A stretch of 64,000 nucleotides of DNA from an uncultured Croceitalea sp. (GTDB taxonomy: Bacteria; Bacteroidota; Bacteroidia; Flavobacteriales; Flavobacteriaceae). This document shows positions 1 to 64,000 of this stretch, one piece after another. The notes under the pieces are model-generated. The model was not told where the DNA came from and searched no databases. It saw only the letters and a program-made list of their open reading frames with translations. The stretch spans positions 186,001 to 250,000 of the forward strand of contig CANNDD010000003.1 in NCBI GenBank assembly GCA_947503285.1, written 5' to 3'. A program made the position numbers and the translations under genes. Every line of letters starts with the position of its first letter. The stretch's first letter is position 1.

Positions 1-1121
1 CCCCACTTGGGGAGCAAGACAGTATCAAAATGTTGTTTGCCGAAAATATTGGGGTCGTCGTACAAACCAAAAATGGAGCCTCTGAAAAAGCACTGGAAGC
101 TACCGGATTGCATTTTCATAAACTGGGTCATGCCATTCAAGAAGGAGCATTGCGATTGAATAATCACGGGGTTGAAATCGGCTTGAACATAGCTTCATTA
201 CGGGATACTTGGTACAAAACCTCGTTTTTATTGGATGACAAACAAACAGCAAAAGACTTGGCCAAAGACCGTTTTGCCAATTACAAAGAGCAGCCATTGA
301 CATACAAGTTTCCGGCTTCGGCTGCGCTCAGTCTCCCAAACCGCACGAGTATGGCGAAAGGTAGATTCAAGGCCGCTATTCTTCGTGAAAAAGGAAGTAA
401 TTCTGAACGTGAAATGGCGAATGCCATGTATCTGGCCGGTTTTGATGTGAAAGACGTACACATGACCGATTTAATTTCGGGTCGTGAAACCCTTGAAGAT
501 ATCCAATTTTTGGGCGCCGTGGGCGGATTCTCAAACTCTGATGTTTTAGGAAGTGCCAAAGGATGGGCCGGTGCCATTAAATACAACGAACGCGCCAATA
601 AGGTAATCAAAGACTTTTTTGCACGCCCCGATACGTTATCGGTGGGTATCTGTAACGGGTGCCAATTATTTATGGAGTTGGATTTAATCAATCCTGACCA
701 TGAAACCCATGGTAAAATGACCTATAATGACTCTGATAAGCACGAGAGCAACTTTACTTCCGTGAAAATCCAAAAAAACAATTCGGTGATGCTCTCTTCT
801 TTAGAGGGTACTACTTTAGGGGTTTGGATATCGCATGGGGAAGGAAAGTTCAGTCTTCCAAATGCTGAAGACAATTACGATATCGTTGCCAAATACGGAT
901 ACGAAGGATATCCTGCCAATCCGAATGGTAGTGATTTCAATACGGCCATGCTCTGTGATAGCACAGGGCGCCATTTGGTCACCATGCCACATATCGAACG
1001 CTCCATCTTTCCATGGAACTGGGCGCATTACCCAAAAGACCGCCAAAACGATACGGTTTCCCCGTGGTTGCAAGCTTTTGTGAATGCTAGGGAATGGATT
1101 GAAAAAAATAATGAAAAGTAG
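1..1121 (+). CDS. purL: Phosphoribosylformylglycinamidine synthase, C-terminal part (cut by window edge)
   Basis: FGAM synthase of de novo purine synthesis, which converts FGAR to FGAM with ATP and glutamine in the cytoplasm. The frame is open from base 3, so the gene starts outside the window; the full family protein is about 1200-1300 aa and about 372 aa are seen here. The first 110 residues end the last synthase domain. From about nt 363 a class I glutamine amidotransferase domain follows: FKAAILREKGSN, GGFSNSDVLG, the nucleophile Cys in GICNGCQ (codon at 651), and the MPHIERS motif near the end carrying the catalytic His and Glu. An ATG at 30 is internal, not a start. The stop is followed at once by a 7-bp tandem repeat. 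The family call is secure. Confidence 0.95.
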   Translation, partial: PLGEQDSIKMLFAENIGVVVQTKNGASEKALEATGLHFHKLGHAIQEGALRLNNHGVEIGLNIASLRDTWYKTSFLLDDKQTAKDLAKDRFANYKEQPLTYKFPASAALSLPNRTSMAKGRFKAAILREKGSNSEREMANAMYLAGFDVKDVHMTDLISGRETLEDIQFLGAVGGFSNSDVLGSAKGWAGAIKYNERANKVIKDFFARPDTLSVGICNGCQLFMELDLINPDHETHGKMTYNDSDKHESNFTSVKIQKNNSVMLSSLEGTTLGVWISHGEGKFSLPNAEDNYDIVAKYGYEGYPANPNGSDFNTAMLCDSTGRHLVTMPHIERSIFPWNWAHYPKDRQNDTVSPWLQAFVNAREWIEKNNEK

Positions 1122-1127
1122 TATGCA

Positions 1128-1169
1128 GGTCTTGGGCCTTGGGCCTTGGGTCTTGGGTCTTGGGTCTTA
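1128..1169. repeat. Tandem heptanucleotide array, six copies of GGYCTTR
   Basis: Six back-to-back 7-bp units, read as GGTCTTG, GGCCTTG, GGCCTTG, GGTCTTG, GGTCTTG, GGTCTTA. The complement strand reads CAAGRCC. It lies between the purL stop and the next start codon. Its unit resembles the looser AAGANTN heptads flanking the four-helix gene at 9581-9995. Confidence 0.85.
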
Positions 1170-1194
1170 GTAGACGAAAACATTTCAAATAAGA

Positions 1195-1647
1195 ATGAAA
1201 ATTCGCAAAGCAAAAAAAGAAGATATTCCCGCTATAGTTTCGATGATTGCCAATGATAAATTAGGCCAACTTCGTGAGGATTATCGAGATCCACTTCCTC
1301 AAAAATATTTTAGGGCTTTTGAAGCTATTGATTCAGATTCCAACCAAGAGCTTATGGTCTGTGAAGCTGCTGCAGGTCAAATTATAGGTACTTTGCAATT
1401 GAGCTTTATACCCTACTTGACCTACCAAGGCGGCATAAGGGCACAGATTGAAGCGGTCAGGGTGCATGAGACTTATCGCGGTAAAGGTATCGGGCAACAA
1501 TTGTTTGAATGGGCCATCGCACGGGCCAAAGAAAAAGGCGCCCACGTGTTACAATTGACCACTGACAAAAAGCGACCCGAGGCCCTAAAGTTTTATGAAA
1601 AACTAGGGTTCAGCGCTTCACATGAAGGTATGAAATTGCACCTGTAA
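1195..1647 (+). CDS. GNAT family N-acetyltransferase
   Basis: A 150-aa acetyltransferase of the GNAT fold, which moves an acetyl group from acetyl-CoA to an amine; the substrate is not predictable. The acetyl-CoA loop is visible as VRVHETYRGKGIGQQLFEWA (about residues 88-107), followed by the typical beta5-alpha4 stretch LQLTTDKKRPEALKFYEKLGF. The N-terminus KIRKAKKEDIPAIVSMI is a standard GNAT start and fits the ATG at 1195. The length is normal for a single-domain GNAT. It stands alone behind the heptad array; the next gene runs on the opposite strand and ends 3 bp away. Confidence 0.88.
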   Translation: MKIRKAKKEDIPAIVSMIANDKLGQLREDYRDPLPQKYFRAFEAIDSDSNQELMVCEAAAGQIIGTLQLSFIPYLTYQGGIRAQIEAVRVHETYRGKGIGQQLFEWAIARAKEKGAHVLQLTTDKKRPEALKFYEKLGFSASHEGMKLHL

Positions 1648-1650
1648 CCT

Positions 1651-2877
1651 TTAATTGCAATTTGCCAGTTTAGCATCAATTTGCACCAATAAAGGCCATA
1701 GATAGGTTGCGTAGTCTTTGGTATGGTATCCCCAGAAATCAAAAAGTGGGTGCAGCTCTTCTATTGCCAGGTCATTGATTCGTAAATCACCTTCCTCGGG
1801 CATAAATGCCACGTTAAGTCCAATTTGATTATTTGAATCCCTTCTCATTCTAGCGACGTACAGATTATCATGCCCTATATAATTGAATCCATAGTTTGCA
1901 TTGACATTGCCGCCTAATCCAATATATCTGAAAGAAGTCAAGGTGTCGGGTATATATGCTTTATCCATTACGAACCAATCTGTCTGCAAATCGATTGTTC
2001 TATTTATTACCCCATACCGTACCAATTCTTCATTAAACCAAGGTAGATCTGTTGTGAAAAAGTTGATGGGCTGCCCCTCTTTGAAACTCGCCCAATTCTG
2101 AATACAACCGCACTCATCGACCTCTCTGCACAAAGGAATATTTTCAAATTGTCCACCTGCGTAGTTCCCCTCATCAGCATATACATTGACCATACCTGCT
2201 AAAACAGCCGTGACAAGCTTATCGCGCATCTGAACATCATTGTCAAAAAGATCTCTGAGTAACATTGCTATTAAATAAGAACCTTGAGAGTGCCCGGCAA
2301 GAATTATTTTATTGCCACTATTATAGTTGTTCAAATATTCAACGAACGCAGCTTTGATATCGCTATAAGATTGCATTATGATATTTGCCTGTACGGTTTT
2401 ATCAACTCCATCCTGTAAGTACGTAGGGCCGGTAGTTTGCCTATATCTTGGGGCAAATATCCTCCCGTATTTGGCCAATTGGCCAGCTTGTGCAATGATG
2501 GTCAAATCAATTCGCGAAGTGGGTTGTTCATCAAGCGGGATAAGTTCAGGTGCGGTAGCGATACCGTCTAATAAGGTTGGGTGCACAAAAAATACATCAA
2601 CCCCTGTATTGATTTTAGCATTATTCGCTATTGGTATACTACCAATTAGTGCTAAGTCTTTATCTACAAGTCCTATGTCCAAATCATAATTTGAAATTAG
2701 ATTTACTATTTGATTCGGGTGAAATGCCCAGTTATCTAAAGAGCTATAATCTAATGAAGATATAGGTTGTTCCAGTACTTCCTGTAGTTCTTCTTCAACA
2801 ATATCAATAACAGGTTCCATATTGTCCGTACAAGTCCACATTAAAACCGGAATGAGGTAGGCAAAAATCTTTTTCAT
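1651..2877 (-). CDS. DUF3089 alpha/beta-hydrolase-like lipoprotein
   Basis: A 408-aa protein with a short signal sequence and a likely lipobox (LMWTC, Cys16), so probably membrane-anchored outside the cytoplasm. The body matches the DUF3089 family: DVFFVHPTLL near residue 95, a nucleophile elbow GHSQG in ILAGHSQGSYLIA near residue 195, and a C-terminal HPLFDFWGYHTKDY segment that may hold the catalytic His. This suggests a serine hydrolase (esterase or lipase type) of unknown substrate. An alpha/beta-hydrolase fold is known for related families; activity here is inferred. It is convergent with the GNAT gene and divergent from the acyl-CoA synthetase. Confidence 0.82.
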   Translation of the reverse strand: MKKIFAYLIPVLMWTCTDNMEPVIDIVEEELQEVLEQPISSLDYSSLDNWAFHPNQIVNLISNYDLDIGLVDKDLALIGSIPIANNAKINTGVDVFFVHPTLLDGIATAPELIPLDEQPTSRIDLTIIAQAGQLAKYGRIFAPRYRQTTGPTYLQDGVDKTVQANIIMQSYSDIKAAFVEYLNNYNSGNKIILAGHSQGSYLIAMLLRDLFDNDVQMRDKLVTAVLAGMVNVYADEGNYAGGQFENIPLCREVDECGCIQNWASFKEGQPINFFTTDLPWFNEELVRYGVINRTIDLQTDWFVMDKAYIPDTLTSFRYIGLGGNVNANYGFNYIGHDNLYVARMRRDSNNQIGLNVAFMPEEGDLRINDLAIEELHPLFDFWGYHTKDYATYLWPLLVQIDAKLANCN

Positions 2878-3216
2878 AACAAAAAGTATTTTCGCAAAGT
2901 GCCAATATGCACTCTGACTTTATATATAAATCAAACGTGCAGATAGCCCGTAAATTTCATTTAATTCAATTGGCAAAGGAAAGCTTAAAAATATCCATTA
3001 AAAACCCGCACTTAAAAACAATACGTTTCTTTTCTATTAAATTGTATTTTTTGCCTTTTCAAAATCTTCAAATCCATTCAATTTATAGTAGATCCCGTGT
3101 CTTATATTGACACGTTTTGTTTTGGTATTCGCAAATATAAACCAACAATTTTAGCGGTACCATTTTAAAATCCCGCCTCCTTTGCCTATTTTGCAATTAC
3201 CAAATAGAAACTTGAT
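2878..3216. other. Divergent intergenic region with two short inverted repeats
   Basis: AT-rich spacer between the divergent DUF3089 and acyl-CoA synthetase genes. Two small inverted repeats are visible: AGTGC-N6-GCACT at 2898-2913, next to the DUF3089 start, and CGTGTC-N7-GACACG at 3096-3114, about 100 bp before the synthetase start. Either could be an operator. No exact TAnnTTTG box was found for either gene; TATTTTG near 3186 is one base short. A 67-codon ORF here looks random. Confidence 0.4.
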
Positions 3217-4986
3217 ATGCAGACGGTAACCAGACTTTTCGATTTTCCTTATTACCAGAAAGAAAAATACAACCTACAAAATGCGTTGGTAAGTAAAAAA
3301 GACGGAAAATGGGTCAGTACCTCTACCCAACAATATATCGATCAGGCCAATGCCATAAGTAGGGGTTTGTTGCGTTTGGGGGTCAAACCCAATGATAAGA
3401 TCGCTATCATTTCGATGACCAATAGAACGGAATGGAACATTTGTGACATTGGTATTTTACAGACCGGGGCCCAGAATGTGCCGATATATCCCACGATTTC
3501 AGAAGAAGACTATGAATATGTACTTAATCATTCTGAAGCAACATATTGTTTTGTGTCATGTCAAGACGTCTTGGACAAAGTATTGTCCATCAGTGGAAAA
3601 CTAAAAAAGCTGAAAGATGTGTTCAGTTTTGACGACCTCCCAAATTGTACACATTGGTCAACGGTTCTTGAAAAAGGAGCGGATACTTCCAATCAAGATA
3701 AGGTAGAAGAACTTAAAGAGGCGGTGAAACCAGATGACTTGGCCACCCTTATTTATACTTCGGGCACGACCGGAAGGCCTAAAGGGGTAATGCTGTCCCA
3801 TAATAATATCGTTTCAAACGTCATTGCCAGTGAGCTACGGGTACCTTTTGAAGCAGAAGCTTCTGCGCTCAGTTTTCTGCCCGTCTGCCATATATTTGAA
3901 CGCATGATCTTGTACTTATACCAATATTGTGGAATTAACATCTATTTTGCCGAAGGATTGGATAAAATAAGTGATAACCTCAAAGAGGTAAAACCCAATG
4001 TCATGACGGTAGTACCCAGGTTACTTGAAAAAGTTTATGATTCCATTATAGCAAAGGGTACGGCACTTGAAGGTATTAAGCAAAAGCTTTTTTTCTGGGC
4101 CGTCGAACTCGGTTTAAAATATGAACCATATGGTGCCAATGGCTGGTGGTATGAGAAAAGGCTCGGATTGGCCCGTAAATTGATTTTTAGCAAATGGAAA
4201 GAGGGCTTGGGTGGCAATTTGGAAACCATGGTATCAGGTAGTGCCGCGTTGCAACCTCGATTAAGTAGAATTTTTGGGGCAGCCGGTATTCCAGTAATGG
4301 AAGGGTATGGTCTCACTGAGACCTCACCGGTTATTTCCGTCAACCAAGAAGCTGGGAGTGGTTGGAAAATAGGATCGGTAGGTCGTATCATTGACAAGGT
4401 TGAGATTAAAATAGCAGATGACGGAGAAATTTTATGTAAGGGACCCAATGTGATGTTGGGCTACTACAAAGATCCTGAAAAGACAGCCGAAGTATTAAAG
4501 GACGGGTACTTTCATACCGGTGATATCGGAGAGGTGGATGCTGATGGTTTTTTGCGGATTACCGACCGTAAAAAAGAAATGTTCAAAACCTCTGGAGGTA
4601 AATATGTAGCGCCGCAATTATTGGAAAATCGTTTCAAACAATCACGGTTTATTGAACAGATCATGGTTGTTGGTGAAGGGGAAAAAATGCCCGCTGCCCT
4701 TATCCAACCTAATTTTGAATTTTTATTCGCATGGGCTGAGCGACACAACATTACATTGAGTGAGAATTCAGATATTGTGCTGAACGAAAAGGTTATTGCC
4801 CGAATTCAAGAAGAAGTCGATCTCGCCAACGAGGAGTTTGCCAAATGGGAAAAGGTAAAACAGTTTCGTTTGACCCCCGATGTTTGGAGTATTGATGACG
4901 GACATCTTACACCAACCATGAAATTGCGCAGAAAAATTGTCAAAGAGAAATACATTAAGTTGTACAACAATATCTATGGGCATTAA
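3217..4986 (+). CDS. Long-chain acyl-CoA synthetase (AMP-forming)
   Basis: A 589-aa adenylate-forming enzyme that activates long-chain fatty acids to acyl-CoA with ATP, the entry step to beta-oxidation or lipid synthesis; cytoplasmic or membrane-associated. Motifs in order: ATP loop YTSGTTGRPKG (about 180-190), the GYGLTETSP motif (about 363-371), HTGDIGEVDADGFLRITDR (about 432-450) and KTSGGKYVAP with the hinge and C-terminal lysine region. Length and the insertion pattern fit the FadD15-like bacterial class common in Bacteroidota. It lies just upstream of the MarR-fad operon, which fits a role in fatty-acid degradation. Substrate chain length is inferred from the family only. Confidence 0.93.
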   Translation: MQTVTRLFDFPYYQKEKYNLQNALVSKKDGKWVSTSTQQYIDQANAISRGLLRLGVKPNDKIAIISMTNRTEWNICDIGILQTGAQNVPIYPTISEEDYEYVLNHSEATYCFVSCQDVLDKVLSISGKLKKLKDVFSFDDLPNCTHWSTVLEKGADTSNQDKVEELKEAVKPDDLATLIYTSGTTGRPKGVMLSHNNIVSNVIASELRVPFEAEASALSFLPVCHIFERMILYLYQYCGINIYFAEGLDKISDNLKEVKPNVMTVVPRLLEKVYDSIIAKGTALEGIKQKLFFWAVELGLKYEPYGANGWWYEKRLGLARKLIFSKWKEGLGGNLETMVSGSAALQPRLSRIFGAAGIPVMEGYGLTETSPVISVNQEAGSGWKIGSVGRIIDKVEIKIADDGEILCKGPNVMLGYYKDPEKTAEVLKDGYFHTGDIGEVDADGFLRITDRKKEMFKTSGGKYVAPQLLENRFKQSRFIEQIMVVGEGEKMPAALIQPNFEFLFAWAERHNITLSENSDIVLNEKVIARIQEEVDLANEEFAKWEKVKQFRLTPDVWSIDDGHLTPTMKLRRKIVKEKYIKLYNNIYGH

Positions 4987-5029
4987 GAATTGTACGGGTC
5001 GATAATCTTCGTCAATTGAACCAGTAGCA

Positions 5030-5278
5030 ATGGCATTTGAAAAGTATAGTACGGAAAAGCTCAAAAGAACGCAAAAAAGCCTACTTATTTTTAGTATTGT
5101 AGCACTGCTTTTAATGTGTGTTGCGCTAGCATTTGGTTTGTACCAAAGTTCGAAACACCATAACAACACCCTTATATTTTTGGTTCCGACGGTCTTTGGC
5201 CCTTTGGCAATTATACCTAATATGGTTTCCGCATCCATAGGTAATGAACTGAAAAAAAGAAATAAAACCAATTCTTGA
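5030..5278 (+). CDS. Small two-helix membrane protein, unknown function
   Basis: An 82-aa protein of no family I recognise. After a charged N-terminus (MAFEKYSTEKLKRTQKS) there are two hydrophobic stretches, about residues 21-42 (LLIFSIVALLLMCVALAFGL) and 49-70, then a Lys-rich tail KKRNKTNS. This pattern is of a real small inner-membrane protein, not a random ORF. It follows the acyl-CoA synthetase by 43 bp on the same strand and may be co-transcribed with it. A stem-loop begins 24 bp after its stop. Confidence 0.6.
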   Translation: MAFEKYSTEKLKRTQKSLLIFSIVALLLMCVALAFGLYQSSKHHNNTLIFLVPTVFGPLAIIPNMVSASIGNELKKRNKTNS

Positions 5279-5302
5279 ATACCCGGTAAACCGTTTTTGA
5301 GG

Positions 5303-5320
5303 TAATCCCAAGCGGGATTA
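5303..5320 (+). terminator. Stem-loop after the small membrane gene
   Basis: Perfect 7-bp inverted repeat TAATCCC-AAGC-GGGATTA between the small membrane gene and marR. There is no clean T-run, so termination is only possible. It directly abuts (sharing base 5320) the 28-bp palindrome that follows. Confidence 0.4.
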
Positions 5321-5347
5321 AATTTATTATGCATGCATAATAAATTT
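5320..5347. promoter_or_regulatory. Perfect 28-bp palindrome, likely MarR operator
   Basis: The half-site AAATTTATTATGCA is followed immediately by its exact reverse complement, with no mismatch over 14+14 bp. It ends 4 bp before the -7 box at 5352 and 31 bp before the likely marR start, and covers the place where a -33 element would be. MarR dimers bind such symmetric AT-rich sites, so self-repression of the marR-fad operon is the natural reading. Binding is inferred. Confidence 0.75.
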
Positions 5348-5351
5348 TCAT

Positions 5352-5359
5352 TATCTTTG
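5352..5359 (+). promoter_or_regulatory. -7 promoter element of the marR-fad operon
   Basis: TATCTTTG matches the Bacteroidota -7 consensus TAnnTTTG exactly. No TTTG is seen at -33; that position falls inside the palindrome. A transcript from here would start near 5366, which favours the second ATG (5379) as the marR start. Confidence 0.6.
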
Positions 5360-5378
5360 AAATTGAATGTTTCGGTTT

Positions 5379-5828
5379 ATGCAAGATTTAACCATTGACT
5401 ATGCCTTAAGGGCAACTTGGCAAGCTGTCACCAAAATGTATAATGAAGAAGCCAAAAATTATGGGTTGACCATGGCGATTGGTTTCACTTTGCTAAGTAT
5501 TGACCCAAGAAAAGGTACTCCAAGTACAGCACTTGGCCCTAAAATGGGGATGGAAGGTACCAGTCTATCAAGAATATTGAAAAACATTGAGGAAAAAGGC
5601 TATATTGAGAGAAGACCCAACCCTAACGATGGTCGTGGTGTGCTCATTCATTTGACTGCTTTGGGGCTTGATAAAAGAAAAGATTCAAAAGAAGTAGTAC
5701 TTCGTTTCAATGAAGCGGTTAAAGGGCACATTGCCATGGAAGACCTCAACGGTTTTTTTAAGACCATTGATGTAATAAATAAATTGATCCTCGACAAAAG
5801 TATTTACGCAAAAACAACAACTAATTAA
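5379..5828 (+). CDS. MarR family transcriptional regulator
   Basis: A winged-helix repressor of about 149 aa. The start at 5379 (MQDLTIDYALRATWQ) is preferred over the in-frame ATG at 5367 because the -7 box at 5352-5359 would place transcription initiation at about 5366. The helix-turn-helix is seen as STALGPKMGMEGTSLSRILKNIEEKGYI, and the wing as RRPNPNDGRGVLIHLTALG. MarR proteins usually respond to small acidic or CoA-linked ligands; since fadN starts 14 bp after the stop, the ligand may be a fatty acid or acyl-CoA (inference). A perfect palindrome just upstream is its probable operator. Confidence 0.9.
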   Translation: MQDLTIDYALRATWQAVTKMYNEEAKNYGLTMAIGFTLLSIDPRKGTPSTALGPKMGMEGTSLSRILKNIEEKGYIERRPNPNDGRGVLIHLTALGLDKRKDSKEVVLRFNEAVKGHIAMEDLNGFFKTIDVINKLILDKSIYAKTTTN

Positions 5829-5842
5829 TTCATTTCTTATAC

Positions 5843-8248
5843 ATGAAGCGACATATCAATAAAGTTGCCGTAATCGGTTCTGGTATCATGGGCAGCGGTA
5901 TCGCATGCCATTTTGCCAATATCGGAGTCGAAGTTTTACTATTGGATATTGTTCCAAGGGAGTTGAATGATAAAGAAAAAGCGAAGGGTCTCTCCCTCAA
6001 CGACAAGGTAGTTAGAAATCGCTTGGTCAATGAGGCGCTTACAACTGCCCTTAAATCAAAACCTTCGCCCATTTACCACCAAAAGTTCGCCCAGCGGATT
6101 ACCACGGGCAATTTAGAGGACGATATTGCAAAAGTAGCCCAAGTAGACTGGATCATTGAGGTCGTAGTGGAGCGATTGGATATCAAAAAACAGGTGTTTG
6201 AAAATCTTGAAAAGTATAGAACACCCGGCACCTTGATCACTTCAAATACCTCGGGTATCCCGATTAAATTTATGAGTGAAGGTAGAAGTGATGACTTTCA
6301 GAAGCATTTCTGCGGAACCCACTTCTTTAATCCTGCACGTTATTTAAAACTTTTTGAGATTATTCCAGGTCCAAAGACCGACCCCTCAGTACTGGAGTTC
6401 TTGAACGGCTACGGCGAGCAATTTTTGGGCAAAACTTCAGTCGTGGCCAAAGATACGCCTGCTTTTATTGGTAACCGTATCGGTATTTTCAGTATTCAAA
6501 GCCTATTTCATGCGGTGAAAGAATTGGGAATGACGGTTGAGGAAGTAGATAAATTGACCGGACCCGTAATTGGTAGACCAAAATCGGCAACTTTCAGAAC
6601 TGTTGACGTTGTTGGGTTGGATACCCTGGTTCATGTGGCCACGGGAATTTCAGAAAATTGCCAAGATGACGAAAGGCACGAACTGTTCGCACTACCCGAT
6701 TTCATCAAGACTATGATGGAGAACAAGTGGCTAGGAAGTAAAACCGGACAGGGCTTTTATAAAAAGGTTAAAGGAGATAAGGGCAAAAGCGAGATTTTGA
6801 CCTTGGATTTGGGCACCATGGACTACCGCTCCAAGAAAAGCGCCAAGTTTGCCACCCTAGAGCTCACAAAAACCATTGACAATGTCATTGACCGCTTTAC
6901 GGTACTTACCGGTGGAAAAGACAAGGCTGGGGAGTTTTACAGAAAGAGTTTCGGACAATTGTTTGCTTATGTATCGCATCGTATTCCAGAAATTACGGAT
7001 GAACTGTACAAGATTGATGATGCCATGAAAGCTGGCTTTGGTTGGGAACACGGTCCTTTTCAAATTTGGGATGCCGTAGGTCTCGACAAAGGATTGGAAT
7101 TTATCGCAGCGGAAAATCAAGAAGCCGCCAAATGGGTCGGTGAAATGAAAGCTGCAGGAATGGATTCATTCTATTCGGTCAAAGATGGGGCGACCTACTT
7201 CTATGACATTCCGAAGAAAGAAATGGTAAAAATTCCCGGACAGGATGCCTTTATCATTTTGGATAACATTCGTAAATCCAAAGAAGTCTTTAAAAATAGC
7301 GGCGTCGTAATTGAAGATCTAGGTGATGGTATCTTGAACTGTGAGTTCCAATCTAAAATGAATACCATTGGTGGTGATGTTTTGGCAGGGCTAAATAAGG
7401 CTATCGACCTTGCCGAAAAAGATTTTCAGGGGTTGGTAGTCGGTAATCAAGCTGCTAACTTCTCTGTTGGCGCCAATATAGGTATGATATTCATGATGGC
7501 TGTCGAACAAGAGTACGATGAATTGAATAGGGCCATCAAAATGTTCCAAGACACGATGATGCGTATGCGTTATTCGTCCATACCCACAATTTCCGCACCA
7601 CACGGAATGACCTTGGGTGGAGGTTGTGAATTGTCATTACACGCCGATAAGGTCGTTGCCGCAGCGGAGACCTACATCGGATTGGTCGAATTTGGCGTTG
7701 GGGTGATTCCCGGTGGTGGTGGCTCAAAGGAGTTCGCCTTAAGGGCATCGGATTCCTTTAGAAAAGGGGATGTGGAATTGAATATCCTTCAAGAATACTT
7801 TTTGACCATTGGTATGGCCAAAGTATCAACATCCGCTTATGAAGCCTATGATTTAGGAATCCTTCAAAAAGGAAAGGACATTGTAGTCGTCAATAAAGAC
7901 AGACAAGTTGCAACCGCCAAGGCACATGCACAGTTAATGGCCGAAGCAGGTTATACTAGACCCCCAAGGCGTAACGATGTCAAGGTTTTGGGCAAGCAAG
8001 CGTTGGGAATGTTCTTAGTGGGAACGGATTCCATGGAAGCCAGTAGATATATCAGTGAACATGACAAGAAAATCGCCAATAAACTGGCTTATGTCATGGC
8101 CGGTGGAGATCTTTCAGAGCCAAGTTATGTATCAGAGCAATACCTTCTTGATATCGAACGGGAAGCGTTCTTATCACTCTGTACGGAGCGCAAAACCTTA
8201 GAACGTATCCAACATATGTTGAAGACGGGGAAACCTTTGCGCAACTAG
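5843..8248 (+). CDS. fadN: Bifunctional 3-hydroxyacyl-CoA dehydrogenase / enoyl-CoA hydratase
   Basis: An 801-aa beta-oxidation enzyme that hydrates trans-2-enoyl-CoA and oxidises the resulting 3-hydroxyacyl-CoA with NAD+. The order is dehydrogenase first: NAD-binding GSGIMGSGIACHFAN (residues 12-26), the HFFNPARYLKLFEIIPG signature (about 166-182), and the C-terminal dehydrogenase domain with GRPKSATFRTVDVVGLD; a crotonase domain follows at about 475-680 with GGGCELSLHADKV and GVIPGGGGSKE. This order is that of Bacillus FadN and unlike enterobacterial FadB, where the hydratase is first. It is 14 bp after marR and is followed by thiolase, as in the fadNAE arrangement. Confidence 0.93.
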   Translation: MKRHINKVAVIGSGIMGSGIACHFANIGVEVLLLDIVPRELNDKEKAKGLSLNDKVVRNRLVNEALTTALKSKPSPIYHQKFAQRITTGNLEDDIAKVAQVDWIIEVVVERLDIKKQVFENLEKYRTPGTLITSNTSGIPIKFMSEGRSDDFQKHFCGTHFFNPARYLKLFEIIPGPKTDPSVLEFLNGYGEQFLGKTSVVAKDTPAFIGNRIGIFSIQSLFHAVKELGMTVEEVDKLTGPVIGRPKSATFRTVDVVGLDTLVHVATGISENCQDDERHELFALPDFIKTMMENKWLGSKTGQGFYKKVKGDKGKSEILTLDLGTMDYRSKKSAKFATLELTKTIDNVIDRFTVLTGGKDKAGEFYRKSFGQLFAYVSHRIPEITDELYKIDDAMKAGFGWEHGPFQIWDAVGLDKGLEFIAAENQEAAKWVGEMKAAGMDSFYSVKDGATYFYDIPKKEMVKIPGQDAFIILDNIRKSKEVFKNSGVVIEDLGDGILNCEFQSKMNTIGGDVLAGLNKAIDLAEKDFQGLVVGNQAANFSVGANIGMIFMMAVEQEYDELNRAIKMFQDTMMRMRYSSIPTISAPHGMTLGGGCELSLHADKVVAAAETYIGLVEFGVGVIPGGGGSKEFALRASDSFRKGDVELNILQEYFLTIGMAKVSTSAYEAYDLGILQKGKDIVVVNKDRQVATAKAHAQLMAEAGYTRPPRRNDVKVLGKQALGMFLVGTDSMEASRYISEHDKKIANKLAYVMAGGDLSEPSYVSEQYLLDIEREAFLSLCTERKTLERIQHMLKTGKPLRN

Positions 8249-8378
8249 GCCTCCTAACCCCAAAAGGGAAACAAAAGTGAAATTCAGTAATGATGAAGAA
8301 TAAAAAATTAAATCAAAAATTTTAAACTAAAATCCTATTGACCCCTAATAGGAATTCCCCCTTTGGGGGTTAGGGGGC
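8249..8378. repeat. G/C-rich inverted repeat pair framing the fadN-fadA gap
   Basis: The left arm at 8249-8268 (GCCTCCTAACCCCAAAAGGG) starts right after the fadN stop. The right arm at 8357-8378 contains CCCCCTTTGGGGG, itself a 5-bp hairpin with loop TTT, then TTAGGGGGC, and ends 4 bp before the fadA ATG. The arms are near reverse complements and enclose about 88 bp of AT-rich sequence. The element could form a long-range stem in the mRNA or be a dispersed chromosomal repeat. Confidence 0.7.
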
Positions 8379-8382
8379 TAAT

Positions 8383-9573
8383 ATGAAAACAGCATACATA
8401 GTAAAAGGATATCGTACGGCAGTAGGGAAAGCTCCCAAGGGGGTCTTCCGATTTAAAAGAACCGATGAATTGGCGGCGGAGACCATTCAACACATGATGA
8501 AAGAACTGCCCCAACTGGACAAAAAGCGTATTGATGACGTTATTGTAGGTAATGCGATGCCCGAAGGATCCCAGGGTCTGAATATGGCGCGACTAATATC
8601 GTTGATGGGGTTGGATATTGTTGATGTTCCCGGAGTCACCGTAAACCGTTTTTGTTCTTCTGGAATAGAAACTATTGGTATCGCGACCGCAAAGATTCAA
8701 GCCGGTATGGCAGATTGCATCATTGCTGGTGGTGCAGAAAGCATGAGTGCGGTTCCCATGACAGGTTATAAGACCGAATTGAACTATGATATTGTAAAGG
8801 CGGGTCATGAAGACTATTACTGGGGTATGGGCAATACGGCTGAAGCTGTCGCCCAAGAGTACAAGGTTTCGCGTGAAGATCAAGACGAATTTGCTTATAA
8901 TTCACACATGAAAGCACTTCGTGCGCAGGCCGAAGACCGTTTTCAAGATCAAATAGTTCCTATTGAAGTGGAACAGACTTTCGTAGGGCCTGATGGAAAA
9001 AAAGCAACCAAAAAATATACGGTTACTAAAGATGAAGGTCCAAGAAAAGGCACTTCTACGGAGGTATTGAATAAGCTGCGACCCGTATTTGCTGCAAACG
9101 GCAGTGTTACTGCTGGTAATTCTTCACAAATGAGTGATGGCGCTGCATTCGTAATGGTCGTAAGCGAAGAACTCATGAAAGAACTCAATTTAGAGCCTAT
9201 TGCCCGATTGGTAAACTATGCAGCTGCCGGTGTACCGCCACGCATAATGGGTATCGGCCCTGTTGCAGCTGTGCCAAAGGCCCTCAAACAAGCTGGTCTA
9301 AAACAAGAAGATATTGAGTTGATCGAATTGAACGAAGCATTTGCGTCGCAATCCTTAGCCGTAATTCGTGAATTGGGCTTAAATCAAGATATCGTTAATG
9401 TGAATGGTGGTGCGATTGCGTTAGGGCATCCCTTGGGCTGTACCGGGGCGAAGTTATCGGTTCAATTGTTTGATGAAATGCGCAAGCGTAACATGCAAGG
9501 CAAGTATGGTATGGTAACGATGTGCGTGGGAACCGGTCAGGGTGCCGCGGGGATAATTGAATTCCTTAATTGA
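8383..9573 (+). CDS. fadA: Acetyl-CoA C-acyltransferase (thiolase)
   Basis: A 396-aa thiolase that cleaves 3-ketoacyl-CoA with CoA, the last step of each beta-oxidation round. All catalytic positions are present: nucleophile Cys91 in NRFCSSGIET, GGAESMS, NEAFASQ, His349 in GGAIALGHPLGCTGAK, and Cys381 in MCVGTGQGAAG. Length is normal. It sits in the middle of the fad run; its 5' leader carries a strong GC-rich hairpin. The next core enzyme, acyl-CoA dehydrogenase, starts 437 bp later with a small unrelated gene between. Confidence 0.95.
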   Translation: MKTAYIVKGYRTAVGKAPKGVFRFKRTDELAAETIQHMMKELPQLDKKRIDDVIVGNAMPEGSQGLNMARLISLMGLDIVDVPGVTVNRFCSSGIETIGIATAKIQAGMADCIIAGGAESMSAVPMTGYKTELNYDIVKAGHEDYYWGMGNTAEAVAQEYKVSREDQDEFAYNSHMKALRAQAEDRFQDQIVPIEVEQTFVGPDGKKATKKYTVTKDEGPRKGTSTEVLNKLRPVFAANGSVTAGNSSQMSDGAAFVMVVSEELMKELNLEPIARLVNYAAAGVPPRIMGIGPVAAVPKALKQAGLKQEDIELIELNEAFASQSLAVIRELGLNQDIVNVNGGAIALGHPLGCTGAKLSVQLFDEMRKRNMQGKYGMVTMCVGTGQGAAGIIEFLN

Positions 9574-9580
9574 GGGATGC

Positions 9581-9608
9581 AAGAATTTAGAATCAAGATG
9601 TAAGACTG
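9581..9608. repeat. Degenerate heptad array, left flank of S23 gene
   Basis: Four in-register 7-bp units: AAGAATT, TAGAATC, AAGATGT, AAGACTG, immediately after the fadA stop and just before the S23 start. An 11-bp part (AGAATCAAGAT, 9589-9599) has its exact reverse complement at 9984-9994, beyond the gene. Confidence 0.65.
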
Positions 9609-9610
9609 CA

Positions 9611-9970
9611 GTGACAAGGCATAATTTTAAAAAGCTGAAAATTTGGGAAGAAGGAATGAATTTGGTGGATGAAACCTACAAATTGATAGCAACATTTCCA
9701 GATTCTGAAAGGTTTAATTTGATTTCTCAACTTGCTAGATGCTCTGTATCAATTCCCTCAAATATTGCTGAAGGAACCAGTAAATCAACTGATAAACATT
9801 TTAATAAATATATTGAAGATAGTTTGGGTTCTACATTTGAATGGGAAACACAGCTTATAGTTGCATATCGTCAAGGTTATATTGAAAAAGAAAAATTTAA
9901 TTTATTAGAAAATAAAATTCAACAATTACAGAAAATGATTTCGGGGTTTAAAGGTGGATTGAAATTTTAG
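9611..9970 (+). CDS. Four-helix bundle protein, S23/IVP family
   Basis: About 119 aa from a GTG start at 9611 (RHNFKKLKIWEEGMNLVDE). The family's conserved core is clear: FPDSERFNLISQLARCSVSIPSNIAEGTS, then DSLGSTFEWETQLIVAYRQGYI. Relatives were first found encoded in intervening sequences of 23S rRNA genes and form pentameric four-helix bundles; function is not settled. An in-frame ATG at 9557 would overlap fadA and is unlikely. The gene is visibly more AT-rich than its neighbours, interrupts the fadA-fadE pair, and is flanked by inverted heptad arrays, which suggests it came in as a unit. Confidence 0.88.
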   Translation: MTRHNFKKLKIWEEGMNLVDETYKLIATFPDSERFNLISQLARCSVSIPSNIAEGTSKSTDKHFNKYIEDSLGSTFEWETQLIVAYRQGYIEKEKFNLLENKIQQLQKMISGFKGGLKF

Positions 9971-9995
9971 TCCTGCCTCTAGAATCTTGATTCTT
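9968..9995. repeat. Degenerate heptad array, right flank of S23 gene (inverted)
   Basis: Read on the minus strand from 9995 the units are AAGAATC, AAGATTC, TAGAGGC, AGGACTA. They mirror the left array; ATCTTGATTCT at 9984-9994 is the exact reverse complement of 9589-9599. The array begins at the S23 stop codon and ends 15 bp before the fadE start. Confidence 0.65.
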
Positions 9996-10010
9996 CAAAA
10001 TCTTATAAAA

Positions 10011-11816
10011 ATGGAAACCATAGAAAAAGAAATATTACGAGGAGGTCAATTTTTGGTCAAGGAGACCAATTGTGAAGATGTATTCACCTTAGAAGACCTT
10101 AATGAAGAACAAAAAATGATGCGCGAAAGCACCAAAGAGTTCGTTGACAGGGAGCTTTGGGCGCATTGGGAACGATTTGAGAAAAAAGATTACGCCTACA
10201 CTGAAGAAACCATGCGCAAAGCAGGTGAACTGGGCTTGTTAAGTGTTGCCGTACCAGAATCGTATGGTGGTATGGGAATGGGCTTTGTTTCCACTATGTT
10301 GGTCTGTGATTACATTTCTGGCGCAACAGGTTCTTTTAGTACCGCTTTTGGGGCACATACGGGAATTGGCACCATGCCGATTACCTTATATGGAACAGAA
10401 GAACAAAAGCAAAAATACGTGCCGAAACTAGCTTCTGGTGAATGGTTTGGTGCTTACTGTCTAACGGAACCAGGAGCCGGTTCTGACGCCAACTCTGGTA
10501 AGACCAAAGCAGTTCTTTCAGAAGATGGCAAACACTATAGTATTACTGGACAGAAAATGTGGATCTCCAATGCCGGATTTTGTAATCTTTTTATTGTTTT
10601 TGCAAGAATAGAAGACGACAAGAACATTACCGGATTTATTGTTGAAAATGACCCATCAAACGGAATCACCCTAGGTGATGAAGAAAAGAAGTTGGGCATT
10701 CACTCCTCCTCTACTCGTCAGGTATTTTTTAATGAAACCAAAGTTCCCGTTGAGAATATGCTTTCAGAGCGTGGTAATGGGTTTAAAATTGCCATGAACG
10801 CCTTGAATGTAGGTCGCATCAAGTTGGCTGCTGCCTGTTTAGAGGCACAACGTCGAGTGATTAATGAAGCCACCAAGTATGCCAACGAGCGAATCCAGTT
10901 CAAGACGCCTATTATGAATTTTGGGGCTATAAGAGCGAAAATCGCTGATATGGCCACCAACGCCTATGTAGATGAAGCAGCATGTTATCGTGCAGCCAAA
11001 AACATCGAAGACCGAATCGCTATTCGCGAGGCAGAGGGAAATACCCACCAAGAAGCCGAATTGAAAGGCGTTGAAGAATATGCCATAGAATGTTCCATCT
11101 TAAAAGTAGCGGTTTCAGAGCATGTACAACAGACAACTGATGAGGGTATCCAAATCTTTGGCGGTATGGGCTTTAGTGCAGATACCCCAATGGAGTCTGC
11201 ATGGAGGGATGCCCGTATTTCAAGAATCTATGAGGGTACCAATGAGATCAATCGCATGTTGGCGGTTGGTATGTTGGTTAAAAAAGCCATGAAGGGCCAT
11301 GTAGATTTATTGGGGCCGGCAACAGCAGTGGGCGAAGAATTAATGGGAATCCCATCATTTGATACCCCTGACTTTTCTGAATTATTTGCTGAAGAAAAAG
11401 ACTTGATCAAACGCCTGAAAAAAGTATTCTTAATGGTAGCTGGTAGCGCCGTACAAAAATTCGGTCCGCAATTAGAGGAGCACCAACAGTTATTAATGGC
11501 CGCTTCTGACATTTTGATTCAAGTGTATCTGGCGGAATCCGCTATTTTAAGAACAGAGAAAAATGCCAAGCGCTCTGGTGAAGACTCACAGGCAACTCAA
11601 ATAGCGATGTCAAAATTGTATTTATACCGTGCCACGGATACCGTAATCCAAAAAGGGAAAGAAGCCATTGTATCTTTTGCTGAAGGTGACGAACAGCGCA
11701 TGATGCTTATGGGCCTCAAACGTTTTACGAAATATACGAATCAACCCAATGTGGTGGCACTGCGCACACAAATCGCAGATAAAGTGGCTGCAGATAACGG
11801 GTATACCTTTGACTAA
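10011..11816 (+). CDS. fadE: Acyl-CoA dehydrogenase
   Basis: A flavoenzyme of about 601 aa that makes the trans-2 double bond in acyl-CoA, the first oxidative step of beta-oxidation. The start at 10011 (METIEKEILRGGQF) is preferred to an upstream non-ATG codon at 9987. Features in order: N-terminal helical domain with PESYGGMGMGF, the middle beta domain with CLTEPGAGSD and MWISNAGF, the FAD-binding C-terminal domain with QIFGGMGFS and the catalytic-glutamate region RISRIYEGTNEINRM, then an extra helical C-terminal extension of about 170 aa. This longer form is common beside FadN/FadA in Bacillus-like operons. It is followed by a strong terminator. Confidence 0.94.
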   Translation: METIEKEILRGGQFLVKETNCEDVFTLEDLNEEQKMMRESTKEFVDRELWAHWERFEKKDYAYTEETMRKAGELGLLSVAVPESYGGMGMGFVSTMLVCDYISGATGSFSTAFGAHTGIGTMPITLYGTEEQKQKYVPKLASGEWFGAYCLTEPGAGSDANSGKTKAVLSEDGKHYSITGQKMWISNAGFCNLFIVFARIEDDKNITGFIVENDPSNGITLGDEEKKLGIHSSSTRQVFFNETKVPVENMLSERGNGFKIAMNALNVGRIKLAAACLEAQRRVINEATKYANERIQFKTPIMNFGAIRAKIADMATNAYVDEAACYRAAKNIEDRIAIREAEGNTHQEAELKGVEEYAIECSILKVAVSEHVQQTTDEGIQIFGGMGFSADTPMESAWRDARISRIYEGTNEINRMLAVGMLVKKAMKGHVDLLGPATAVGEELMGIPSFDTPDFSELFAEEKDLIKRLKKVFLMVAGSAVQKFGPQLEEHQQLLMAASDILIQVYLAESAILRTEKNAKRSGEDSQATQIAMSKLYLYRATDTVIQKGKEAIVSFAEGDEQRMMLMGLKRFTKYTNQPNVVALRTQIADKVAADNGYTFD

Positions 11817-11851
11817 TTCAAATAACCACTTCATTTGAAGTGTAATTTGAG

Positions 11852-11881
11852 AAACCGCCCTTTACCTAGGGCGGTTTTTTT
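11852..11881 (+). terminator. Rho-independent terminator of the fad operon
   Basis: Ten-bp perfect stem AAACCGCCCT / AGGGCGGTTT with a 6-nt loop, running into a T-tract. It closes the marR-fadN-fadA-S23-fadE unit. A second small inverted repeat, CACTTCA-TT-TGAAGTG, lies at 11827-11842. Confidence 0.88.
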
Positions 11882-12137
11882 GTTTTTATTTAACCCAAAA
11901 TCCCTTCAGAAATCAATGCGGGATGTAGCGCCATTTTTAACCGCTTTTAAAACTGATTTCATACAGAATGACAATCCTAAAAGATATTATGGTGAATTAA
12001 AAAAAAATCCCTTTTTTTGCTAACTTTAATGCAATATTGAAAACGAAATCGTTGACCAACTCCAGTAGTTTCCCTAAGCACTTTTTACCATTGACCAAAT
12101 TGAACCAATCCGGTACGGGCATTAAAGACATCGGTTT
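11882..12137. other. Spacer before AraC gene with TTGACCAA repeats
   Basis: No gene is seen. Near the AraC start there are TTGACCAA at 12052-12059 and 12091-12098 and TTGAACCAA at 12100-12108; the reverse complement TTGGTTCAA is at 12161-12169 just inside the gene. They may be binding sites for the regulator encoded next. Confidence 0.4.
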
Positions 12138-13193
12138 ATGATACTTGATGCCATTAACAATTGGTTCAACCTGTCAAAACGCTATTTCTTCACCTATAGT
12201 AATGGGTTTTTCAACTTACCATATTTATCCAATTCACCAGAAGTGATTATAAAGAGTTGTAGCCGCATGCCTTTTATGAAACACGATACAGAGCGAAAGA
12301 TCATCAGTGCAGATACCCCTTTTGTTAAGGGCAAGGTACATTACGTGGAACTGGAAAAAGGATTGTGGTTTATGACATCAATTATGAATTACAAGAATAA
12401 TGTATCGTACAAACCTATATATGACAACAACTTACCAGCAGATTATTATTTTATTACCACGAATATAATCTCGAATGAAGTAAATGCGTCATCCTATGTA
12501 TTTGATGACATTACTATTGAAAACAACTCCATCTCCTTTTCAAAACCTAAAAGGCATTTTTTGAATCGTCATTTCAAACAATCCCAAGAAATCATGTACA
12601 TGCTTTATTTTAATGAAGATTGGGCGGAAAAAAATATATTGAATTCGTTGTCGACCCCGAAATCCGTAATTGATTTATTTGGAAATGAATCAGTGGGTTT
12701 CTTAAACTATGCTTATCAAAATAATGAATTAAAAGAGCTGACAAAAGCGATTGACCAATCATTGGACAATGTAGGTAAGCCCGATCTTTTAGAACTAAAG
12801 ATGATAGCTTACAACTACCTGAACATCTTTTTCAAATCCGTGGAGAAAAGGGACCGTTTGCTCTCCAATAATTTATCCGAAAAAGATTACGATACCATCA
12901 AAAAGATAGAATACCAGCTGACAACGAATGCCCAGGAAAAGTTTCAAGGGATTGAAACCCTGGCAAAAAAATTTAAAATTTCGCCCACCAAACTAAAACA
13001 AGATTTCAAAAAAGTACATGGTATGACCTTGTTTGGGTATTTTCAAAAATGCAAGATGGAGCTTGCCTTAAAATACACAACTACTTCCGATTTGAAAATC
13101 AAGGAAATTGCCCAACGCCTGGGGTACGAAAATGCTGGTAAGTTTTCACAGGCCTTTAAAAAGTTCCATGGGCACCTCCCTACAGAAAAGTAA
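12138..13193 (+). CDS. AraC family transcriptional regulator
   Basis: A 351-aa regulator. The N-terminal 250 residues are a sensor part without a family I can name (DTERKIISADTPFVKGKVHYVELEKGLWFM). The C-terminal 100 residues are a clear AraC double helix-turn-helix: IETLAKKFKISPTKLKQDFKKVHG, then LKIKEIAQRLGYENAGKFSQAFKKFHG. AraC proteins commonly activate a nearby gene by binding paired direct repeats close to the promoter; such a pair lies at 13634-13667 ahead of the adhesin gene. The gene stands alone between the fad terminator and the adhesin leader. The ligand is unknown. Confidence 0.88.
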   Translation: MILDAINNWFNLSKRYFFTYSNGFFNLPYLSNSPEVIIKSCSRMPFMKHDTERKIISADTPFVKGKVHYVELEKGLWFMTSIMNYKNNVSYKPIYDNNLPADYYFITTNIISNEVNASSYVFDDITIENNSISFSKPKRHFLNRHFKQSQEIMYMLYFNEDWAEKNILNSLSTPKSVIDLFGNESVGFLNYAYQNNELKELTKAIDQSLDNVGKPDLLELKMIAYNYLNIFFKSVEKRDRLLSNNLSEKDYDTIKKIEYQLTTNAQEKFQGIETLAKKFKISPTKLKQDFKKVHGMTLFGYFQKCKMELALKYTTTSDLKIKEIAQRLGYENAGKFSQAFKKFHGHLPTEK

Positions 13194-13633
13194 AGGTGGG
13201 TTCCCCATAAGAAGGGTAGGGAATTTTAAAAAATAACTTTTAGTCAATTATCAGGCTAAGCACAAGGTATATTTCGGTACTAATTTTAATTTAAAACAGC
13301 ATCTTTCCACCGTATTCGAATGGCGAAATAGCTACCCCCTTTTAATCTAACTCTTTTGCTTCTCAACCAGTTTTCATTGTAAAAATCAATATATCAAATA
13401 CTTACAAAAATATTGTATAAGAACATAAAATCTTCGAGAATTCTAAAAAGGGTACATCACAACATTTTTTGGCAGATACGCAGCAACAGCACATCCCTAC
13501 ACAACATTTTATCGAAGAAATGAGCCCTTTTAACCGAAAATGCTTCATTATTTGTTTAAAATAACACAATTATTAAAAATTAAAATTTATTAATAACATT
13601 AAGTTATAAATAAAACATACTGCTATTTTAAAA

Positions 13634-13667
13634 TGTCGTATCGGATTAGGTATGTCATATTGGATTA
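13634..13667. promoter_or_regulatory. Paired direct repeats TGTCRTATYGGATTA
   Basis: TGTCGTATCGGATTA (13634-13648) and TGTCATATTGGATTA (13653-13667) match at 13 of 15 positions with 19-bp spacing, and end where the -33 element of the downstream promoter should lie. Layout fits an AraC-type activator site contacting RNA polymerase. The binding protein is inferred. Confidence 0.6.
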
Positions 13668-13689
13668 TGTTTTACGAATCGCTCCATTC

Positions 13690-13697
13690 TAGTTTTG
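13690..13697 (+). promoter_or_regulatory. -7 promoter element for the adhesin leader
   Basis: TAGTTTTG is an exact TAnnTTTG match. A weak -33-like TATG at 13666-13669 lies 20 bp upstream, overlapping the end of the direct repeats, so this promoter probably needs an activator. Predicted transcript start is about 13703. Confidence 0.55.
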
Positions 13698-13730
13698 CTT
13701 ACTCTTTCAACTTCTTAATCAATTTAATAA

Positions 13731-13892
13731 ATGAAAATAAGCTGCTTGGTTTCCTTTTTAAGAATCAATTTGATCAATACACTTGAAGCGTTTTTGAAAG
13801 GATTTAAGATAGCGACATCAGAGGCAAAGCAAAATGACAAATTTAAGTCTACGATTTATAATGATGTAGCACAAAATGTCACCCCGGTTTAA
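13731..13892 (+). CDS. Possible small leader ORF, 53 aa
   Basis: ATG at 13731 to TAA at 13892 gives 53 aa beginning MKISCLVSFLRINLINTLEAF and ending in TPV. It is the first ORF after the predicted promoter and ends 60 bp before the adhesin start. No family is recognised and the composition is not strongly protein-like. It could be a leader peptide or chance. Confidence 0.25.
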   Translation: MKISCLVSFLRINLINTLEAFLKGFKIATSEAKQNDKFKSTIYNDVAQNVTPV

Positions 13893-13952
13893 ACTAAATC
13901 TTGAAATACAGAAAAAAATCACTCAAAAAAATTAAAAAATAAATTTATTTCT

Positions 13953-16900
13953 ATGAATAAACTAATACCAAATAAATCATTAAGCCTTATCATCATACGG
14001 TTCCTATTTTTATTCATTATGCTAATTGGTACCGAGATTTTTGCTCAGGCGGAAACTGAGCCAAACGGAACAGTAAGCCAGTCGGGGACTCAAACAGTAA
14101 GTGCTCAGGGTACGATTACCGGTGATGTGTGTTTGGGGGGAGGTTGCCCAGCTGCAGACCCTACAGACTTTTGGAATATTTCAGATGGGTCTAGCGGTAC
14201 TTTCATTGCCACTTGGGGCGACAATGTTCAAGTGACTTTATTCACTTACACTACATCAGATAGAAACACTGCACCATCAAGCCTGGTGCTCACTTCTGGT
14301 GTCCAACAAACACTATCGGCAAGTTCCTTTTATTCCATTTCTGTACAGTTCGTTTCAATTAGTGTATTCACATCCTATTCAGTAGCATTGTCCGGTACTT
14401 CTTTACCTTCCGCCTCAGCACAAACAATAGATTTTGAATCAGAACCCTTTGTTGAAGGAGCTGATTTTGGTTCTGCAATTTATACTTCGGGGAATATTCG
14501 CCTGACTTATTCTTCTGGTAATTTTTTTGAAGATACCGACAACGGCTTTGGGAATTCCAATGGCTTGTCTATGCTAAATTTTACAGCTAACGAGACATTG
14601 ACCATAGAAACTATAGATGGTACGGAAGTTGATTTTCAGTCATTTTTTCTCACCAATTTTTTTGGTAATAACGCCAGTATACAAGGTTTTCGGGATGGAG
14701 GCTCTACTGGTACACAGACTATAGGGTTTCCCGCAGCAGGATTGTCTGGTGTTGTCACCCTTACCAATAGTATTTTTGATAATGTGGATAGGGCCGTTGT
14801 TACTTTTGCGGGAGGAGCATTCGATGTAGTAGATCAGTTTGTATTTGTTGCAGCAACACCAACTAATACCCCTCCAACAGCCTCTAGCTTTACCGCTGCT
14901 AACGGTCCATTCGAAAATTTAACCTATACGTTTTCTACATCGGATTTTGGGTACTTTGACACCGATGGAGACCTTCTTACCAACCTATTAATAGAAGTTA
15001 TTCCAACAACTGGAACGCTCTATGTAGATGCAGATGGCGGGGATGACTTTGACACTGGAGAGCAGTTGACTAACGGTGGTACCGTTTCGCTTGCCGATCT
15101 TAATGCAGGTAATCTACAGTACATTCAAAATGGTTCTACCAATACATCATTTCAATTTGAAGTCAATGATGGGACCGATAACAGTACAGGTAATTATGTT
15201 TCAACATTAAATGTAACCCCTATTCCTACCGTTACGCTGTCCGTTTCTCCTACCAGCAGATTTGAAAGTATTACCACTCCTGCCAATATCACCGCGACAT
15301 TATCAAATACCTATGGTGCGAATGTAACGGTAAACCTGGCTTTTTCTGGTACGGCAACCGGGGGAGGTCTTGATTATACTTTAGGATCAAGCGCTATTAC
15401 CATCAATGCCGGTGCGACCTCTAATTCTACAACCATAACCAATGTAAATGATGCTATATTCGAGGGTAATGAAAGCGTCGTTATCGATATTACCAGTGTG
15501 ACCAATGGTACAGAAAATGGTACACAGCAGGTTACCTATACCATTAGTGATGATGAGACCCCACCAAATGTTGTATTTGAGTTACTTTCCATTTATGATC
15601 CTACCAGCGAAAATGGTGGCGTGGCATATGTTAGTGCGGAATTGGATGCATCTTCAGGCGTAACTACCACCGTACCCCTGTCTTTTTCAGGTACGGCCAC
15701 TCAAGGAGATGATTACAATGTATCTTCCTCTTTCATTGTAATAGCTGCCGGAGATGTTAAAGACAGTATAGCAATAACCGGAATAAACGACACCCTTTTT
15801 GAAGGCGATGAATCCATTGTCATTGATATGGGCTCACCTACAAACGCCACTGAGCTTGGTGTACAACAGGTTAGCTTAACACTTTCAGATGATGATCTTA
15901 ATACGGCCGCATCGGTTAATGACCCTTCAGTAACGGAAGGCGATGCTGGTACGACTACCTTACAGTTTACGGTTTCCTTAGATGCACCTGCCCCTGCGGG
16001 AGGAGCCACGATTGACTATGCGACTTCAGATGGATCAGCAACTGCTGGGTCAGATTATACGGGTATTGGTACCACTACCCTCTCCTTTCTAGCTGGAGAA
16101 ACAAGTAAGACTGTTGATGTTACTATCACTGGTGATGATGAAGTTGAGCGCAATGAAACGCTTACCCTGACCTTATCCAACCCCACTGGTACCAATGTAC
16201 TTATAGCTGATGCTACCGGCACTGGTACGATAAACAATGATGACCAGGCTACCGTGACGATAGCTGATGTCTCGGTAAATGAAAACAATGGTACGGCAAC
16301 GATTACCGTTATTGCCGACAATGCGGTAGACGGAGGCTTTGACGTAGACGTGAGTACTGCTGATGGAACAGCAACCACAGCAGACAGTGATTATACGGCT
16401 GTAACTTCCCAGACCTTGACTTTTGCAGGTGCTGCAAGTGAGTCAGAGACCTTCAATATTACCATTGGAGGGGATACCAAAGTGGAAGCAGACGAGACGG
16501 TATCCATCAGCATGAGCGGCTTAAGTCCTGCAATGGTGGCCTCTGGTGATATTGATATTACGGACGGGGCAACCTTAATAATCAACAATGATGATCAGGC
16601 TACTGTTACCATAGCCAATGTAAGTGGCAATGAAGATGATGGGGCAATTACGGTAACTGTAATGGTGGATAATGCCGTTGATGGTGGATTTGATGTTGAC
16701 CTAAGCACGGTAGATGGAACGGCCACTACGGCAGATAGCGATTATTCGGCGGTAACAGCCCAGACACTCACGTTTACCGGCACGGCAAGCGAGACGGAAA
16801 CCTTTACCGTTACCCCCACGGCCGATGCAACCCCAGAACCAGATGAGACAGTAATTATCGGAATGAGTGGGCTCTCCCCATCAACGGTGGCTTCAGGAGA

Positions 16901-19406
16901 CATCGACATCACCGATGGGGCCACATTAACTATTCTGAATGACGATGACATATCTATATCGGTTAACGACCCTTCGGTAACGGAAGGCGATGCTGGTACG
17001 ACTACCTTACAATTTACGGTCTCTCTAGATGCACCTGCCCCTGCAGGTGGAGCCACGATTGACTATGCAACTTCAGATGGATCAGCAACTGCTGGGTCAG
17101 ATTATACAGGTATTGTTACCTCTACCCTCTCCTTTCTAGCGGGAGAATCAAGCAAAACGGTGGATGTTACCGTAGCCGGTGATGAAACCGTTGAGGTCGA
17201 TGAGACTTTGACCTTAACTTTGTCTAATCCTACGGGTACCGATGTAGTTATTTCTGATGCTACGGGTACCGGTACCATTACCAATGATGACCAAGCTACG
17301 GTAACGATAGCTGATGTATCGGTAAATGAAAACAATGGTACGGCAACGATTACCGTTATTGCCGATAATGCGGTAGACGGAGGCTTTGACGTAGACGTGA
17401 GTACTGCTGATGGAACAGCTACCACTGCGGATAGTGATTATACGGCTGTAACTTCCCAGACCTTGACTTTTGCAGGTACTGCAAGTGAGTCAGAGACCTT
17501 CAATATTACCATTGGAGGGGATACCAAAGTGGAAGCGGACGAGACGGTATCCATCAGCATGAGCGGCTTAAGTCCTGCAACGGTGGCCTCCGGCGATATT
17601 GATATTACGGACGGGGCAACCTTAATAATCAACAATGATGATGTTGCCACTCTTTCCATAGCAGCCACTGCCCAAGCGGCAGAAGATGCTACCGACGGTT
17701 TATTCACAATTACGACAAGCAATCCATTTAGCAGTGCGGTGACCTTGAATATAACGGTTACTGGTTCAGCAACAGAAGGCACAGATTATGCGACTATCGG
17801 AACAAGTCTGGTGTTTCCTGCGAATCAAACTATGGTGACCGTTCCCGTTGACGTAACTGCTGATAACATAATAGAAGGTAGCGAAACGGTAATTTTAACA
17901 TTGACCGGAACAAATAACCTAGACGCTGTCATCGGTGCAACCGATAACGCAACCATCACCATAGTTGATGATGATTTGTCTTCAGTGACTTCAGTTTCAG
18001 TTCCTACAGATGGAAATTATGGAATTGGACAGCACTTAGACTTTATGGTAACCTTTAGCGATCCTATTACGATTACGGGTAGTCCATCAATAGAACTTAC
18101 CATTGGTACTACTACCGTACAAGCAGTTTTGAGTGGCGCAGTAACAAATTCAATTACGGCCCCGTTCCGATATACTATTGTTACGGGAGATTTGGATACT
18201 GATGGTATTATGGTAGGCGCATTGGTTACCAATGGGGGAACGATTACGGATGCAGCAGGCAATAATACAGATTTGACCTTAAATGCCGTAAGTTCCACAA
18301 CCGGGGTACTCGTAGATGCCGTGGCCCCTATGGGTTATGCCGTGGTAATCGATCAAGATCCAATTAATGAGAGTAACGAAAATTCCGTAAGTTTTACATT
18401 TTCAGGCGCCGAGGTAGGTTCCGTATATGAATATGCAATTTCCAGTAGTGAAGGCGGAACGACTATTTCAGGATTAGGTACCATATCCGAATCAGGGCAA
18501 ACCATATCAGGAATCAATTTAAGTGGCCTTAACAATGGTACCATCCTATTGAACGTAACGCTTACGGATGGCAATGGCAATATGGGAGATACCGCCACTG
18601 ATACTGCTATAAAAGGTGTTGATACGGATAACGATGGTATAGAAGATACCACGGACACCGATGACGACAATGATGGCACAGAAGACACGGAGGACGCGTT
18701 TCCGTTAGACGATACCGAAGATACCGACACCGACGGTGATGGCATAGGGGACAATGCTGATACTGACGATGATGGCGATGGGGTAAATGACAATGAAGAT
18801 GCCTTTCCATTAGATGATACCGAAGATAACGACACCGATGGTGATGGCATTGGCGATAATGCCGATACCGATGATGATAACGATGGTGTTGACGATACCG
18901 AGGATGCCTTTCCGTTGGATGATACCGAAGATACCGACACCGATGGTGATGGCATAGGTGATAATGCAGACGATGATGATGACAATGATGGAGTCAACGA
19001 TAGTGAGGATGCTTTTCCGTTGGATGATACCGAGGATACCGATACCGATGGTGATGGTATTGGAAATAATGCCGATACCGACGATGATAATGATGGCATA
19101 TTGGATGTCAATGATTCAGAACCACTAGTACCCAATAATTCCGTAAGTATCGCAGAGGCCATGACGCCAAACGGTGATGGAATAAATGACAATTGGATTA
19201 TTGAAGGAATCGAAAATTACCCCAATAACACTGTCAGGGTTTATAACCGAGGCGGAAGGGAAATATTCAGTGAAAATGGGTACCAGAATACTTGGGATGG
19301 TAGTCATAATGGTTCAGGAAGGGTTCCTGCTGGATCCTATTACTACGCCATAGATCTTGGAGAGGGCTCCACTCCGAAAACCGGATGGATATTCATCAAT
19401 TATTAA
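13953..19406 (+). CDS. Calx-beta / thrombospondin-3 repeat adhesin with T9SS type B C-terminal domain
   Basis: An 1817-aa secreted surface protein. Signal peptide about residues 1-31 (ending IFAQ). Then a pre-peptidase-like beta domain (about 33-150), a DUF-like beta region, a cadherin-like domain (about 305-425), about eight Calx-beta domains (about 428-1340, each ending in a DD-rich strand such as IINNDD), an Ig-like domain (about 1345-1450), four 35-residue thrombospondin type 3 units rich in DxDGDGIGDN (about 1556-1723), and a gliding-motility-type C-terminal domain (AEAMTPNGDGINDNW to WIFINY, about 1734-1817). The last directs type B T9SS export and anchoring. Calx-beta and TSP3 repeats bind Ca2+, so a calcium-stiffened adhesin is likely. 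A PorP/SprF gene follows at once. Confidence 0.93.
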   Translation: MNKLIPNKSLSLIIIRFLFLFIMLIGTEIFAQAETEPNGTVSQSGTQTVSAQGTITGDVCLGGGCPAADPTDFWNISDGSSGTFIATWGDNVQVTLFTYTTSDRNTAPSSLVLTSGVQQTLSASSFYSISVQFVSISVFTSYSVALSGTSLPSASAQTIDFESEPFVEGADFGSAIYTSGNIRLTYSSGNFFEDTDNGFGNSNGLSMLNFTANETLTIETIDGTEVDFQSFFLTNFFGNNASIQGFRDGGSTGTQTIGFPAAGLSGVVTLTNSIFDNVDRAVVTFAGGAFDVVDQFVFVAATPTNTPPTASSFTAANGPFENLTYTFSTSDFGYFDTDGDLLTNLLIEVIPTTGTLYVDADGGDDFDTGEQLTNGGTVSLADLNAGNLQYIQNGSTNTSFQFEVNDGTDNSTGNYVSTLNVTPIPTVTLSVSPTSRFESITTPANITATLSNTYGANVTVNLAFSGTATGGGLDYTLGSSAITINAGATSNSTTITNVNDAIFEGNESVVIDITSVTNGTENGTQQVTYTISDDETPPNVVFELLSIYDPTSENGGVAYVSAELDASSGVTTTVPLSFSGTATQGDDYNVSSSFIVIAAGDVKDSIAITGINDTLFEGDESIVIDMGSPTNATELGVQQVSLTLSDDDLNTAASVNDPSVTEGDAGTTTLQFTVSLDAPAPAGGATIDYATSDGSATAGSDYTGIGTTTLSFLAGETSKTVDVTITGDDEVERNETLTLTLSNPTGTNVLIADATGTGTINNDDQATVTIADVSVNENNGTATITVIADNAVDGGFDVDVSTADGTATTADSDYTAVTSQTLTFAGAASESETFNITIGGDTKVEADETVSISMSGLSPAMVASGDIDITDGATLIINNDDQATVTIANVSGNEDDGAITVTVMVDNAVDGGFDVDLSTVDGTATTADSDYSAVTAQTLTFTGTASETETFTVTPTADATPEPDETVIIGMSGLSPSTVASGDIDITDGATLTILNDDDISISVNDPSVTEGDAGTTTLQFTVSLDAPAPAGGATIDYATSDGSATAGSDYTGIVTSTLSFLAGESSKTVDVTVAGDETVEVDETLTLTLSNPTGTDVVISDATGTGTITNDDQATVTIADVSVNENNGTATITVIADNAVDGGFDVDVSTADGTATTADSDYTAVTSQTLTFAGTASESETFNITIGGDTKVEADETVSISMSGLSPATVASGDIDITDGATLIINNDDVATLSIAATAQAAEDATDGLFTITTSNPFSSAVTLNITVTGSATEGTDYATIGTSLVFPANQTMVTVPVDVTADNIIEGSETVILTLTGTNNLDAVIGATDNATITIVDDDLSSVTSVSVPTDGNYGIGQHLDFMVTFSDPITITGSPSIELTIGTTTVQAVLSGAVTNSITAPFRYTIVTGDLDTDGIMVGALVTNGGTITDAAGNNTDLTLNAVSSTTGVLVDAVAPMGYAVVIDQDPINESNENSVSFTFSGAEVGSVYEYAISSSEGGTTISGLGTISESGQTISGINLSGLNNGTILLNVTLTDGNGNMGDTATDTAIKGVDTDNDGIEDTTDTDDDNDGTEDTEDAFPLDDTEDTDTDGDGIGDNADTDDDGDGVNDNEDAFPLDDTEDNDTDGDGIGDNADTDDDNDGVDDTEDAFPLDDTEDTDTDGDGIGDNADDDDDNDGVNDSEDAFPLDDTEDTDTDGDGIGNNADTDDDNDGILDVNDSEPLVPNNSVSIAEAMTPNGDGINDNWIIEGIENYPNNTVRVYNRGGREIFSENGYQNTWDGSHNGSGRVPAGSYYYAIDLGEGSTPKTGWIFINY
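15911..17642 (+). repeat. Internal 1047-bp period duplication in the adhesin
   Basis: Bases 15911-16595 recur at 16958-17642 at a constant offset of 1047 bp (349 codons) with no net indel. The domain order is A-B-C-A'-B'. The B copies (from about 16250 and 17297) are nearly identical at DNA level, the A copies less so, which indicates recent duplication or gene conversion. Confidence 0.9.
18732..19151 (+). repeat. Four 105-bp thrombospondin-3 repeats
   Basis: Units begin at 18732, 18837, 18942 and 19047, exactly 105 bp apart, each encoding DGDGI-D-N-D-D followed, in the first three, by EDAFPLDDTED. A partial unit precedes them from about 18620. They form the Asp-rich Ca2+-binding stalk next to the sorting domain. 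Confidence 0.9.
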
Positions 19407-19465
19407 GGACAGTTACAAGGCCGATCTTCAAAACAACAATTACAATGTTTTCCAATACCAAAAGC

Positions 19466-20356
19466 ATGAAATCTACAAAACTATATTTTCTTTTAACCGT
19501 ATTCATTTTACTTTGCACTATTAAAACAATGGGGCAACAAGATCCAAATTATACCTTATATAGGTATGCTATGAACTTAATCAACCCGGCCTATGCTGGC
19601 TCCAGTGAAGAAACGGCGCTAGGCCTTAACATTAGAAGTCAGTGGGCAAGTGTTGAAGGTGCCCCTGAGACACAGAGTGTTTTTTTCGGTACTTCCATAA
19701 CTGATAAAGTTGGTTTGGGTGTATCTATCGTCAATGACCAAACTTTTATTGAGGATCAGACCTCGGTAGCCATAGACTTTTCGTATCGGGTGCAGCTCAG
19801 CAGGTTCACGAACCTGTTCTTCGGCCTAAAGGCAGGGGCCAATTCTTATAATGTCAATACTGCCGGTTTGAACACATTTTCTATTTCCGCTGATCCGTCT
19901 CTAACAGACATTGATGGAAGGTTTACACCAAATATAGGAGCCGGCGCCTTATTAAAGGGTGAGAAATATTTTCTTTCTTTTTCGATACCAAAAATATTAA
20001 GTCCTGAACGTATCAATGATGATAATGGCACTGCCATATTAGGAACGGATAGAGTGCATTTTTACCTGGCCGGTGGCCATGATTTCGAGCTAGGAAGGAG
20101 CTTGACCTTAAAACCATCTACCCTGGTAAGATACGTAACGGATGCACCGGTATCCATTGATTTTACAACGGCATTACAGTTCAACAATTCTTTTGAGATT
20201 GGGGCTGCCTATAGATTAGACGAGGGAATCGGGGGTTTTGCTATTCTAAATGCACAAAACTGGCTCAGTATCGGTTATGCCTATGAAAGTCCGTTAAACA
20301 ATCAGATAGCCAATAATAATGGTACCCATGAAATATATACAAGATTCATTTTTTAA
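19466..20356 (+). CDS. PorP/SprF family type IX secretion membrane protein
   Basis: An outer-membrane protein of about 296 aa, partner of a T9SS type B substrate. The chosen start (MKSTKLYFLLTVFILLCT) gives a good signal peptide cleaved after MGQ; ATGs at 19445 and 19385 are less likely, the latter overlapping the adhesin. The mature start QQDPNYTLYRYAMNLINPAYAGS is the family hallmark, followed by beta-strand-rich sequence (LGLNIRSQW, GLGVSIVND, IDFSYRVQLS) ending in aromatic ITRFIF-like IYTRFIF. SprF-type proteins are needed for export or attachment of their neighbour; here that is the 1817-aa adhesin 59 bp upstream, and the two are surely co-transcribed. Confidence 0.92.
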   Translation: MKSTKLYFLLTVFILLCTIKTMGQQDPNYTLYRYAMNLINPAYAGSSEETALGLNIRSQWASVEGAPETQSVFFGTSITDKVGLGVSIVNDQTFIEDQTSVAIDFSYRVQLSRFTNLFFGLKAGANSYNVNTAGLNTFSISADPSLTDIDGRFTPNIGAGALLKGEKYFLSFSIPKILSPERINDDNGTAILGTDRVHFYLAGGHDFELGRSLTLKPSTLVRYVTDAPVSIDFTTALQFNNSFEIGAAYRLDEGIGGFAILNAQNWLSIGYAYESPLNNQIANNNGTHEIYTRFIF

Positions 20357-20382
20357 TCATATTATCATGTAATAAAGAAGTC

Positions 20383-20412
20383 AAAATAGCCCATTTTTAA
20401 AGGGCTATTTTT
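20383..20412 (+). terminator. Rho-independent terminator after PorP/SprF gene
   Basis: Stem AAAATAGCCC / GGGCTATTTT with a 9-nt loop followed by a T-run. It ends the adhesin-porP unit, 36 bp before the decarboxylase gene. Confidence 0.85.
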
Positions 20413-20447
20413 TTTTGACTCTTAAAATAAGCTTCTAAATTTATCCA

Positions 20448-21890
20448 ATGGATAAATCAATTCTGAAAAAGGCATATTCTCAACAAGATTTTAATGAAAA
20501 TGGAAATCGGCTTATCGATAAGCTCACACAACACTTTAAAAACACTACATCTGGTAAAAATTTAAAAACCCTTTCATGGAATGAGCCTGAAAAAGAGCTG
20601 ACTTTTTGGAAAGACTTTTTAAAAAATGGTGCCAAAGAAGACTTTTTTTCAGAAGTCTTAAAACGTACCACACATACCCATCACCCTAAATATGTCGGAC
20701 ACCAAGTGTCCGCAGCTGCCCCAATAACAACGCTATCCGCAATGGTCAGTGCTTTGTTGAACAACGGCATGGCCGTTTATGAAATGGGGATGGCCCCTTC
20801 TGCAATCGAAAAAGTGGTCACCGATTCCATATGCCAGAAAATTGGCTACAAAGCGGATTATGGTGGATTGTTGACCTCTGGGGGAACGTTGGCGAACCTC
20901 ACTGCTCTGTTGTCCGCAAGAAGGGCCAAAATTAAACGCGATATTTGGAACGAAGGATATTCTGAACAACTGGGCATCATGGTCTGTGAGCAGGCCCATT
21001 ATTGTATCGATCGTGCCGTAAAAATCATGGGGCTGGGCGAACAAGGCATTATTAAGGTTCCGTCCAAAGACAATTTCGCTATGGATACTGCCCAATTGCC
21101 ATCGTGTTATAAAGAAGCAACTGCAAAGGGAATCCATATTTTCGCCATCGTAGGCAGCGCCCCATCAACAGCGACAGGAGCCTATGATGATTTAAATGCC
21201 ATCGCTGATTTTGCCAAAGAAAAAAACCTATGGTTCCACGTAGATGGAGCCCATGGTGGTGCGGCCATATATTCCAACAAGTACAATTATTTGCTAGAGG
21301 GTATAGTGCATTCTGATTCCGTGGTCATTGACGGCCATAAAATGATGCTCATGCCGACTATAACGACAGCCTTGTTATTCAAAAACAAACTGCATGCGCA
21401 ACATACGTTTAACCAAAAAGCGGATTATTTACTTAGTGAGGATGAAGAAGATGATTGGATAAACAGCGGCAAAAAGACTTTTGAATGTACCAAAACCATG
21501 ATGTGTATGCATTGGTATGTTTTACTCAAATTCTATGGAGAACAGGTATTTAATGAATTTGTAACACGTCAATATGATTTGGCCAAAGATTTCGAAAAAA
21601 CACTTTTAAAAGATTCAAATTTTGAACTGGCCACGTCTCCCATGTCCAATATTCTCTGTTTTCGGTACATTGGCAATACGCTTGATGATTCAAAGCTTAA
21701 TCAGCTGAATACAGCCATCAGACAAGAATTACTCGTCGAGGGTGAATTCTATTTGGTGCAAACAAAACTTAATGGAAAACAATACTTGAGAACCAGTTTG
21801 ATGAATCCGTTTACCACCATAGATCATTTGGAAAGGTTACTGGAAAAAATCAAGGCAAAAGGGCGACACCTGTCCAAAAACTTACGCTAG
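20448..21890 (+). CDS. Pyridoxal phosphate-dependent group II decarboxylase
   Basis: A 480-aa PLP enzyme of the aromatic-amino-acid / glutamate / diaminobutyrate decarboxylase superfamily, which makes an amine and CO2 from an L-amino acid. The PLP Schiff-base lysine is Lys298 in VIDGHKMMLMP; HVDGAHGGAAI supplies the PLP-binding Asp; TSGGTLANLTAL is the cofactor phosphate region. Length is normal. The exact substrate (aspartate, glutamate, diaminobutyrate or aromatic) cannot be set from sequence. It follows the PorP terminator and is convergent with the GH15 gene, 2 bp apart. Confidence 0.88.
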   Translation: MDKSILKKAYSQQDFNENGNRLIDKLTQHFKNTTSGKNLKTLSWNEPEKELTFWKDFLKNGAKEDFFSEVLKRTTHTHHPKYVGHQVSAAAPITTLSAMVSALLNNGMAVYEMGMAPSAIEKVVTDSICQKIGYKADYGGLLTSGGTLANLTALLSARRAKIKRDIWNEGYSEQLGIMVCEQAHYCIDRAVKIMGLGEQGIIKVPSKDNFAMDTAQLPSCYKEATAKGIHIFAIVGSAPSTATGAYDDLNAIADFAKEKNLWFHVDGAHGGAAIYSNKYNYLLEGIVHSDSVVIDGHKMMLMPTITTALLFKNKLHAQHTFNQKADYLLSEDEEDDWINSGKKTFECTKTMMCMHWYVLLKFYGEQVFNEFVTRQYDLAKDFEKTLLKDSNFELATSPMSNILCFRYIGNTLDDSKLNQLNTAIRQELLVEGEFYLVQTKLNGKQYLRTSLMNPFTTIDHLERLLEKIKAKGRHLSKNLR

Positions 21891-21892
21891 AT

Positions 21893-23692
21893 TTAACTTA
21901 TTGATTCCAATATCTTTTCTTCACTTTGCTTTCTAGAAAAATTGATGGCACATTCAATCAATGCCAAGTGCGAGTAGGCCTGAGGGAAGTTCCCTAAAAG
22001 CCTTTTCGTCTTAAAATCAATATCCTCACTGAATAAGCCTAAATGGTTACTATAGCTCAATAATTGCTCAAAATGGGCCAAGGCTTTTTCCTCCTCCCCT
22101 ATTTTGAACAGCGCATTGATGAACCAAAATGTACAAATGGTAAACGAAGACGACGGTAATCCGAAATCATCCTCATTTTTATAGCGGTACAATAGGCCAT
22201 CATTACTCAACTCTTTTTCAATGGCTTTTACCGTGCTGATGAATTTAGGGTCTTTGGCATCGATAAACCCATACGATTCCATCAATAGAATAGAGGCATC
22301 TAAATCAGAGGAGCCATAAGACTGCACGAAGGCATTTACATCTTCATTCCACGCATTCGCATGGATATCAGCTTTGATTTCTTTTTCCAATGCCGACCAT
22401 TGTTCAATCTTTCGGTTTTTGCCGAATATTTTGGCAACTTTAATGGCCCTATCCAAGGCCACCCAGCACAATACTTTTGAGAAGGTAAAATGTCTGTCCT
22501 CACCTCGAAACTCCCAGATACCCTTATCAGGTTCTTGCCAGTGTTTATTGACGATCCATACGATACCTTTGGTGATACTCCATAGTTCTTCCCCATTTTC
22601 GATATCGTTGCTGAACTTGGCCAGTTGCTCATAAATGACATCCATCAAAATACCGTAAATGTCGTTTTGCTTTTGTTTGTAGGCGGCATTTCCAATACGT
22701 ACGGGTTTAGAACCTTTATAGCCTTCTAGATGTTCCAAAGTTTGTTCGGTAAGCTTCTTTTCTTTATTGATACCGTACATGATTTGCAGTTTTTCGTCCT
22801 TATCGGGCATCAAATCAATTATGAACTGAAGGTATCGTTTTGCGGAGTTTTTATGCCCGAGTTCAGAGACCACTTTTATCACCATGGACGCGTCGCGTAT
22901 CCAACAAAAACGATAGTCCCAATTACGTACTTCACCGATGGTCTCAGGTAAAGAAGTTGTTGGTGCTGCCAGTACCGCACCCGTTTTGTCGTAAGTAAGC
23001 ATTTTCAAGGTAAGTGCACTGCGGATGATCTGGGGATTGAACTTTTTGTACGTAGGTGTCCTATCGACCCAATCCAACCAATAAATCTTAGTGCGCTCCA
23101 ATTCAAGGGCCATCTTCTCAACACTACACTTTAGTATTTTCTCATTGTAGCATACCGAAAAATAGCCGTCCTCTTTTAGGGTGATCTCTTCGCCATTGAC
23201 CACATGGTTTTTATTGAATGAGGTATATAGAAAAAGTGTATCGAACTTTTCCTTATTGGTAAGGCTGACGATAAAATTGTTTTTGACATGATTGGCTGTT
23301 TCCCCCTTGGCATATTCAAGCTTTGGATCGTACAATACCGAAAATTTAGGCGCGCCCGATATGTGTTTGACGTACCGAACGATTTCAGGAGGGGCATTGT
23401 ACTTACCGGTCAGTTTATGATACCTAGGCATGAAATCATGCAATTCAAATATATTTTCCCCATCAGAATACCGCGTAATCAGAATGGAGGTGTTGGGATG
23501 GTATCGTTGTGTAATCTCGTAGTTGTATTTTGTGATGATTTCAAAACTTCCCCCCTTTTTCTCATCTAACAGTTTTGCAAATACAGAGGTAGAGTCAAAT
23601 TGGGGTAAACAACACCAGTCTAAAGATCCTGTGTTAGAAATTAAGGCGGCACTTCGGCAATTTCCAATTATTCCGTAATTTAGGTTATTCAT
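21893..23692 (-). CDS. Glycoside hydrolase family 15 protein (glucoamylase/trehalase type)
   Basis: A 599-aa (alpha/alpha)6-barrel enzyme without a signal peptide, so cytoplasmic. The start NYGIIGNCRSAALISNTGSLDWCCLPQFDS is the typical GH15 N-terminal beta domain; the barrel shows GEVRNWDYRFCWIRDASM and later GIWEFRGEDRHFTFSKVLCW with an acidic catalytic candidate, and FPQAYSHLALIECAI at the end. Members hydrolyse alpha-1,4-glucan or trehalose. It is divergent from the trehalose-6-phosphate synthase gene with a shared 97-bp promoter region, which favours a role in trehalose or glucan turnover (inference). Confidence 0.92.
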   Translation of the reverse strand: MNNLNYGIIGNCRSAALISNTGSLDWCCLPQFDSTSVFAKLLDEKKGGSFEIITKYNYEITQRYHPNTSILITRYSDGENIFELHDFMPRYHKLTGKYNAPPEIVRYVKHISGAPKFSVLYDPKLEYAKGETANHVKNNFIVSLTNKEKFDTLFLYTSFNKNHVVNGEEITLKEDGYFSVCYNEKILKCSVEKMALELERTKIYWLDWVDRTPTYKKFNPQIIRSALTLKMLTYDKTGAVLAAPTTSLPETIGEVRNWDYRFCWIRDASMVIKVVSELGHKNSAKRYLQFIIDLMPDKDEKLQIMYGINKEKKLTEQTLEHLEGYKGSKPVRIGNAAYKQKQNDIYGILMDVIYEQLAKFSNDIENGEELWSITKGIVWIVNKHWQEPDKGIWEFRGEDRHFTFSKVLCWVALDRAIKVAKIFGKNRKIEQWSALEKEIKADIHANAWNEDVNAFVQSYGSSDLDASILLMESYGFIDAKDPKFISTVKAIEKELSNDGLLYRYKNEDDFGLPSSSFTICTFWFINALFKIGEEEKALAHFEQLLSYSNHLGLFSEDIDFKTKRLLGNFPQAYSHLALIECAINFSRKQSEEKILESIS

Positions 23693-23789
23693 GTGGGAAT
23701 CTTATTTTCTTGTGGTTATTGTAGGTTTTTTCTTTCTTATTAATCGAAAAAACACCATTTTTATTTCATTTTTACACTAAAACTTATTT

Positions 23790-26000
23790 ATGAGTAAAAC
23801 TATAATTATTTCCAATAGGCTGCCAGTACAATTGCAAATAAGTGATGGTGGTTTATCGGCAATACCAAGTGTTGGTGGTTTGGCCACAGGTATGAAGTCC
23901 GTACATAGCGGTAGTGAAAGTCTGTGGATAGGTTGGTCAGGGCTTACCGATGAGGATATCCCAGAAGAACTTTCGGCGACCATTGATGCGGCATTAAAGG
24001 AACATGGTTGCTCTAAAGTAAGGCTCACTGCGCAAGATGTTGATGGATTTTATTTTGGCTTCAGTAATCGAACCATTTGGCCGTTGTTCCATTATTTTTT
24101 GGAATACTCTGAATTCGAACTTGATTTTTGGGAAAGCTACAAAGTAGTAAACCAAAAGTTCGCGAACGCCATTTTAGAGGAAGCCGGTGATGACGATATC
24201 ATTTGGGTACATGACTACCAACTCATGCTGGTGCCCCAGATGGTCAAAGAAAAACGGCCCAACGCTACCATAGGGTTCTTTTTGCATATTCCGTTTCCCT
24301 CATACGAGATATTCAGGACCTTGCCCTGGCGTGAAGAAGTTCTAGAAGGACTGCTCGGTGCCGATTTATTGGGTTTTCATACCTATGATTATGAACGTCA
24401 TTTTTTAAGCTCGGTAAGAAGGCTTTTGGGTCTAGAGGTCAGTTTCAATGATATCTATCTTGAAAACAGGGTCATAAAGGTAGATTCGTTCCCCATGGGT
24501 ATTGATTATGACAAGTTTCACAAAGCGGCCAAGACCAGTGCCGCCTTAAAGGGTACGGAACGTTCGGACCTACAAAAAAAGTTGGACGAACATAAAAAAT
24601 CAGCTCCAGATACCAAATTAATAGTTTCCATCGACCGTTTGGACTATAGTAAGGGTATTGCAAAACGCCTCAATGCTTTTGAGTATTTTTTGAACAAATA
24701 TCCCGAGTACAAAGAAAAAGTGCGTTTGATCATCTTGGCCGTACCCTCAAGATCCAATGTACCACAGTACCAATTGCTCAAAAGGGAAATCGATGAGTTG
24801 GTGGGGCGTATCAATGGCGAACTTTCAACAGTGAACTGGACGCCTATATGGTATTTCTATCGATCTCTACCTTTTGAAAATCTAATAGATCTGTACACCT
24901 CTAGCGATATTGCGTGGCTCACCCCACTTCGTGACGGTATGAATCTGGTCGCAAAGGAATACATTGCCACACGAACTGATAAGACCGGGGTCTTGATCCT
25001 TAGTGAGATGGCAGGTTCAGCCTATGAAATGAACGAGGCCTTACTGATCAATCCCAATAATTTTGAAGAACAAGCAGATACCTTAAAGCAAGCGATAACC
25101 ATGCCCAAAGAAGAACAAATGGCCCGCAATATGTTCTTACAAAACCGTTTGAAACGTTATAATGTGGAAGTTTGGGCGAACGAGTTCATGAATTCGTTAC
25201 AAGGGCAGCGCCAAGGCTTGGGCACCAATGTATCCCAAAAAATGGATGCCAATTTATTGGAATCTGTGGCAAAAGAGTATAGAGCTTCCAAAAAACGGCT
25301 TTTGTTCTTGGATTATGATGGTACCTTGACCGGTTTCCATAAAGATCCGCAAAAAGCTTCTCCAGATGAAGAACTATACAGCCTTTTAGACCAGCTGCAC
25401 CAACAAAAAGATACTACGGTATTCTTGATCAGTGGTAGGGACAAAGAAACGTTTTCAAGATGGTTCTTACCAAAAAAATACAATATGATCGTAGAACATG
25501 GCGTCTGGATTTCAAGGGATGGGGAAGAATTCAAACTCTTGGAAAATGTAAAAGGGGATTGGATGGAAAAAATACAACCTGTATTGGAATCATTCGTAGA
25601 CCGAACACCAGGATCATTTATAGAAGAAAAAAACTATTCCCTGGCATGGCATTACAGAAATACGGACCCTGACTTTGGCCAAAAAAGGGCTACCGAACTC
25701 AATACCGTACTTACGAGCCTAATTGGCAATGACGACATCAGTGTCTTGAACGGTAATAAGGTCATGGAGGTCAAAAGTAGTAATGTCAATAAAGGTCGTG
25801 CCTCAGTGCGTATTTTAGGGGAAGATGATTACGATTTTGTCTTCGCTATAGGTGATGATTGGACCGATGAGTTCATGTTTCAAGAATTACCCGAAAGTGC
25901 GGTCACGATAAAGGTCGGACTTCAAAAAACACAAGCCAAATACCATGTAGAGGGCACTAAGAAGGTTCGTGAATTATTAAAACGGTTTTCAGACCTGTAA
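23790..26000 (+). CDS. Bifunctional trehalose-6-phosphate synthase / trehalose-phosphatase
   Basis: A 736-aa OtsA-OtsB fusion that makes trehalose from UDP-glucose and glucose-6-phosphate and then removes the phosphate. The GT20 synthase spans about 1-470: IIISNRLPVQL at the start, IWVHDYQLMLVPQM, SIDRLDYSKGIAKRL and TPLRDGMNLVAKEY. The HAD phosphatase spans about 490-736, with the nucleophile motif LFLDYDGTL and GDDWTDEFMF. Such fusions are known in Bacteroidota and eukaryotes. It heads a run of closely packed genes on the same strand (next start 4 bp after its stop). Confidence 0.95.
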   Translation: MSKTIIISNRLPVQLQISDGGLSAIPSVGGLATGMKSVHSGSESLWIGWSGLTDEDIPEELSATIDAALKEHGCSKVRLTAQDVDGFYFGFSNRTIWPLFHYFLEYSEFELDFWESYKVVNQKFANAILEEAGDDDIIWVHDYQLMLVPQMVKEKRPNATIGFFLHIPFPSYEIFRTLPWREEVLEGLLGADLLGFHTYDYERHFLSSVRRLLGLEVSFNDIYLENRVIKVDSFPMGIDYDKFHKAAKTSAALKGTERSDLQKKLDEHKKSAPDTKLIVSIDRLDYSKGIAKRLNAFEYFLNKYPEYKEKVRLIILAVPSRSNVPQYQLLKREIDELVGRINGELSTVNWTPIWYFYRSLPFENLIDLYTSSDIAWLTPLRDGMNLVAKEYIATRTDKTGVLILSEMAGSAYEMNEALLINPNNFEEQADTLKQAITMPKEEQMARNMFLQNRLKRYNVEVWANEFMNSLQGQRQGLGTNVSQKMDANLLESVAKEYRASKKRLLFLDYDGTLTGFHKDPQKASPDEELYSLLDQLHQQKDTTVFLISGRDKETFSRWFLPKKYNMIVEHGVWISRDGEEFKLLENVKGDWMEKIQPVLESFVDRTPGSFIEEKNYSLAWHYRNTDPDFGQKRATELNTVLTSLIGNDDISVLNGNKVMEVKSSNVNKGRASVRILGEDDYDFVFAIGDDWTDEFMFQELPESAVTIKVGLQKTQAKYHVEGTKKVRELLKRFSDL

Positions 26001-26004
26001 GCGC

Positions 26005-26784
26005 ATGAAGAAAAATATCGTCTTCCCCATACTCGTTTTTTTGGCTTCCTGTTCTACAGAAGGTACTCAAGATGAAGTTTTCAATGAAACTTCTGAAGCG
26101 CTTCAACTTCTATCCGGTGATATGCGCTTAAAACATGAGGGCATTCCAAGCGGCGTTCCCGAAACTTACAATTGGGTTGAGGGGCCAAGAATTGGGTACG
26201 GCAATTTCCCTCCGGAAGGATGGAACGCTTTTTTACCATGGGGACAGGTGTATTTGGAAAAAGGGGCGACCCCAAAAGCAAGCACTTGGTTTCAAATAAA
26301 AAACCTCCAAGCATGGTATTTAAGTGAAAAAAGTAATACTTGGATAGAATGGGTCAACACCTCGACTATTGACGGGGCCAATTATGCAGAGAATTTTCAA
26401 GATGACGCCAATATTCCTGCTGACATTGTCGTAAATGGCATAAACGGAATCTCATCTACCCTTCAAGCAGGATATAATTTTCATTTTTGGAACGGCGAAG
26501 GAAGAACTAGCATTGACCCTGATGATATAGCGGGTATTTGGGTATCCCTGGAATCAAGGATAGTCCAAAATGCAGAAGGGGATGAAAATGACACCGAACC
26601 GCCCAAGTTGTTGATGGGCGCGGGTGCCGATTATTGGCGAAGTTTAGATGCCCCTTGGGATAATTTTACAACGAATGGCGATGTGATGATCGGCAGGTTT
26701 AGGTTCTTAACCAATGAATGGCAGACGTTTCATGCACATACTTTAAACGACCAGCAAATCAGAACCAATCCCCCACCAATATAA
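26005..26784 (+). CDS. Lipoprotein of unknown function
   Basis: A 259-aa protein I cannot assign. A signal sequence with lipobox FLASC marks it as a lipoprotein. The mature part is rich in Trp, Gly and Asn (YNWVEGPRIGYGNFPPEGW, WGQVYLEKGA, YNFHFWNGEGR), without Cys pairs or repeats, and looks like a beta-rich extracellular domain. It lies 4 bp after otsAB and 7 bp before the propeller/SnoaL gene, so it belongs to that transcription unit. A carbohydrate-related role is possible but not supported by a motif. Confidence 0.7.
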   Translation: MKKNIVFPILVFLASCSTEGTQDEVFNETSEALQLLSGDMRLKHEGIPSGVPETYNWVEGPRIGYGNFPPEGWNAFLPWGQVYLEKGATPKASTWFQIKNLQAWYLSEKSNTWIEWVNTSTIDGANYAENFQDDANIPADIVVNGINGISSTLQAGYNFHFWNGEGRTSIDPDDIAGIWVSLESRIVQNAEGDENDTEPPKLLMGAGADYWRSLDAPWDNFTTNGDVMIGRFRFLTNEWQTFHAHTLNDQQIRTNPPPI

Positions 26785-26791
26785 AAATGAC

Positions 26792-27976
26792 ATGGAAAAA
26801 TATTTGACCCTACTATCATTGATGATTGCCGTGACCTTGTATTCCCAAACGGATACTGAAGTCTACCTATTTGATCTTGATATTGAGGGTGATAAAGTTG
26901 AATTATCAAATCCAAAAAATATTTCAAATAATCAAGGATACGACAATCAGCCTTCCTTTTTTGATAAGGACAAGGTGTTGTTTGCCGCTACCCGCGAAGA
27001 ACAGACAGATATATTGTTATTCGATATCGTCAATGGAAGTGCTAAAACTTGGTTGACCGACACCCCTACCGGCGGTGAATATTCCCCACTTAAAATTCCT
27101 GGTAAAAATGCATTTTCCGCCATTCGTTTAGACCTTGACGGCCTTCAAAGATTGTATGAATACGACGTGAAAACCGGTGCTTCAAAGGTATTGTTAGAGG
27201 GCTTAAAAGTTGGCTACCATGTATGGTTTAATAAACATATCATTGTATGCACCGTTTTAAAGGAGAACCGAATGGACCTGGTTGTTTCCAACCTAAAGGA
27301 CAATACGAATTATACCGTTCAAAAAAATGTGGGTAGGTCGCTGCATAAGATTCCGGATACCGAAACAATAAGCTATATCAGTAAAGAAAGTGGGCATTGG
27401 GCCATAAAGTCACTGGATCCCATTTCTGGGAGTACGTTCAAAATAATCGACACCTATGGCAAAACGGAAGATATGTGCTGGCTACCCAATGGTTCCATTC
27501 TGGCCGGAGCTGGAAAAGCCCTCGTTTATGCACAACCTGAAAACGGGTTGGAATGGAAGCAACTTACCTATTTCCCCCATGAAGAAATTCATTCCATAAG
27601 TAGGATAGTTGCCAATACTGACGGGACTCGATTAGCCTTTGTTTCGGAAATATCACCGAGAACAATAGTTCAAAAACAATTGGATGCCTATAATGCCAAG
27701 GATATTGATAGGTTTCTTGCGACCTTTAGCGATGATATCGAATTATTCGACTACCCAAGTAAATCCGTTGGAAAAGGAAAGGCTAAGATGCGCGAAATGT
27801 ATCAGGGCTTTTTTGCCAAAACACCAGATCTCAATTGTGAACTAAAAAACAGGATTGTTTTAGGGAACAAAGTCATTGATGAAGAGTATATTACGGCAAA
27901 CGGTTCAAATTTTAGTGCGGTGGCGATTTATGAGGTTAAAAATGGTAAAATTGCCAAAGTCACTTTTATTCGATAA
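26792..27976 (+). CDS. Exported TolB-like propeller protein with C-terminal SnoaL-like domain
   Basis: A 394-aa protein with a signal peptide (about 1-18, ending LYSQ). Residues about 20-290 contain short PD40/WD40-like units (DNQPSFFDKDKVLFAATRE, GEYSPLKIPGKNAFSAIRLD, GTRLAFVSE) typical of six-bladed TolB-type propellers. From about 292 a SnoaL/NTF2-like domain starts: QKQLDAYNAKDIDRFLATFS to IYEVKNGKIAKVTFIR. The two domains are known separately; together they are uncommon. It sits within the otsAB-peptidase run. A binding or sensing role is more likely than catalysis. Confidence 0.75.
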   Translation: MEKYLTLLSLMIAVTLYSQTDTEVYLFDLDIEGDKVELSNPKNISNNQGYDNQPSFFDKDKVLFAATREEQTDILLFDIVNGSAKTWLTDTPTGGEYSPLKIPGKNAFSAIRLDLDGLQRLYEYDVKTGASKVLLEGLKVGYHVWFNKHIIVCTVLKENRMDLVVSNLKDNTNYTVQKNVGRSLHKIPDTETISYISKESGHWAIKSLDPISGSTFKIIDTYGKTEDMCWLPNGSILAGAGKALVYAQPENGLEWKQLTYFPHEEIHSISRIVANTDGTRLAFVSEISPRTIVQKQLDAYNAKDIDRFLATFSDDIELFDYPSKSVGKGKAKMREMYQGFFAKTPDLNCELKNRIVLGNKVIDEEYITANGSNFSAVAIYEVKNGKIAKVTFIR

Positions 27977-27985
27977 TTTTCGACA

Positions 27986-28609
27986 GTGAAATATCTTCAT
28001 AATATCAGCCGAATCGAAGCCTTCAGTGATGGTGTTTTTGCATTTGCGGCCACGCTGATGGTAGTCAACTTTAATATGGAGAATGACCTATCTTTTACAA
28101 AATCAACGGTTACTGGTTTTCTGAGTTTTTTCGTAAGCTTCTTTGTTTTGGTAGCACTTTGGTGGGTGCATTATAACTTTTTTAGAAGAACCAATTACAT
28201 GGACAATTTGATCATAGCGTACAATGCGATCTTATTGTTCGTTATTCTATACTACGTTTTCCCCTTAAAGCCCCTAGTGCAATCGTGGATGGGTGAAGGG
28301 GTTACTTCGCAAAATAGCCTGGCCTCTTTGTTCATGTTATACGGAGTTGGCTTTTTGTTGATATTCCTGTGCTTTGCCCTGATGTACCATAGGGCATTCA
28401 AAAAGTCAAAGGATACGGCAAATTCATTATCCCTTTACTTTTATGCCAGACACTTTTTAGTCTTTGTTCTTGTGGCACTTATCTCTATAGTATTGGCATA
28501 TTTCCAAATTGGAATACAATTTGGTTTGCCTGGTTTTATCTATGCGATTTTAGGTCCCCTATGCGCCTTACACTCCTACCTATTTTACAAACAATTTGAT
28601 TTTAATTGA
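27986..28609 (+). CDS. TMEM175 family potassium channel (DUF1211)
   Basis: A 207-aa membrane protein starting at a GTG codon (MKYLHNISRIEAFSDGVFAF). The RIEAFSDGVFAFAATLMV segment is the hallmark of TMEM175, whose bacterial members are tetrameric K+-permeable channels with six helices per subunit. Hydrophobic stretches at about 14-32, 45-62, 77-92, 106-128, 146-168 and 175-195 fit. It begins 9 bp after the SnoaL-fusion gene and 1 bp before the M28 peptidase start. In a unit headed by trehalose synthesis, a role in osmotic ion balance is a reasonable inference. Confidence 0.9.
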   Translation: MKYLHNISRIEAFSDGVFAFAATLMVVNFNMENDLSFTKSTVTGFLSFFVSFFVLVALWWVHYNFFRRTNYMDNLIIAYNAILLFVILYYVFPLKPLVQSWMGEGVTSQNSLASLFMLYGVGFLLIFLCFALMYHRAFKKSKDTANSLSLYFYARHFLVFVLVALISIVLAYFQIGIQFGLPGFIYAILGPLCALHSYLFYKQFDFN

Positions 28610-28610
28610 T

Positions 28611-29939
28611 ATGAAAAAAATCACACTACTTATTTTGATGCTATCCCTTAACGGTTATGCGCAAACCGATACACGAATGTACGATATCATCAATGCGGTC
28701 TCTGCGGAGCGTATCGAGAATGATATTACCACCTTGGCCAATTTCGGAACACGCCATACCCTAAGCGATACCGTTTCGCAGACCAGGGGCATTGGTGCTG
28801 CTAGACGTTGGATTAAAAGTGAATTTGATAAAATATCCTCAGCATGTTCAGACTGCCTTGAAGTGTTCTACCAAAAAGACTTGGTTGAAAAAGGCACAAA
28901 TCAACGTATTGTCAAAGATGTATGGGTAGTCAATGTCGTTGCGATCAAAAGGGGTACCAAATACCCAAATCGATTTATCATGATGAGCGGGGATATTGAT
29001 TCGCGGGTCAGTGACCCCAACAATTTCACCTCAGAATCGCCAGGGGCGAACGATAATGCAACGGGTATGGCAGGTACCATTGAAGCTGCCCGTGTTCTTT
29101 CTAAATACGATTTTGAAAGCAGTATCATCTTTGTTGGCTTGTCGGGCGAAGAGCAGGGCTTATTTGGCGGAAAGGGCCTAGCCGCACATGCCAAAGAAAA
29201 AGGCTGGGATATTGTCGGAATTCTAAACAACGATATGATAGGCAATATCAAAGGGGTCGATGGGGTCATCAGTAACCGCGACTTTAGAATATTCTCTGAA
29301 CCGGTTCCCCCTACCGAAACCGAAAGCGAACGTAATAGACGTCGATTTTATGGGGGTGAGGTTGATGGAATCTCACGCCAACTGGCGCGTTATGTACACA
29401 AAAACGTAAAAACATACATGCCCGAAATGAATCCGATGCTCATCTACCGTTTAGACAGGTTTGGTCGCGGCGGGCATCATCGCCCTTTCAATGATGCCGG
29501 TTTTGCCGGAATTAGAATTATGGAATCCCACGAAAATTATACCCAGCAACATCAAGATATTCGAGTTGAAGATGGCATTGCGTACGGTGATGTGCTAGAG
29601 CATGTCAATTTTGAATATGCAAAAAAACTGACTGCAGTAAATGCAATCAACTTAGCGTCAATAGCTTGGGCTCCGCCAGCACCTGAAAAAGTTGAAATTG
29701 GGGGTATTGTTGAACCGTCTGCAAAATTCCGTTGGAGTGTCGTGGATGGTGCCATAGGATACAAGATTTATTGGCGTGATACGACCTCTCCTACATGGGA
29801 TAATTATAAATTTGTAAGAAATACCAACAATTTTACGTTAGATGGTATTGTAATTGATAATTATTTTTTCGGAATTGCCGCAGTAGGGAAAGATGGACAC
29901 GAAAGTCCTGTTGTTTTTCCAAACGCTGTATTTAGATAA
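28611..29939 (+). CDS. Secreted M28 family peptidase with C-terminal fibronectin-like domain
   Basis: About 442 aa from ATG 28611 (MKKITLLILMLSLNGYAQ signal peptide); an upstream TTG is less likely. The M28 zinc aminopeptidase core shows GANDNATG, LSGEEQGLFGGKG, ILNNDMIG and ESHENYTQQHQD. The first zinc-ligand motif reads SGDIDSRVSD, where the family usually has a His (GHxDS), so one ligand appears changed to Asp. From about 355 a fibronectin type III-like domain follows (KFRWSVVDGAIGYKIYWRD). No T9SS tail is seen. It is in the middle of the otsAB run. Confidence 0.88.
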   Translation: MKKITLLILMLSLNGYAQTDTRMYDIINAVSAERIENDITTLANFGTRHTLSDTVSQTRGIGAARRWIKSEFDKISSACSDCLEVFYQKDLVEKGTNQRIVKDVWVVNVVAIKRGTKYPNRFIMMSGDIDSRVSDPNNFTSESPGANDNATGMAGTIEAARVLSKYDFESSIIFVGLSGEEQGLFGGKGLAAHAKEKGWDIVGILNNDMIGNIKGVDGVISNRDFRIFSEPVPPTETESERNRRRFYGGEVDGISRQLARYVHKNVKTYMPEMNPMLIYRLDRFGRGGHHRPFNDAGFAGIRIMESHENYTQQHQDIRVEDGIAYGDVLEHVNFEYAKKLTAVNAINLASIAWAPPAPEKVEIGGIVEPSAKFRWSVVDGAIGYKIYWRDTTSPTWDNYKFVRNTNNFTLDGIVIDNYFFGIAAVGKDGHESPVVFPNAVFR

Positions 29940-29953
29940 AGGTTTACTATTTT

Positions 29954-31573
29954 ATGAGAAATTCATTACTATTTATTTTAAGCCTGTTCGGCGTGATTTG
30001 TTATGCCCAAAGGGATCTGAGTTATACCAAGGCAGATTTTTTAAGGGGTAGTATTACCCCCGAACGTGAATGGTGGGACTTGAATTATTACCACCTTGAT
30101 ATCGAGGTCGAACCTGACAAAAAATTCATTTCTGGTCAAAATACCATTCGTTACAAGGTCTTAAAAGAAAATAACGTGATGCAAATTGATTTGCAGCCTC
30201 CGATGAAAATCGACAAGGTTATTAGCGAAGGCGAAGAATTGACCTATAAAAGTAGTGGTAACGTTCATTTGATTTTGCTGAATAAAGAACAAAAGAAAGG
30301 GGATTTCAATGCGTTGACCATTTTCTATTCAGGATACCCGAAAGAAGCAGTTCGCGCTCCTTGGGATGGCGGCTTTTCATGGAAAAAAGATAGCAATGGC
30401 AATCATTTTATTGCTACTTCATGCCAAGGGCTTGGTGCCAGTGTATGGTGGCCGAATAAAGACCACATGTATGACGAGGTCGATAGTATGGCCATCAGCG
30501 TCAAAGTGCCTAAAGCACTCATGAATATTTCAAACGGGCGCTTGCGAAAAGTGGAAGAGGATACCACTACCAAAACCTATCACTGGTTTGTCAATAACCC
30601 CATAAACAATTACGGGGTCAATGTGAATATCGGTGATTATGTCCATTTTGATGAAAAATATATAGGTGAAAAAGGGGAATTGGATTTGGACTACTATGTA
30701 CTCCCCGAAAATTTAGAAAAAGCCAAGGAACAGTTCAAACAAACCCCAATGATGCTCGAGGCCTTTGAGCATTGGTTCGGCCCCTACCCCTTCTATGAAG
30801 ACGGGTTCAAGCTGGTTGAAGTGCCCTATTTGGGTATGGAACATCAGAGCTCCGTTACCTACGGCAATGGATATGAAAACGGCTATCGTGGAACTGATTT
30901 ATCGGAAAGCGGATGGGGACTCAAGTTTGACTTTATTATTATTCATGAGGCAGGCCATGAATGGTTCGCCAATAGCATTACGTATAAGGATATTGCCGAC
31001 ATGTGGATTCATGAAGGGTTCACTGCGTATTCAGAAAACCTATATGTAGATTATCACTTTGGAAAACAAGCTTCGGCAGATTATGTGATCGGCACCCGCA
31101 AAAGAATTCAGAATGACAAGGCTATTATCGGGCGGTACAATCTAAACAAGAAGGGCTCAAGTGATATGTACTACAAGGGGGCCAATATCTTACACACACT
31201 TCGACAATTGGTTGAAGATGACGATAAATGGCGTCAGGTATTGCGCGATATGAACAAAACATTTCACCATCAGACCGTAACGACCCTGCAGGTTGAATCG
31301 TTTCTTTCAAAAGCCACCGAAAAAGACTTAACCGCTTTTTTTGAACAGTATTTAAGAACAACAAAAATTCCAATTTTAGAATACAAGATCAAAGATGGAA
31401 AACTAAAATACCGTTACACCAATATTGTCGAAGGTTTTGATATGCCTGTTCAAATCAAAATTGGCGACAATGAAAAATGGATTTTTCCTTCCGCTGAGTG
31501 GAAAACAGAACCTGTAAAAGGGAATTCGCTTCAGGTGGACCGTGATTTTTATATTGAAAGTAAATCGCTGTAA
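29954..31573 (+). CDS. M1 family metallopeptidase
   Basis: A 539-aa secreted zinc aminopeptidase. Signal peptide about 1-18 (ending CYAQ). The zinc motif is His331-Glu332-Ala-Gly-His335 with Glu354 eighteen residues later (HEAGHEWF ... IHEGFTAY); the substrate motif is GMEHQSSVTYG near residue 295 in place of classic GAMEN. N-terminal beta domain and catalytic domain are present; the long helical C-terminal domain of larger M1 enzymes is absent. It trims N-terminal residues from peptides in the periplasm or outside. Its stop overlaps the next start (TAATG). Confidence 0.93.
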   Translation: MRNSLLFILSLFGVICYAQRDLSYTKADFLRGSITPEREWWDLNYYHLDIEVEPDKKFISGQNTIRYKVLKENNVMQIDLQPPMKIDKVISEGEELTYKSSGNVHLILLNKEQKKGDFNALTIFYSGYPKEAVRAPWDGGFSWKKDSNGNHFIATSCQGLGASVWWPNKDHMYDEVDSMAISVKVPKALMNISNGRLRKVEEDTTTKTYHWFVNNPINNYGVNVNIGDYVHFDEKYIGEKGELDLDYYVLPENLEKAKEQFKQTPMMLEAFEHWFGPYPFYEDGFKLVEVPYLGMEHQSSVTYGNGYENGYRGTDLSESGWGLKFDFIIIHEAGHEWFANSITYKDIADMWIHEGFTAYSENLYVDYHFGKQASADYVIGTRKRIQNDKAIIGRYNLNKKGSSDMYYKGANILHTLRQLVEDDDKWRQVLRDMNKTFHHQTVTTLQVESFLSKATEKDLTAFFEQYLRTTKIPILEYKIKDGKLKYRYTNIVEGFDMPVQIKIGDNEKWIFPSAEWKTEPVKGNSLQVDRDFYIESKSL

Positions 31574-32379
31574 TGAAAATCTATTTCCCGCAATGGCAAG
31601 GTTCGGGCACGGGTACCACTATCGAACCAGGGGCAAAAACCATTTTAGACTATTTGGATGACGAAGAATTCGTTTCCGTACCATTATCGGAATTACCGGC
31701 AGGAAATAATCGGGAAAAACGATATGACATCAACAACTATGATGCGATAACCGAACAATTGCACCGCCTCAAAGAAACCATTGAAAGAGCAAATCCCCGC
31801 ACGCTAAAAACTATCGGTGGGGATTGTGGATTGGAAATCGTACCCGTATCCTACCTCAATAAAAAATATCCCGATTTGGGGATCATCTGGTTTGATGCAC
31901 ATGCCGATATCAATAAACCTTGTGACTCCCCAAGCTGCAATTTTCATGGTATGCCGCTGAGAACCCTACTGGGTGAAGGAGAGCCTGATATGACCAGTTT
32001 ATTGAGTTCGACGATTCAAGCTTCCCAAATACATTATGTAGGTCTGCGTGATATTGATAAAACGGAACAGGTCAGAATCGAACAAGGGAATATTTATGCC
32101 CCTAGATTACTTGATGTCCCAACTTTGGTTCAAACGTTAAAAAGCAAAGACATCAAACACCTTTACCTTCATTTTGATTTTGATTGTTTAGAACCGAACG
32201 ACTATGCCAAAACCTATTATCAGGTTCCAGACGGTATAACGATTATGGAAGCCGAAACCTGCATTGCCGCTCTAAAAAAAGAATTTACCATTGTTGGTAC
32301 CAGCGTATTGGAATCCATAACCACTGTACAAAAAGAACTACAACCAATTACACCTATTCTCGATTTGCTAATGCGGTAG
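31573..32379 (+). CDS. Arginase/agmatinase-fold family enzyme
   Basis: A 268-aa member of the ureohydrolase fold, which uses two Mn2+ to hydrolyse guanidino compounds. The metal motifs are IGGDCGLE (about 78-85), WFDAHADIN (about 104-112) and HFDFDCLEP (about 200-208). The first motif has Cys where arginases have the ligand His (GGDHS), a change shared by some family members of unassigned substrate, so the activity should not be called arginase without proof. It overlaps the M1 peptidase stop by one base. A run of peptidases followed by a guanidino hydrolase could feed on arginine (inference). Confidence 0.85.
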   Translation: MKIYFPQWQGSGTGTTIEPGAKTILDYLDDEEFVSVPLSELPAGNNREKRYDINNYDAITEQLHRLKETIERANPRTLKTIGGDCGLEIVPVSYLNKKYPDLGIIWFDAHADINKPCDSPSCNFHGMPLRTLLGEGEPDMTSLLSSTIQASQIHYVGLRDIDKTEQVRIEQGNIYAPRLLDVPTLVQTLKSKDIKHLYLHFDFDCLEPNDYAKTYYQVPDGITIMEAETCIAALKKEFTIVGTSVLESITTVQKELQPITPILDLLMR

Positions 32380-32432
32380 AACTTTCCCATTGGTTCACCT
32401 TCTGTTTTAAACATTTTTCCGATAACAATCAC

Positions 32433-32440
32433 TAACTTTC
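32433..32440 (+). promoter_or_regulatory. Possible -7 element before nitrilase gene
   Basis: TAACTTTC differs from TAnnTTTG in one base and lies 36 bp before the nitrilase ATG, in the first gap larger than 15 bp after otsAB. No good -33 partner is seen. Confidence 0.3.
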
Positions 32441-32476
32441 GTCTGCTTGGAAATTATTTAAAATGACCATAAAACC

Positions 32477-33409
32477 ATGAGGGTAAAAGTAGGCTTGGTA
32501 CAAGATAGTCCTGTGTTTTTTGATAAGACAAAGACATTGGCAAAAATGGAGCATATCATTGAAACCAATGCTTCAAAAGGATATCAATTACTCGTTTTTC
32601 CGGAGTCTTTTGTTCCGGGTTATCCTCGAGGTTTTGATTTTGGGGCCAAAATTGGCAGTAGAACCCCAGAAGGCAAAAAATTATACGCGAAGTATTACGC
32701 AAACAGCATGTCTTTGGATGATGATGACATGAAAAAGCTCGTCAAACTTTCAAAACTGCATCACATCTATCTTGTTGTAGGGATAACCGAAAGACAAGAA
32801 ACCAACGGAAGTCTCTACTGCAGTATGGTATACATTTCACCGACTGAAGGAATTTTAGGAGCGCATCGCAAGATAAAACCAACAGGTACCGAACGGCTTA
32901 TTTGGGCGGAAGCCGACGGCAAATCACTGGTGACCTTTGACACTAAAATCGGAAAACTCGGTGGTCTTATTTGTTGGGAGAACTATATGCCGCTAGCCCG
33001 AATGGCCCTATACCAAAGAGAGGTGGAAATTTACGTTGCGCCAACGGCCGACTCAAGGGAAGAATGGACAGCTACCATGAAACATATTGCTTTAGAAGGA
33101 AGATGTTTCGTATTGGGCTGTAATCAGTATTATACCAAATCAATTTATCCCGACCCCTATAAAGATTTGGTCAAAGGCGAACCTGAAGAAATGTGTGCAG
33201 GAGGCAGTATAATCGTATCGCCACAAGGTAAAGTATTGGCAGGTCCTTTGTTTGGGGAAGCAGGAATACTTACCGCTGAACTCAATTTAAATGACATTAT
33301 TGAAAGTAAGCTCGATTTTGATGTTAATGGACATTACGCTCGAAATGATATTTTTAAATTCAAAGCAAAAAATCAACCGGAAATCAAAAAGGAAAAACGT
33401 GACCTATGA
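32477..33409 (+). CDS. Nitrilase-type carbon-nitrogen hydrolase
   Basis: A 310-aa cytoplasmic enzyme of the nitrilase superfamily, branch 1 type. The catalytic triad is present: Glu43 in VFPESFVPGYPRG, Lys134 in HRKIKPTGTER and Cys166 in GGLICWENYMPL, with ALEGRCFVLGCNQ after it. The CWEN context and GYPRG loop are typical for true nitrilases, which turn nitriles into carboxylic acids and ammonia; amidase action is the alternative. It overlaps the following GNAT gene by 4 bp (ATGA), so the two are translationally coupled. Confidence 0.92.
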   Translation: MRVKVGLVQDSPVFFDKTKTLAKMEHIIETNASKGYQLLVFPESFVPGYPRGFDFGAKIGSRTPEGKKLYAKYYANSMSLDDDDMKKLVKLSKLHHIYLVVGITERQETNGSLYCSMVYISPTEGILGAHRKIKPTGTERLIWAEADGKSLVTFDTKIGKLGGLICWENYMPLARMALYQREVEIYVAPTADSREEWTATMKHIALEGRCFVLGCNQYYTKSIYPDPYKDLVKGEPEEMCAGGSIIVSPQGKVLAGPLFGEAGILTAELNLNDIIESKLDFDVNGHYARNDIFKFKAKNQPEIKKEKRDL

Positions 33410-33933
33410 TAAACCTACAACCTAGGCTTGAAAACGACTTGGTGCTGGTACGCCCCCTACGAGTTGAAGATTTTGAAAAACTATATCAAGTGGCCAGCGA
33501 CCCAGCAATTTGGGAACTTCATCAAAATCCCGATAGGCATGAGTTATCGGTATTCAAACAGTTCTTTAAAGAAGCCATTGCTTCTAAAGGAGCTTTTGTA
33601 ATTATAGATAAACTAACCAATACCATTATCGGTAGTTCAAGGTATAGACTAGCTGAATATTCTGAAGAAGCGGTAGAAATTGGTTGGACCTTTCTTTCAA
33701 GGGATTATTGGGGTGGGCGATATAACAAATCATTTAAAACCTTACTCCTCGATTATGCCTTTAGGTATTTTGAGTATGTCGTTTTTCATGTGGACCAAAA
33801 TAACTTTCGCTCACAAAAAGCGGTTCAAAAACTGGGGGGTACCTTAATCGATAAAAACGGACCACTACGTCATTTGCATACTGCTACGAAAACAGGATTG
33901 ACCTTTGTTTTAATAAAGGAAGGAATCACGTAG
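33406..33933 (+). CDS. GNAT N-acetyltransferase, RimJ/RimL type
   Basis: A 175-aa acetyltransferase. The start LENDLVLVRPLRVEDFEKLYQVASDP, central EAVEIGWTFLSRDYWGGRYN and the NNFRSQKAVQKLGGTL motif are those of the RimJ/RimL-like subgroup that acetylates N-terminal or small-molecule amines. The usual acetyl-CoA Arg/Gln-x-x-Gly-x-Gly/Ala loop is here WGGRYNKSFK, slightly divergent. Coupled to the nitrilase gene by a 4-bp overlap. Substrate unknown. Confidence 0.88.
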   Translation: MINLQPRLENDLVLVRPLRVEDFEKLYQVASDPAIWELHQNPDRHELSVFKQFFKEAIASKGAFVIIDKLTNTIIGSSRYRLAEYSEEAVEIGWTFLSRDYWGGRYNKSFKTLLLDYAFRYFEYVVFHVDQNNFRSQKAVQKLGGTLIDKNGPLRHLHTATKTGLTFVLIKEGIT

Positions 33934-33984
33934 TACCATGACAATTGATTGCTCAAAATATTTGACAAGAAAGAAGTATACCTT

Positions 33985-35022
33985 ATGAAGGCCGCAGTTT
34001 TTGAAAAGTTTCAAGGGGAAATAACTGTTCAGAACGTACCTGACCCGAAACCCAATGACGCTGGGGTCGTCGTTAAAGTATTGGCAACAGGTTTGTGCAG
34101 AAGCGACTGGCATGGCTGGATGGGTCATGACCCTGATATCGTATTACCCCATGTACCTGGGCACGAATTAACGGGAATTGTTGTGGCCAAAGGAAAAAAT
34201 GTCAAAAAATTTTCCCTAAATGACCGTGTGACCGTACCCTTTGTTTGTGGCTGTGGAACTTGTGAACAATGTGCGACCAATAATCAACAAGTTTGTGACA
34301 ACCAATCGCAACCCGGTTTTACCCATTGGGGGTCTTTTGCCGAATTTGTAGCCCTCGATTATGCGGATACCAATTTGGTCAAATTACCAGATGAAATATC
34401 AAGTATCACGGCAGCTACCCTAGGGTGTCGTTTTATTACCTCATATCGCGCAATTGTTGCCCAAGGCATGATATCTGAGGGAAAAACCATTGCTGTTCAC
34501 GGGTGTGGCGGGGTAGGGCTTTCAGCTGTCATGATTGCCCATTCCCTTGGCGCGGAAGTCATCGCCATAGACATCAATACAAAAAACCTAAACCTGGCCA
34601 AAGAGTTGGGTGCCAGTTTTACGATTAACCCATTAGAGACCAATGTGGTCCAAGAAGTAAAAGAATATACCCGTGGTGGTGTCGATGTGTCCTTAGATGC
34701 CTTGGGAAGTGCAGAAACCTGTTTCAACTCCATCGCCAATCTTAAAAAGAGGGGGAGGCATGTTCAGGTTGGACTGGTGACAGGCAATCACAAACACCCA
34801 AAAATTCCAATGGATCTAGTGATTGCCAACGAATTGGAGATTGCGGGCAGCCACGGCATGCAAGCACATAAATATCCTGAACTGTTGGCCATGATTCAGC
34901 GAGGTGAATTGCATCCTGAAAAATTGATAAACCGAACGATTTCATTACCGGAAGCTACCCGGCTTTTGCCCCAGATGAACGCCTTTGAACACCATGGTGT
35001 CTTGGTGATTGATTCTTTTTAG
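33985..35022 (+). CDS. Zinc-dependent alcohol dehydrogenase
   Basis: A 345-aa medium-chain dehydrogenase. The start at 33985 ([15 protein letters not shown]) is preferred over an upstream codon at 33949 because the family begins there. Catalytic zinc ligands: Cys in [10 protein letters not shown] and the His-Glu of PGHELTG; structural zinc cysteines in [20 protein letters not shown](P) site [13 protein letters not shown]; Asp-containing IAIDINTKN after beta-2 suggests NAD preference. Length is normal. It oxidises or reduces an alcohol/aldehyde of unknown identity. Confidence 0.92.
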
Positions 35023-35064
35023 TCTCGGACGTATTCGCAAAATAGCTAGAGGATTGCTACATTT

Positions 35065-35081
35065 AAGGGTAAACAACCCTT
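35065..35081 (+). other. Short stem-loop directly before the M20 start
   Basis: AAGGGT-AAACA-ACCCTT, 6-bp perfect stem, ends 4 bp before the ATG at 35086. TACATTTA (35058-35065), one base off TAnnTTTG, lies just upstream. It may mask the start region in the mRNA. Confidence 0.35.
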
Positions 35082-35085
35082 TTCA

Positions 35086-36615
35086 ATGAAACCACAATAC
35101 CTCATCAGTACCTGTCTCTTCATGCTAATAATAGGTTTTAACAGCCATTGCTTTTCCCAAAAGCTACATTCTGAGAAGCTGGATGCAATGACCGAAAAAT
35201 ACACCGCCACTTCTTTTCCATTGCTAAAAGAATTGCTGAGCATACCCAATGATGCTTATTATCCCGAAGACATTGAAAAAAATGTACGGTGGTGCGAGAA
35301 GGAATTTGCAAAAAGAAGCTTCACTACCACAAGAATACCCACGGCAACCGTTCCCCTTCTGTTAGCAGAGCGAAAACATAAAAGGGCAAAAAAAACGGTA
35401 CTCATTTACCTGCAATTGGATGGGCAACCGGTAGATACTACCCGATGGTTTCAAGAAAGTCCGTATACACCGACCCTTAAAAAGAAAAATGCCTATGGGG
35501 ATTGGGAAGCCCTACCATGGCAAAACATAGCAAACTATGACGATGATTGGCGGGTATTCGCCAGATCCGCAAGTGATGCCAAAGGGCCTGTGGCCATGTT
35601 TTTAACTGCGTTGGATGCCGCAGTATCCCAGAATATTGAACCCAATTATAATATCAAGGTTATTATGGATTTTGAGGAAGAGTTGGGTTCACCGCATCTT
35701 CCAGAGGCAGTTTTGAAAAATACCGAATTGTTAAAAGCGGATATGCTCATCATTTTTGATGGCCCTAGGCATATTACCAACCAGCCCACACTCACTTTTG
35801 GGGCTCGGGGTATTGCCACGCTACAGCTAACGACCTATGGACCCAATGTACCACAACACAGTGGCCATTTTGGAAATTATGCCCCAAACCCGGCCTTACG
35901 ACTTTCAAAATTATTGGCATCCATGAAAGATGAAGAAGGCCGAGTTACGATTGATGGGTTTTATGATGGGATTTCCATCGATGCAGAGACCGAAAAAATT
36001 TTAAAGGCAGTTCCCGACAATGAGGCCCAGATCAAGGCCCGTCTACAGATTGCTGAAACAGATGAAGTGGGTGGCTACTACCAAGAGGCTATTCAATACC
36101 CGTCCCTCAATATTCGTGGAATGCAATCAGGATGGATCAATGAAAAAGTACGAACCATAATTCCCGGGTGGGCCCGAGCGGAGATTGATGTGCGATTGGT
36201 CTTAGAATCCAATCCTGAACGTTTGATACGGCTAATCAAAGAACATGTTGAAGATCAAGGATATTTAGTCTTAAATCGGGAACCTACCAAGCAAGAACGC
36301 CTTGAACATGCCAAAATCGCTACTATTACCTATGAAATATCGTACCAATCTTTTCGAACCGATTTCGACTCAGAGGTCGGACTTTGGTTGACCAAAGCAC
36401 TTCGAACCGCCTTTGGTAAAGAACCCATTCGCATTCGAATTAGTGGAGGTTCCATACCCATAGCTCCTTTTGTGACCACTTTAAACATACCAGCAGTTAC
36501 CGTACCCACGGTCAATCGAGATAATAATCAACATAGTCCCAATGAAAACCTACGATTGGGTAATTATCGGGAGGGCATTAAAACCATGATTGCCATTTTA
36601 GCCGAAAAGTTATGA
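35086..36615 (+). CDS. Secreted M20 family metallopeptidase
   Basis: A 509-aa dizinc peptidase with a signal peptide (about 1-25, ending HCFSQ). Motifs of the M20 family: LQLDGQPVDTT near residue 107 (the HxD site with His changed to Gln in the visible motif LQLDG), ARSASDAKGPVAMFL with the bridging Asp, and IMDFEEELGSPH with the catalytic Glu pair; IRISGGSIPIAPF near the C-terminus ahead of a final His motif NNQHSPNENLR. It probably hydrolyses di- or oligopeptides outside the cytoplasm. It is convergent with the ThuA fusion gene, 56 bp away. Confidence 0.88.
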   Translation: MKPQYLISTCLFMLIIGFNSHCFSQKLHSEKLDAMTEKYTATSFPLLKELLSIPNDAYYPEDIEKNVRWCEKEFAKRSFTTTRIPTATVPLLLAERKHKRAKKTVLIYLQLDGQPVDTTRWFQESPYTPTLKKKNAYGDWEALPWQNIANYDDDWRVFARSASDAKGPVAMFLTALDAAVSQNIEPNYNIKVIMDFEEELGSPHLPEAVLKNTELLKADMLIIFDGPRHITNQPTLTFGARGIATLQLTTYGPNVPQHSGHFGNYAPNPALRLSKLLASMKDEEGRVTIDGFYDGISIDAETEKILKAVPDNEAQIKARLQIAETDEVGGYYQEAIQYPSLNIRGMQSGWINEKVRTIIPGWARAEIDVRLVLESNPERLIRLIKEHVEDQGYLVLNREPTKQERLEHAKIATITYEISYQSFRTDFDSEVGLWLTKALRTAFGKEPIRIRISGGSIPIAPFVTTLNIPAVTVPTVNRDNNQHSPNENLRLGNYREGIKTMIAILAEKL

Positions 36616-36671
36616 TCTTGTTCGAATGTTGTACACTTTAACCATGAAAATCCCTTTTTCCCAAAGGCATA

Positions 36672-39600
36672 TCAATTAAAGGTTGCATTGACCAAGGCCA
36701 CTACCGAAGGCTCTTTTCCCTCTTCCATCTTATAGGAGATATAAAGGTCTTTTTTGCCCGTAGTTTTTTCATTTAGCTGTAATATGGCTGCTCCTCCAGG
36801 TTGCGTGGGTTGTGGCTGTGACATACTTCCTGATGCGATTACCGGACCATTCGCATCATCTAAACGAATTTCAAAATCATAACCTGCTTTCGGAGCTTCT
36901 TGCCACCCTAGGGTCATCATAACCGATTGCACCCCGGTCAAATCAATTTCCTCCAACAGAAGTCCACCCTCAGCTGCAGTGAGCAATTGTAGATCCATAC
37001 CATTAAATTGGACGGCTTGCATGCCCTCGGTCTTGGTTTTCTCAGGAAACGTTACTGTATTACTTGACAATGCTATGGATTTTGAGCCTGTTAGGGGGAT
37101 GGCACCTTCGGCCCCGACATCGGTATAGCTTGCCGTTATGACCATCATCTGGCCTGGATTGGCCTCTGCCTTTATGCTTCCCTTTGTAGGCAACGATTGT
37201 TTTTCTGAACCATCATCCACTAAAGACAAAATATACGTTGCTATTTGTCTTGATTCGTCAGAGGTCACATTGGGATGCGCAGGCATCATAACTTCTCCCC
37301 AAACCCCACCGCCACCTTCGACGATTTTCTTTTGCAGATACCCCAAGGCATCTTTTTGGCCCTTATATTTTTTAGCAACCTCCAAATAATTTGGTCCGAT
37401 GGAAGCTTCTGCTTCTTTGTGACACGTTTTGCAATCCATTGCTTGGGACAATGCCTTGCCTGTAACTGCAGCCGAAACTTGTTGGTGGCCTAGTGACATT
37501 GCTGCCTTGTCCAATCCTTCCAAATAATCGACACTCACATAGATGTCTTTCTCATTGATGCTTTGGTCTTTATCTGAATCGGTTACTGAAACCTCATAGG
37601 CAACTTCTTGACCGGGTACGAAAAAAGAGGAATTTCCCCCTACCAAATCAATCGTGACTTCAGGTCTGCTGTTGCCTGCGACCACCATGACCGATTCGCT
37701 TTTGGCAGTTTCACCCCCATCATCACTTACGCTTACGGAAATACGGTAATCGCCGGCCTCATCGTAGGTATAGCTTATTTCCGGAGTAGTCGTTTCTTTG
37801 GTTTCACCATTCCCAAAATCCCATACGTAACGCATGGCATCCTTTTCACGATCGCGGGCTTCCACCTTTGCATTAATTTGTAAAGGCAATTGTCCTGAAG
37901 TGCGATCAACGACCATATTATCAATGATTGGAGGTCTATTGCCCCCATTGAACTCAATATACCCCAGGCCAGAATCATCATTTTTAGTAAACCAACCACT
38001 ACCGTATTCCAATAGATAAATCTTACCGTTGGGACCAACCTCCATATCCATAAGATTGTTCACTTTAATATCTGAGGCAAAAGGTTCCATTTTATTGAAA
38101 CTACCATCTTCGTTCAAATGAACGGCCATCATCCAGCCACGCATCCATTCATAGATAATGACCTTACCATCGTAATAACTCGGTAATTTTTCTGTACCCT
38201 CGTAAAGATCTGAATAATACGTTGGTCCCGCCATTGCATTTCGACCTCCAGAACCTACCTGGGGAAAGTCTTGTATCTCGGCATAGGGATAATACACAAA
38301 TGCCGGTTTAGCCGGGGGAAGCTCTTGCAACCCTGTGTTGTTTCTAGAATCGTTTATGGGTTTCTTGGCATCAAAGGCCCTACCTGATTCCCCGGTTTCA
38401 TAATCATACGCCCTGTAGGCCTTGTTATCTGCTATGAACATCGGCCATCCAAAATTACCAGGCTCACGGGCTTGGTTCATTTCATCATAACCCCTTGGCC
38501 CTCTTGTTTCTAGACTATCAACCCTAGAATCGGGTCCGACATCGCCCCAATACACATAACCCCGTTTAACGTCCACAGAAATACGATACGGATTGCGGTG
38601 GCCCATCGTGTAGATTTCGGGACGTGTTTTTTCGGTACCTACGGGAAATAAGTTACCTTTTGGGATATCATAACTGCCATCTTCATTCACTTTGATACGC
38701 AATATTTTACCCCTTAAATCATTGGTGTTGGCAGAAGACCTGCGTGCGTCGAATTGTCGGTGGCCAGGCACATCATTTAGTGGAGCATAACCGTTATTGA
38801 CATATTTGACCTCTTTCTCGTTGAAGGGAGTGGAGTTGTCACCTGTAGAGAGGTATAATAATTTCTCAGGTCCGAAAGCTATAGAGCCCCCGGTATGGCA
38901 ACAAATCTCACGTTGACTACCGACTTCTAAAATGATTTGTTCCGAAGCCATGTCAAAAGTATCATTGGTGAACTTAAACCGTGATAACCGATTGATTTCG
39001 GCGTCTCCAGTTGGGGCATAATACACATATATCCAATTGTTCGTTGCATAATCAGGATCTTTTTGAAGCCCCATTAAGCCTTCTTCAGCATTTACGCCTG
39101 GGGTTTTAAGGGTTTTATGATATACATCAAATTTCGCGACCTCGGTTAATTCTTTTGTAGCATCCTTATAAAGCAACACCTCTCCCCTTCTTTGGGCAAT
39201 CAATACATCACTATTCGGCAAAACCGTCATCTCAGTGGGTTCAAAAAGCTGCCCATCAACCAAGGTCACTTTAGAAAATCGATCTACCTCTGGTGGAATT
39301 TGGGATGTTACCAGATCATAATCCAATTCAGTATTGCCTCCAATGGAATACTGTATTCCGCCCAGCAGGTGTTTTAGAAATAGCTCTTCTTGAAAACTTT
39401 CATCGGTATGTCCCCCGCCCGTGTAAAATGCCCGTCCCCCATCAAAATCATGGTACCATGCAATGGGATGGAAACTTCCATTCTCACCACCTTCATAGGT
39501 GGACTCGTCTACAGTCATCAATACATTGACATCTTCATTGATATTCTTGTAATTATAGAGTTCATCTGTTCGGTGCCAAATGGAATCAGTAAAGAATTCA

Positions 39601-40070
39601 GTAGCCGCGAAATTTTTATCCTTTATGATAAAGTCTGCTTCGGGAGTCCCCGATGGATGGCTTAGAAATTGTGCGCCGACCAATTTATTATACCATCCCC
39701 AATCGTATTCGGTATCTGCCGCGGCATGTATGCCTACAAAACCGCCTCCCGCTTGTATGTATCGCTCAAAAGCGGCCTCTTGATAATGGTCGAGAATATT
39801 GCCCGTGGTACTTAGAAAAATAATGGTTGAATACTGTTTTAGATCCTCATCGTTGAAAAAGGCAGCATTTCGGGTCGTATCCACTACAAATCCATTTTCC
39901 TTTCCTAGTTTTTGGATTGCGGCAATACCCGCAGGAATTGAAGCGTGTTTAAACCCCATGGTCTTTGAAAAAACCAATACTTTTGGTTCTCCGGAACGTT
40001 TTTTATCACAGCTATTTAGTAGGATCAAAAATGAAATCAAGGTAAGGGCGGTGGTAAACAGTTTTTTCAT
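36672..40070 (-). CDS. Multidomain lipoprotein: ThuA, PQQ-type sugar dehydrogenase, PKD, cytochrome c, carbohydrate-binding domain
   Basis: An 1132-aa exported protein with lipobox LLNSC. Domains in order: ThuA-like (about 30-245, FVGIHAAADTEYDW), glucose/sorbosone dehydrogenase-type six-bladed propeller (about 255-690, EEGLMGLQKDP, GDNSTP, GHRNPYR), PKD (about 715-800, YVWDFGNGE, YTYDEAGDYRISV), class I cytochrome c (CKTCH at about 880-884, distal Met in MMPAHPNV), and a CBM6-like C-terminal domain (about 975-1130). The cytochrome could pass electrons from sugar oxidation to the respiratory chain. ThuA-GSDH fusions are known in Bacteroidota; the full chain is rich. A palindrome overlaps its promoter. 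Confidence 0.9.
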   Translation of the reverse strand: MKKLFTTALTLISFLILLNSCDKKRSGEPKVLVFSKTMGFKHASIPAGIAAIQKLGKENGFVVDTTRNAAFFNDEDLKQYSTIIFLSTTGNILDHYQEAAFERYIQAGGGFVGIHAAADTEYDWGWYNKLVGAQFLSHPSGTPEADFIIKDKNFAATEFFTDSIWHRTDELYNYKNINEDVNVLMTVDESTYEGGENGSFHPIAWYHDFDGGRAFYTGGGHTDESFQEELFLKHLLGGIQYSIGGNTELDYDLVTSQIPPEVDRFSKVTLVDGQLFEPTEMTVLPNSDVLIAQRRGEVLLYKDATKELTEVAKFDVYHKTLKTPGVNAEEGLMGLQKDPDYATNNWIYVYYAPTGDAEINRLSRFKFTNDTFDMASEQIILEVGSQREICCHTGGSIAFGPEKLLYLSTGDNSTPFNEKEVKYVNNGYAPLNDVPGHRQFDARRSSANTNDLRGKILRIKVNEDGSYDIPKGNLFPVGTEKTRPEIYTMGHRNPYRISVDVKRGYVYWGDVGPDSRVDSLETRGPRGYDEMNQAREPGNFGWPMFIADNKAYRAYDYETGESGRAFDAKKPINDSRNNTGLQELPPAKPAFVYYPYAEIQDFPQVGSGGRNAMAGPTYYSDLYEGTEKLPSYYDGKVIIYEWMRGWMMAVHLNEDGSFNKMEPFASDIKVNNLMDMEVGPNGKIYLLEYGSGWFTKNDDSGLGYIEFNGGNRPPIIDNMVVDRTSGQLPLQINAKVEARDREKDAMRYVWDFGNGETKETTTPEISYTYDEAGDYRISVSVSDDGGETAKSESVMVVAGNSRPEVTIDLVGGNSSFFVPGQEVAYEVSVTDSDKDQSINEKDIYVSVDYLEGLDKAAMSLGHQQVSAAVTGKALSQAMDCKTCHKEAEASIGPNYLEVAKKYKGQKDALGYLQKKIVEGGGGVWGEVMMPAHPNVTSDESRQIATYILSLVDDGSEKQSLPTKGSIKAEANPGQMMVITASYTDVGAEGAIPLTGSKSIALSSNTVTFPEKTKTEGMQAVQFNGMDLQLLTAAEGGLLLEEIDLTGVQSVMMTLGWQEAPKAGYDFEIRLDDANGPVIASGSMSQPQPTQPGGAAILQLNEKTTGKKDLYISYKMEEGKEPSVVALVNATFN

Positions 40071-40079
40071 TGGTAGTAG

Positions 40080-40106
40080 AATTGATAGTACTCAAAGCTA
40101 TCAATT
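40080..40106. promoter_or_regulatory. 27-bp inverted repeat over the -7 box of the ThuA fusion gene
   Basis: AATTGATAG (40080-40088) and CTATCAATT (40098-40106) are exact reverse complements separated by 9 bp. On the minus strand an exact -7 match TAGCTTTG occupies 40093-40100, inside the repeat, 23 bp from the ATG at 40070. The layout is that of a repressor operator. No regulator gene is adjacent. Confidence 0.6.
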
Positions 40107-40110
40107 AATC

Positions 40111-40139
40111 TTGATATTTTAGAACTGTTCTTAACTTTA
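40111..40139 (+). promoter_or_regulatory. Candidate promoter for the YdeI-like gene
   Basis: TTG at 40111-40113, an 18-bp spacer and TAACTTTA at 40132-40139 (one mismatch to TAnnTTTG), 16 bp before the ATG at 40156. It diverges from the ThuA promoter. Confidence 0.4.
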
Positions 40140-40155
40140 TGACAAGGTTCGACAT

Positions 40156-40731
40156 ATGACACAAATTACAGCACACTATTTTGAGAACGATTCAGCCTGG
40201 CGAAAATGGTTGCATGAAAACCATGCAACCTCAAAAGGAATCTATCTTATTTTCTACAAGGTTGACCATCAAATGCCCAGTATGCGATGGGAAGAGGCAG
40301 TGCGGGTCGCACTTTGCTATGGTTGGATAGATAGCACGGTGAAAAGTCTGGGAGATGGCAAACGCAGACAATACTTTTGCCCACGAAAGGCCAAAAGCGT
40401 TTGGAGTAAGGTAAACAAAGACCATTTGATTGAATTGGAAAAAGCAGGACTTATTCACGAAAGTGGATTCCATGCAATCAAAATAGCCAAGGAAAATGGT
40501 TCGTGGGCTGCTTTGGATGATGTTGAGAATGGAATCATACCGAAAGACCTACAAGAGGCTTTTGATCAAAGCCGCAAGGCCTACGACAATTATCAAAGTT
40601 TTACCAGAGGTCAACGAAAAAGCTATCTATACTGGCTAAATCAGGCCAAACGGGAAGCGACCCGTCAGAAGCGAATTGCAGAAATTATAAAGCTTTGTGC
40701 ACAGGGCGTAAAATCACGGAGTACTTTTTAA
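40156..40731 (+). CDS. YdeI/OmpD-associated family protein
   Basis: A 191-aa cytoplasmic protein of the YdeI-like family. Hallmarks: WRKWLHENHATSKGIYLIFYK at the start, WEEAVRVALCYGWIDSTVK near 50-68, RRQYFCPRKAKSVWSKVNK near 75-95, and a C-terminal helical part with SFTRGQRKSYLYWLNQAK. Family members are linked in name to bacteriocin or antimicrobial-peptide tolerance, but the biochemical role is unclear. It stands alone, convergent with the tricorn-like peptidase gene (2 bp apart). Confidence 0.9.
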   Translation: MTQITAHYFENDSAWRKWLHENHATSKGIYLIFYKVDHQMPSMRWEEAVRVALCYGWIDSTVKSLGDGKRRQYFCPRKAKSVWSKVNKDHLIELEKAGLIHESGFHAIKIAKENGSWAALDDVENGIIPKDLQEAFDQSRKAYDNYQSFTRGQRKSYLYWLNQAKREATRQKRIAEIIKLCAQGVKSRSTF

Positions 40732-40733
40732 GG

Positions 40734-43700
40734 TTATTCCACTTCTTTTAAAAGCTCTGCTATAGAACGTTCCAATTGCTGGTCAATACCTTTGTCAATG
40801 ACGTCGGGCATGTTTTTTACTTGAATCATGGGTGCTGTCTGATTGTTCTCCATCCACTCCCCTGCTTTATTCTTGGCACTAACGGGAACAACCCCCCATC
40901 TACCGCCATCAGGCAACCGTTCCCAACCCGCAAAACTACAGGTACCCGGTACGGGCATACCTACCGTTTTACCTATTTTTAAATCGGTATAGCCACTGGC
41001 AAAACAATGTCCATCACTGTACATGGATTCATTGAATATGGCAAGGGTGGGTTTTGTCCATCGCGATGTGGGTTCGCCACCAACTTGACGATCCTCCGTT
41101 TCGTAGGTAATAAAGGATTCCCCGGTAAAAAACATGGCCAAGTCGGCAACTAAATCTCCACCCCCATTGAAACGGGTGTCTACGATGACCGCTTTCTTAT
41201 CGGCAAATTTGCCCAACATTTGTTCGTAGATGTTACGATATGGGCCATCACTCATCCCTGGTATATGTACATACCCCAGTTGTCCATTACTCTTTGCCGC
41301 TACCTCTTTTTCATTCTGTTTTACCCAACGTTTGTACAATAATCTATTCTCTTGTCTTAGGGTAATGGGTTTTACCGTAATTTGTTGTCTTTTTTGGGTT
41401 TTGGAATCCACAATGTCAAGTAATGTAAATTGATTGGTCAAACGATTTAAATATTTCGCCCAATCAGAATCAGCAAGTATCGTTTCACCATTTATTTTTT
41501 CAATAATACTTCCTGGTGCTATGGAGAATGCCGCCTTATCCAAGGGCCCACCCTTGACTATTTCAGCGATTTTGATTCCATTACCAGTATGTGTATAGTC
41601 GATAAATACGCCTAAACTCGCTGTAGCGTCCCCATTGGGGATATTCGTATTGAACCTACCTCCGGCATGACTTACATTCAATTCCCCCAATAGTTCAGAT
41701 ACCATTTCCGCGAACTCATACGAATTTCCTAAGTGCGGAATGTATTTTTCATATTCTTTACGCAACATTTCCCAATCTTGACCGTGAAAATTTGAATGAT
41801 AGAAAATGGCATTGGTTCTCAACCATACGTGTTCGAACATATGCTGTCTTTCGGCATCGGTATCCAACTGCATTTCAGATTTCATTTTAACGGGCTTGGT
41901 CGATGCCCCACCCAAATCAACTTTTGAAATGGTACCATCCTTTAATAAAAACAGGTTTTCTTGCTTTGCGTCCCACTGTAAACTTGCCCTTCTCGCGCCA
42001 AGGGAAATAAGCATTTTGGTCTTTTTAGTGCGCAATTCGGTCTCCCAAAGGTTCATGTTTTTTTCAAAACGTGCGAGATAGTAAAGCTTTTCGCCATCTT
42101 TTGATAATACGGCATCACCAAGGCTAGAAGAGTGTATGGTCAATCGGGCTTTACGCTCGTTTACATCATCCCAATCAAATTGTAACGGTTTAATTTTGGT
42201 TTCTTCTTCTTTATCGGCGTTCTTTTTCTTTTTTGAAGCAGCGTCATCTTCAACTTTCTTTTCATCATTTTTTTCCTCCAAAAGCTTCTTCAAATCAAAG
42301 TCTTCTTTGGTCATGTTGAATTTATCCCAACTTTCTTGGGTCAAAAACATACTATACACATCGCCTTGCGTTCTACCACTTGTGGCGTAACTTTTGAGTC
42401 CGTCACGATTGCTGAACCATAGGATCTGCTCTCCTCCATTGACCCATTTTGGCAGGTAATCGTAATAGCCACTTTGGGTAAGGTTCATTTTTTTGGTTCC
42501 ATCGGCAGACATTACTAAAATCTCACCGTTACTAAGTGTAGCGCCCCATCCTATTACCAACCATTTGCTATCGGGGCTCCATTTAAAATATTTGTCACCG
42601 TCTTGAAAATGATACAATTCCTCAGGTGTCAACATGGTTATTTCCTCCTTGGTTTTCAGATTCAAAACTTTGAGGGTCCTTCGATCTTCGATGAAAGCCA
42701 TATATGTTCCATCCGCCGAAAACTCGGGCAAGTAACAGTCCACATCTTTTTGCAATAGCACCTCTTCCTTCAATAAGGTGGCAGCAAAAAAGTAAGGCTC
42801 TTCACTTCGAACCTTTGAGGTTTGATAGATTCGCCACTTGCCTTCACGTTCACTGGCATAGGCAACTTTTTTTCCATCTGGGGTAAAACGAACAAAACGC
42901 TCTTGCTCAGGGGTATTGGTCAAGCGTTTTGTCAATCCGCCCTCAACCGCGGTCACAAATACCTCACCCCTAGCGATAAAGGCGATTTCTTTTCCGTTTG
43001 GCGAAATGGCCATTTCACGTACCCCTGCGTTAATCGAAATGTATTGGTCGGTATTTGCTCCGTTCTGCGTTCTAACAATGATTTCAACTTTTTGCGGCGT
43101 TGCCCCGTCCACCATGGTGTAGATTTCACCATCGTAACCAAAGGCCAATGTTCCATTTCCATACGATAGGGAGCGTACGGGATGGGTCTTTAATGTGGTC
43201 AGTTGCTGATTCTGCGAAGGATTGTCCAAGGCAAAGCGATGCACATTGAAATTACCACTTTCCTCACTTAGATAATACACCGTTTTTTCATCTTTGGATA
43301 AGACTGGATTTCTATCCTCACCTTTGAAAGAGGTCAACATACGATGCTTGTCCTGTGTTTTGTCGTAAAGCCAAATATCACGGGTGATGGAAGAAACATG
43401 GTGCTTTCTAAATTCATTTTCATACCCTTTTTTATCGTGATACAGCAGAAAGCTGCCGTCAGCACTTACCTGAACGTCTTGCGCGGGAACGGTTAAGACT
43501 TGACCTACACCACCAACATTTGAGGCCACTTCATACAGTTCGGGCTGCGCGCTTGTCGGATATTGCCTATGGGCAACGGCATCTTGACGGACGGCACCAA
43601 AAAGCACGGTGGCATCATCATGTGCAAAGGTGTAGGGCACCTCATCGGTACTATGAAATGTCAAGCGTTGGGCCTCACCGCCCAAAGCATCCATTACAAA

Positions 43701-43967
43701 GACATCAAAATTACCATACCGATCTGAGGCAAAAGCAATACGTTTACCGTCTTTGCTCCAAACCGCTTTATAATCGTGTGCTTTATGAAACGTAAGCTGT
43801 GTAGCCGTGCCACCGGCAGTAGCTACCCGAAATAGATTTCCTTTGTAGGTGAAGACAATAGCAGAACCGTCGGGAGAGATTGAAGGGTACCGTGCCCATT
43901 TTGGATTGGTTTGGCTTATTAAAAAAGTGGTAAATAGAAGGGATAGCGCGAATGCAAGACTTCTCAT
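40734..43967 (-). CDS. Tricorn-like S41 family peptidase
   Basis: About 1077 aa from the ATG at 43967 (MRSLAFALSLLFTTFLISQ signal peptide); a longer frame from 44051 would overlap the MFS gene. Beta-propeller PD40/WD40 units fill about 20-640 (YPSISPDGSAIVFTY, VWSKDGKRIAFASDRYG). A Lys/Glu/Asp-rich linker lies near nt 42190-42290. A PDZ-like domain (GDATASLGVFID, PGSIIEKINGE) and a C-terminal S41 protease domain follow, with FNGGGDLVADLAMFF and the probable nucleophile Ser in NESMYSDGHCFASGY. Tricorn-type enzymes cut peptides in large assemblies. A weak -7 match TATCTTTC lies at 44004-44011 (minus). Confidence 0.9.
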   Translation of the reverse strand: MRSLAFALSLLFTTFLISQTNPKWARYPSISPDGSAIVFTYKGNLFRVATAGGTATQLTFHKAHDYKAVWSKDGKRIAFASDRYGNFDVFVMDALGGEAQRLTFHSTDEVPYTFAHDDATVLFGAVRQDAVAHRQYPTSAQPELYEVASNVGGVGQVLTVPAQDVQVSADGSFLLYHDKKGYENEFRKHHVSSITRDIWLYDKTQDKHRMLTSFKGEDRNPVLSKDEKTVYYLSEESGNFNVHRFALDNPSQNQQLTTLKTHPVRSLSYGNGTLAFGYDGEIYTMVDGATPQKVEIIVRTQNGANTDQYISINAGVREMAISPNGKEIAFIARGEVFVTAVEGGLTKRLTNTPEQERFVRFTPDGKKVAYASEREGKWRIYQTSKVRSEEPYFFAATLLKEEVLLQKDVDCYLPEFSADGTYMAFIEDRRTLKVLNLKTKEEITMLTPEELYHFQDGDKYFKWSPDSKWLVIGWGATLSNGEILVMSADGTKKMNLTQSGYYDYLPKWVNGGEQILWFSNRDGLKSYATSGRTQGDVYSMFLTQESWDKFNMTKEDFDLKKLLEEKNDEKKVEDDAASKKKKNADKEEETKIKPLQFDWDDVNERKARLTIHSSSLGDAVLSKDGEKLYYLARFEKNMNLWETELRTKKTKMLISLGARRASLQWDAKQENLFLLKDGTISKVDLGGASTKPVKMKSEMQLDTDAERQHMFEHVWLRTNAIFYHSNFHGQDWEMLRKEYEKYIPHLGNSYEFAEMVSELLGELNVSHAGGRFNTNIPNGDATASLGVFIDYTHTGNGIKIAEIVKGGPLDKAAFSIAPGSIIEKINGETILADSDWAKYLNRLTNQFTLLDIVDSKTQKRQQITVKPITLRQENRLLYKRWVKQNEKEVAAKSNGQLGYVHIPGMSDGPYRNIYEQMLGKFADKKAVIVDTRFNGGGDLVADLAMFFTGESFITYETEDRQVGGEPTSRWTKPTLAIFNESMYSDGHCFASGYTDLKIGKTVGMPVPGTCSFAGWERLPDGGRWGVVPVSAKNKAGEWMENNQTAPMIQVKNMPDVIDKGIDQQLERSIAELLKEVE

Positions 43968-44022
43968 GCGTTTCTGGTTTGATTTAGCCCTGAAAGATAG
44001 TGAAAAGAGGGATTGTTCACTA

Positions 44023-45321
44023 CTATTCTTTTCGCTTATTAGGGCTTTCAAACAACCTATAATAGACGAATGCCGCCAAGGCGCCTACGGCTGAAAACCC
44101 GGTAAGCATCCAGAAAACATATTGATAACCCTGCACTCCAGGATAAGTATCTAAAAAATAACCATAAGCCGGTCCTGCAAAAATATCAGGGGTGTATCCG
44201 ACCAAAGAAATCAAGCCTACTGCGGTACCGGTAAGTACAAGCGGAATCTTCCCTTTTTTCATCACTCCGAAATATAGGGCTCGAGCGGCATACACCCCTA
44301 AAGCAATCAAAACCACCGCCATAAAAAATAATAAGGTCGTTGAAGGTACTATCAAACCCGAGCTAAACAAGACTCCGGCTGCAATACATAAAATCAAGCT
44401 CAGAAAAAGCCAAAAAGTGATTTTAAAGCGGTCAACCACAAAACCTACCAGTAATCCGGTAGTTGGTCGTAAAAACTGTAAAAAGGTACCTACCTGTGCC
44501 GCTTTGACTTGGTCATATAACATGACCTCATTTGCGAACTGTGAGACTACGTCGGTAATCTTGTAGCCCACATAGGCACATAAAATAATGACCATTAACA
44601 ACCAAACGGCGGGTAGTTTGAGTACTTCTTTGACTTCGGTTACCGAAATACGTTCAATCAAGATCTCTTTTTCATCGACACCGGATTTCATAAAGAACCA
44701 AACCAGAATTCCTATAAGCGAAATAATGGCAACAGCGGCATAAATGACATAGGCAAAGGCTTCTTGACTTTCCAATAAAGAGGATTCCTGAACTTGTTCC
44801 CCAACAAAAAGCGAGAAAATAAATACCCCGAGCAATCCAAATAAAAAGCCAGTGAGCCCCCTGCCGCCATCCAAAAAGCCAAAGGCCCTACCTTGTGAAT
44901 TATTACCACCCCAGACCCTAGTCGCTTTTATCATGGGCGCCCAAAACAAAAAAATGGTGGTAAAACCCCAATATCCGTATAAAACCTGCAGTGTAATTAC
45001 ATCAGGATAAATAGCAAACAAAAGCCCTCCCAAGGCAGTCATCCATAATGCAATGGCAATCAGTTTTCTCGGTGGAAACTTATCAGCCAAAGGGCCACCC
45101 ATTAAATATGAGGGTACCGCCACTAGGCCATAAATCGAAAAGCAAAGTCCTAGCTGTACATTATCCAAATCAAAGACCGCTAGAACCGTTGGTCTAAAAA
45201 TACGGGGTAGTACAAAAGGAAGTATAAATACTGCCTCGCCCGCTAAAATCAATAGTAAGAGATAATACCAAGAAGGTTTCTTCATAATTTCATCATCGGT
45301 CTTTGGGGTGTACGTTGACAT
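44023..45321 (-). CDS. MFS transporter
   Basis: A 432-aa integral membrane protein with about 12 helices of the major facilitator superfamily. The loop 2-3 motif is GGPLADKFPPRKLIAIALWM; the centre has a cytoplasmic loop MKSGVDEKEILIERISVTEVKEV. Start at 45321 (MSTYTPKTDDEIMKK) overlaps the upstream DUF1272 gene by 29 bp; an ATG at 45285 (MKKPSWYYLLLL) is an equally good start. The substrate is unknown; helices 1-6 look like sugar- or organic-anion-type permeases. It is followed by the tricorn-like peptidase, so uptake of peptide breakdown products is possible. Confidence 0.88.
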   Translation of the reverse strand: MSTYTPKTDDEIMKKPSWYYLLLLILAGEAVFILPFVLPRIFRPTVLAVFDLDNVQLGLCFSIYGLVAVPSYLMGGPLADKFPPRKLIAIALWMTALGGLLFAIYPDVITLQVLYGYWGFTTIFLFWAPMIKATRVWGGNNSQGRAFGFLDGGRGLTGFLFGLLGVFIFSLFVGEQVQESSLLESQEAFAYVIYAAVAIISLIGILVWFFMKSGVDEKEILIERISVTEVKEVLKLPAVWLLMVIILCAYVGYKITDVVSQFANEVMLYDQVKAAQVGTFLQFLRPTTGLLVGFVVDRFKITFWLFLSLILCIAAGVLFSSGLIVPSTTLLFFMAVVLIALGVYAARALYFGVMKKGKIPLVLTGTAVGLISLVGYTPDIFAGPAYGYFLDTYPGVQGYQYVFWMLTGFSAVGALAAFVYYRLFESPNKRKE

Positions 45322-45583
45322 TCTTTTTCTTCAATGCCTTGAAGCTTGTCATATCTACAGGCTTGTATACCCGATTTCCTTTTGGTGGATTTTTAACCAA
45401 TTGGTTTTGCGGCCGTACGGGTCTTTTTTCAAAACCACCACCACAATTGGGGCACACGTTTTCAAGAATTTTCGTGACGCATTCTACACAAAAAGTACAT
45501 TCATAGGTGCAAATCATGGCTTCCCGGCTATCAGGCGGTAACGGTTTGTCACAATTTTCGCAGGTCGGTCGTAATTCGAGCAT
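45293..45583 (-). CDS. DUF1272 zinc-ribbon-like protein
   Basis: A 96-aa protein of the DUF1272 family. Eight cysteines are arranged as CENC, ICTYECTFCVEC and CPNCGGGF, which would bind two zinc ions; LRPTCENCDKPLPPDS is the family's start. The C-terminal 45 residues are basic and Pro-rich. Function is unknown. It is first in the minus-strand set DUF1272-MFS-S41 and overlaps the MFS start. A weak -7 match TACCTTTA (minus, 45601-45608) lies 18 bp before its ATG. Confidence 0.92.
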   Translation of the reverse strand: MLELRPTCENCDKPLPPDSREAMICTYECTFCVECVTKILENVCPNCGGGFEKRPVRPQNQLVKNPPKGNRVYKPVDMTSFKALKKKNVNVHPKDR

Positions 45584-45764
45584 CGAAACGATTTATGCCC
45601 TAAAGGTAACGATATCCCTTTTTAAATTATCGACCACGGTTACAATACCTTGCCCTTATTTCAATCAGTCCTTTTTCACAAAACCCGTTGTACCCATATG
45701 GCACCCCGACCTTAATAACCCTATAATGATGTATAGCAACATCAGATCAACTACTTAAATTAAG

Positions 45765-45795
45765 TTTATATCTTATAAATTTAACGTTACTTTTG
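45765..45795 (+). promoter_or_regulatory. Promoter of the CDP-alcohol phosphatidyltransferase gene
   Basis: TTTA (45765-45768, one mismatch to TTTG), exactly 19 bp, then TACTTTTG (45788-45795), an exact TAnnTTTG box. This is the best -33/-7 pair in the window. Predicted start near 45802 gives a leader of about 56 nt. Confidence 0.65.
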
Positions 45796-45857
45796 TGTTA
45801 GGTTTTTAAGAATACTATTGGCCAGCGTGTTCTCGTTCCCACATTGTTCTTAAAACG

Positions 45858-46634
45858 ATGGCAATGTCAAAATTACCCAAAGAAAATCGCTTTTTAGATC
45901 TATCCGATTACGGCAGACCCGCAGCAAGTGTTATTGCTAAAGCACTTCAGAATACGTCTTTTACCCCAATACACGTGACCTTATTGTTTGTGGTTTGCGG
46001 TTTTGTCGCCATTTATTATATACTTCATGAAAATTATTGGGCTACCACTTTGTTTTTAATATTAAAATCAATTTTAGATGCTGCTGATGGCGAGTTGGCG
46101 CGACTTAAAAATACGCCTTCCTACACGGGCCGATATTTGGATTCCATTTCAGATAGTGTCTTAAACCTCTTGATTCTAATAACTATTTGGTACAGTACCA
46201 ACGGCTCTTTGCTTTATACTTTTCTCGCATTCTTCGGAATTCAACTGCAAGGCACCCTGTATAACTACTATTATGTCATTCTGAGAAATAAGTATAATGG
46301 CGATACCACTAGCCGTATTTTTGAAAAAGAAACCCCAATTGCCCTTAACGGTGAAAAGCAACGCGACGTGGACATCCTTTTTTCCTTATATCGTTTGCTC
46401 TACGGGGTTTTTGACAAGATTATCTATCGTTTGGATAAAAAAGCCGTTGAAAGCACCCATCTTCCCAATTGGTTCATGACCGCCGTTTCTACCTTCGGAT
46501 TGGGCTTTCAATTACTCATCATAGGTATCATGTTAGTAATGGGATTACGTGAATATATCATCCCCTTCTTTATTACCTACTCTATTTTCATTTTCATTTT
46601 TATTGGTGTCAGAAAGTTTCTCAATGAAGAATAA
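45858..46634 (+). CDS. CDP-alcohol phosphatidyltransferase family protein
   Basis: A 258-aa membrane enzyme that joins a CDP-activated alcohol or diacylglycerol to a second alcohol in phospholipid synthesis. The full catalytic motif is present: DGELAR, eight residues, G, RYLD, SISD (about 76-97), supplying the four metal-binding Asp residues. Several hydrophobic helices follow (LLYTFLAFFGIQLQG, TFGLGFQLLIIGIMLVMGL). The acceptor alcohol cannot be told. Its last 11 bp overlap the start of the amidohydrolase gene, so the two are co-translated. Confidence 0.92.
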   Translation: MAMSKLPKENRFLDLSDYGRPAASVIAKALQNTSFTPIHVTLLFVVCGFVAIYYILHENYWATTLFLILKSILDAADGELARLKNTPSYTGRYLDSISDSVLNLLILITIWYSTNGSLLYTFLAFFGIQLQGTLYNYYYVILRNKYNGDTTSRIFEKETPIALNGEKQRDVDILFSLYRLLYGVFDKIIYRLDKKAVESTHLPNWFMTAVSTFGLGFQLLIIGIMLVMGLREYIIPFFITYSIFIFIFIGVRKFLNEE

Positions 46635-48081
46635 TTGCTTTGTTTTCAAGTCATTTTTAAATCAACCGATACGTTTATTTTTAACGGTCTTGGGTAGTTT
46701 ACTTTTTATAGGATGCCCACCGTTACCGGAAAAAAGTGATATCCGAATTAAAAATGTCAACCTCATCGATATCGCTACCGGTGAAGTTGAAAAGCGGGAT
46801 ATTTTCATTTCAGAAGGACGGATTACAAAAATCAGTGGCGGTGACAGTACGAATGTATACCGTGGAGCTGAAGTCAGCATCAATGCCAAAGGCAAATATG
46901 CTTTACCGGGGTTTTGGGACAATCATGTTCATTTTCGTGGTGGGGATTCCTTGATTTCCGATAATAAAAACCTATTGAAATTATTTATCGCAAATGGAAT
47001 AACAACCGTTCGCGATGCTGGGGGCGATTTAACGCCACAGATTATGGAATGGAAGACAGCAATTGAAGAAGGCCACCTTTTAGGACCTACCATTTTTACC
47101 TCAGGACCAAAATTGGATGGGCCAAACGCAACTTGGGCAGGTTCCCTGGTCGTCGAAAACGAAATGGACATTGCCCGTGCCCTCGATTCGTTAGGGCGCA
47201 TACCCGCTGACTACGTAAAACTATATGATAGCAGAATCAGTGCAGAAGCCTATTTAAAAACGATTATAGAAGCTGAAAAGCGGGGTATCATCAGTTCAGG
47301 ACATATGCCGTTCACCGTAGAACTACATGATGCCATAGATGCCGGAATCGATGGTATAGAACACCTTTATTATATCATGAAAGGATGTTCTGGCAATGAA
47401 GCTGAAATCACCGAGAAACTACGAAAAAAGGAAATCGGTTTTTGGGATGCCATGCCCGCACTTCAAACGTCCTATAATGATTCGGTTGCGGCAAAGACTT
47501 TTGCCAGAATGAAAGCTAATAGGGTATATTCGATACCGACCTTACATATTGGCCGGATATTAAGTTATTTGGATGAAGTGGACCATAGTCAAGATGACTA
47601 CTTGAAATACATGGGCAGCGGTATTATCAAAACCTACGAAGGGCGAATCAATAGGGTCAAGAATTCGACCCCAGAAGCCATTCAAAACCGAAAAGAGCTG
47701 GATGCCTTTTTCGGTCAATTGGCCAAGACCATGTCAGATGCCGGGGTTTCACTATTGGCTGGTTCAGACAGTGGGGCATTCAACTCGTACACCTATCCGG
47801 GAATTTCGCTTCATAACGAATTAGCGGCCATGGTAGCCGTGGGTATATCCCCCTTAAAAGCCTTGCAGAATTCTGCCTATAATGGTGCTTCATTTTTGAA
47901 AAAAGATGCAGACTATGGTCAACTGGCCGAAGGGAAAATTGCGGATATCGTTCTACTCAATGGCAATCCGTTGAAAGATATTACACAGACCCAAAATTTA
48001 AGCCATGTCATTAAAGGAAATCAAGTTATGAATGAAAAGGACTTGAAAGCGCTGTTGGCTTCGGCATTGAACCAAAAATAG
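46624..48081 (+). CDS. Amidohydrolase family lipoprotein
   Basis: About 485 aa from ATG 46624 (MKNNCFVFKSF), with a signal segment LFLTVLGSLLFIGC ending in a lipobox, so exported and lipid-anchored. The metal-dependent amidohydrolase core has IRIKNVNLIDIATGEVEKRDI, PGFWDNHVHFRGGDS (HxH site), SGHMPF, EHLYYIM, and GSDSGAFNSYTYPG, ending in GQLAEGKIADIVLLNGNPLKDI. This composite-barrel plus sandwich layout is like imidazolonepropionase and prolidase-type enzymes. Substrate unknown, perhaps a dipeptide or cyclic amide. Confidence 0.9.
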   Translation: MKNNCFVFKSFLNQPIRLFLTVLGSLLFIGCPPLPEKSDIRIKNVNLIDIATGEVEKRDIFISEGRITKISGGDSTNVYRGAEVSINAKGKYALPGFWDNHVHFRGGDSLISDNKNLLKLFIANGITTVRDAGGDLTPQIMEWKTAIEEGHLLGPTIFTSGPKLDGPNATWAGSLVVENEMDIARALDSLGRIPADYVKLYDSRISAEAYLKTIIEAEKRGIISSGHMPFTVELHDAIDAGIDGIEHLYYIMKGCSGNEAEITEKLRKKEIGFWDAMPALQTSYNDSVAAKTFARMKANRVYSIPTLHIGRILSYLDEVDHSQDDYLKYMGSGIIKTYEGRINRVKNSTPEAIQNRKELDAFFGQLAKTMSDAGVSLLAGSDSGAFNSYTYPGISLHNELAAMVAVGISPLKALQNSAYNGASFLKKDADYGQLAEGKIADIVLLNGNPLKDITQTQNLSHVIKGNQVMNEKDLKALLASALNQK

Positions 48082-48083
48082 TA

Positions 48084-48959
48084 TTAAAGGCGCACTTTTT
48101 TCATTGCTTTTCCTATTTCCCCCCAAGTGATGGGCTGAATGTTATTTGCGGCCAATTTTGACCTATTCGCCTCATTGGTAAAAAAGTCAAAATCAATCTG
48201 TCGCCATGCCGAGCCAAAATTTGGATGGTCAACAGTAATACCTTTCATTTCATGATCATCAAAAGCGGGATGAATCAAAATTATATTCAAACCACAAACC
48301 AGATTCTCAAAAACCTCAGCGTAATAATCGTTCAACCCCGCAGACCTGAAACGTTCAAAGGTTCCATAGTAAACCTGGTCAACCAAAAAGTCACTCTCTT
48401 GAATGTATTTTTCAGGATCAAGACCCACCATTTCAAGCAACTGTCCGTTTATCATTACGGGTAGTCCATACTTTTCACCAAGCTTTTTATATACCTCAAA
48501 AAAATCGTGACGTGCACCCACACTATACATATGTGAATCAAGATGGGTTGGGTGTAACCCCATTCGAAGTGCGCCCTGAATTTGGGCATTAAGCTCTTTT
48601 TCAACATCTTCAATAGTCGCATTCATTGCGAGCATTTCCCTTTTTTTAAAGAAATGGCCGTTTTCGTCCACTAAACTAGGTACTTCGGTAGCTGGTAACA
48701 TGGGTCCGAATTTATAATACTGCCACTCGCAAGTGAGTGTCAAATGGACTCCATAATCATATCTGGGGTTGTTTTTGGCAAAAGCGGCCATTTCATAAAA
48801 CCAGGGGCAGGGTACCATCATACTGTACGAGTTGACCATTCCAAATTGCAAGGCTTGAATAGTAGCCCTGTTTTTGGAATGTGAAAGGCCCGCATCGTCG
48901 GCATGTATCATCACTAATTTGGTGTCTTTGACAAATCCTAAACGTTGTGCCAGGTTCAT
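48084..48959 (-). CDS. ChbG/YdjC family carbohydrate deacetylase
   Basis: About 291 aa. The start at 48959 ([25 protein letters not shown]) is chosen because the longer frame from 49019 overlaps the upstream gene and lacks family sequence. Metal and catalytic motifs: [12 protein letters not shown] (Asp-Asp), [11 protein letters not shown] (His), [14 protein letters not shown] (two His). The family deacetylates chito-oligosaccharides or related N-acetyl sugars. It lies 1 bp after the unknown 178-aa gene and is probably third in a minus-strand set with it and the DinB-like gene. Confidence 0.9.
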
Positions 48960-48960
48960 T

Positions 48961-49497
48961 TTACATTGTTTTTCCTTTTTGGGCGATGTCCATCGTCCAC
49001 CAATAAAAATCAGCGCCATTAAGTCTATAAAAGGGATTTCTGGCCTGTTTCATGGCCAAAACATCCCAGTGCCCTAAATAGACCCATTCCCAAGTTCCAA
49101 ATAGCGACCATTGTATCCGTTTTTTTATTTTTTCCTGTTCCGCCAATGAAAATCCTAATTTCTTCAGTCGCTCCCTATTTTCTTCCAATACGGCAGCCTC
49201 AATTTCGGTATCTAAAAAAGTTTCGCAGAACAATTTCCACACATCGGTCTTTTTCGATTCAAGAATGTTGTGCTTTTCAGCAAAATCCTTAATTGTTGAC
49301 TTGTCGTCATGATTGAAGAAAATGACTTCCCCATCATCAATTTCCATAGAATATGGAAAAGTGGTAAAATCCACTTCCTTAATCCTATCTAAGGTCAATA
49401 CCTTGTTCTTACGCAATGAACTAAAATAGAACTCGTAGTAGTCGAATACGATTCGGTCTTCTTGAATGTGGTATGTACTGTATTTCATTCTGCCCAA
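48961..49497 (-). CDS. Hypothetical protein, 178 aa
   Basis: No family recognised. It starts [23 protein letters not shown] (a second ATG three codons later is possible). The first 60 residues look like a small beta domain ([30 protein letters not shown]), the rest is helical and charged ([22 protein letters not shown]), and the end is rich in Trp ([21 protein letters not shown]). No signal peptide or membrane helix. Its stop is next to the ChbG/YdjC start, and it begins 32 bp after the DinB-like gene. Confidence 0.7.
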
Positions 49498-49529
49498 ATC
49501 AAGTAGTTCATATTTTTAAGTGTTCAAAA

Positions 49530-49916
49530 TTACTGATACAAAACATACCTTGGTGAAACAAGTCCGCTAAATCTCATATACGCCACCATTTGGGCTCTGT
49601 GATGTGTAATATGGTAAGTTAGCGGCATGAAAATTTGACGTTTTGTTCTATCGAGTCCGAAATAGTCTAACCTGTCCTCAAATTGATTTGTATCAAATTT
49701 TTGAAGCAATGTAATGCAATCATCAAAAGTCTTCGTAATAATGGTAATCATCTTTTCTTTAGATCTGTTCGCGACCTTGTACACTTTGTCAGTACTCCAA
49801 TCTCGGGTTTCACGTCCATTTGACAATGACTGACTATGCCAATCCATGGCAAACCCACCGTTGATTACGTTTTTACGCTCTGGTGACACCATAAAGTTGT
49901 ATTTGTCTTGGGGCAA
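49530..49916 (-). CDS. DinB-like protein, apparently short at the N-terminus
   Basis: At most 128 aa (from a TTG; ATG at 49892 gives 120). The second half is a good DinB-type helical bundle end: SKEKMITIITKTFDDCITLLQ, YFGLDRTKRQIFMPLTYHITHHRAQMVAYMRFSGL, with HITHHRAQ carrying the metal-binding His residues. DinB/YfiT proteins are normally about 150-175 aa and begin with a further helix that is missing here; the frame is closed by TAA just upstream and no other frame supplies the helix. It may be a 5'-truncated relic or a short variant. Confidence 0.6.
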   Translation of the reverse strand: MPQDKYNFMVSPERKNVINGGFAMDWHSQSLSNGRETRDWSTDKVYKVANRSKEKMITIITKTFDDCITLLQKFDTNQFEDRLDYFGLDRTKRQIFMPLTYHITHHRAQMVAYMRFSGLVSPRYVLYQ

Positions 49917-50554
49917 TGTTTATGTCACTAGAATCAAATACTATTTTATAATTTTTCAATCTTTCAAAACACAACGCTATAAAGGTATTCTTTTAGGCGA
50001 CCATAGTAACTGGTATTTCAGAAAATAAAGCCGTTAAAATGAAGAGCAAAAATATCTCTTCTTGTTCTCATTTAATAGGGTTATTGGTTTTGCCACACTT
50101 TAATTTTTGAGGCTTTAAATTTAGCCGCAATATGATGAACTGAAGGTAGCGATAAGGTTTTTTAGCAAAAAAAAAGAAAAATCACAAACTGTTTATTAAA
50201 GAAGTATAAAGTATTGTATGTCCATTATCAGTTATCGATAAGGTCAAATAATTCCTTTTAGCATGGTTTAAGTGGTATTGTAAAGAGAGGGCTTTTCAAT
50301 CAGCCATACCAGTTATGGTTTCAATATACTTTTGACCAGACTATTCACTATGTAATAAAGGTGCAGGTATGCACAGGGCAATATGAGCCATGGTTATTTT
50401 TAAGAAAAAGTTGAACTATTTGATTACAAGATATCAAGTTACTGATCTTCATAAAAAGAGCTAAAAAGCATAGTGGATTTCGCCAAGTCTTGAACTGAAT
50501 CAAAGGACAAATGAAAGTAAAATACTTATGATAATTTGGTATCAGTGGACACAA
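49917..50554. other. Gene-poor AT-rich region
   Basis: No conserved coding sequence seen on either strand. Short ORFs here have random composition. It may include remains of the 5' part of the DinB-like gene, but no frame shows it. No repeats of note were found. Confidence 0.5.
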
Positions 50555-50591
50555 AAAAAAGAGATTACTTTTCTGGAGCAATCTCTTTTTT
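50555..50591 (-). terminator. Bidirectional terminator of the small secreted gene
   Basis: Stem AAAAAAGAGATTACT (50555-50569) against AGCAATCTCTTTTTT (50577-50591), 14 of 15 pairs plus a wobble, 7-nt loop, T-run on both strands. It lies 11 bp past the stop of the 65-aa gene. Confidence 0.8.
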
Positions 50592-50601
50592 CTACATGCA
50601 T

Positions 50602-50799
50602 TCAACGACAAGGAATTTCTTCGGGTTCCCAGAGAGGAGGGCAATACTGAAAACATTTGCCATTTTCATCTGGAATGTCATCAATAAAACACTGGTCAAA
50701 ATCTTCATTCTCGACAATAATCATTTCACTTGTCGGTTCTTCATTTGAAATGAAGGCAAAAGAGAGGGCAATCGTTAAAACGAACAATACTTTCTTCAT
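50602..50799 (-). CDS. Small secreted acidic four-cysteine protein
   Basis: A 65-aa protein. Signal peptide MKKVLFVLTIALSFAF (about 1-18), then a strongly acidic mature part of about 45 aa with four Cys (DQCFID, GKCFQYC, IPCR), which may form two disulfides. No known family is recognised. A real gene is supported by the signal peptide, composition, a strong terminator just downstream and an ordered leader upstream. It could be a secreted peptide or signalling molecule; no immunity or processing gene is adjacent. Confidence 0.7.
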   Translation of the reverse strand: MKKVLFVLTIALSFAFISNEEPTSEMIIVENEDFDQCFIDDIPDENGKCFQYCPPLWEPEEIPCR

Positions 50800-51197
50800 A
50801 ACTCTTAGTTTTAATAATTATCCAACCATAGCATAGTTGGGCGGGAAATATTCCCAAAGGGTTCTTCAAATTTGCTTGATAACAAATCTTTACTCTTTAA
50901 GTTAGGATTTTTTGTAAGAAAATATATTTTTTTGTAAGAATTTTAACATGTTAGTGATTATAATTTCTTCAAAAGGAAAATCCACATATCCAAGCAGCAG
51001 CAAATTCGTACTTATTCCCTTTGATAATTGACAATGGTTTATATCCCTAGTATGGTGCACTCCACTGCACCTCGGATACCTAATCCTAATTTTATAGGCT
51101 TTAGGTCCATTTTTTTATTTCACGCAGATCTTGGAATATAGATTCAATAATCCATATACTTGTGATACACGTAATTTGCACTATCCAAAATTAATGC
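50800..51197. other. Intergenic region with hairpins and paired direct repeats
   Basis: No gene. Hairpins near the small gene: CCAACCATAGCATAGTTGG (50822-50840, one wobble) and GGGAA-ATA-TTCCC (50843-50855). Direct repeats TTTTTTGTAAGAA at 50908-50920 and 50928-50940 are 20 bp apart. GGTGCA-N6-TGCACC lies at 51054-51071. Confidence 0.55.
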
Positions 51198-51809
51198 ATG
51201 TCCTCAACCAACGAACAACAGTATTGGACACAACGCTATCAGCAAGAACGTACGGGTTGGGATATCGGGTATCCCTCAACACCCTTGAAGACCTATATCG
51301 ACCAACTTACCGATACCGCCTTAAAAATTTTAATTCCCGGTGCGGGCAATGCCTATGAGGCCGAATACCTTTGGCAGCAGGGTTTTACCAATGTGTTTGT
51401 GTTGGATGTCTCGCCAATACCCTTAAAAGCCTTTCAAGAGCGTAATCCAGATTTTCCGAAAACACAGTTGCTGCAAGAGGATTTCTTTCAACATCAAGAC
51501 CAATACGACCTTATTTTAGAACAAACGTTCTTCTGTTCGTTTGTACCTACTGCTAAAAATCGGTTCGCCTATGCCCAACATATGGCCTCACTTTTAAAAC
51601 CTACAGGAAAACTGGTTGGGGTCTGGTTCGATTTTCCATTGACCCATGATATGGAAAAACGTCCTTTTGGCGGTGACAAAGAATTGTATTTGAAGTACCT
51701 GACAAGGCATTTGAATATGCTTGTTTTTGAACCCTGTTACAATTCAATAAGCCCAAGAAAAGGGACAGAGCTCTTTGGTATTTTTAAACTGCAGTCTGGT
51801 TACCGTTAA
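51198..51809 (+). CDS. TPMT-like SAM-dependent methyltransferase
   Basis: A 203-aa methyltransferase of the thiopurine S-methyltransferase-like group. N-terminal QYWTQRYQQERTGWDIGYPS, the SAM-binding glycine loop ILIPGAGNAYEAEYL (about 46-60), acidic VLDVSP, and the EQTFFCSFVP motif are all present. In bacteria these enzymes methylate small sulfur, selenium or halide acceptors; substrate unknown. It lies alone, convergent with the ricin-lectin gene, with a shared terminator between. Confidence 0.92.
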   Translation: MSSTNEQQYWTQRYQQERTGWDIGYPSTPLKTYIDQLTDTALKILIPGAGNAYEAEYLWQQGFTNVFVLDVSPIPLKAFQERNPDFPKTQLLQEDFFQHQDQYDLILEQTFFCSFVPTAKNRFAYAQHMASLLKPTGKLVGVWFDFPLTHDMEKRPFGGDKELYLKYLTRHLNMLVFEPCYNSISPRKGTELFGIFKLQSGYR

Positions 51810-51908
51810 GCGGTTTTTCTAATTATCGCACAAACACTTCGGTTGTGTAGTCCATAAAATGCCAACATCAGTTTACCGGTTCAATTTTTGAAAACGGTAA
51901 AATAAGAA

Positions 51909-51934
51909 GCCCCTCAGTGATTTCATTGAGGGGC
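51909..51934 (+). terminator. Bidirectional terminator between convergent genes
   Basis: GCCCCTCAGTGA / TCATTGAGGGGC, 12 pairs with one G-T, small loop. A T-rich stretch follows on both strands. It serves the methyltransferase gene (+) and the ricin-lectin lipoprotein gene (-). Confidence 0.78.
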
Positions 51935-51961
51935 CTTTCTTTGTATTTTACTGGAAAGTAA

Positions 51962-53665
51962 TCAATCTTCCAAGCGTTCAAATGACCATTGTTGATTCGT
52001 CCTTCCGTGAAATGGCCAAGTAATGATAGTGGTGCCAAATGAATTTCGACGCCCGAATACATCCAAGTACCTATTATCTCCAAGATTCCTTAAATAAAAG
52101 TACCCCTCTTGCGCACCGGGTTCGATGACCCATTGTTGGTCCGCTTCACTTCCAAACTGCCATTGTTCTACATTGGTATTTCTACTGGCAACGGCTTTAT
52201 TTGAAAAATTTGAGGTAAGTACATAGGCCCCGGAATCAAGCACTTCAAGATGCCATTCCTCATTTTCCGTATCGCCAGTTCTGGTACGTTGGTCAATATT
52301 GATTCCATCATCAGTCGAAAGACTGGACAAGCCCATGGCACGACCACTATTTCTGGCCCTTATAATATAATTCCCTTCTGGTATGACCAAGCTTTCTTGG
52401 GTACGGATTTTATTGATGATCTGTAAGCCTCTGGTACCGGAAGCCGCGAATATAAAATCCCCATCGGTGGCCACGTAATTTATAGAGCCATTTAATTCGA
52501 CAACACCCATTAAATCTATGATGTCGTTCTTGACCCTAATGGCCAAGCCGGCTCCCCCGTTTGCTAAAAGGGTCACATTACCTTCAACATCAACGGCATT
52601 GGTGACCTTATCCGCCGCTATGACATTATCTGGATCAATGAGAATTGGTAATCGTTCTTCTAAGGTTGCCGTATCCAAATCAAATATGGCGGCCCCATTA
52701 TTACCTTCGGCAACAATCAGTTTATTATCCGCAATAGCTATGGTACGTTTGGCGCCAGCGACAAAGTCTGTTCGTGTACCAATCTGTGAAACTTCATTTA
52801 AGTCGGTATCGAGGATCCGAACCCCTGCACCACCGTCCAAAACCGCAATCTTATTATTTGAGGATGCTACCCAACGTAAATCATCGTAAGCAACTTCATT
52901 GGTCTTTACAAAGCTATCGGCATCATATTTCGCGATAACCCCTTCAACGCCACTAGAGACATAAAATGAATTCCCTAATCGTGTTATGCCTGTTGCCGTT
53001 TGACCTTCTTGGTAAACATAGTTGATGTCGTTTAGATCTATACTACCATTTTTAACGCCGATCTTTGCGATAAATGATTCACCAGTAGCTTCTAGAACCC
53101 TTTCCGTATTTACACCTCCGATGACATACAAATAACCATTGTCGTGTAAGACTACATTAGCATCCCTATCATAAAGGTACATTCTCGAGGTAAGAACCGG
53201 CACCAACGGATCACTCAAGTCGATGACGTCTACGGCACCCGCATAAACTTCGCCCACGGTGTTGTAAGAAACATAAGCAAAATTACCATCTACATCTATA
53301 TGTGTCGCGCCAAGATTCGTATTGCCGTCAAAACTCGGACTTTGCACTTGACCGACTAAATTGAGATGGAAATCGCTACTGGCATTTGAAGTACTTGTAT
53401 TATTCTTGGATGCCCTTACCACGCCGGAACGGTTTAAACCATAAAAACGGTTCTTTTCTATGATTTCGTTGTCGTATTCTTCATGCTCAAAGTAGATTTC
53501 CAAAATACCATTCGATTCCATTGAAACCGAATTTAAGAGCGTAGTGTTATTTTCTTCGAGGATTAAGGCTTTTCCTTGGCTTTGTAAATCAAAAACCGTT
53601 GTCTCATCAGAACAACCGATTGCCAATAATACAACCACAACAGCTATAACGTAGTAGTTCTTCAT
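51962..53665 (-). CDS. Propeller lipoprotein with C-terminal ricin-type lectin domain
   Basis: A 567-aa exported lipoprotein (lipobox LLAIGC). Residues about 100-420 form a beta-propeller of LVIVD/YVTN type: THIDVDGNFAYVSYN, GAVDVIDLSDPLVPVLTS, ITRLGNSFYVSSGVEG, NKIAVLDGGAGVRILDTD. From about 425 a ricin B-type beta-trefoil lectin domain follows, with three QW-like units (NEEWHLEVL, DQQWVIEP, NQQWSFERLED). It likely binds glycans at the surface. No catalytic domain is seen. It is divergent from the VPS10/BNR gene. Confidence 0.87.
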   Translation of the reverse strand: MKNYYVIAVVVVLLAIGCSDETTVFDLQSQGKALILEENNTTLLNSVSMESNGILEIYFEHEEYDNEIIEKNRFYGLNRSGVVRASKNNTSTSNASSDFHLNLVGQVQSPSFDGNTNLGATHIDVDGNFAYVSYNTVGEVYAGAVDVIDLSDPLVPVLTSRMYLYDRDANVVLHDNGYLYVIGGVNTERVLEATGESFIAKIGVKNGSIDLNDINYVYQEGQTATGITRLGNSFYVSSGVEGVIAKYDADSFVKTNEVAYDDLRWVASSNNKIAVLDGGAGVRILDTDLNEVSQIGTRTDFVAGAKRTIAIADNKLIVAEGNNGAAIFDLDTATLEERLPILIDPDNVIAADKVTNAVDVEGNVTLLANGGAGLAIRVKNDIIDLMGVVELNGSINYVATDGDFIFAASGTRGLQIINKIRTQESLVIPEGNYIIRARNSGRAMGLSSLSTDDGINIDQRTRTGDTENEEWHLEVLDSGAYVLTSNFSNKAVASRNTNVEQWQFGSEADQQWVIEPGAQEGYFYLRNLGDNRYLDVFGRRNSFGTTIITWPFHGRTNQQWSFERLED

Positions 53666-53823
53666 ACTTTAGTAGGTTAAAGATTAATTTGGTCAACACA
53701 CAACCTTTTATTTACCCATTTATTGCATTGGGGTTTCATTTTTCGATAAAATTCTAAGTATCAATGTAGTTCATCGATAAAATTCGTTAACAACCTTTTA
53801 AGAATTGTGGTTGCTCATTTCTT

Positions 53824-53831
53824 TATCTTTA
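53824..53831 (+). promoter_or_regulatory. Possible -7 element of the BNR/VPS10 gene
   Basis: TATCTTTA, one mismatch to TAnnTTTG, 28 bp before the ATG at 53860; a TTG lies 16 bp upstream. Confidence 0.35.
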
Positions 53832-53859
53832 GGCGACTAATTTCCAACTGACACTTAAA

Positions 53860-56800
53860 ATGAAAACATTACTTTCCTTTTTGGTGCTTTTAGCATCGAC
53901 AACCTTATTTGCGCAAGAATTTACCATGGATTTGGTTCAAGACCTAAAGCCCCGAAATATAGGCCCCGGAGGTATGAGTGGCCGTGTTACGGCCATCGAT
54001 GTGGTGACGGGGAACCCTGACGTGATGTATGTGGGCACCGCTTCTGGAGGACTTTGGAAATCTAGCTCTGGAGGTATCAAATGGGAACCCATATTTGATA
54101 AGGAAGTGACCGCCTCCATCGGTGCCGTTGCGATTCAACAATCAAATCCCTCGGTTATTTGGGTAGGTACGGGAGAAGGTAACCCCAGAAATAGTCTAAA
54201 TGGTGGTTATGGCATCTATAAATCACTGGATGGCGGTAAGACCTGGAAAAGCATGGGCCTCGAAAAGACCCGTCACATCCATAGGGTCATCATTGATCCA
54301 ACGGACCCCAACATCGTTTATGTTGGGGCTATCGGTTCCCCTTGGGGCGAACACCCAGAGCGTGGGGTCTTTAAAACCACGGATGGTGGAAAGACATGGA
54401 ATAATATCCTTTTTGCCAATAATAAGACGGGAGTCGGCGATATGGTCATGGATCCCAACAACCCCAATAAGCTTATCGTCGGTATGTGGGAGCACAAACG
54501 TGACCCGTGGTTCTTTAAGTCCGGTGGGCAAGGCAGTGGTCTTTATATGACCCACGACGGAGGTGAAAATTGGAAACAACTTACCGATGAAGACGGATTA
54601 CCAAAAGGGGAGCTTGGTAGGATAGGCATTGCGATTGCAAAGAACAAACCCAATATTGTCTATGCCCTAATAGAAGCAAAAAAGAATGCCTTGTACAAAT
54701 CAGAGGATGGCGGTTTCAAATGGAAAAAAATCAATGATAAAAATGATATTGGCAACCGGCCATTTTACTATTCTGATATTCATGTAGACCCTGAAAACGA
54801 AAATCGTGTGTTCTCTGTATTTACGTATGTCAACGTTTCTGAAGATGGTGGAAAAAACTTTACGCAATTGATGCCGGCATACGGCGTTGACAACGGGGTA
54901 CATCCTGATCACCACGCATGGTGGATCCATCCTGATAACGGACAATTTATGATGGACGGTAATGATGGGGGTATGAATATTACCAAAGACGGGGGTAAGA
55001 CCTGGCGCTTTGTGGGCAATATCCCCGTGGCACAGTTCTACCACATCAATGTGGACAATGAATTTCCATATAACGTATATGGCGGTATGCAAGATAACGG
55101 TTCGTGGAGGGGACCCGCATACGTATGGCGCGCGCAGGGCATTCGAAACGACTACTGGCAAGAAATCAGTTTTGGCGACGGATTTGATGTGGTACCCGAT
55201 GTAGAGGACAGTCGCTACGGTTACAGTATGAGCCAGCAAGGTTTTGTATCCCGTTACGATTGGAAAACGGGCAACAACTATTCGGTACGCCCTACCCCAC
55301 CCGATGCGGAAACCAAACTGCGCTTTAACTGGAATGCGGCCATCGGCCAAGACCCTTTTGATGCCAGTACCGTCTATTTCGGAAGCCAATTTGTGCATAA
55401 GTCTACCGATAAAGGATTGACCTGGCAGGTCATTTCACCGGATTTGACCACCAATGATCCCGAAAAACAAAAGCAAAGTGAAAGTGGTGGCCTGACCATG
55501 GATGCCACCGGTGCTGAAAACCACTGTACCATTTTGGTTGTGGAACCCTCAGTGATGGAAAAGGATATGCTATGGGTGGGCACCGATGACGGACGTGTAC
55601 ATTACACGCAAAACGGGGGTGCCAATTGGACCGAGGTCACGGCGAACATCAAAGGCTTGCCAAAAGGCAGTTGGATTCCACAGATAAAGGCATCCAAAAA
55701 AAATAAGGGTGAAGCCCTGTTGGTGGCCAACGATTATCGAAGGTTCAACTATACACCTTACGTGTACCGTACCAAGGACTACGGTAAGACCTGGAATCGA
55801 ATCGTAGATGGTGCTGACGTAGAGAGCTATGCGCTATCCATCGTTGAAGATGAGGTGAATCCAAACTTGGTGTTCTTGGGTACCGATGATGGGCTTTACA
55901 TTTCCTTCGACGCCGGAAACCAATGGATAAAATGGACAGAAGGTTTTCCAACGGTTTCCACCAAGGACCTCGCCATACATCCGAGGGAACATGACTTGGT
56001 TATTGGAACATTCGGACGAGCGGCTTGGGTTCTGGATGATATCCGCCCACTACGCGCTTTAGCCGCAAATAAATCCATCCTACAGCAAGACATCAAGCTA
56101 TTTGAAAGTTCAACAGCGTATCAAGCGGCATATCAACAGGCTACAGGAAGTCGCTTTGGGGCCGATGCCATCTACAATGGTGAAAACCGAAAGAGAGGTG
56201 CCATGCTTACCTACTATCTTAAAGAAGGTAAGAAAGATTCGAAAAAAGACAAGAAGAAGTCTGACGAAAAAGAATCGGAAAACGACAATACCGAAACCGA
56301 AAAAGAGCTTACGGGAGTGCAAAAGAAAGACTCGGTACAGTTCGATTTTTATGATGCTGACCGTTTGATCCGAACTTTGAAGTATAAAACACCCGAAAAG
56401 GCAGGTTTCCACAGAATTTATTGGGGTATGAATGAGAAAGGCCCTGATAGGCCCGCTCGAAAAATCAGTAAGAAAACCCGTGAAAGAGGTGGTGTTGCCG
56501 TTAAACCAGGTACCTATAAAGTAAAGATGAGTTTTGGTGATACCACTGATGAAACCACGATAATCGTAAAGAGCGATCCAAGATTAAATATAGACCCTAC
56601 TTCAATCAACGAAGTCTACACGTATGGCAAACAGATAGAAAAGCTAACACAGACTGCTGCCGATGCCGTAAAACAATTAGTTCAAAGCAAGGATTTGGCC
56701 AATAAATATTCTAAAGAAATGAAAGATTTGGACGAGGATAAATACAAAGACCAAATCAAAGCTTCAAAAGATATCGTAAAAGCCATAGATTCCGTAGTTG

Positions 56801-57081
56801 CCCTGTACTTAGGAAAAGAGGACAAACGTCAGGGTATCACCCGTAATCCCGAGGTGACCGTTATGCAGCGTATCGGTTTGGCGAACAGATATGTCTATAC
56901 CCGAAAAACAGGAATAACCCAAACCGAAAAAAATCTCATAAAGTATGCAGAAGATGAACTGAAATCAGCTTTAGACAAGACCAATACCTTCTTCAATGGA
57001 AAATGGCAGCCTTATCGCAAGGCTATCGAAAGTGTTGACCTATCACCTTTCAAAGAAACCCAGACATTTACGATCAACTAA
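53860..57081 (+). CDS. Secreted VPS10/BNR-repeat (sortilin-like) propeller protein
   Basis: A 1073-aa exported protein with signal peptide (about 1-19, ending LFAQ). Residues about 25-750 are VPS10/BNR-type propeller repeats, each with a SxDGGxTW Asp-box: KSSSGGIKWEPI, KSLDGGKTWKSM, KTTDGGKTWNN, MTHDGGENWKQL, KSTDKGLTWQVI, RTKDYGKTWNRI. The family is often annotated as glycosyl hydrolase, but no catalytic residues stand out. A Lys/Glu/Asp-rich linker (nt 56230-56335, about 790-825) leads to a beta domain and a helical C-terminal part. There is no T9SS tail. Gene neighbours suggest a housekeeping surface role only. Confidence 0.88.
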   Translation: MKTLLSFLVLLASTTLFAQEFTMDLVQDLKPRNIGPGGMSGRVTAIDVVTGNPDVMYVGTASGGLWKSSSGGIKWEPIFDKEVTASIGAVAIQQSNPSVIWVGTGEGNPRNSLNGGYGIYKSLDGGKTWKSMGLEKTRHIHRVIIDPTDPNIVYVGAIGSPWGEHPERGVFKTTDGGKTWNNILFANNKTGVGDMVMDPNNPNKLIVGMWEHKRDPWFFKSGGQGSGLYMTHDGGENWKQLTDEDGLPKGELGRIGIAIAKNKPNIVYALIEAKKNALYKSEDGGFKWKKINDKNDIGNRPFYYSDIHVDPENENRVFSVFTYVNVSEDGGKNFTQLMPAYGVDNGVHPDHHAWWIHPDNGQFMMDGNDGGMNITKDGGKTWRFVGNIPVAQFYHINVDNEFPYNVYGGMQDNGSWRGPAYVWRAQGIRNDYWQEISFGDGFDVVPDVEDSRYGYSMSQQGFVSRYDWKTGNNYSVRPTPPDAETKLRFNWNAAIGQDPFDASTVYFGSQFVHKSTDKGLTWQVISPDLTTNDPEKQKQSESGGLTMDATGAENHCTILVVEPSVMEKDMLWVGTDDGRVHYTQNGGANWTEVTANIKGLPKGSWIPQIKASKKNKGEALLVANDYRRFNYTPYVYRTKDYGKTWNRIVDGADVESYALSIVEDEVNPNLVFLGTDDGLYISFDAGNQWIKWTEGFPTVSTKDLAIHPREHDLVIGTFGRAAWVLDDIRPLRALAANKSILQQDIKLFESSTAYQAAYQQATGSRFGADAIYNGENRKRGAMLTYYLKEGKKDSKKDKKKSDEKESENDNTETEKELTGVQKKDSVQFDFYDADRLIRTLKYKTPEKAGFHRIYWGMNEKGPDRPARKISKKTRERGGVAVKPGTYKVKMSFGDTTDETTIIVKSDPRLNIDPTSINEVYTYGKQIEKLTQTAADAVKQLVQSKDLANKYSKEMKDLDEDKYKDQIKASKDIVKAIDSVVALYLGKEDKRQGITRNPEVTVMQRIGLANRYVYTRKTGITQTEKNLIKYAEDELKSALDKTNTFFNGKWQPYRKAIESVDLSPFKETQTFTIN

Positions 57082-57125
57082 AGTGTACAACAAGAAAATA
57101 TGCTTTACAGTAGGATATTTATGCA

Positions 57126-57848
57126 ATGCAGTCTATGAAAAAAATTCTTCTTCTATGTTTATTGGCTACCATAGCAACGTATGCCCAACAACCAGGTGAA
57201 ACCGATACCGGTATTTGGTATATGTATTTCGGAACCAACCGTATCTCCGAACGCTGGAGTATTCATACCGAGGCACAGTTTCGATATTACGAGACCTCAA
57301 GTAATTTCAATCAATTGTTATTACGGACCGGATTGAATTATCATATCAATGAAAATGCCATCGCGACCGGAGGATATGCTTACATCGACACCGATCCCTC
57401 ATTTGAGGATTTTGACATCATCTTTGGTGATATTATTACGGATGATAATAGCATACTCGAACATCGTTTGTTCGAACAGTTTATTTTGAAGAATAAAGTC
57501 TGGGAATTTTTATTTGAGCATCGCTATCGACTGGAACAACGTTTTATTGAGAATGTGAACCTTAACACCAATGAGACCCAACATCGGGCCCGTTATCGCA
57601 TTCAAATGACATTGCCATTGACAAATACGTTTTTCTTGAATTTTTATGATGAACTTTTCATCAACCTGCAAGATGATCTCTTTGGTCAAAATAGACTATA
57701 TGGGGCCTTCGGGGTGCATATTACCGACAACAGTAGTCTACAACTGGGGTATTTGCGCAATCAGTTTTCAAATGCCGTTTTTAATCGCTGGCAGATAGGT
57801 TTCTTTTTTAATCCCGACCTAAGAAAAAAATCAAAAAAGAAACCATGA
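57126..57848 (+). CDS. DUF2490 outer-membrane-like protein
   Basis: About 240 aa (ATG at 57126; 57135 also possible, MKKILLLCLLATIATYAQ). Signal peptide, then alternating beta strands with aromatic ends: WSIHTEAQFRYYETSSNFNQLLLRTGLNYHIN, EHRLFEQFILKN, FLFEHRYRLEQRFIE, RARYRIQMTLPL, FFLNFYDELFINL, ending in WQIGFFFNPDL. This is the DUF2490 family, a predicted outer-membrane beta-barrel of unknown function. It follows the VPS10/BNR gene by 44 bp and overlaps the next gene by 4 bp (ATGA). Confidence 0.88.
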   Translation: MQSMKKILLLCLLATIATYAQQPGETDTGIWYMYFGTNRISERWSIHTEAQFRYYETSSNFNQLLLRTGLNYHINENAIATGGYAYIDTDPSFEDFDIIFGDIITDDNSILEHRLFEQFILKNKVWEFLFEHRYRLEQRFIENVNLNTNETQHRARYRIQMTLPLTNTFFLNFYDELFINLQDDLFGQNRLYGAFGVHITDNSSLQLGYLRNQFSNAVFNRWQIGFFFNPDLRKKSKKKP

Positions 57849-59065
57849 ACCTCCAAAAAATAAAATTCGAGAACAAAGAAGGACAAACCCTTGTCGGCCG
57901 CCTTGAATTTCCGGCAGACAGGCATCCGCATAATTTTGCTTTGTTCGCACATTGTTTTACGTGTACCAAAAACCTATCGGCAGTTAAAAATATCAGCAAG
58001 GCATTGACCTCGAATGGGTTCGCCGTTTTACGCTTTGATTTTACGGGTTTGGGGGAAAGTGATGGTGATTTTGCGGATACCAATTTTTCAGGTAATGTCA
58101 ATGATTTGATCGCCGCCGCAGACTACTTGAAAGAAGACTATCAAGCCCCCTCACTATTGATCGGGCATTCATTGGGTGGGGCCGCGGTTATTTTCGCCGC
58201 GGGTGAAATTGAGTCCGTAAAAGCCGTTGCCACCGTAGGGGCGCCCTCAAACCCCAAACATGTTCAGCATTTATTCAAGAGCGGATTGGAAGAAATCAAG
58301 GCAAATGGTGAAGCGGTTGTCAATTTAAGTGGTCGTGATTTTAAGATCAAAAAGCAATTTGTCGATGATCTAGAGACCAAATCGCTTCCTGATACCGCAA
58401 AAGCCCTACGCAAACCGTTACTGATCATGCACTCGCCCCAAGATGATACGGTAGGCATTAAAAACGCCGAAGAAATTTATACGGCCGCACACCACCCAAA
58501 AAGTTTCGTATCATTGGACGGTGCAGACCATTTACTTTTTGACCGCAAAGACTCCACTTACGTGGGTGAGGTAATCTCAGGATGGGCAAAACGGTACCTA
58601 CCGGTTAAAAATAAGATTGAAGAAGGCTTGCGCACCAAACATCAGGTCGCTGCAAGTTTAGATGCCCAAGATGGTTTTACAACACAAATGAAAGTGGGCA
58701 ACCACTATATTATTGCCGATGAGCCAGAAAGTTTTGGAGGCAATGATTTTGGACCATCACCCTATGAACTGATTTCTGCCGGTCTTTCAGCCTGCACGGT
58801 TATGACCATTCAAATGTATGCCAAGCGCAAAGATTGGACAGTTGATAATGTTGAAGTACATACTTCATACAGTAAAACACATGCTGAAGACTGCCAAAAC
58901 TGCGAGGATGACAATGCGAAAATCGATACGTTCCATCGTGAAATAAAGTTTAGCGGTGATTTAAATGCAACACAAAAAGCACGACTTCTTGAAATTGCGG
59001 ATAGATGTCCAGTACATAGAACATTGCATGATGAAACGCAGGTCATCACCAGCATGGTCGATTAA
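57845..59065 (+). CDS. Bifunctional alpha/beta-hydrolase and OsmC-like protein
   Basis: A 406-aa fusion. Residues about 1-250 are an alpha/beta-hydrolase: FAHCFTCTKNLSA, FDFTGLGESDGDF, nucleophile elbow GHSLGGA, and a late DGADHLLFD with the catalytic His. Residues about 265-406 are OsmC/Ohr-like, with GGNDFGPSPYELISAGLSACTVMTIQMYAKRK and DRCPVHRTL carrying the two reactive cysteines. OsmC proteins reduce organic hydroperoxides. This fusion is known in many bacteria, and a fatty-acyl hydroperoxide role fits the joining of a hydrolase and a peroxidase (inference). Confidence 0.92.
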   Translation: MNLQKIKFENKEGQTLVGRLEFPADRHPHNFALFAHCFTCTKNLSAVKNISKALTSNGFAVLRFDFTGLGESDGDFADTNFSGNVNDLIAAADYLKEDYQAPSLLIGHSLGGAAVIFAAGEIESVKAVATVGAPSNPKHVQHLFKSGLEEIKANGEAVVNLSGRDFKIKKQFVDDLETKSLPDTAKALRKPLLIMHSPQDDTVGIKNAEEIYTAAHHPKSFVSLDGADHLLFDRKDSTYVGEVISGWAKRYLPVKNKIEEGLRTKHQVAASLDAQDGFTTQMKVGNHYIIADEPESFGGNDFGPSPYELISAGLSACTVMTIQMYAKRKDWTVDNVEVHTSYSKTHAEDCQNCEDDNAKIDTFHREIKFSGDLNATQKARLLEIADRCPVHRTLHDETQVITSMVD

Positions 59066-59271
59066 ATGCGCATGTGCAAAATATCAAAATAGCGTATTTC
59101 AAGCTCTATGACACCATGTTGTAGGTTTCTAAGCGCCTTTACATAGTCTGTTTGACCTATTTCCCCCAGGGCCTTCATTGCCTTTAGCTTATGGTAACTT
59201 TTACTGAATAACCTACGCTGTTTGCAATAGTTAAAAAAATCCAGATACTTTGATGGTTGTTGAACCAACAT
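59062..59271 (-). CDS. Possible small protein, 69 aa
   Basis: A 69-codon frame starting MLVQQPSKYLDFFNYCKQRRLFSKSY and ending DILHMRI. The sequence is basic and helical with no clear family. It is tail-to-tail with the OsmC fusion; the stop codons overlap. Composition looks protein-like, but with no homologue visible from sequence alone the gene is uncertain. Confidence 0.45.
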   Translation of the reverse strand: MLVQQPSKYLDFFNYCKQRRLFSKSYHKLKAMKALGEIGQTDYVKALRNLQHGVIELEIRYFDILHMRI

Positions 59272-59522
59272 AATGGTTTGTGTTTGTGGTTAAATGGTTT
59301 TATCTAATTGGGGGAATTTAGATGTATTTCTAACGTAGAATTACCGATAATCGTATTTTTCATACATTTTAACGATAGTGCTGATGAATTTGGTTCTTCG
59401 AAGGATTAGGTGCCCACAGTGGTGCGAAATGCTCAAACCGGGTTCAAGGTTAGCGTTCTTCTTCATTAAAACCCTTTTGATGATCTTTGGCGTCTAACGG
59501 TAAACATAGTTTTTTTATATTT
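59272..59522. other. Intergenic spacer before second AraC gene
   Basis: AT-rich at its left end and mixed near the right. TGATCTTTG near 59478 is one base off a -7 box for the AraC gene. No other feature seen. Confidence 0.3.
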
Positions 59523-59975
59523 ATGGAAACCATATCACCACAACATGACCATCACTTGAAATTAACAAGGATGACCCTTTACGAAGAAAAGATAAACCAC
59601 ATCAAAAATAGCTGTTATTCCAATGACAAACAGCTGAAAACTGTAATAGCCACACGTAATTTCATTGATAAAAATTTTGATAAAGACCTCAATTTAAACC
59701 TTTTATCAGATGTCAGATTTACTTCAAAATACCATTTGCAACGCCTTTTCAAACGATATTATGGGCTCACACCAAAACAGTATATCATTGACAAACGAAT
59801 TCAGAAGTCAAAGGAATATCTAAAAAATGGACTTAAGGTCACTGAGACCTGTTTCGCCGTTGGGTTCGAAAGTCTAGGTTCGTTCAGCAAATTATTCAAG
59901 ACCAAAACTGGCAAATCTCCGAGCGAATTTCAAAAAGAGCAAGTTTCGATAAATAAATTAAATTCAGAGTACTGA
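59523..59975 (+). CDS. AraC family transcriptional regulator, short form
   Basis: About 150 aa from ATG 59523 (METISPQHD); ATG 59571 (MTLYEEKINHIKNSCYS) may be the true start. Nearly all of it is the AraC DNA-binding domain: FIDKNFDKDLNLNLLSDVRFTSKYHLQRLFKRYYG, then ITDKRI-like IIDKRIQKSKEYLKNG and VTETCFAVGFESLGSFSKLFKTKTGKSPSEF. There is no sensor domain, so activity may be constitutive or depend on expression. A VOC-family gene starts 31 bp later, a pairing that suggests control of the latter. Confidence 0.87.
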   Translation: METISPQHDHHLKLTRMTLYEEKINHIKNSCYSNDKQLKTVIATRNFIDKNFDKDLNLNLLSDVRFTSKYHLQRLFKRYYGLTPKQYIIDKRIQKSKEYLKNGLKVTETCFAVGFESLGSFSKLFKTKTGKSPSEFQKEQVSINKLNSEY

Positions 59976-60006
59976 ACTTTGGCAAAATGAACAAAATTAA
60001 CCAAAG

Positions 60007-60402
60007 ATGAAAGTAACACTGATAAGCATTCCCGTTAGGGACCAAGAGAAAGCCGTACAATTTTATACCAAAAAATTAGGCTTTATCATAAAGAAGGATG
60101 CGCCATTGGAAGGTGGCCACCGTTGGGTGACCCTAGTTTCAGCAGCGTGGCAAGATGGGCCGGAATTATTGTTGGAACCAGCACCAAACCACTTTGAGCC
60201 TTGCAAGGTCTTTCAAGACGCATTGATGGAAGCGGGAATTCCGTGGACCCAATTTGATGTTGATAATGTTGACGCCGAATATGAAAGACTGGTAGGGCTT
60301 GACGTTGAATTCAGTGTGCAACCAACTAAAATGGGAACGGTAAAATTTGCCGTTTTTAATGACACCTGTGGAAATAATATTCAAATCATCGAAACCCTTT
60401 AG
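60007..60402 (+). CDS. VOC/glyoxalase family protein
   Basis: A 131-aa member of the vicinal oxygen chelate fold. The sequence has the pattern MKVTLISIPVRDQEKAVQFYTKKLGF, HRWVTLVSAA, ELLLEP and VKFAVFNDTCGNNIQIIE, typical of small glyoxalase/bleomycin-resistance-like proteins. Substrate unknown. It directly follows the AraC gene and is likely its target. Confidence 0.9.
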   Translation: MKVTLISIPVRDQEKAVQFYTKKLGFIIKKDAPLEGGHRWVTLVSAAWQDGPELLLEPAPNHFEPCKVFQDALMEAGIPWTQFDVDNVDAEYERLVGLDVEFSVQPTKMGTVKFAVFNDTCGNNIQIIETL

Positions 60403-60509
60403 GCTAAAAACCGTGTCAGGTAACGTTTAAAACATTTCGAGCTACGCATACATCATTGTCCATAAGAACCGATATTTCCCTTAGGCGTATACGTTCAAGA
60501 AAACGGGAT

Positions 60510-60550
60510 GTTTGGTTTAGAATTTCCGCTAATTTTGTTTTAAACCAAAC
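60510..60550. promoter_or_regulatory. Inverted repeat GTTTGGTTTA/TAAACCAAAC around a -7 box
   Basis: Ten-bp perfect arms at 60510-60519 and 60541-60550, 21 bp apart, with an exact -7 match TAATTTTG (60530-60537) between them. The right arm ends 5 bp before the ATG at 60556. A repressor operator or a leader hairpin is possible. Confidence 0.6.
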
Positions 60551-60555
60551 TTAAG

Positions 60556-61029
60556 ATGCTTAAAAGCCCTGTCTTTAAAATTACCCTAAACCATATGCTG
60601 TCCTTACCCGATGAGATCATCGCACCATTTTTGGCCCAGAATCAAAGAAGGGTAAGGGCCATTGCCACTTTTGAGGGTAAACGGCTTGAATTTTACGGTG
60701 CCATACAAAAACGGAATGGCAATCACTACATGATGTTCGGAAAACGCTATCAAAAAGAGTTAGGTATATTCCCCAAAGACTTGTTTGAACTTCAGTTTTT
60801 TGAGGACACCTCTAAATATGGCGTGGAAGTTCCAGAAGAATTTGAGGCCGTAATGCTTACCGATATTGAGGCATACCAAATTTTTGAAACCCTCACCGAT
60901 GGTAAAAAGAGGGGGTTGATCTATGCCATTGCACGATATAAAAACACCCAGACCAAAATTGATAAGACCTTATTGTTGTGCGAAAATCTAAAAAAAGGAA
61001 TTCGTGACCCGAGGGAATTGTTTCGATGA
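60556..61029 (+). CDS. DUF1905 / YdeI-like protein
   Basis: A 157-aa cytoplasmic protein. The first 90 residues look like a DUF1905-type beta barrel (RVRAIATFEGKRLEFYGAIQKRNGNHYMMFGKRYQKELG), and the last 60 like the helical YdeI tail (YQIFETLTDGKKRGLIYAIARYKNTQTKIDKTLLLCENLKKG). Function unknown. It is the second YdeI-related gene here, after the one at 40156, but the two do not look like recent copies. It has its own promoter with a striking inverted repeat. Confidence 0.82.
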   Translation: MLKSPVFKITLNHMLSLPDEIIAPFLAQNQRRVRAIATFEGKRLEFYGAIQKRNGNHYMMFGKRYQKELGIFPKDLFELQFFEDTSKYGVEVPEEFEAVMLTDIEAYQIFETLTDGKKRGLIYAIARYKNTQTKIDKTLLLCENLKKGIRDPRELFR

Positions 61030-61064
61030 ATACCTCAAAAGAACAACGCATTTTCCAAATGAAG

Positions 61065-61095
61065 TTGAAATGCCATGAATTATTCTTTAATTTAG
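61065..61095 (+). promoter_or_regulatory. Candidate promoter of the superoxide dismutase gene
   Basis: TTG (61065-61067), a 20-bp spacer, then TAATTTAG (61088-61095), one mismatch to TAnnTTTG. The ATG lies 22 bp further. Confidence 0.4.
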
Positions 61096-61116
61096 TAAAA
61101 ACTTAAAACACTAAAA

Positions 61117-61707
61117 ATGAAAAAAATACAATTACTGGCCCTCGCAACCCTTATAACTATGGCGTTTAGTTGTAAACAAGCAAAAAAAGAGGCTGATGCG
61201 GCCTCTGAAGGACTTGAAGAAGCTGTAGAGGTGGTAAAGGAAGAAATAGCCGAGGTGACTTCCATAAAATTTCAGCTAGAACCAAAAAGTGATAGCAATG
61301 TAAGTGGTGAAGTTACCTTTACCGAAGAAAATGGAAGTGTGGTAATGAATGCCTCTTTATCTGGTCTTACCCCAGGGGAACATGCCATACACATCCACGA
61401 GAAGGCAGATTGCTCATCAGCAGATGGTAAATCAACAGGTGGGCATTGGAACCCAACCTTTCAGCCCCATGCGCAATGGGGAGCTGAGGGAGGTTATCAT
61501 AAAGGGGATATTGGCAACTTTACTGCTGATGCCGAAGGTAATGCCACAAAATCCTTTTCAACCGATGAGTGGTGTATCGGTTGTGGTGATGAGACCAAGA
61601 ACATTGTTGGTAAGGCCATTATCGTACATCAAGGTGTTGATGACTATACCTCACAACCAAGTGGTGCAGCCGGAGCACGTGTGGCGTGCACGGGAATCAT
61701 ACAGTGA
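61117..61707 (+). CDS. sodC: Cu/Zn superoxide dismutase lipoprotein
   Basis: A 196-aa exported enzyme that converts superoxide to O2 and H2O2. Signal with lipobox MAFSC (Cys19), then a charged helical spacer of about 30 aa rich in Glu/Ala/Lys, then the SOD beta-barrel (about 50-196). Metal ligands are in HAIHIHEKADC, GGHWNPT, GYHKGDIGN and IIVHQGVDDY; the disulfide Cys pair is in ADC and VACTG. The arginine near the active site lies in GARVACT. The lipid anchor plus spacer places it at the periplasmic or outer face of a membrane. It ends in a terminator. Confidence 0.94.
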   Translation: MKKIQLLALATLITMAFSCKQAKKEADAASEGLEEAVEVVKEEIAEVTSIKFQLEPKSDSNVSGEVTFTEENGSVVMNASLSGLTPGEHAIHIHEKADCSSADGKSTGGHWNPTFQPHAQWGAEGGYHKGDIGNFTADAEGNATKSFSTDEWCIGCGDETKNIVGKAIIVHQGVDDYTSQPSGAAGARVACTGIIQ

Positions 61708-61729
61708 CTTAAAAATGAATTTTGACTGT

Positions 61730-61756
61730 AAAAGCCACCTGGGAAGGTGGCTTTTT
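61730..61756 (+). terminator. Rho-independent terminator between sodC and ABC permease gene
   Basis: Stem AAAAGCCACC / GGTGGCTTTT with a 6-nt loop and T-tract (+). The complement also has a T-tract, so it can serve the convergent permease gene. Confidence 0.85.
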
Positions 61757-61786
61757 AGTTGTAAACCCTGTTGAATCCAATTTAAA

Positions 61787-64000
61787 TCAATTCGCCTCGT
61801 TTCGCAATACCGCCAAAGGGGAACTTCGCAATACCGTTCTGCTGTTGAACAAACCTATGGACAATACCAGTAGGGTTATCATGGGCAATACGATCACAAA
61901 TGGTTGCCAAGAAGGTATAAATGCAGTCTCAAATATGAATTGGGCCAATAAAAAACTACTGCAAAATGCTAAAACAAGACCTATACCACTACCTATTAGT
62001 CCCAAGTACAGATATTCCAATGCCGCGATTTTTAATAACTGCTTGCTTTTTGCCCCCAACGTACGCAGTAAAACATTTTCTTTTATCCTCTGGTATTTAC
62101 TGGTTCGTACAGAACCTATCAATACAATGATACCGGTTAGTATACTAAAAAACGCCATAAAATTAATGACCCAGGAAATTTTGTTCAAAATTCCTTCCAC
62201 AACCGTCAATATTTGGCGTAGATCAATGACGGATACCGTTGGAAACTCTTTGACCAACTTTCGTTGTAGATTGGCCGAGGCGGCAGCGTCGGGCACATTG
62301 GTGGTCAAAACATGAAACTGGGGGGCATTTTCAAGTACCCCTTTCGGAAACAGGATTGAGAAATTGATTTGCATTCGTGCCCAGTCAACCGTTCTAATAT
62401 TGGCCACTACGGTCTCCATTAGAACGCCCTGCACATTGAATATCAGTTTATCGCCAATATCAACTTGGGCATCATTGGCAACATTTTCGGCCAGTGATAT
62501 GGCAATCGCACTGTTATCGGTACTCGCCTGTGATGGCCAAGAACCTTTTTGCGATGTCTCTGAGTCGATAAGTTCATCGCGATAGGTCACCCTGAACTCA
62601 TGGTGTAAAATCCATCGATTGATGGTGCTGGTGGAATCCAAAATAATTTCACGTACCGGCCTATCCTTAATCTGATGCATTCTCATCGTGATGATGGGGA
62701 TGTTATCCAACACTTCCAATCCAGAGGCCATAATACTTTTCGCGGCTACCTCTTTTTCATCGGTTTGTACATCCATCAATACTAAATTCGGAGCTTTTGA
62801 GGTACCCTCTATCGAGGTCTTTGCCAAAAGGATATCCTTCGTAAAATACAAGGTGCTTATCAGAAAAGTGCCGACACCTATGGCCAAGATCAAAACGGTT
62901 GTTTGATTATTGGGCCTAAAAAGGTTCAAAAGGCTTTGCCGTGCCGAAAAATCCCAAGTTTTTGGAAAATATCGTTTAATCAATCGCATGAAGAGCACTG
63001 CAATACCCCCCAATATCATGAAAACCAGCATGATGCCCAAAACAAAAAATAAGGCATACCAGCCATCTTTCAATAACCAAAATGCAAAACCATAAACAAA
63101 AATCAATATCGCTGAGAGTACCGCGACCCTAGAAATAAGAGACCCCTTAGAACTATCCCCTTGTGCACGTAATACCTGTAAGGGTGATACAAACCAGGTA
63201 CCCAACAATGGTGAAAGGGCGAACAAGACGGACATAAGCACGCCCAAGATCAAACCGACACCAATGGCTTGGGGCGCTATATCGATTTCGACATCAAAAG
63301 GTAAATAACCCTCTAAGAGTAAGGGAAATAATTGCTGGAGCATCAGCCCTGTCAAGACCCCTAAAAATCCCCCAAAAAAACCCATGCCGAAAATTTGGAT
63401 CAAATAAATAAGAAAAGTCTGTTTTCTTGTGGCACCTATACACTTAAGCACGGCGACGGCACTTAGTTTTTCCTTGATGTAAATATGCACGGAACTCGCA
63501 ATACCGACGCAACCCAACAATAAGGCTATAAAGGCAACGAGGTTCAAGAACTTACCAAAATTTTCATAACTACGGCCTAAACGTTGTCCTGTCGAAATAT
63601 GGGTGTCTAAATCCGCATTCTCAACATCGAGCATGGGATCGACCAATCTATCCAATTCTTCCAATTCTTGGTCTGGTTCGGCCACAAAGTAAAAATCATA
63701 TCCAATGCGACTACCGGTTTGAACAAGTCCGGTTTCCTCGATTTTTTCATAGGGAATCCATATCGGGGGAGCGATGGACGCCCCTACCCCATTCGTGCCG
63801 GGTGCGGAAACCAAGGTTCCTGAGATAGGCAAGACCACATTACCCACCTTGATGGAATCTCCGGTCTTTACCCCAAATTGCAACATTAATGTGGCATCGA
63901 CCAAGGCCCCTCCTTGCTTTTGATAGTTTAAGGCCGCCTCAACGGGTTTTGTTTCCAATTCCCCATAAAAGGGATAGTTACCTTGAATTCCGCGAATACC
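61787..64000 (-). CDS. YbbP-like ABC transporter permease (N-terminus outside window)
   Basis: At least 737 aa; the frame is open to the right edge, and the apparent start at 63958 is a Leu codon inside it. The edge reads GIRGIQGNYPFYGELETKP, typical of the YbbP-type permease periplasmic domain. Two FtsX domains are visible: FLNLVAFIALLLGCVGIASSV with LKCIGATRKQTF near 63500, and MAFFSILTGIIVLIGS with LLRTLGAKSKQLL near 62080, plus four further helices in the centre. These proteins work with an ATPase in export of lipids or hydrophobic compounds. It is convergent with sodC. Confidence 0.9.
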   Translation of the reverse strand, partial: GIRGIQGNYPFYGELETKPVEAALNYQKQGGALVDATLMLQFGVKTGDSIKVGNVVLPISGTLVSAPGTNGVGASIAPPIWIPYEKIEETGLVQTGSRIGYDFYFVAEPDQELEELDRLVDPMLDVENADLDTHISTGQRLGRSYENFGKFLNLVAFIALLLGCVGIASSVHIYIKEKLSAVAVLKCIGATRKQTFLIYLIQIFGMGFFGGFLGVLTGLMLQQLFPLLLEGYLPFDVEIDIAPQAIGVGLILGVLMSVLFALSPLLGTWFVSPLQVLRAQGDSSKGSLISRVAVLSAILIFVYGFAFWLLKDGWYALFFVLGIMLVFMILGGIAVLFMRLIKRYFPKTWDFSARQSLLNLFRPNNQTTVLILAIGVGTFLISTLYFTKDILLAKTSIEGTSKAPNLVLMDVQTDEKEVAAKSIMASGLEVLDNIPIITMRMHQIKDRPVREIILDSTSTINRWILHHEFRVTYRDELIDSETSQKGSWPSQASTDNSAIAISLAENVANDAQVDIGDKLIFNVQGVLMETVVANIRTVDWARMQINFSILFPKGVLENAPQFHVLTTNVPDAAASANLQRKLVKEFPTVSVIDLRQILTVVEGILNKISWVINFMAFFSILTGIIVLIGSVRTSKYQRIKENVLLRTLGAKSKQLLKIAALEYLYLGLIGSGIGLVLAFCSSFLLAQFIFETAFIPSWQPFVIVLPMITLLVLSIGLFNSRTVLRSSPLAVLRNEAN

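Follow-up and report, generated by a model that had tools for sequence, protein, structure and literature searches.

How does a gene for an S23 protein come to lie within a fad operon, bracketed by two short arrays of heptanucleotides in inverted orientation, and do the gene and the arrays form a single unit? The question is raised by one locus in a stretch of 64,000 nucleotides from an uncultured Croceitalea sp. (hereafter the window, meaning this whole stretch), and it concerns a protein family, S23/IVP, for which we know of no settled function so far. The features involved are the following:

5843–8248, plus strand: fadJ-like gene, 3-hydroxyacyl-CoA dehydrogenase/enoyl-CoA hydratase (PF02737/PF00725/PF00378), upstream of fadA
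8383–9573, plus strand: fadA, thiolase (PF00108/PF02803), the upstream neighbour bounding the junction
9581–9608, plus strand: left heptad array, beginning 7 nt past the fadA stop; four in-register units of the AAGANNC type (AAGAATT 9581–9587, TAGAATC 9588–9594, AAGATGT 9595–9601, AAGACTG 9602–9608)
9611–9970, plus strand: S23/IVP gene with a likely GTG start, assigned by comparison with homologues; 119 codons and a stop; four-helix bundle by prediction
9975–10004, minus strand: right heptad array, inverted (TAGAGGC 9975–9981, AAGATTC 9982–9988, AAGAATC 9989–9995, then the 9-mer AAGATTTTG 9996–10004)
10011–11816, plus strand: fadE, acyl-CoA dehydrogenase (PF02771/PF02770/PF00441), ATG at 10011, the downstream neighbour bounding the junction

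The gene matches PF05635 (23S_rRNA_IVP, S23) with an E-value of 1.9e-35 and 121.8 bits, the Pfam gathering cut-off being 33.8. Its protein matches only this family in Pfam, with no transposase match, and the unit has no room for a second gene besides S23. The likely start is the GTG at 9611, the position where homologues from the genus begin with ATG-AGG-AGG/AGA-CAT-AAT, and the stop codon occupies 9968–9970. An earlier note on this DNA had described an S23 gene between fadA and fadE with AAGANTN-type units on both sides, and this is indeed what is found, except that the outer end of the right array is out of register because of the 9-mer at 9996–10004. The exact inversion of the core that it placed at 9984–9994 also holds: this segment pairs with 9589–9599 over 11 nt, a length matched by shuffled flanks in 5 of 5000 trials. 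It was equally right that the gene is more AT-rich than its neighbours, with a GC content of 29.4% versus 43–46% in the three fad genes and 41.5% in the window, the lowest value among the 45 called genes. At a pitch of 7 nt, the AGA core occurs four times on the sense strand of the left array and never on the opposite strand, and it forms a run of three on the minus strand of the right array. The left flank ranks its own right flank 4th among those of the 47 genus loci, and neither Tandem Repeats Finder nor a lag-7 scan of the window lists the two arrays, which are too weak. Taken alone, this locus is weak evidence, and the strength of the argument therefore rests on the whole set of loci.

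We regard it as rather probable that the S23 gene and its two inverted arrays constitute a small mobile element, probably selfish and devoid of transposase, whose S23 ring reads the repeat of its own element. In such an element, an S23/IVP gene would be enclosed by a pair of inverted arrays, each of about four to five heptads, and the whole would lodge, mostly in sense orientation, at gene junctions of operons without breaking any gene. S23 would form a pentameric ring that binds a single array, each subunit recognizing the core of one heptad, with two free bases left between successive cores. Once bound, the arrays might label the two ends of the element, which host enzymes would then copy or relocate, and arrays left behind after the loss of S23 would become S23-less hairpins of heptads.

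Arrays on both sides of S23 genes

The window's genome contains 16 S23 matches, and the eight genomes of the genus contain 47 above the family cut-off, with 1 to 16 per genome. In a survey of the phylum, S23 matches were found in 116 of 148 genomes (113 above the cut-off) versus none of 14 control genomes; phages gave no S23 match at E 1e-8.

The printed flanks of the 47 genus loci include many with heptad-like arrays, whose heptad differs between loci, and at many of these loci the same kind of heptad is found, inverted, on both sides of one S23 gene. The left and right flanks of the same locus score 13.36, versus 9.34 for mismatched flanks, and none of 10000 permutations gave a score as high, single loci varying so much that own-flank ranks span 1 to 47 of 47. 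The autocorrelation of the left flanks reaches 0.356, 0.340 and 0.327 at lags of 7, 14 and 21 nt, and no peak is seen in 210 control junctions (these include at least one duplicate, as those of the window and of locus L067 overlap). A period-7 z-score above 2 on at least one side characterizes 34 of the 47 S23 genes versus 17 of the 210 control junctions. Above 3, the counts are 20 of 47 and 7 of 210, several of these seven being S23-less heptad arrays.

The same excess, in each case with 0 of 10000 permutations as high, is obtained for the window's genome alone (16 loci, 12.6 for own pairs versus 9.4 for mismatched ones), for the phylum sample outside the genus (29 loci, namely the best-scoring ones with L005 left out, 15.2 versus 9.1), for 80 named loci (17.5 versus 10.0) and for 10 loci taken from the 25 plasmid records with an S23 match (22.4 versus 10.8). 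The named loci, nearly all from Bacteroidota by title, were picked by likeness to the fad S23, so that the share of fad junctions among them is biased; a few bear odd labels, taken as given (Bifidobacterium, Limnohabitans, Methanophagales and Betaproteobacteria bins). The plasmid loci come from Cyanobacteria (eight), Azospirillum (one) and Gemmatirosa (one), and their arrays include GGGAACA in Nostoc sp. C052 and a GGACAGA type in Azospirillum (Alphaproteobacteria). Two of the ten are at the mismatched level, those of Nostoc HK-01 (9.5) and Gemmatirosa (10.5), the right side of the latter reading as period 8. Globally, in all the sets examined, autocorrelation peaks at 7, 14 and 21 nt and the left and right arrays of a locus resemble each other more closely, on average, than do arrays taken from different loci, 44 of 156 individual loci having no significant array on either side. 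The unit made of S23 and its arrays is present in at least three bacterial phyla, a count from which Gemmatirosa (Gemmatimonadota) is excluded because its match is not above background.

Several of these loci have other features. Two contigs of one genus genome (L039 on C35 and L044 on C21 of G005) reach the same downstream gene start, presumably that of a hemW-like gene, with unlike S23 genes and unlike heptads, which reflects either a strain mixture or a duplication. A Nostoc plasmid carries an S23 unit that is flanked by two ribonucleotide reductase genes and antisense to them, its arrays being of the AGTAGGG type on either side (L265, 1183–1551). Another plasmid carries, besides an S23 unit, a weak heptad array TTGGTAATTGGTAATTGGTGAT between a DGR reverse transcriptase gene and avd (L275, 3602–3687). 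On cyanobacterial plasmids, S23 units are also found inside cas operons, between cas6 and cas4 in L264, and between cas10 and a gene of the cmr3 family in L269. These units could explain, as a hitchhiker, the published CRISPR-associated 23S IVP, which is named in a figure legend on CRISPR adaptation modules (PMC10910872).

Junctions with and without S23

The earlier note had set against insertion the case in which all relatives carry the gene in the same place. This is not what is seen. Among the eight genomes of the genus, the fadA-fadE junction carries S23 in four (G000, G001, G004 and G005), with a different S23 in G004; three lack it (G003, G006 and G007, with gaps of about 62, 16 and 16 nt, measured by eye) and the junction of G002 is cut off and unreadable. 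The comparison extends to 74 S23-less junctions read in relatives (78 of at least 174 matches were used, in four of which no upstream gene was found; these 78 cover 19 of 25 query segments, of which 15 represent sites of the window's genome, out of 16 there, and 10 represent other sites). In 26 of the 74, the gap is 20 nt or less or the genes overlap, for example at junctions that read as hisH-hisA (−4), hisB-hisH (−4) and serC-serA (3–6 nt). These junctions are too tight for arrays, which indicates that the repeats arrive with the gene. The suggestion that the gene is inserted at such repeats is therefore not supported, and the other proposal of the earlier note, a gene-plus-heptad unit that moves, gains support from close S23 relatives that carry the same kind of heptad at different junctions and from the S23-less junctions of the genus. 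We also rejected a heptad copied from the target site, because S23-less junctions of 3–6 nt or with overlapping genes contain no such sequence and because the heptad follows the S23 lineage. No target duplication was apparent by eye in the flanks and S23-less junctions, and no junction product was seen.

Some of the longer gaps among the 74 hold other inserts and some hold arrays (for example L081, L082, L124 and L127) or relics, such as one of 311 nt with an apparently shortened S23 (L130) and one of 146 nt (L149). The fadJ-fadA junction, occupied by S23 units in other species, carries in L124 and L127 a 65-nt S23-less hairpin of AAGAACC units, and G006 has a full unit at that junction. At another single junction without S23, GGTTGAT is repeated about five times in one genus genome (L082) and about twice in another (L081), a change of copy number in an array without its gene. 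A hairpin repeat (TTCGAGCGCAGTCGAGA ... TCTCGACTGCGCTCGAG) also recurs at gene junctions of the genus, for example in L084 and L092.

Arrays devoid of S23 are also found in the window's genome, examples being:

window, 1128–1168, plus strand: S23-less heptad array, GGTCTTG in 5.9 copies, between two same-strand genes ending at 1121 and starting at 1195 (presumably purL-like upstream and GNAT-like downstream)
L285, 13717–13924: S23-less arm-spacer-arm element, GGTTAGT in about 11 copies and TCCTTAC; long, near-perfect, with unlike sides
L293, 5426–5596: S23-less arm-spacer-arm element, GTTTATG in 6 copies and CCTAACA in about 10; long, near-perfect, with unlike sides

The first, which may be a relic or a solo array of the S23 kind, is the single period-7 array reported by the scan of the window. 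(Elsewhere in the window, a 1817-aa ORF contains a 105-bp tandem repeat of 3.9 copies at 18690–19096, in its Asp-rich part.) Over 400 kb of the window's genome, the scan lists nine period-7 non-coding arrays, distributed over seven places that are all away from S23; periods 5, 6, 8, 9 and 10 give none. The three S23 units of these 400 kb have arrays below the scan threshold, so that the solo arrays exceed them in strength. The same scan lists none in 300 kb of three S23-free genomes and none in 400 kb of four other S23-rich genomes. The junction L004, which we read as rplN-rplX, carries S23-less arrays at about 1480–1600: the left side has the AAGANTC type, and the right side has the CAAGTTCAAGCTC type, which is on the other strand.

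Two of the seven solo places are arm-spacer-arm elements, and such solo arrays raise the possibility that homologous recombination swaps S23 cassettes into arrays already in place, without any dedicated function for movement. However, L285 and L293 carry unlike heptads on their two sides, whereas S23-bearing units carry like ones, so that they would be poor acceptors; furthermore, relatives have tight S23-less junctions without arrays. This route seems improbable to us.

The heptad follows the S23 lineage rather than the site. Between loci at different junctions, the arrays have a similarity of 9.6 to 10.8 when S23 identity is below 60%, and of 15.5 for identities in the 60s (91 pairs), 20.3 in the 70s (36 pairs) and 25.9 in the 80s (10 pairs). 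Comparisons of the left array of one locus with the right array of another rise likewise, from 9.4 (identities in the 50s) to 22.4 (80s). Over 8090 pairs, the rank correlation between array similarity and S23 identity is just 0.12 because most pairs are distant, and 0 of 999 permutations are as high. One S23 lineage carries AGAATAG-type units at fadA-fadE and at junctions between genes of 232 and 526 aa, 273 and 314 aa, and 386 and 308 aa; in another, TTGTATA units are found at fadJ-fadA, on the upstream side of fadJ and at other places, one locus (L200) being an exception in that its left array reads in the wrong direction. At fadA-fadE itself, the AAGAATC units of the window accompany an S23 different from the one found there in the AGAATAG lineage. 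The AAGANTN heptad put forward in the earlier note is therefore not general, since other S23 lineages carry other heptads. Neighbour genes were predicted with a basic ORF caller, and a small number of short ORFs could be spurious.

On a tree of 148 of the 156 S23 proteins (length of at least 95, no X), 26 junction changes are counted over 87 rows and 20 junctions, versus a mean of 59.4 and a minimum of 54 in 200 shuffles; with few columns and many weak forks, the tree makes this count rough. As the changes are fewer than in shuffles, yet repeated, units keep a junction for long but change it repeatedly, and the clustering of junctions on the tree indicates that much of the spread is vertical. 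In 11 S23 pairs, pN/pS ranges from 0.09 to 0.25, with synonymous sites near saturation, and the S23 protein is under purifying selection. Duplication of S23 with its flanks, followed by drift, would also yield lineage-matched heptads without any binding.

Form of the repeats, proposed S23 ring and level of the match

In the S23 lineage of the window, 75 heptads (20 arms, 10 loci) give the motif nnCAAGA, in which the two free positions carry 0.04 and 0.09 bits of information, as compared with 2.02 and 1.38 bits for GA. The motifs of other clades are aaAtAGA (A), TTGTATA (B) and TGAnanG (D), that of clade C being weak, and motif scores beat those of shuffled arms in all five clades, which were hand-picked from the tree and the list. 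The core run is strand-specific and reads outside-in on both sides (means over 26 loci of two lineages: 4.1 versus 0.3 on the left, 3.8 versus 0.9 on the right). This form of the repeat suggests a protein reader. Reading the heptads as stop signals in all frames was rejected, the stop density being 0.0877 in left arms versus 0.0858 in shuffles.

It could be argued that the arrays are ordinary slippage repeats or signals for translation coupling, and that S23 is a host gene linked to them by site preference only. This would account for the S23-less arrays of the window's genome (the nine at seven places in 400 kb) and of some S23-less junctions, and a passage of PMC2670836 proposes that cyanobacterial heptads stabilise transcripts or couple translation. 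However, conservation is far stronger in the core than at the free positions, a contrast that copies made by slippage need not show; moreover, loci of one S23 lineage keep their heptad at different junctions, and arrays could not fit into 26 of the 74 S23-less junctions. We consider this explanation very doubtful.

The number of copies bears on the proposed reading by an S23 ring. Among the arms that reach a score of 9 (86 left and 85 right, out of at most 156), five is the most frequent copy number (39 of 86 left arms, 29 of 85 right arms), although this threshold can favour the five-core length and related loci are not independent. The commonest length of these arrays is 31 nt, which corresponds to five 3-base cores at a 7-nt pitch. 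Counted without threshold, core runs of 3, 4, 5 and 6 number 33, 33, 21 and 2 on the left and 41, 26, 26 and 6 on the right, a softer peak. When full heptads are scored with the profile of the other arm, the mode is four, with a drop at six; the peaks at five and four agree, since a 31-nt run of five cores comprises four complete heptads. Each of the two solved S23 sequences has one entry with 5 chains. An AlphaFold2 model of residues 2–119 of the window's S23 (monomer) has four helices and a mean pLDDT of 93.9, and Foldseek aligns it with 2rld (TM 0.82) and with the S23 structure 2gsc, released in 2006 (TM 0.94). The title of the 2gsc paper, as it stands in the references of PMC10053308, mentions five four-helix bundles. 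One heptad per subunit of the ring would be the simplest reading.

The predicted fold also resembles that of the DGR protein Avd, which is pentameric (4dwl, TM 0.80), and a chain of a DGR ribonucleoprotein (8ub7_E, TM 0.76), with weak E-values of 0.24 and 0.34, respectively. Homology between Avd and PF05635 is noted in a passage of PMC10053308. S23 might then act like Avd, together with a reverse transcriptase, and the element might move as cDNA, an RNA step that the sense orientation of the units would fit. However, a reverse transcriptase (PF00078) was found in only two of the eight genus genomes, one in each, versus S23 in all eight, two of the eight being less than 90% complete; that of the window's genome (G000) lies on contig C1 and the window on C3. 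Avd further differs in its 6% sequence identity in the Foldseek alignment with 4dwl and in that no reverse transcriptase is found on the window's contig. Such retro-mobility appears most improbable.

S23 is in sense orientation with both neighbours in all 45 genus loci where the two sides could be read; the same holds for 71 of 74 named loci and for 22 of 29 phylum loci, the remaining seven falling outside the same-strand frame, uncertainly so owing to short ORF calls. Both genes lie on one strand at 180 of the 210 control junctions. This sense bias fits selection against antisense inserts and an RNA step alike. An RNA step is central to another explanation, in which the unit is an intervening sequence borne by an operon: the two arrays would pair into a stem in the transcript, with the S23 ORF in the loop, a double-strand RNase would trim it, and pairing would keep the arrays matched. 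The precedent is provided by the intervening sequences of 23S rRNA in Coxiella and Leptospira, which, in the passage of PMC4990558 devoted to them, hold an S23 ORF between complementary ends, are cut by RNase III, have a patchy distribution and are suspected to be selfish or mobile. The window's unit resembles them in having complementary ends able to form a stem, as judged on the whole set, where RNA duplexes between own arms reach −34.7 versus −28.4 between mismatched arms (0 of 10000 permutations as low), and the sense orientation of the 45 genus loci and 71 named loci agrees with this explanation.

It differs from them by its location between protein genes, fadA and fadE, with no rRNA, and by its ends, which are heptads with a lineage-specific core, a structure that a stem does not need. 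Moreover, differences between arms lack the excess of G-U pairs over A-C mismatches that is expected under selection for an RNA stem (195 versus 190 in 46 of the 47 genus loci with lenient settings, 33 versus 36 in 38 of the 47 with strict ones), and the plasmid units include two that are antisense between two genes (L265 and L267) and one between opposed genes (L272), besides the seven uncertain phylum loci. Since the G-U versus A-C test is negative, selection for an RNA stem was not chosen as the lead model, and we hold it unlikely. The lack of G-U asymmetry and the antisense plasmid units make us lean to a match at the DNA level; likewise, the lack of asymmetry makes us favour a step on DNA over one on the transcript.

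Relation to known systems and consequences

Heptanucleotide repeats have already been described, as STRR in cyanobacteria (PMC2670836), as GGGAATC in Xanthomonas and GGGGATT in Nostoc (PMC4692102) and as TAACTGA in Beggiatoaceae and some Bacteroidetes (PMC4679880). Like the arrays described here, they are 7-nt tandem units that are mostly intergenic, and the 70 cases of two convergent GGGAATC arrays in Xanthomonas campestris (PMC4692102) share their inverted layout. X. campestris also encodes one of the solved S23 proteins, Xcc0516. In the passages concerned, these three papers treat heptad arrays as stand-alone repeats, G-quadruplexes or regulatory signals and name no agent that makes or uses them; S23 is not named in PMC4692102 and PMC4679880, according to a word search, nor in the passage of PMC2670836. 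In the open-access literature (preprints being outside the scope of the search), no paper linking S23 to heptads was found.

The closest parallel among mobile elements is provided by the RAYTs, in which the gene of a Y1 (HUH) transposase lies between short inverted repeats that match the protein, the REPs being single palindromes; REP/REPIN repeats also occur as copies without any RAYT gene. In the same way, the terminal inverted repeats of S23 units match the lineage of the protein and copies without gene are found. The differences are that the window's S23 has no Y1 (HUH) match, only PF05635, and that its ends are arrays of 7-nt units. Conventional insertion sequences likewise differ by the transposase, as no transposase match was obtained for the S23 gene, and no target duplication was apparent by eye. 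For the proposed working of the ring, the parallel is TRAP, an RNA-binding attenuation protein that is not mobile and whose fold is unrelated to S23. Its ring reads spaced triplets, and an S23 ring would similarly read a fixed core followed by two free bases, with a repeat number near the size of the ring. As the unit has neither the location of the 23S rRNA intervening sequences nor the enzyme of RAYT/REPIN systems or insertion sequences, it would represent a new kind of element, made of a protein and its cognate repeat.

A broader reading is possible, and we put it forward tentatively. S23 proteins would be pentameric readers of five-repeat arrays with a changeable protein-to-heptad code, and would define a transposase-free class of mobile elements spread over several phyla. 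The heptanucleotide repeats of cyanobacteria, Xanthomonas and Beggiatoaceae, which have long been puzzling, the S23 ORFs of intervening sequences and the S23 genes of cas operons would then be traces of this class, and Avd would be a domesticated relative.

The link between S23 and the heptads gives the protein family and the repeats a testable partner each. If the proposed explanation is true, a mobile element without known transposase enters operons of core metabolism while breaking no gene, fad here and, judging from the neighbour genes, presumably his, atp, met and ser elsewhere. S23 would then be a family of small proteins whose 7-base specificity appears to change together with its target.
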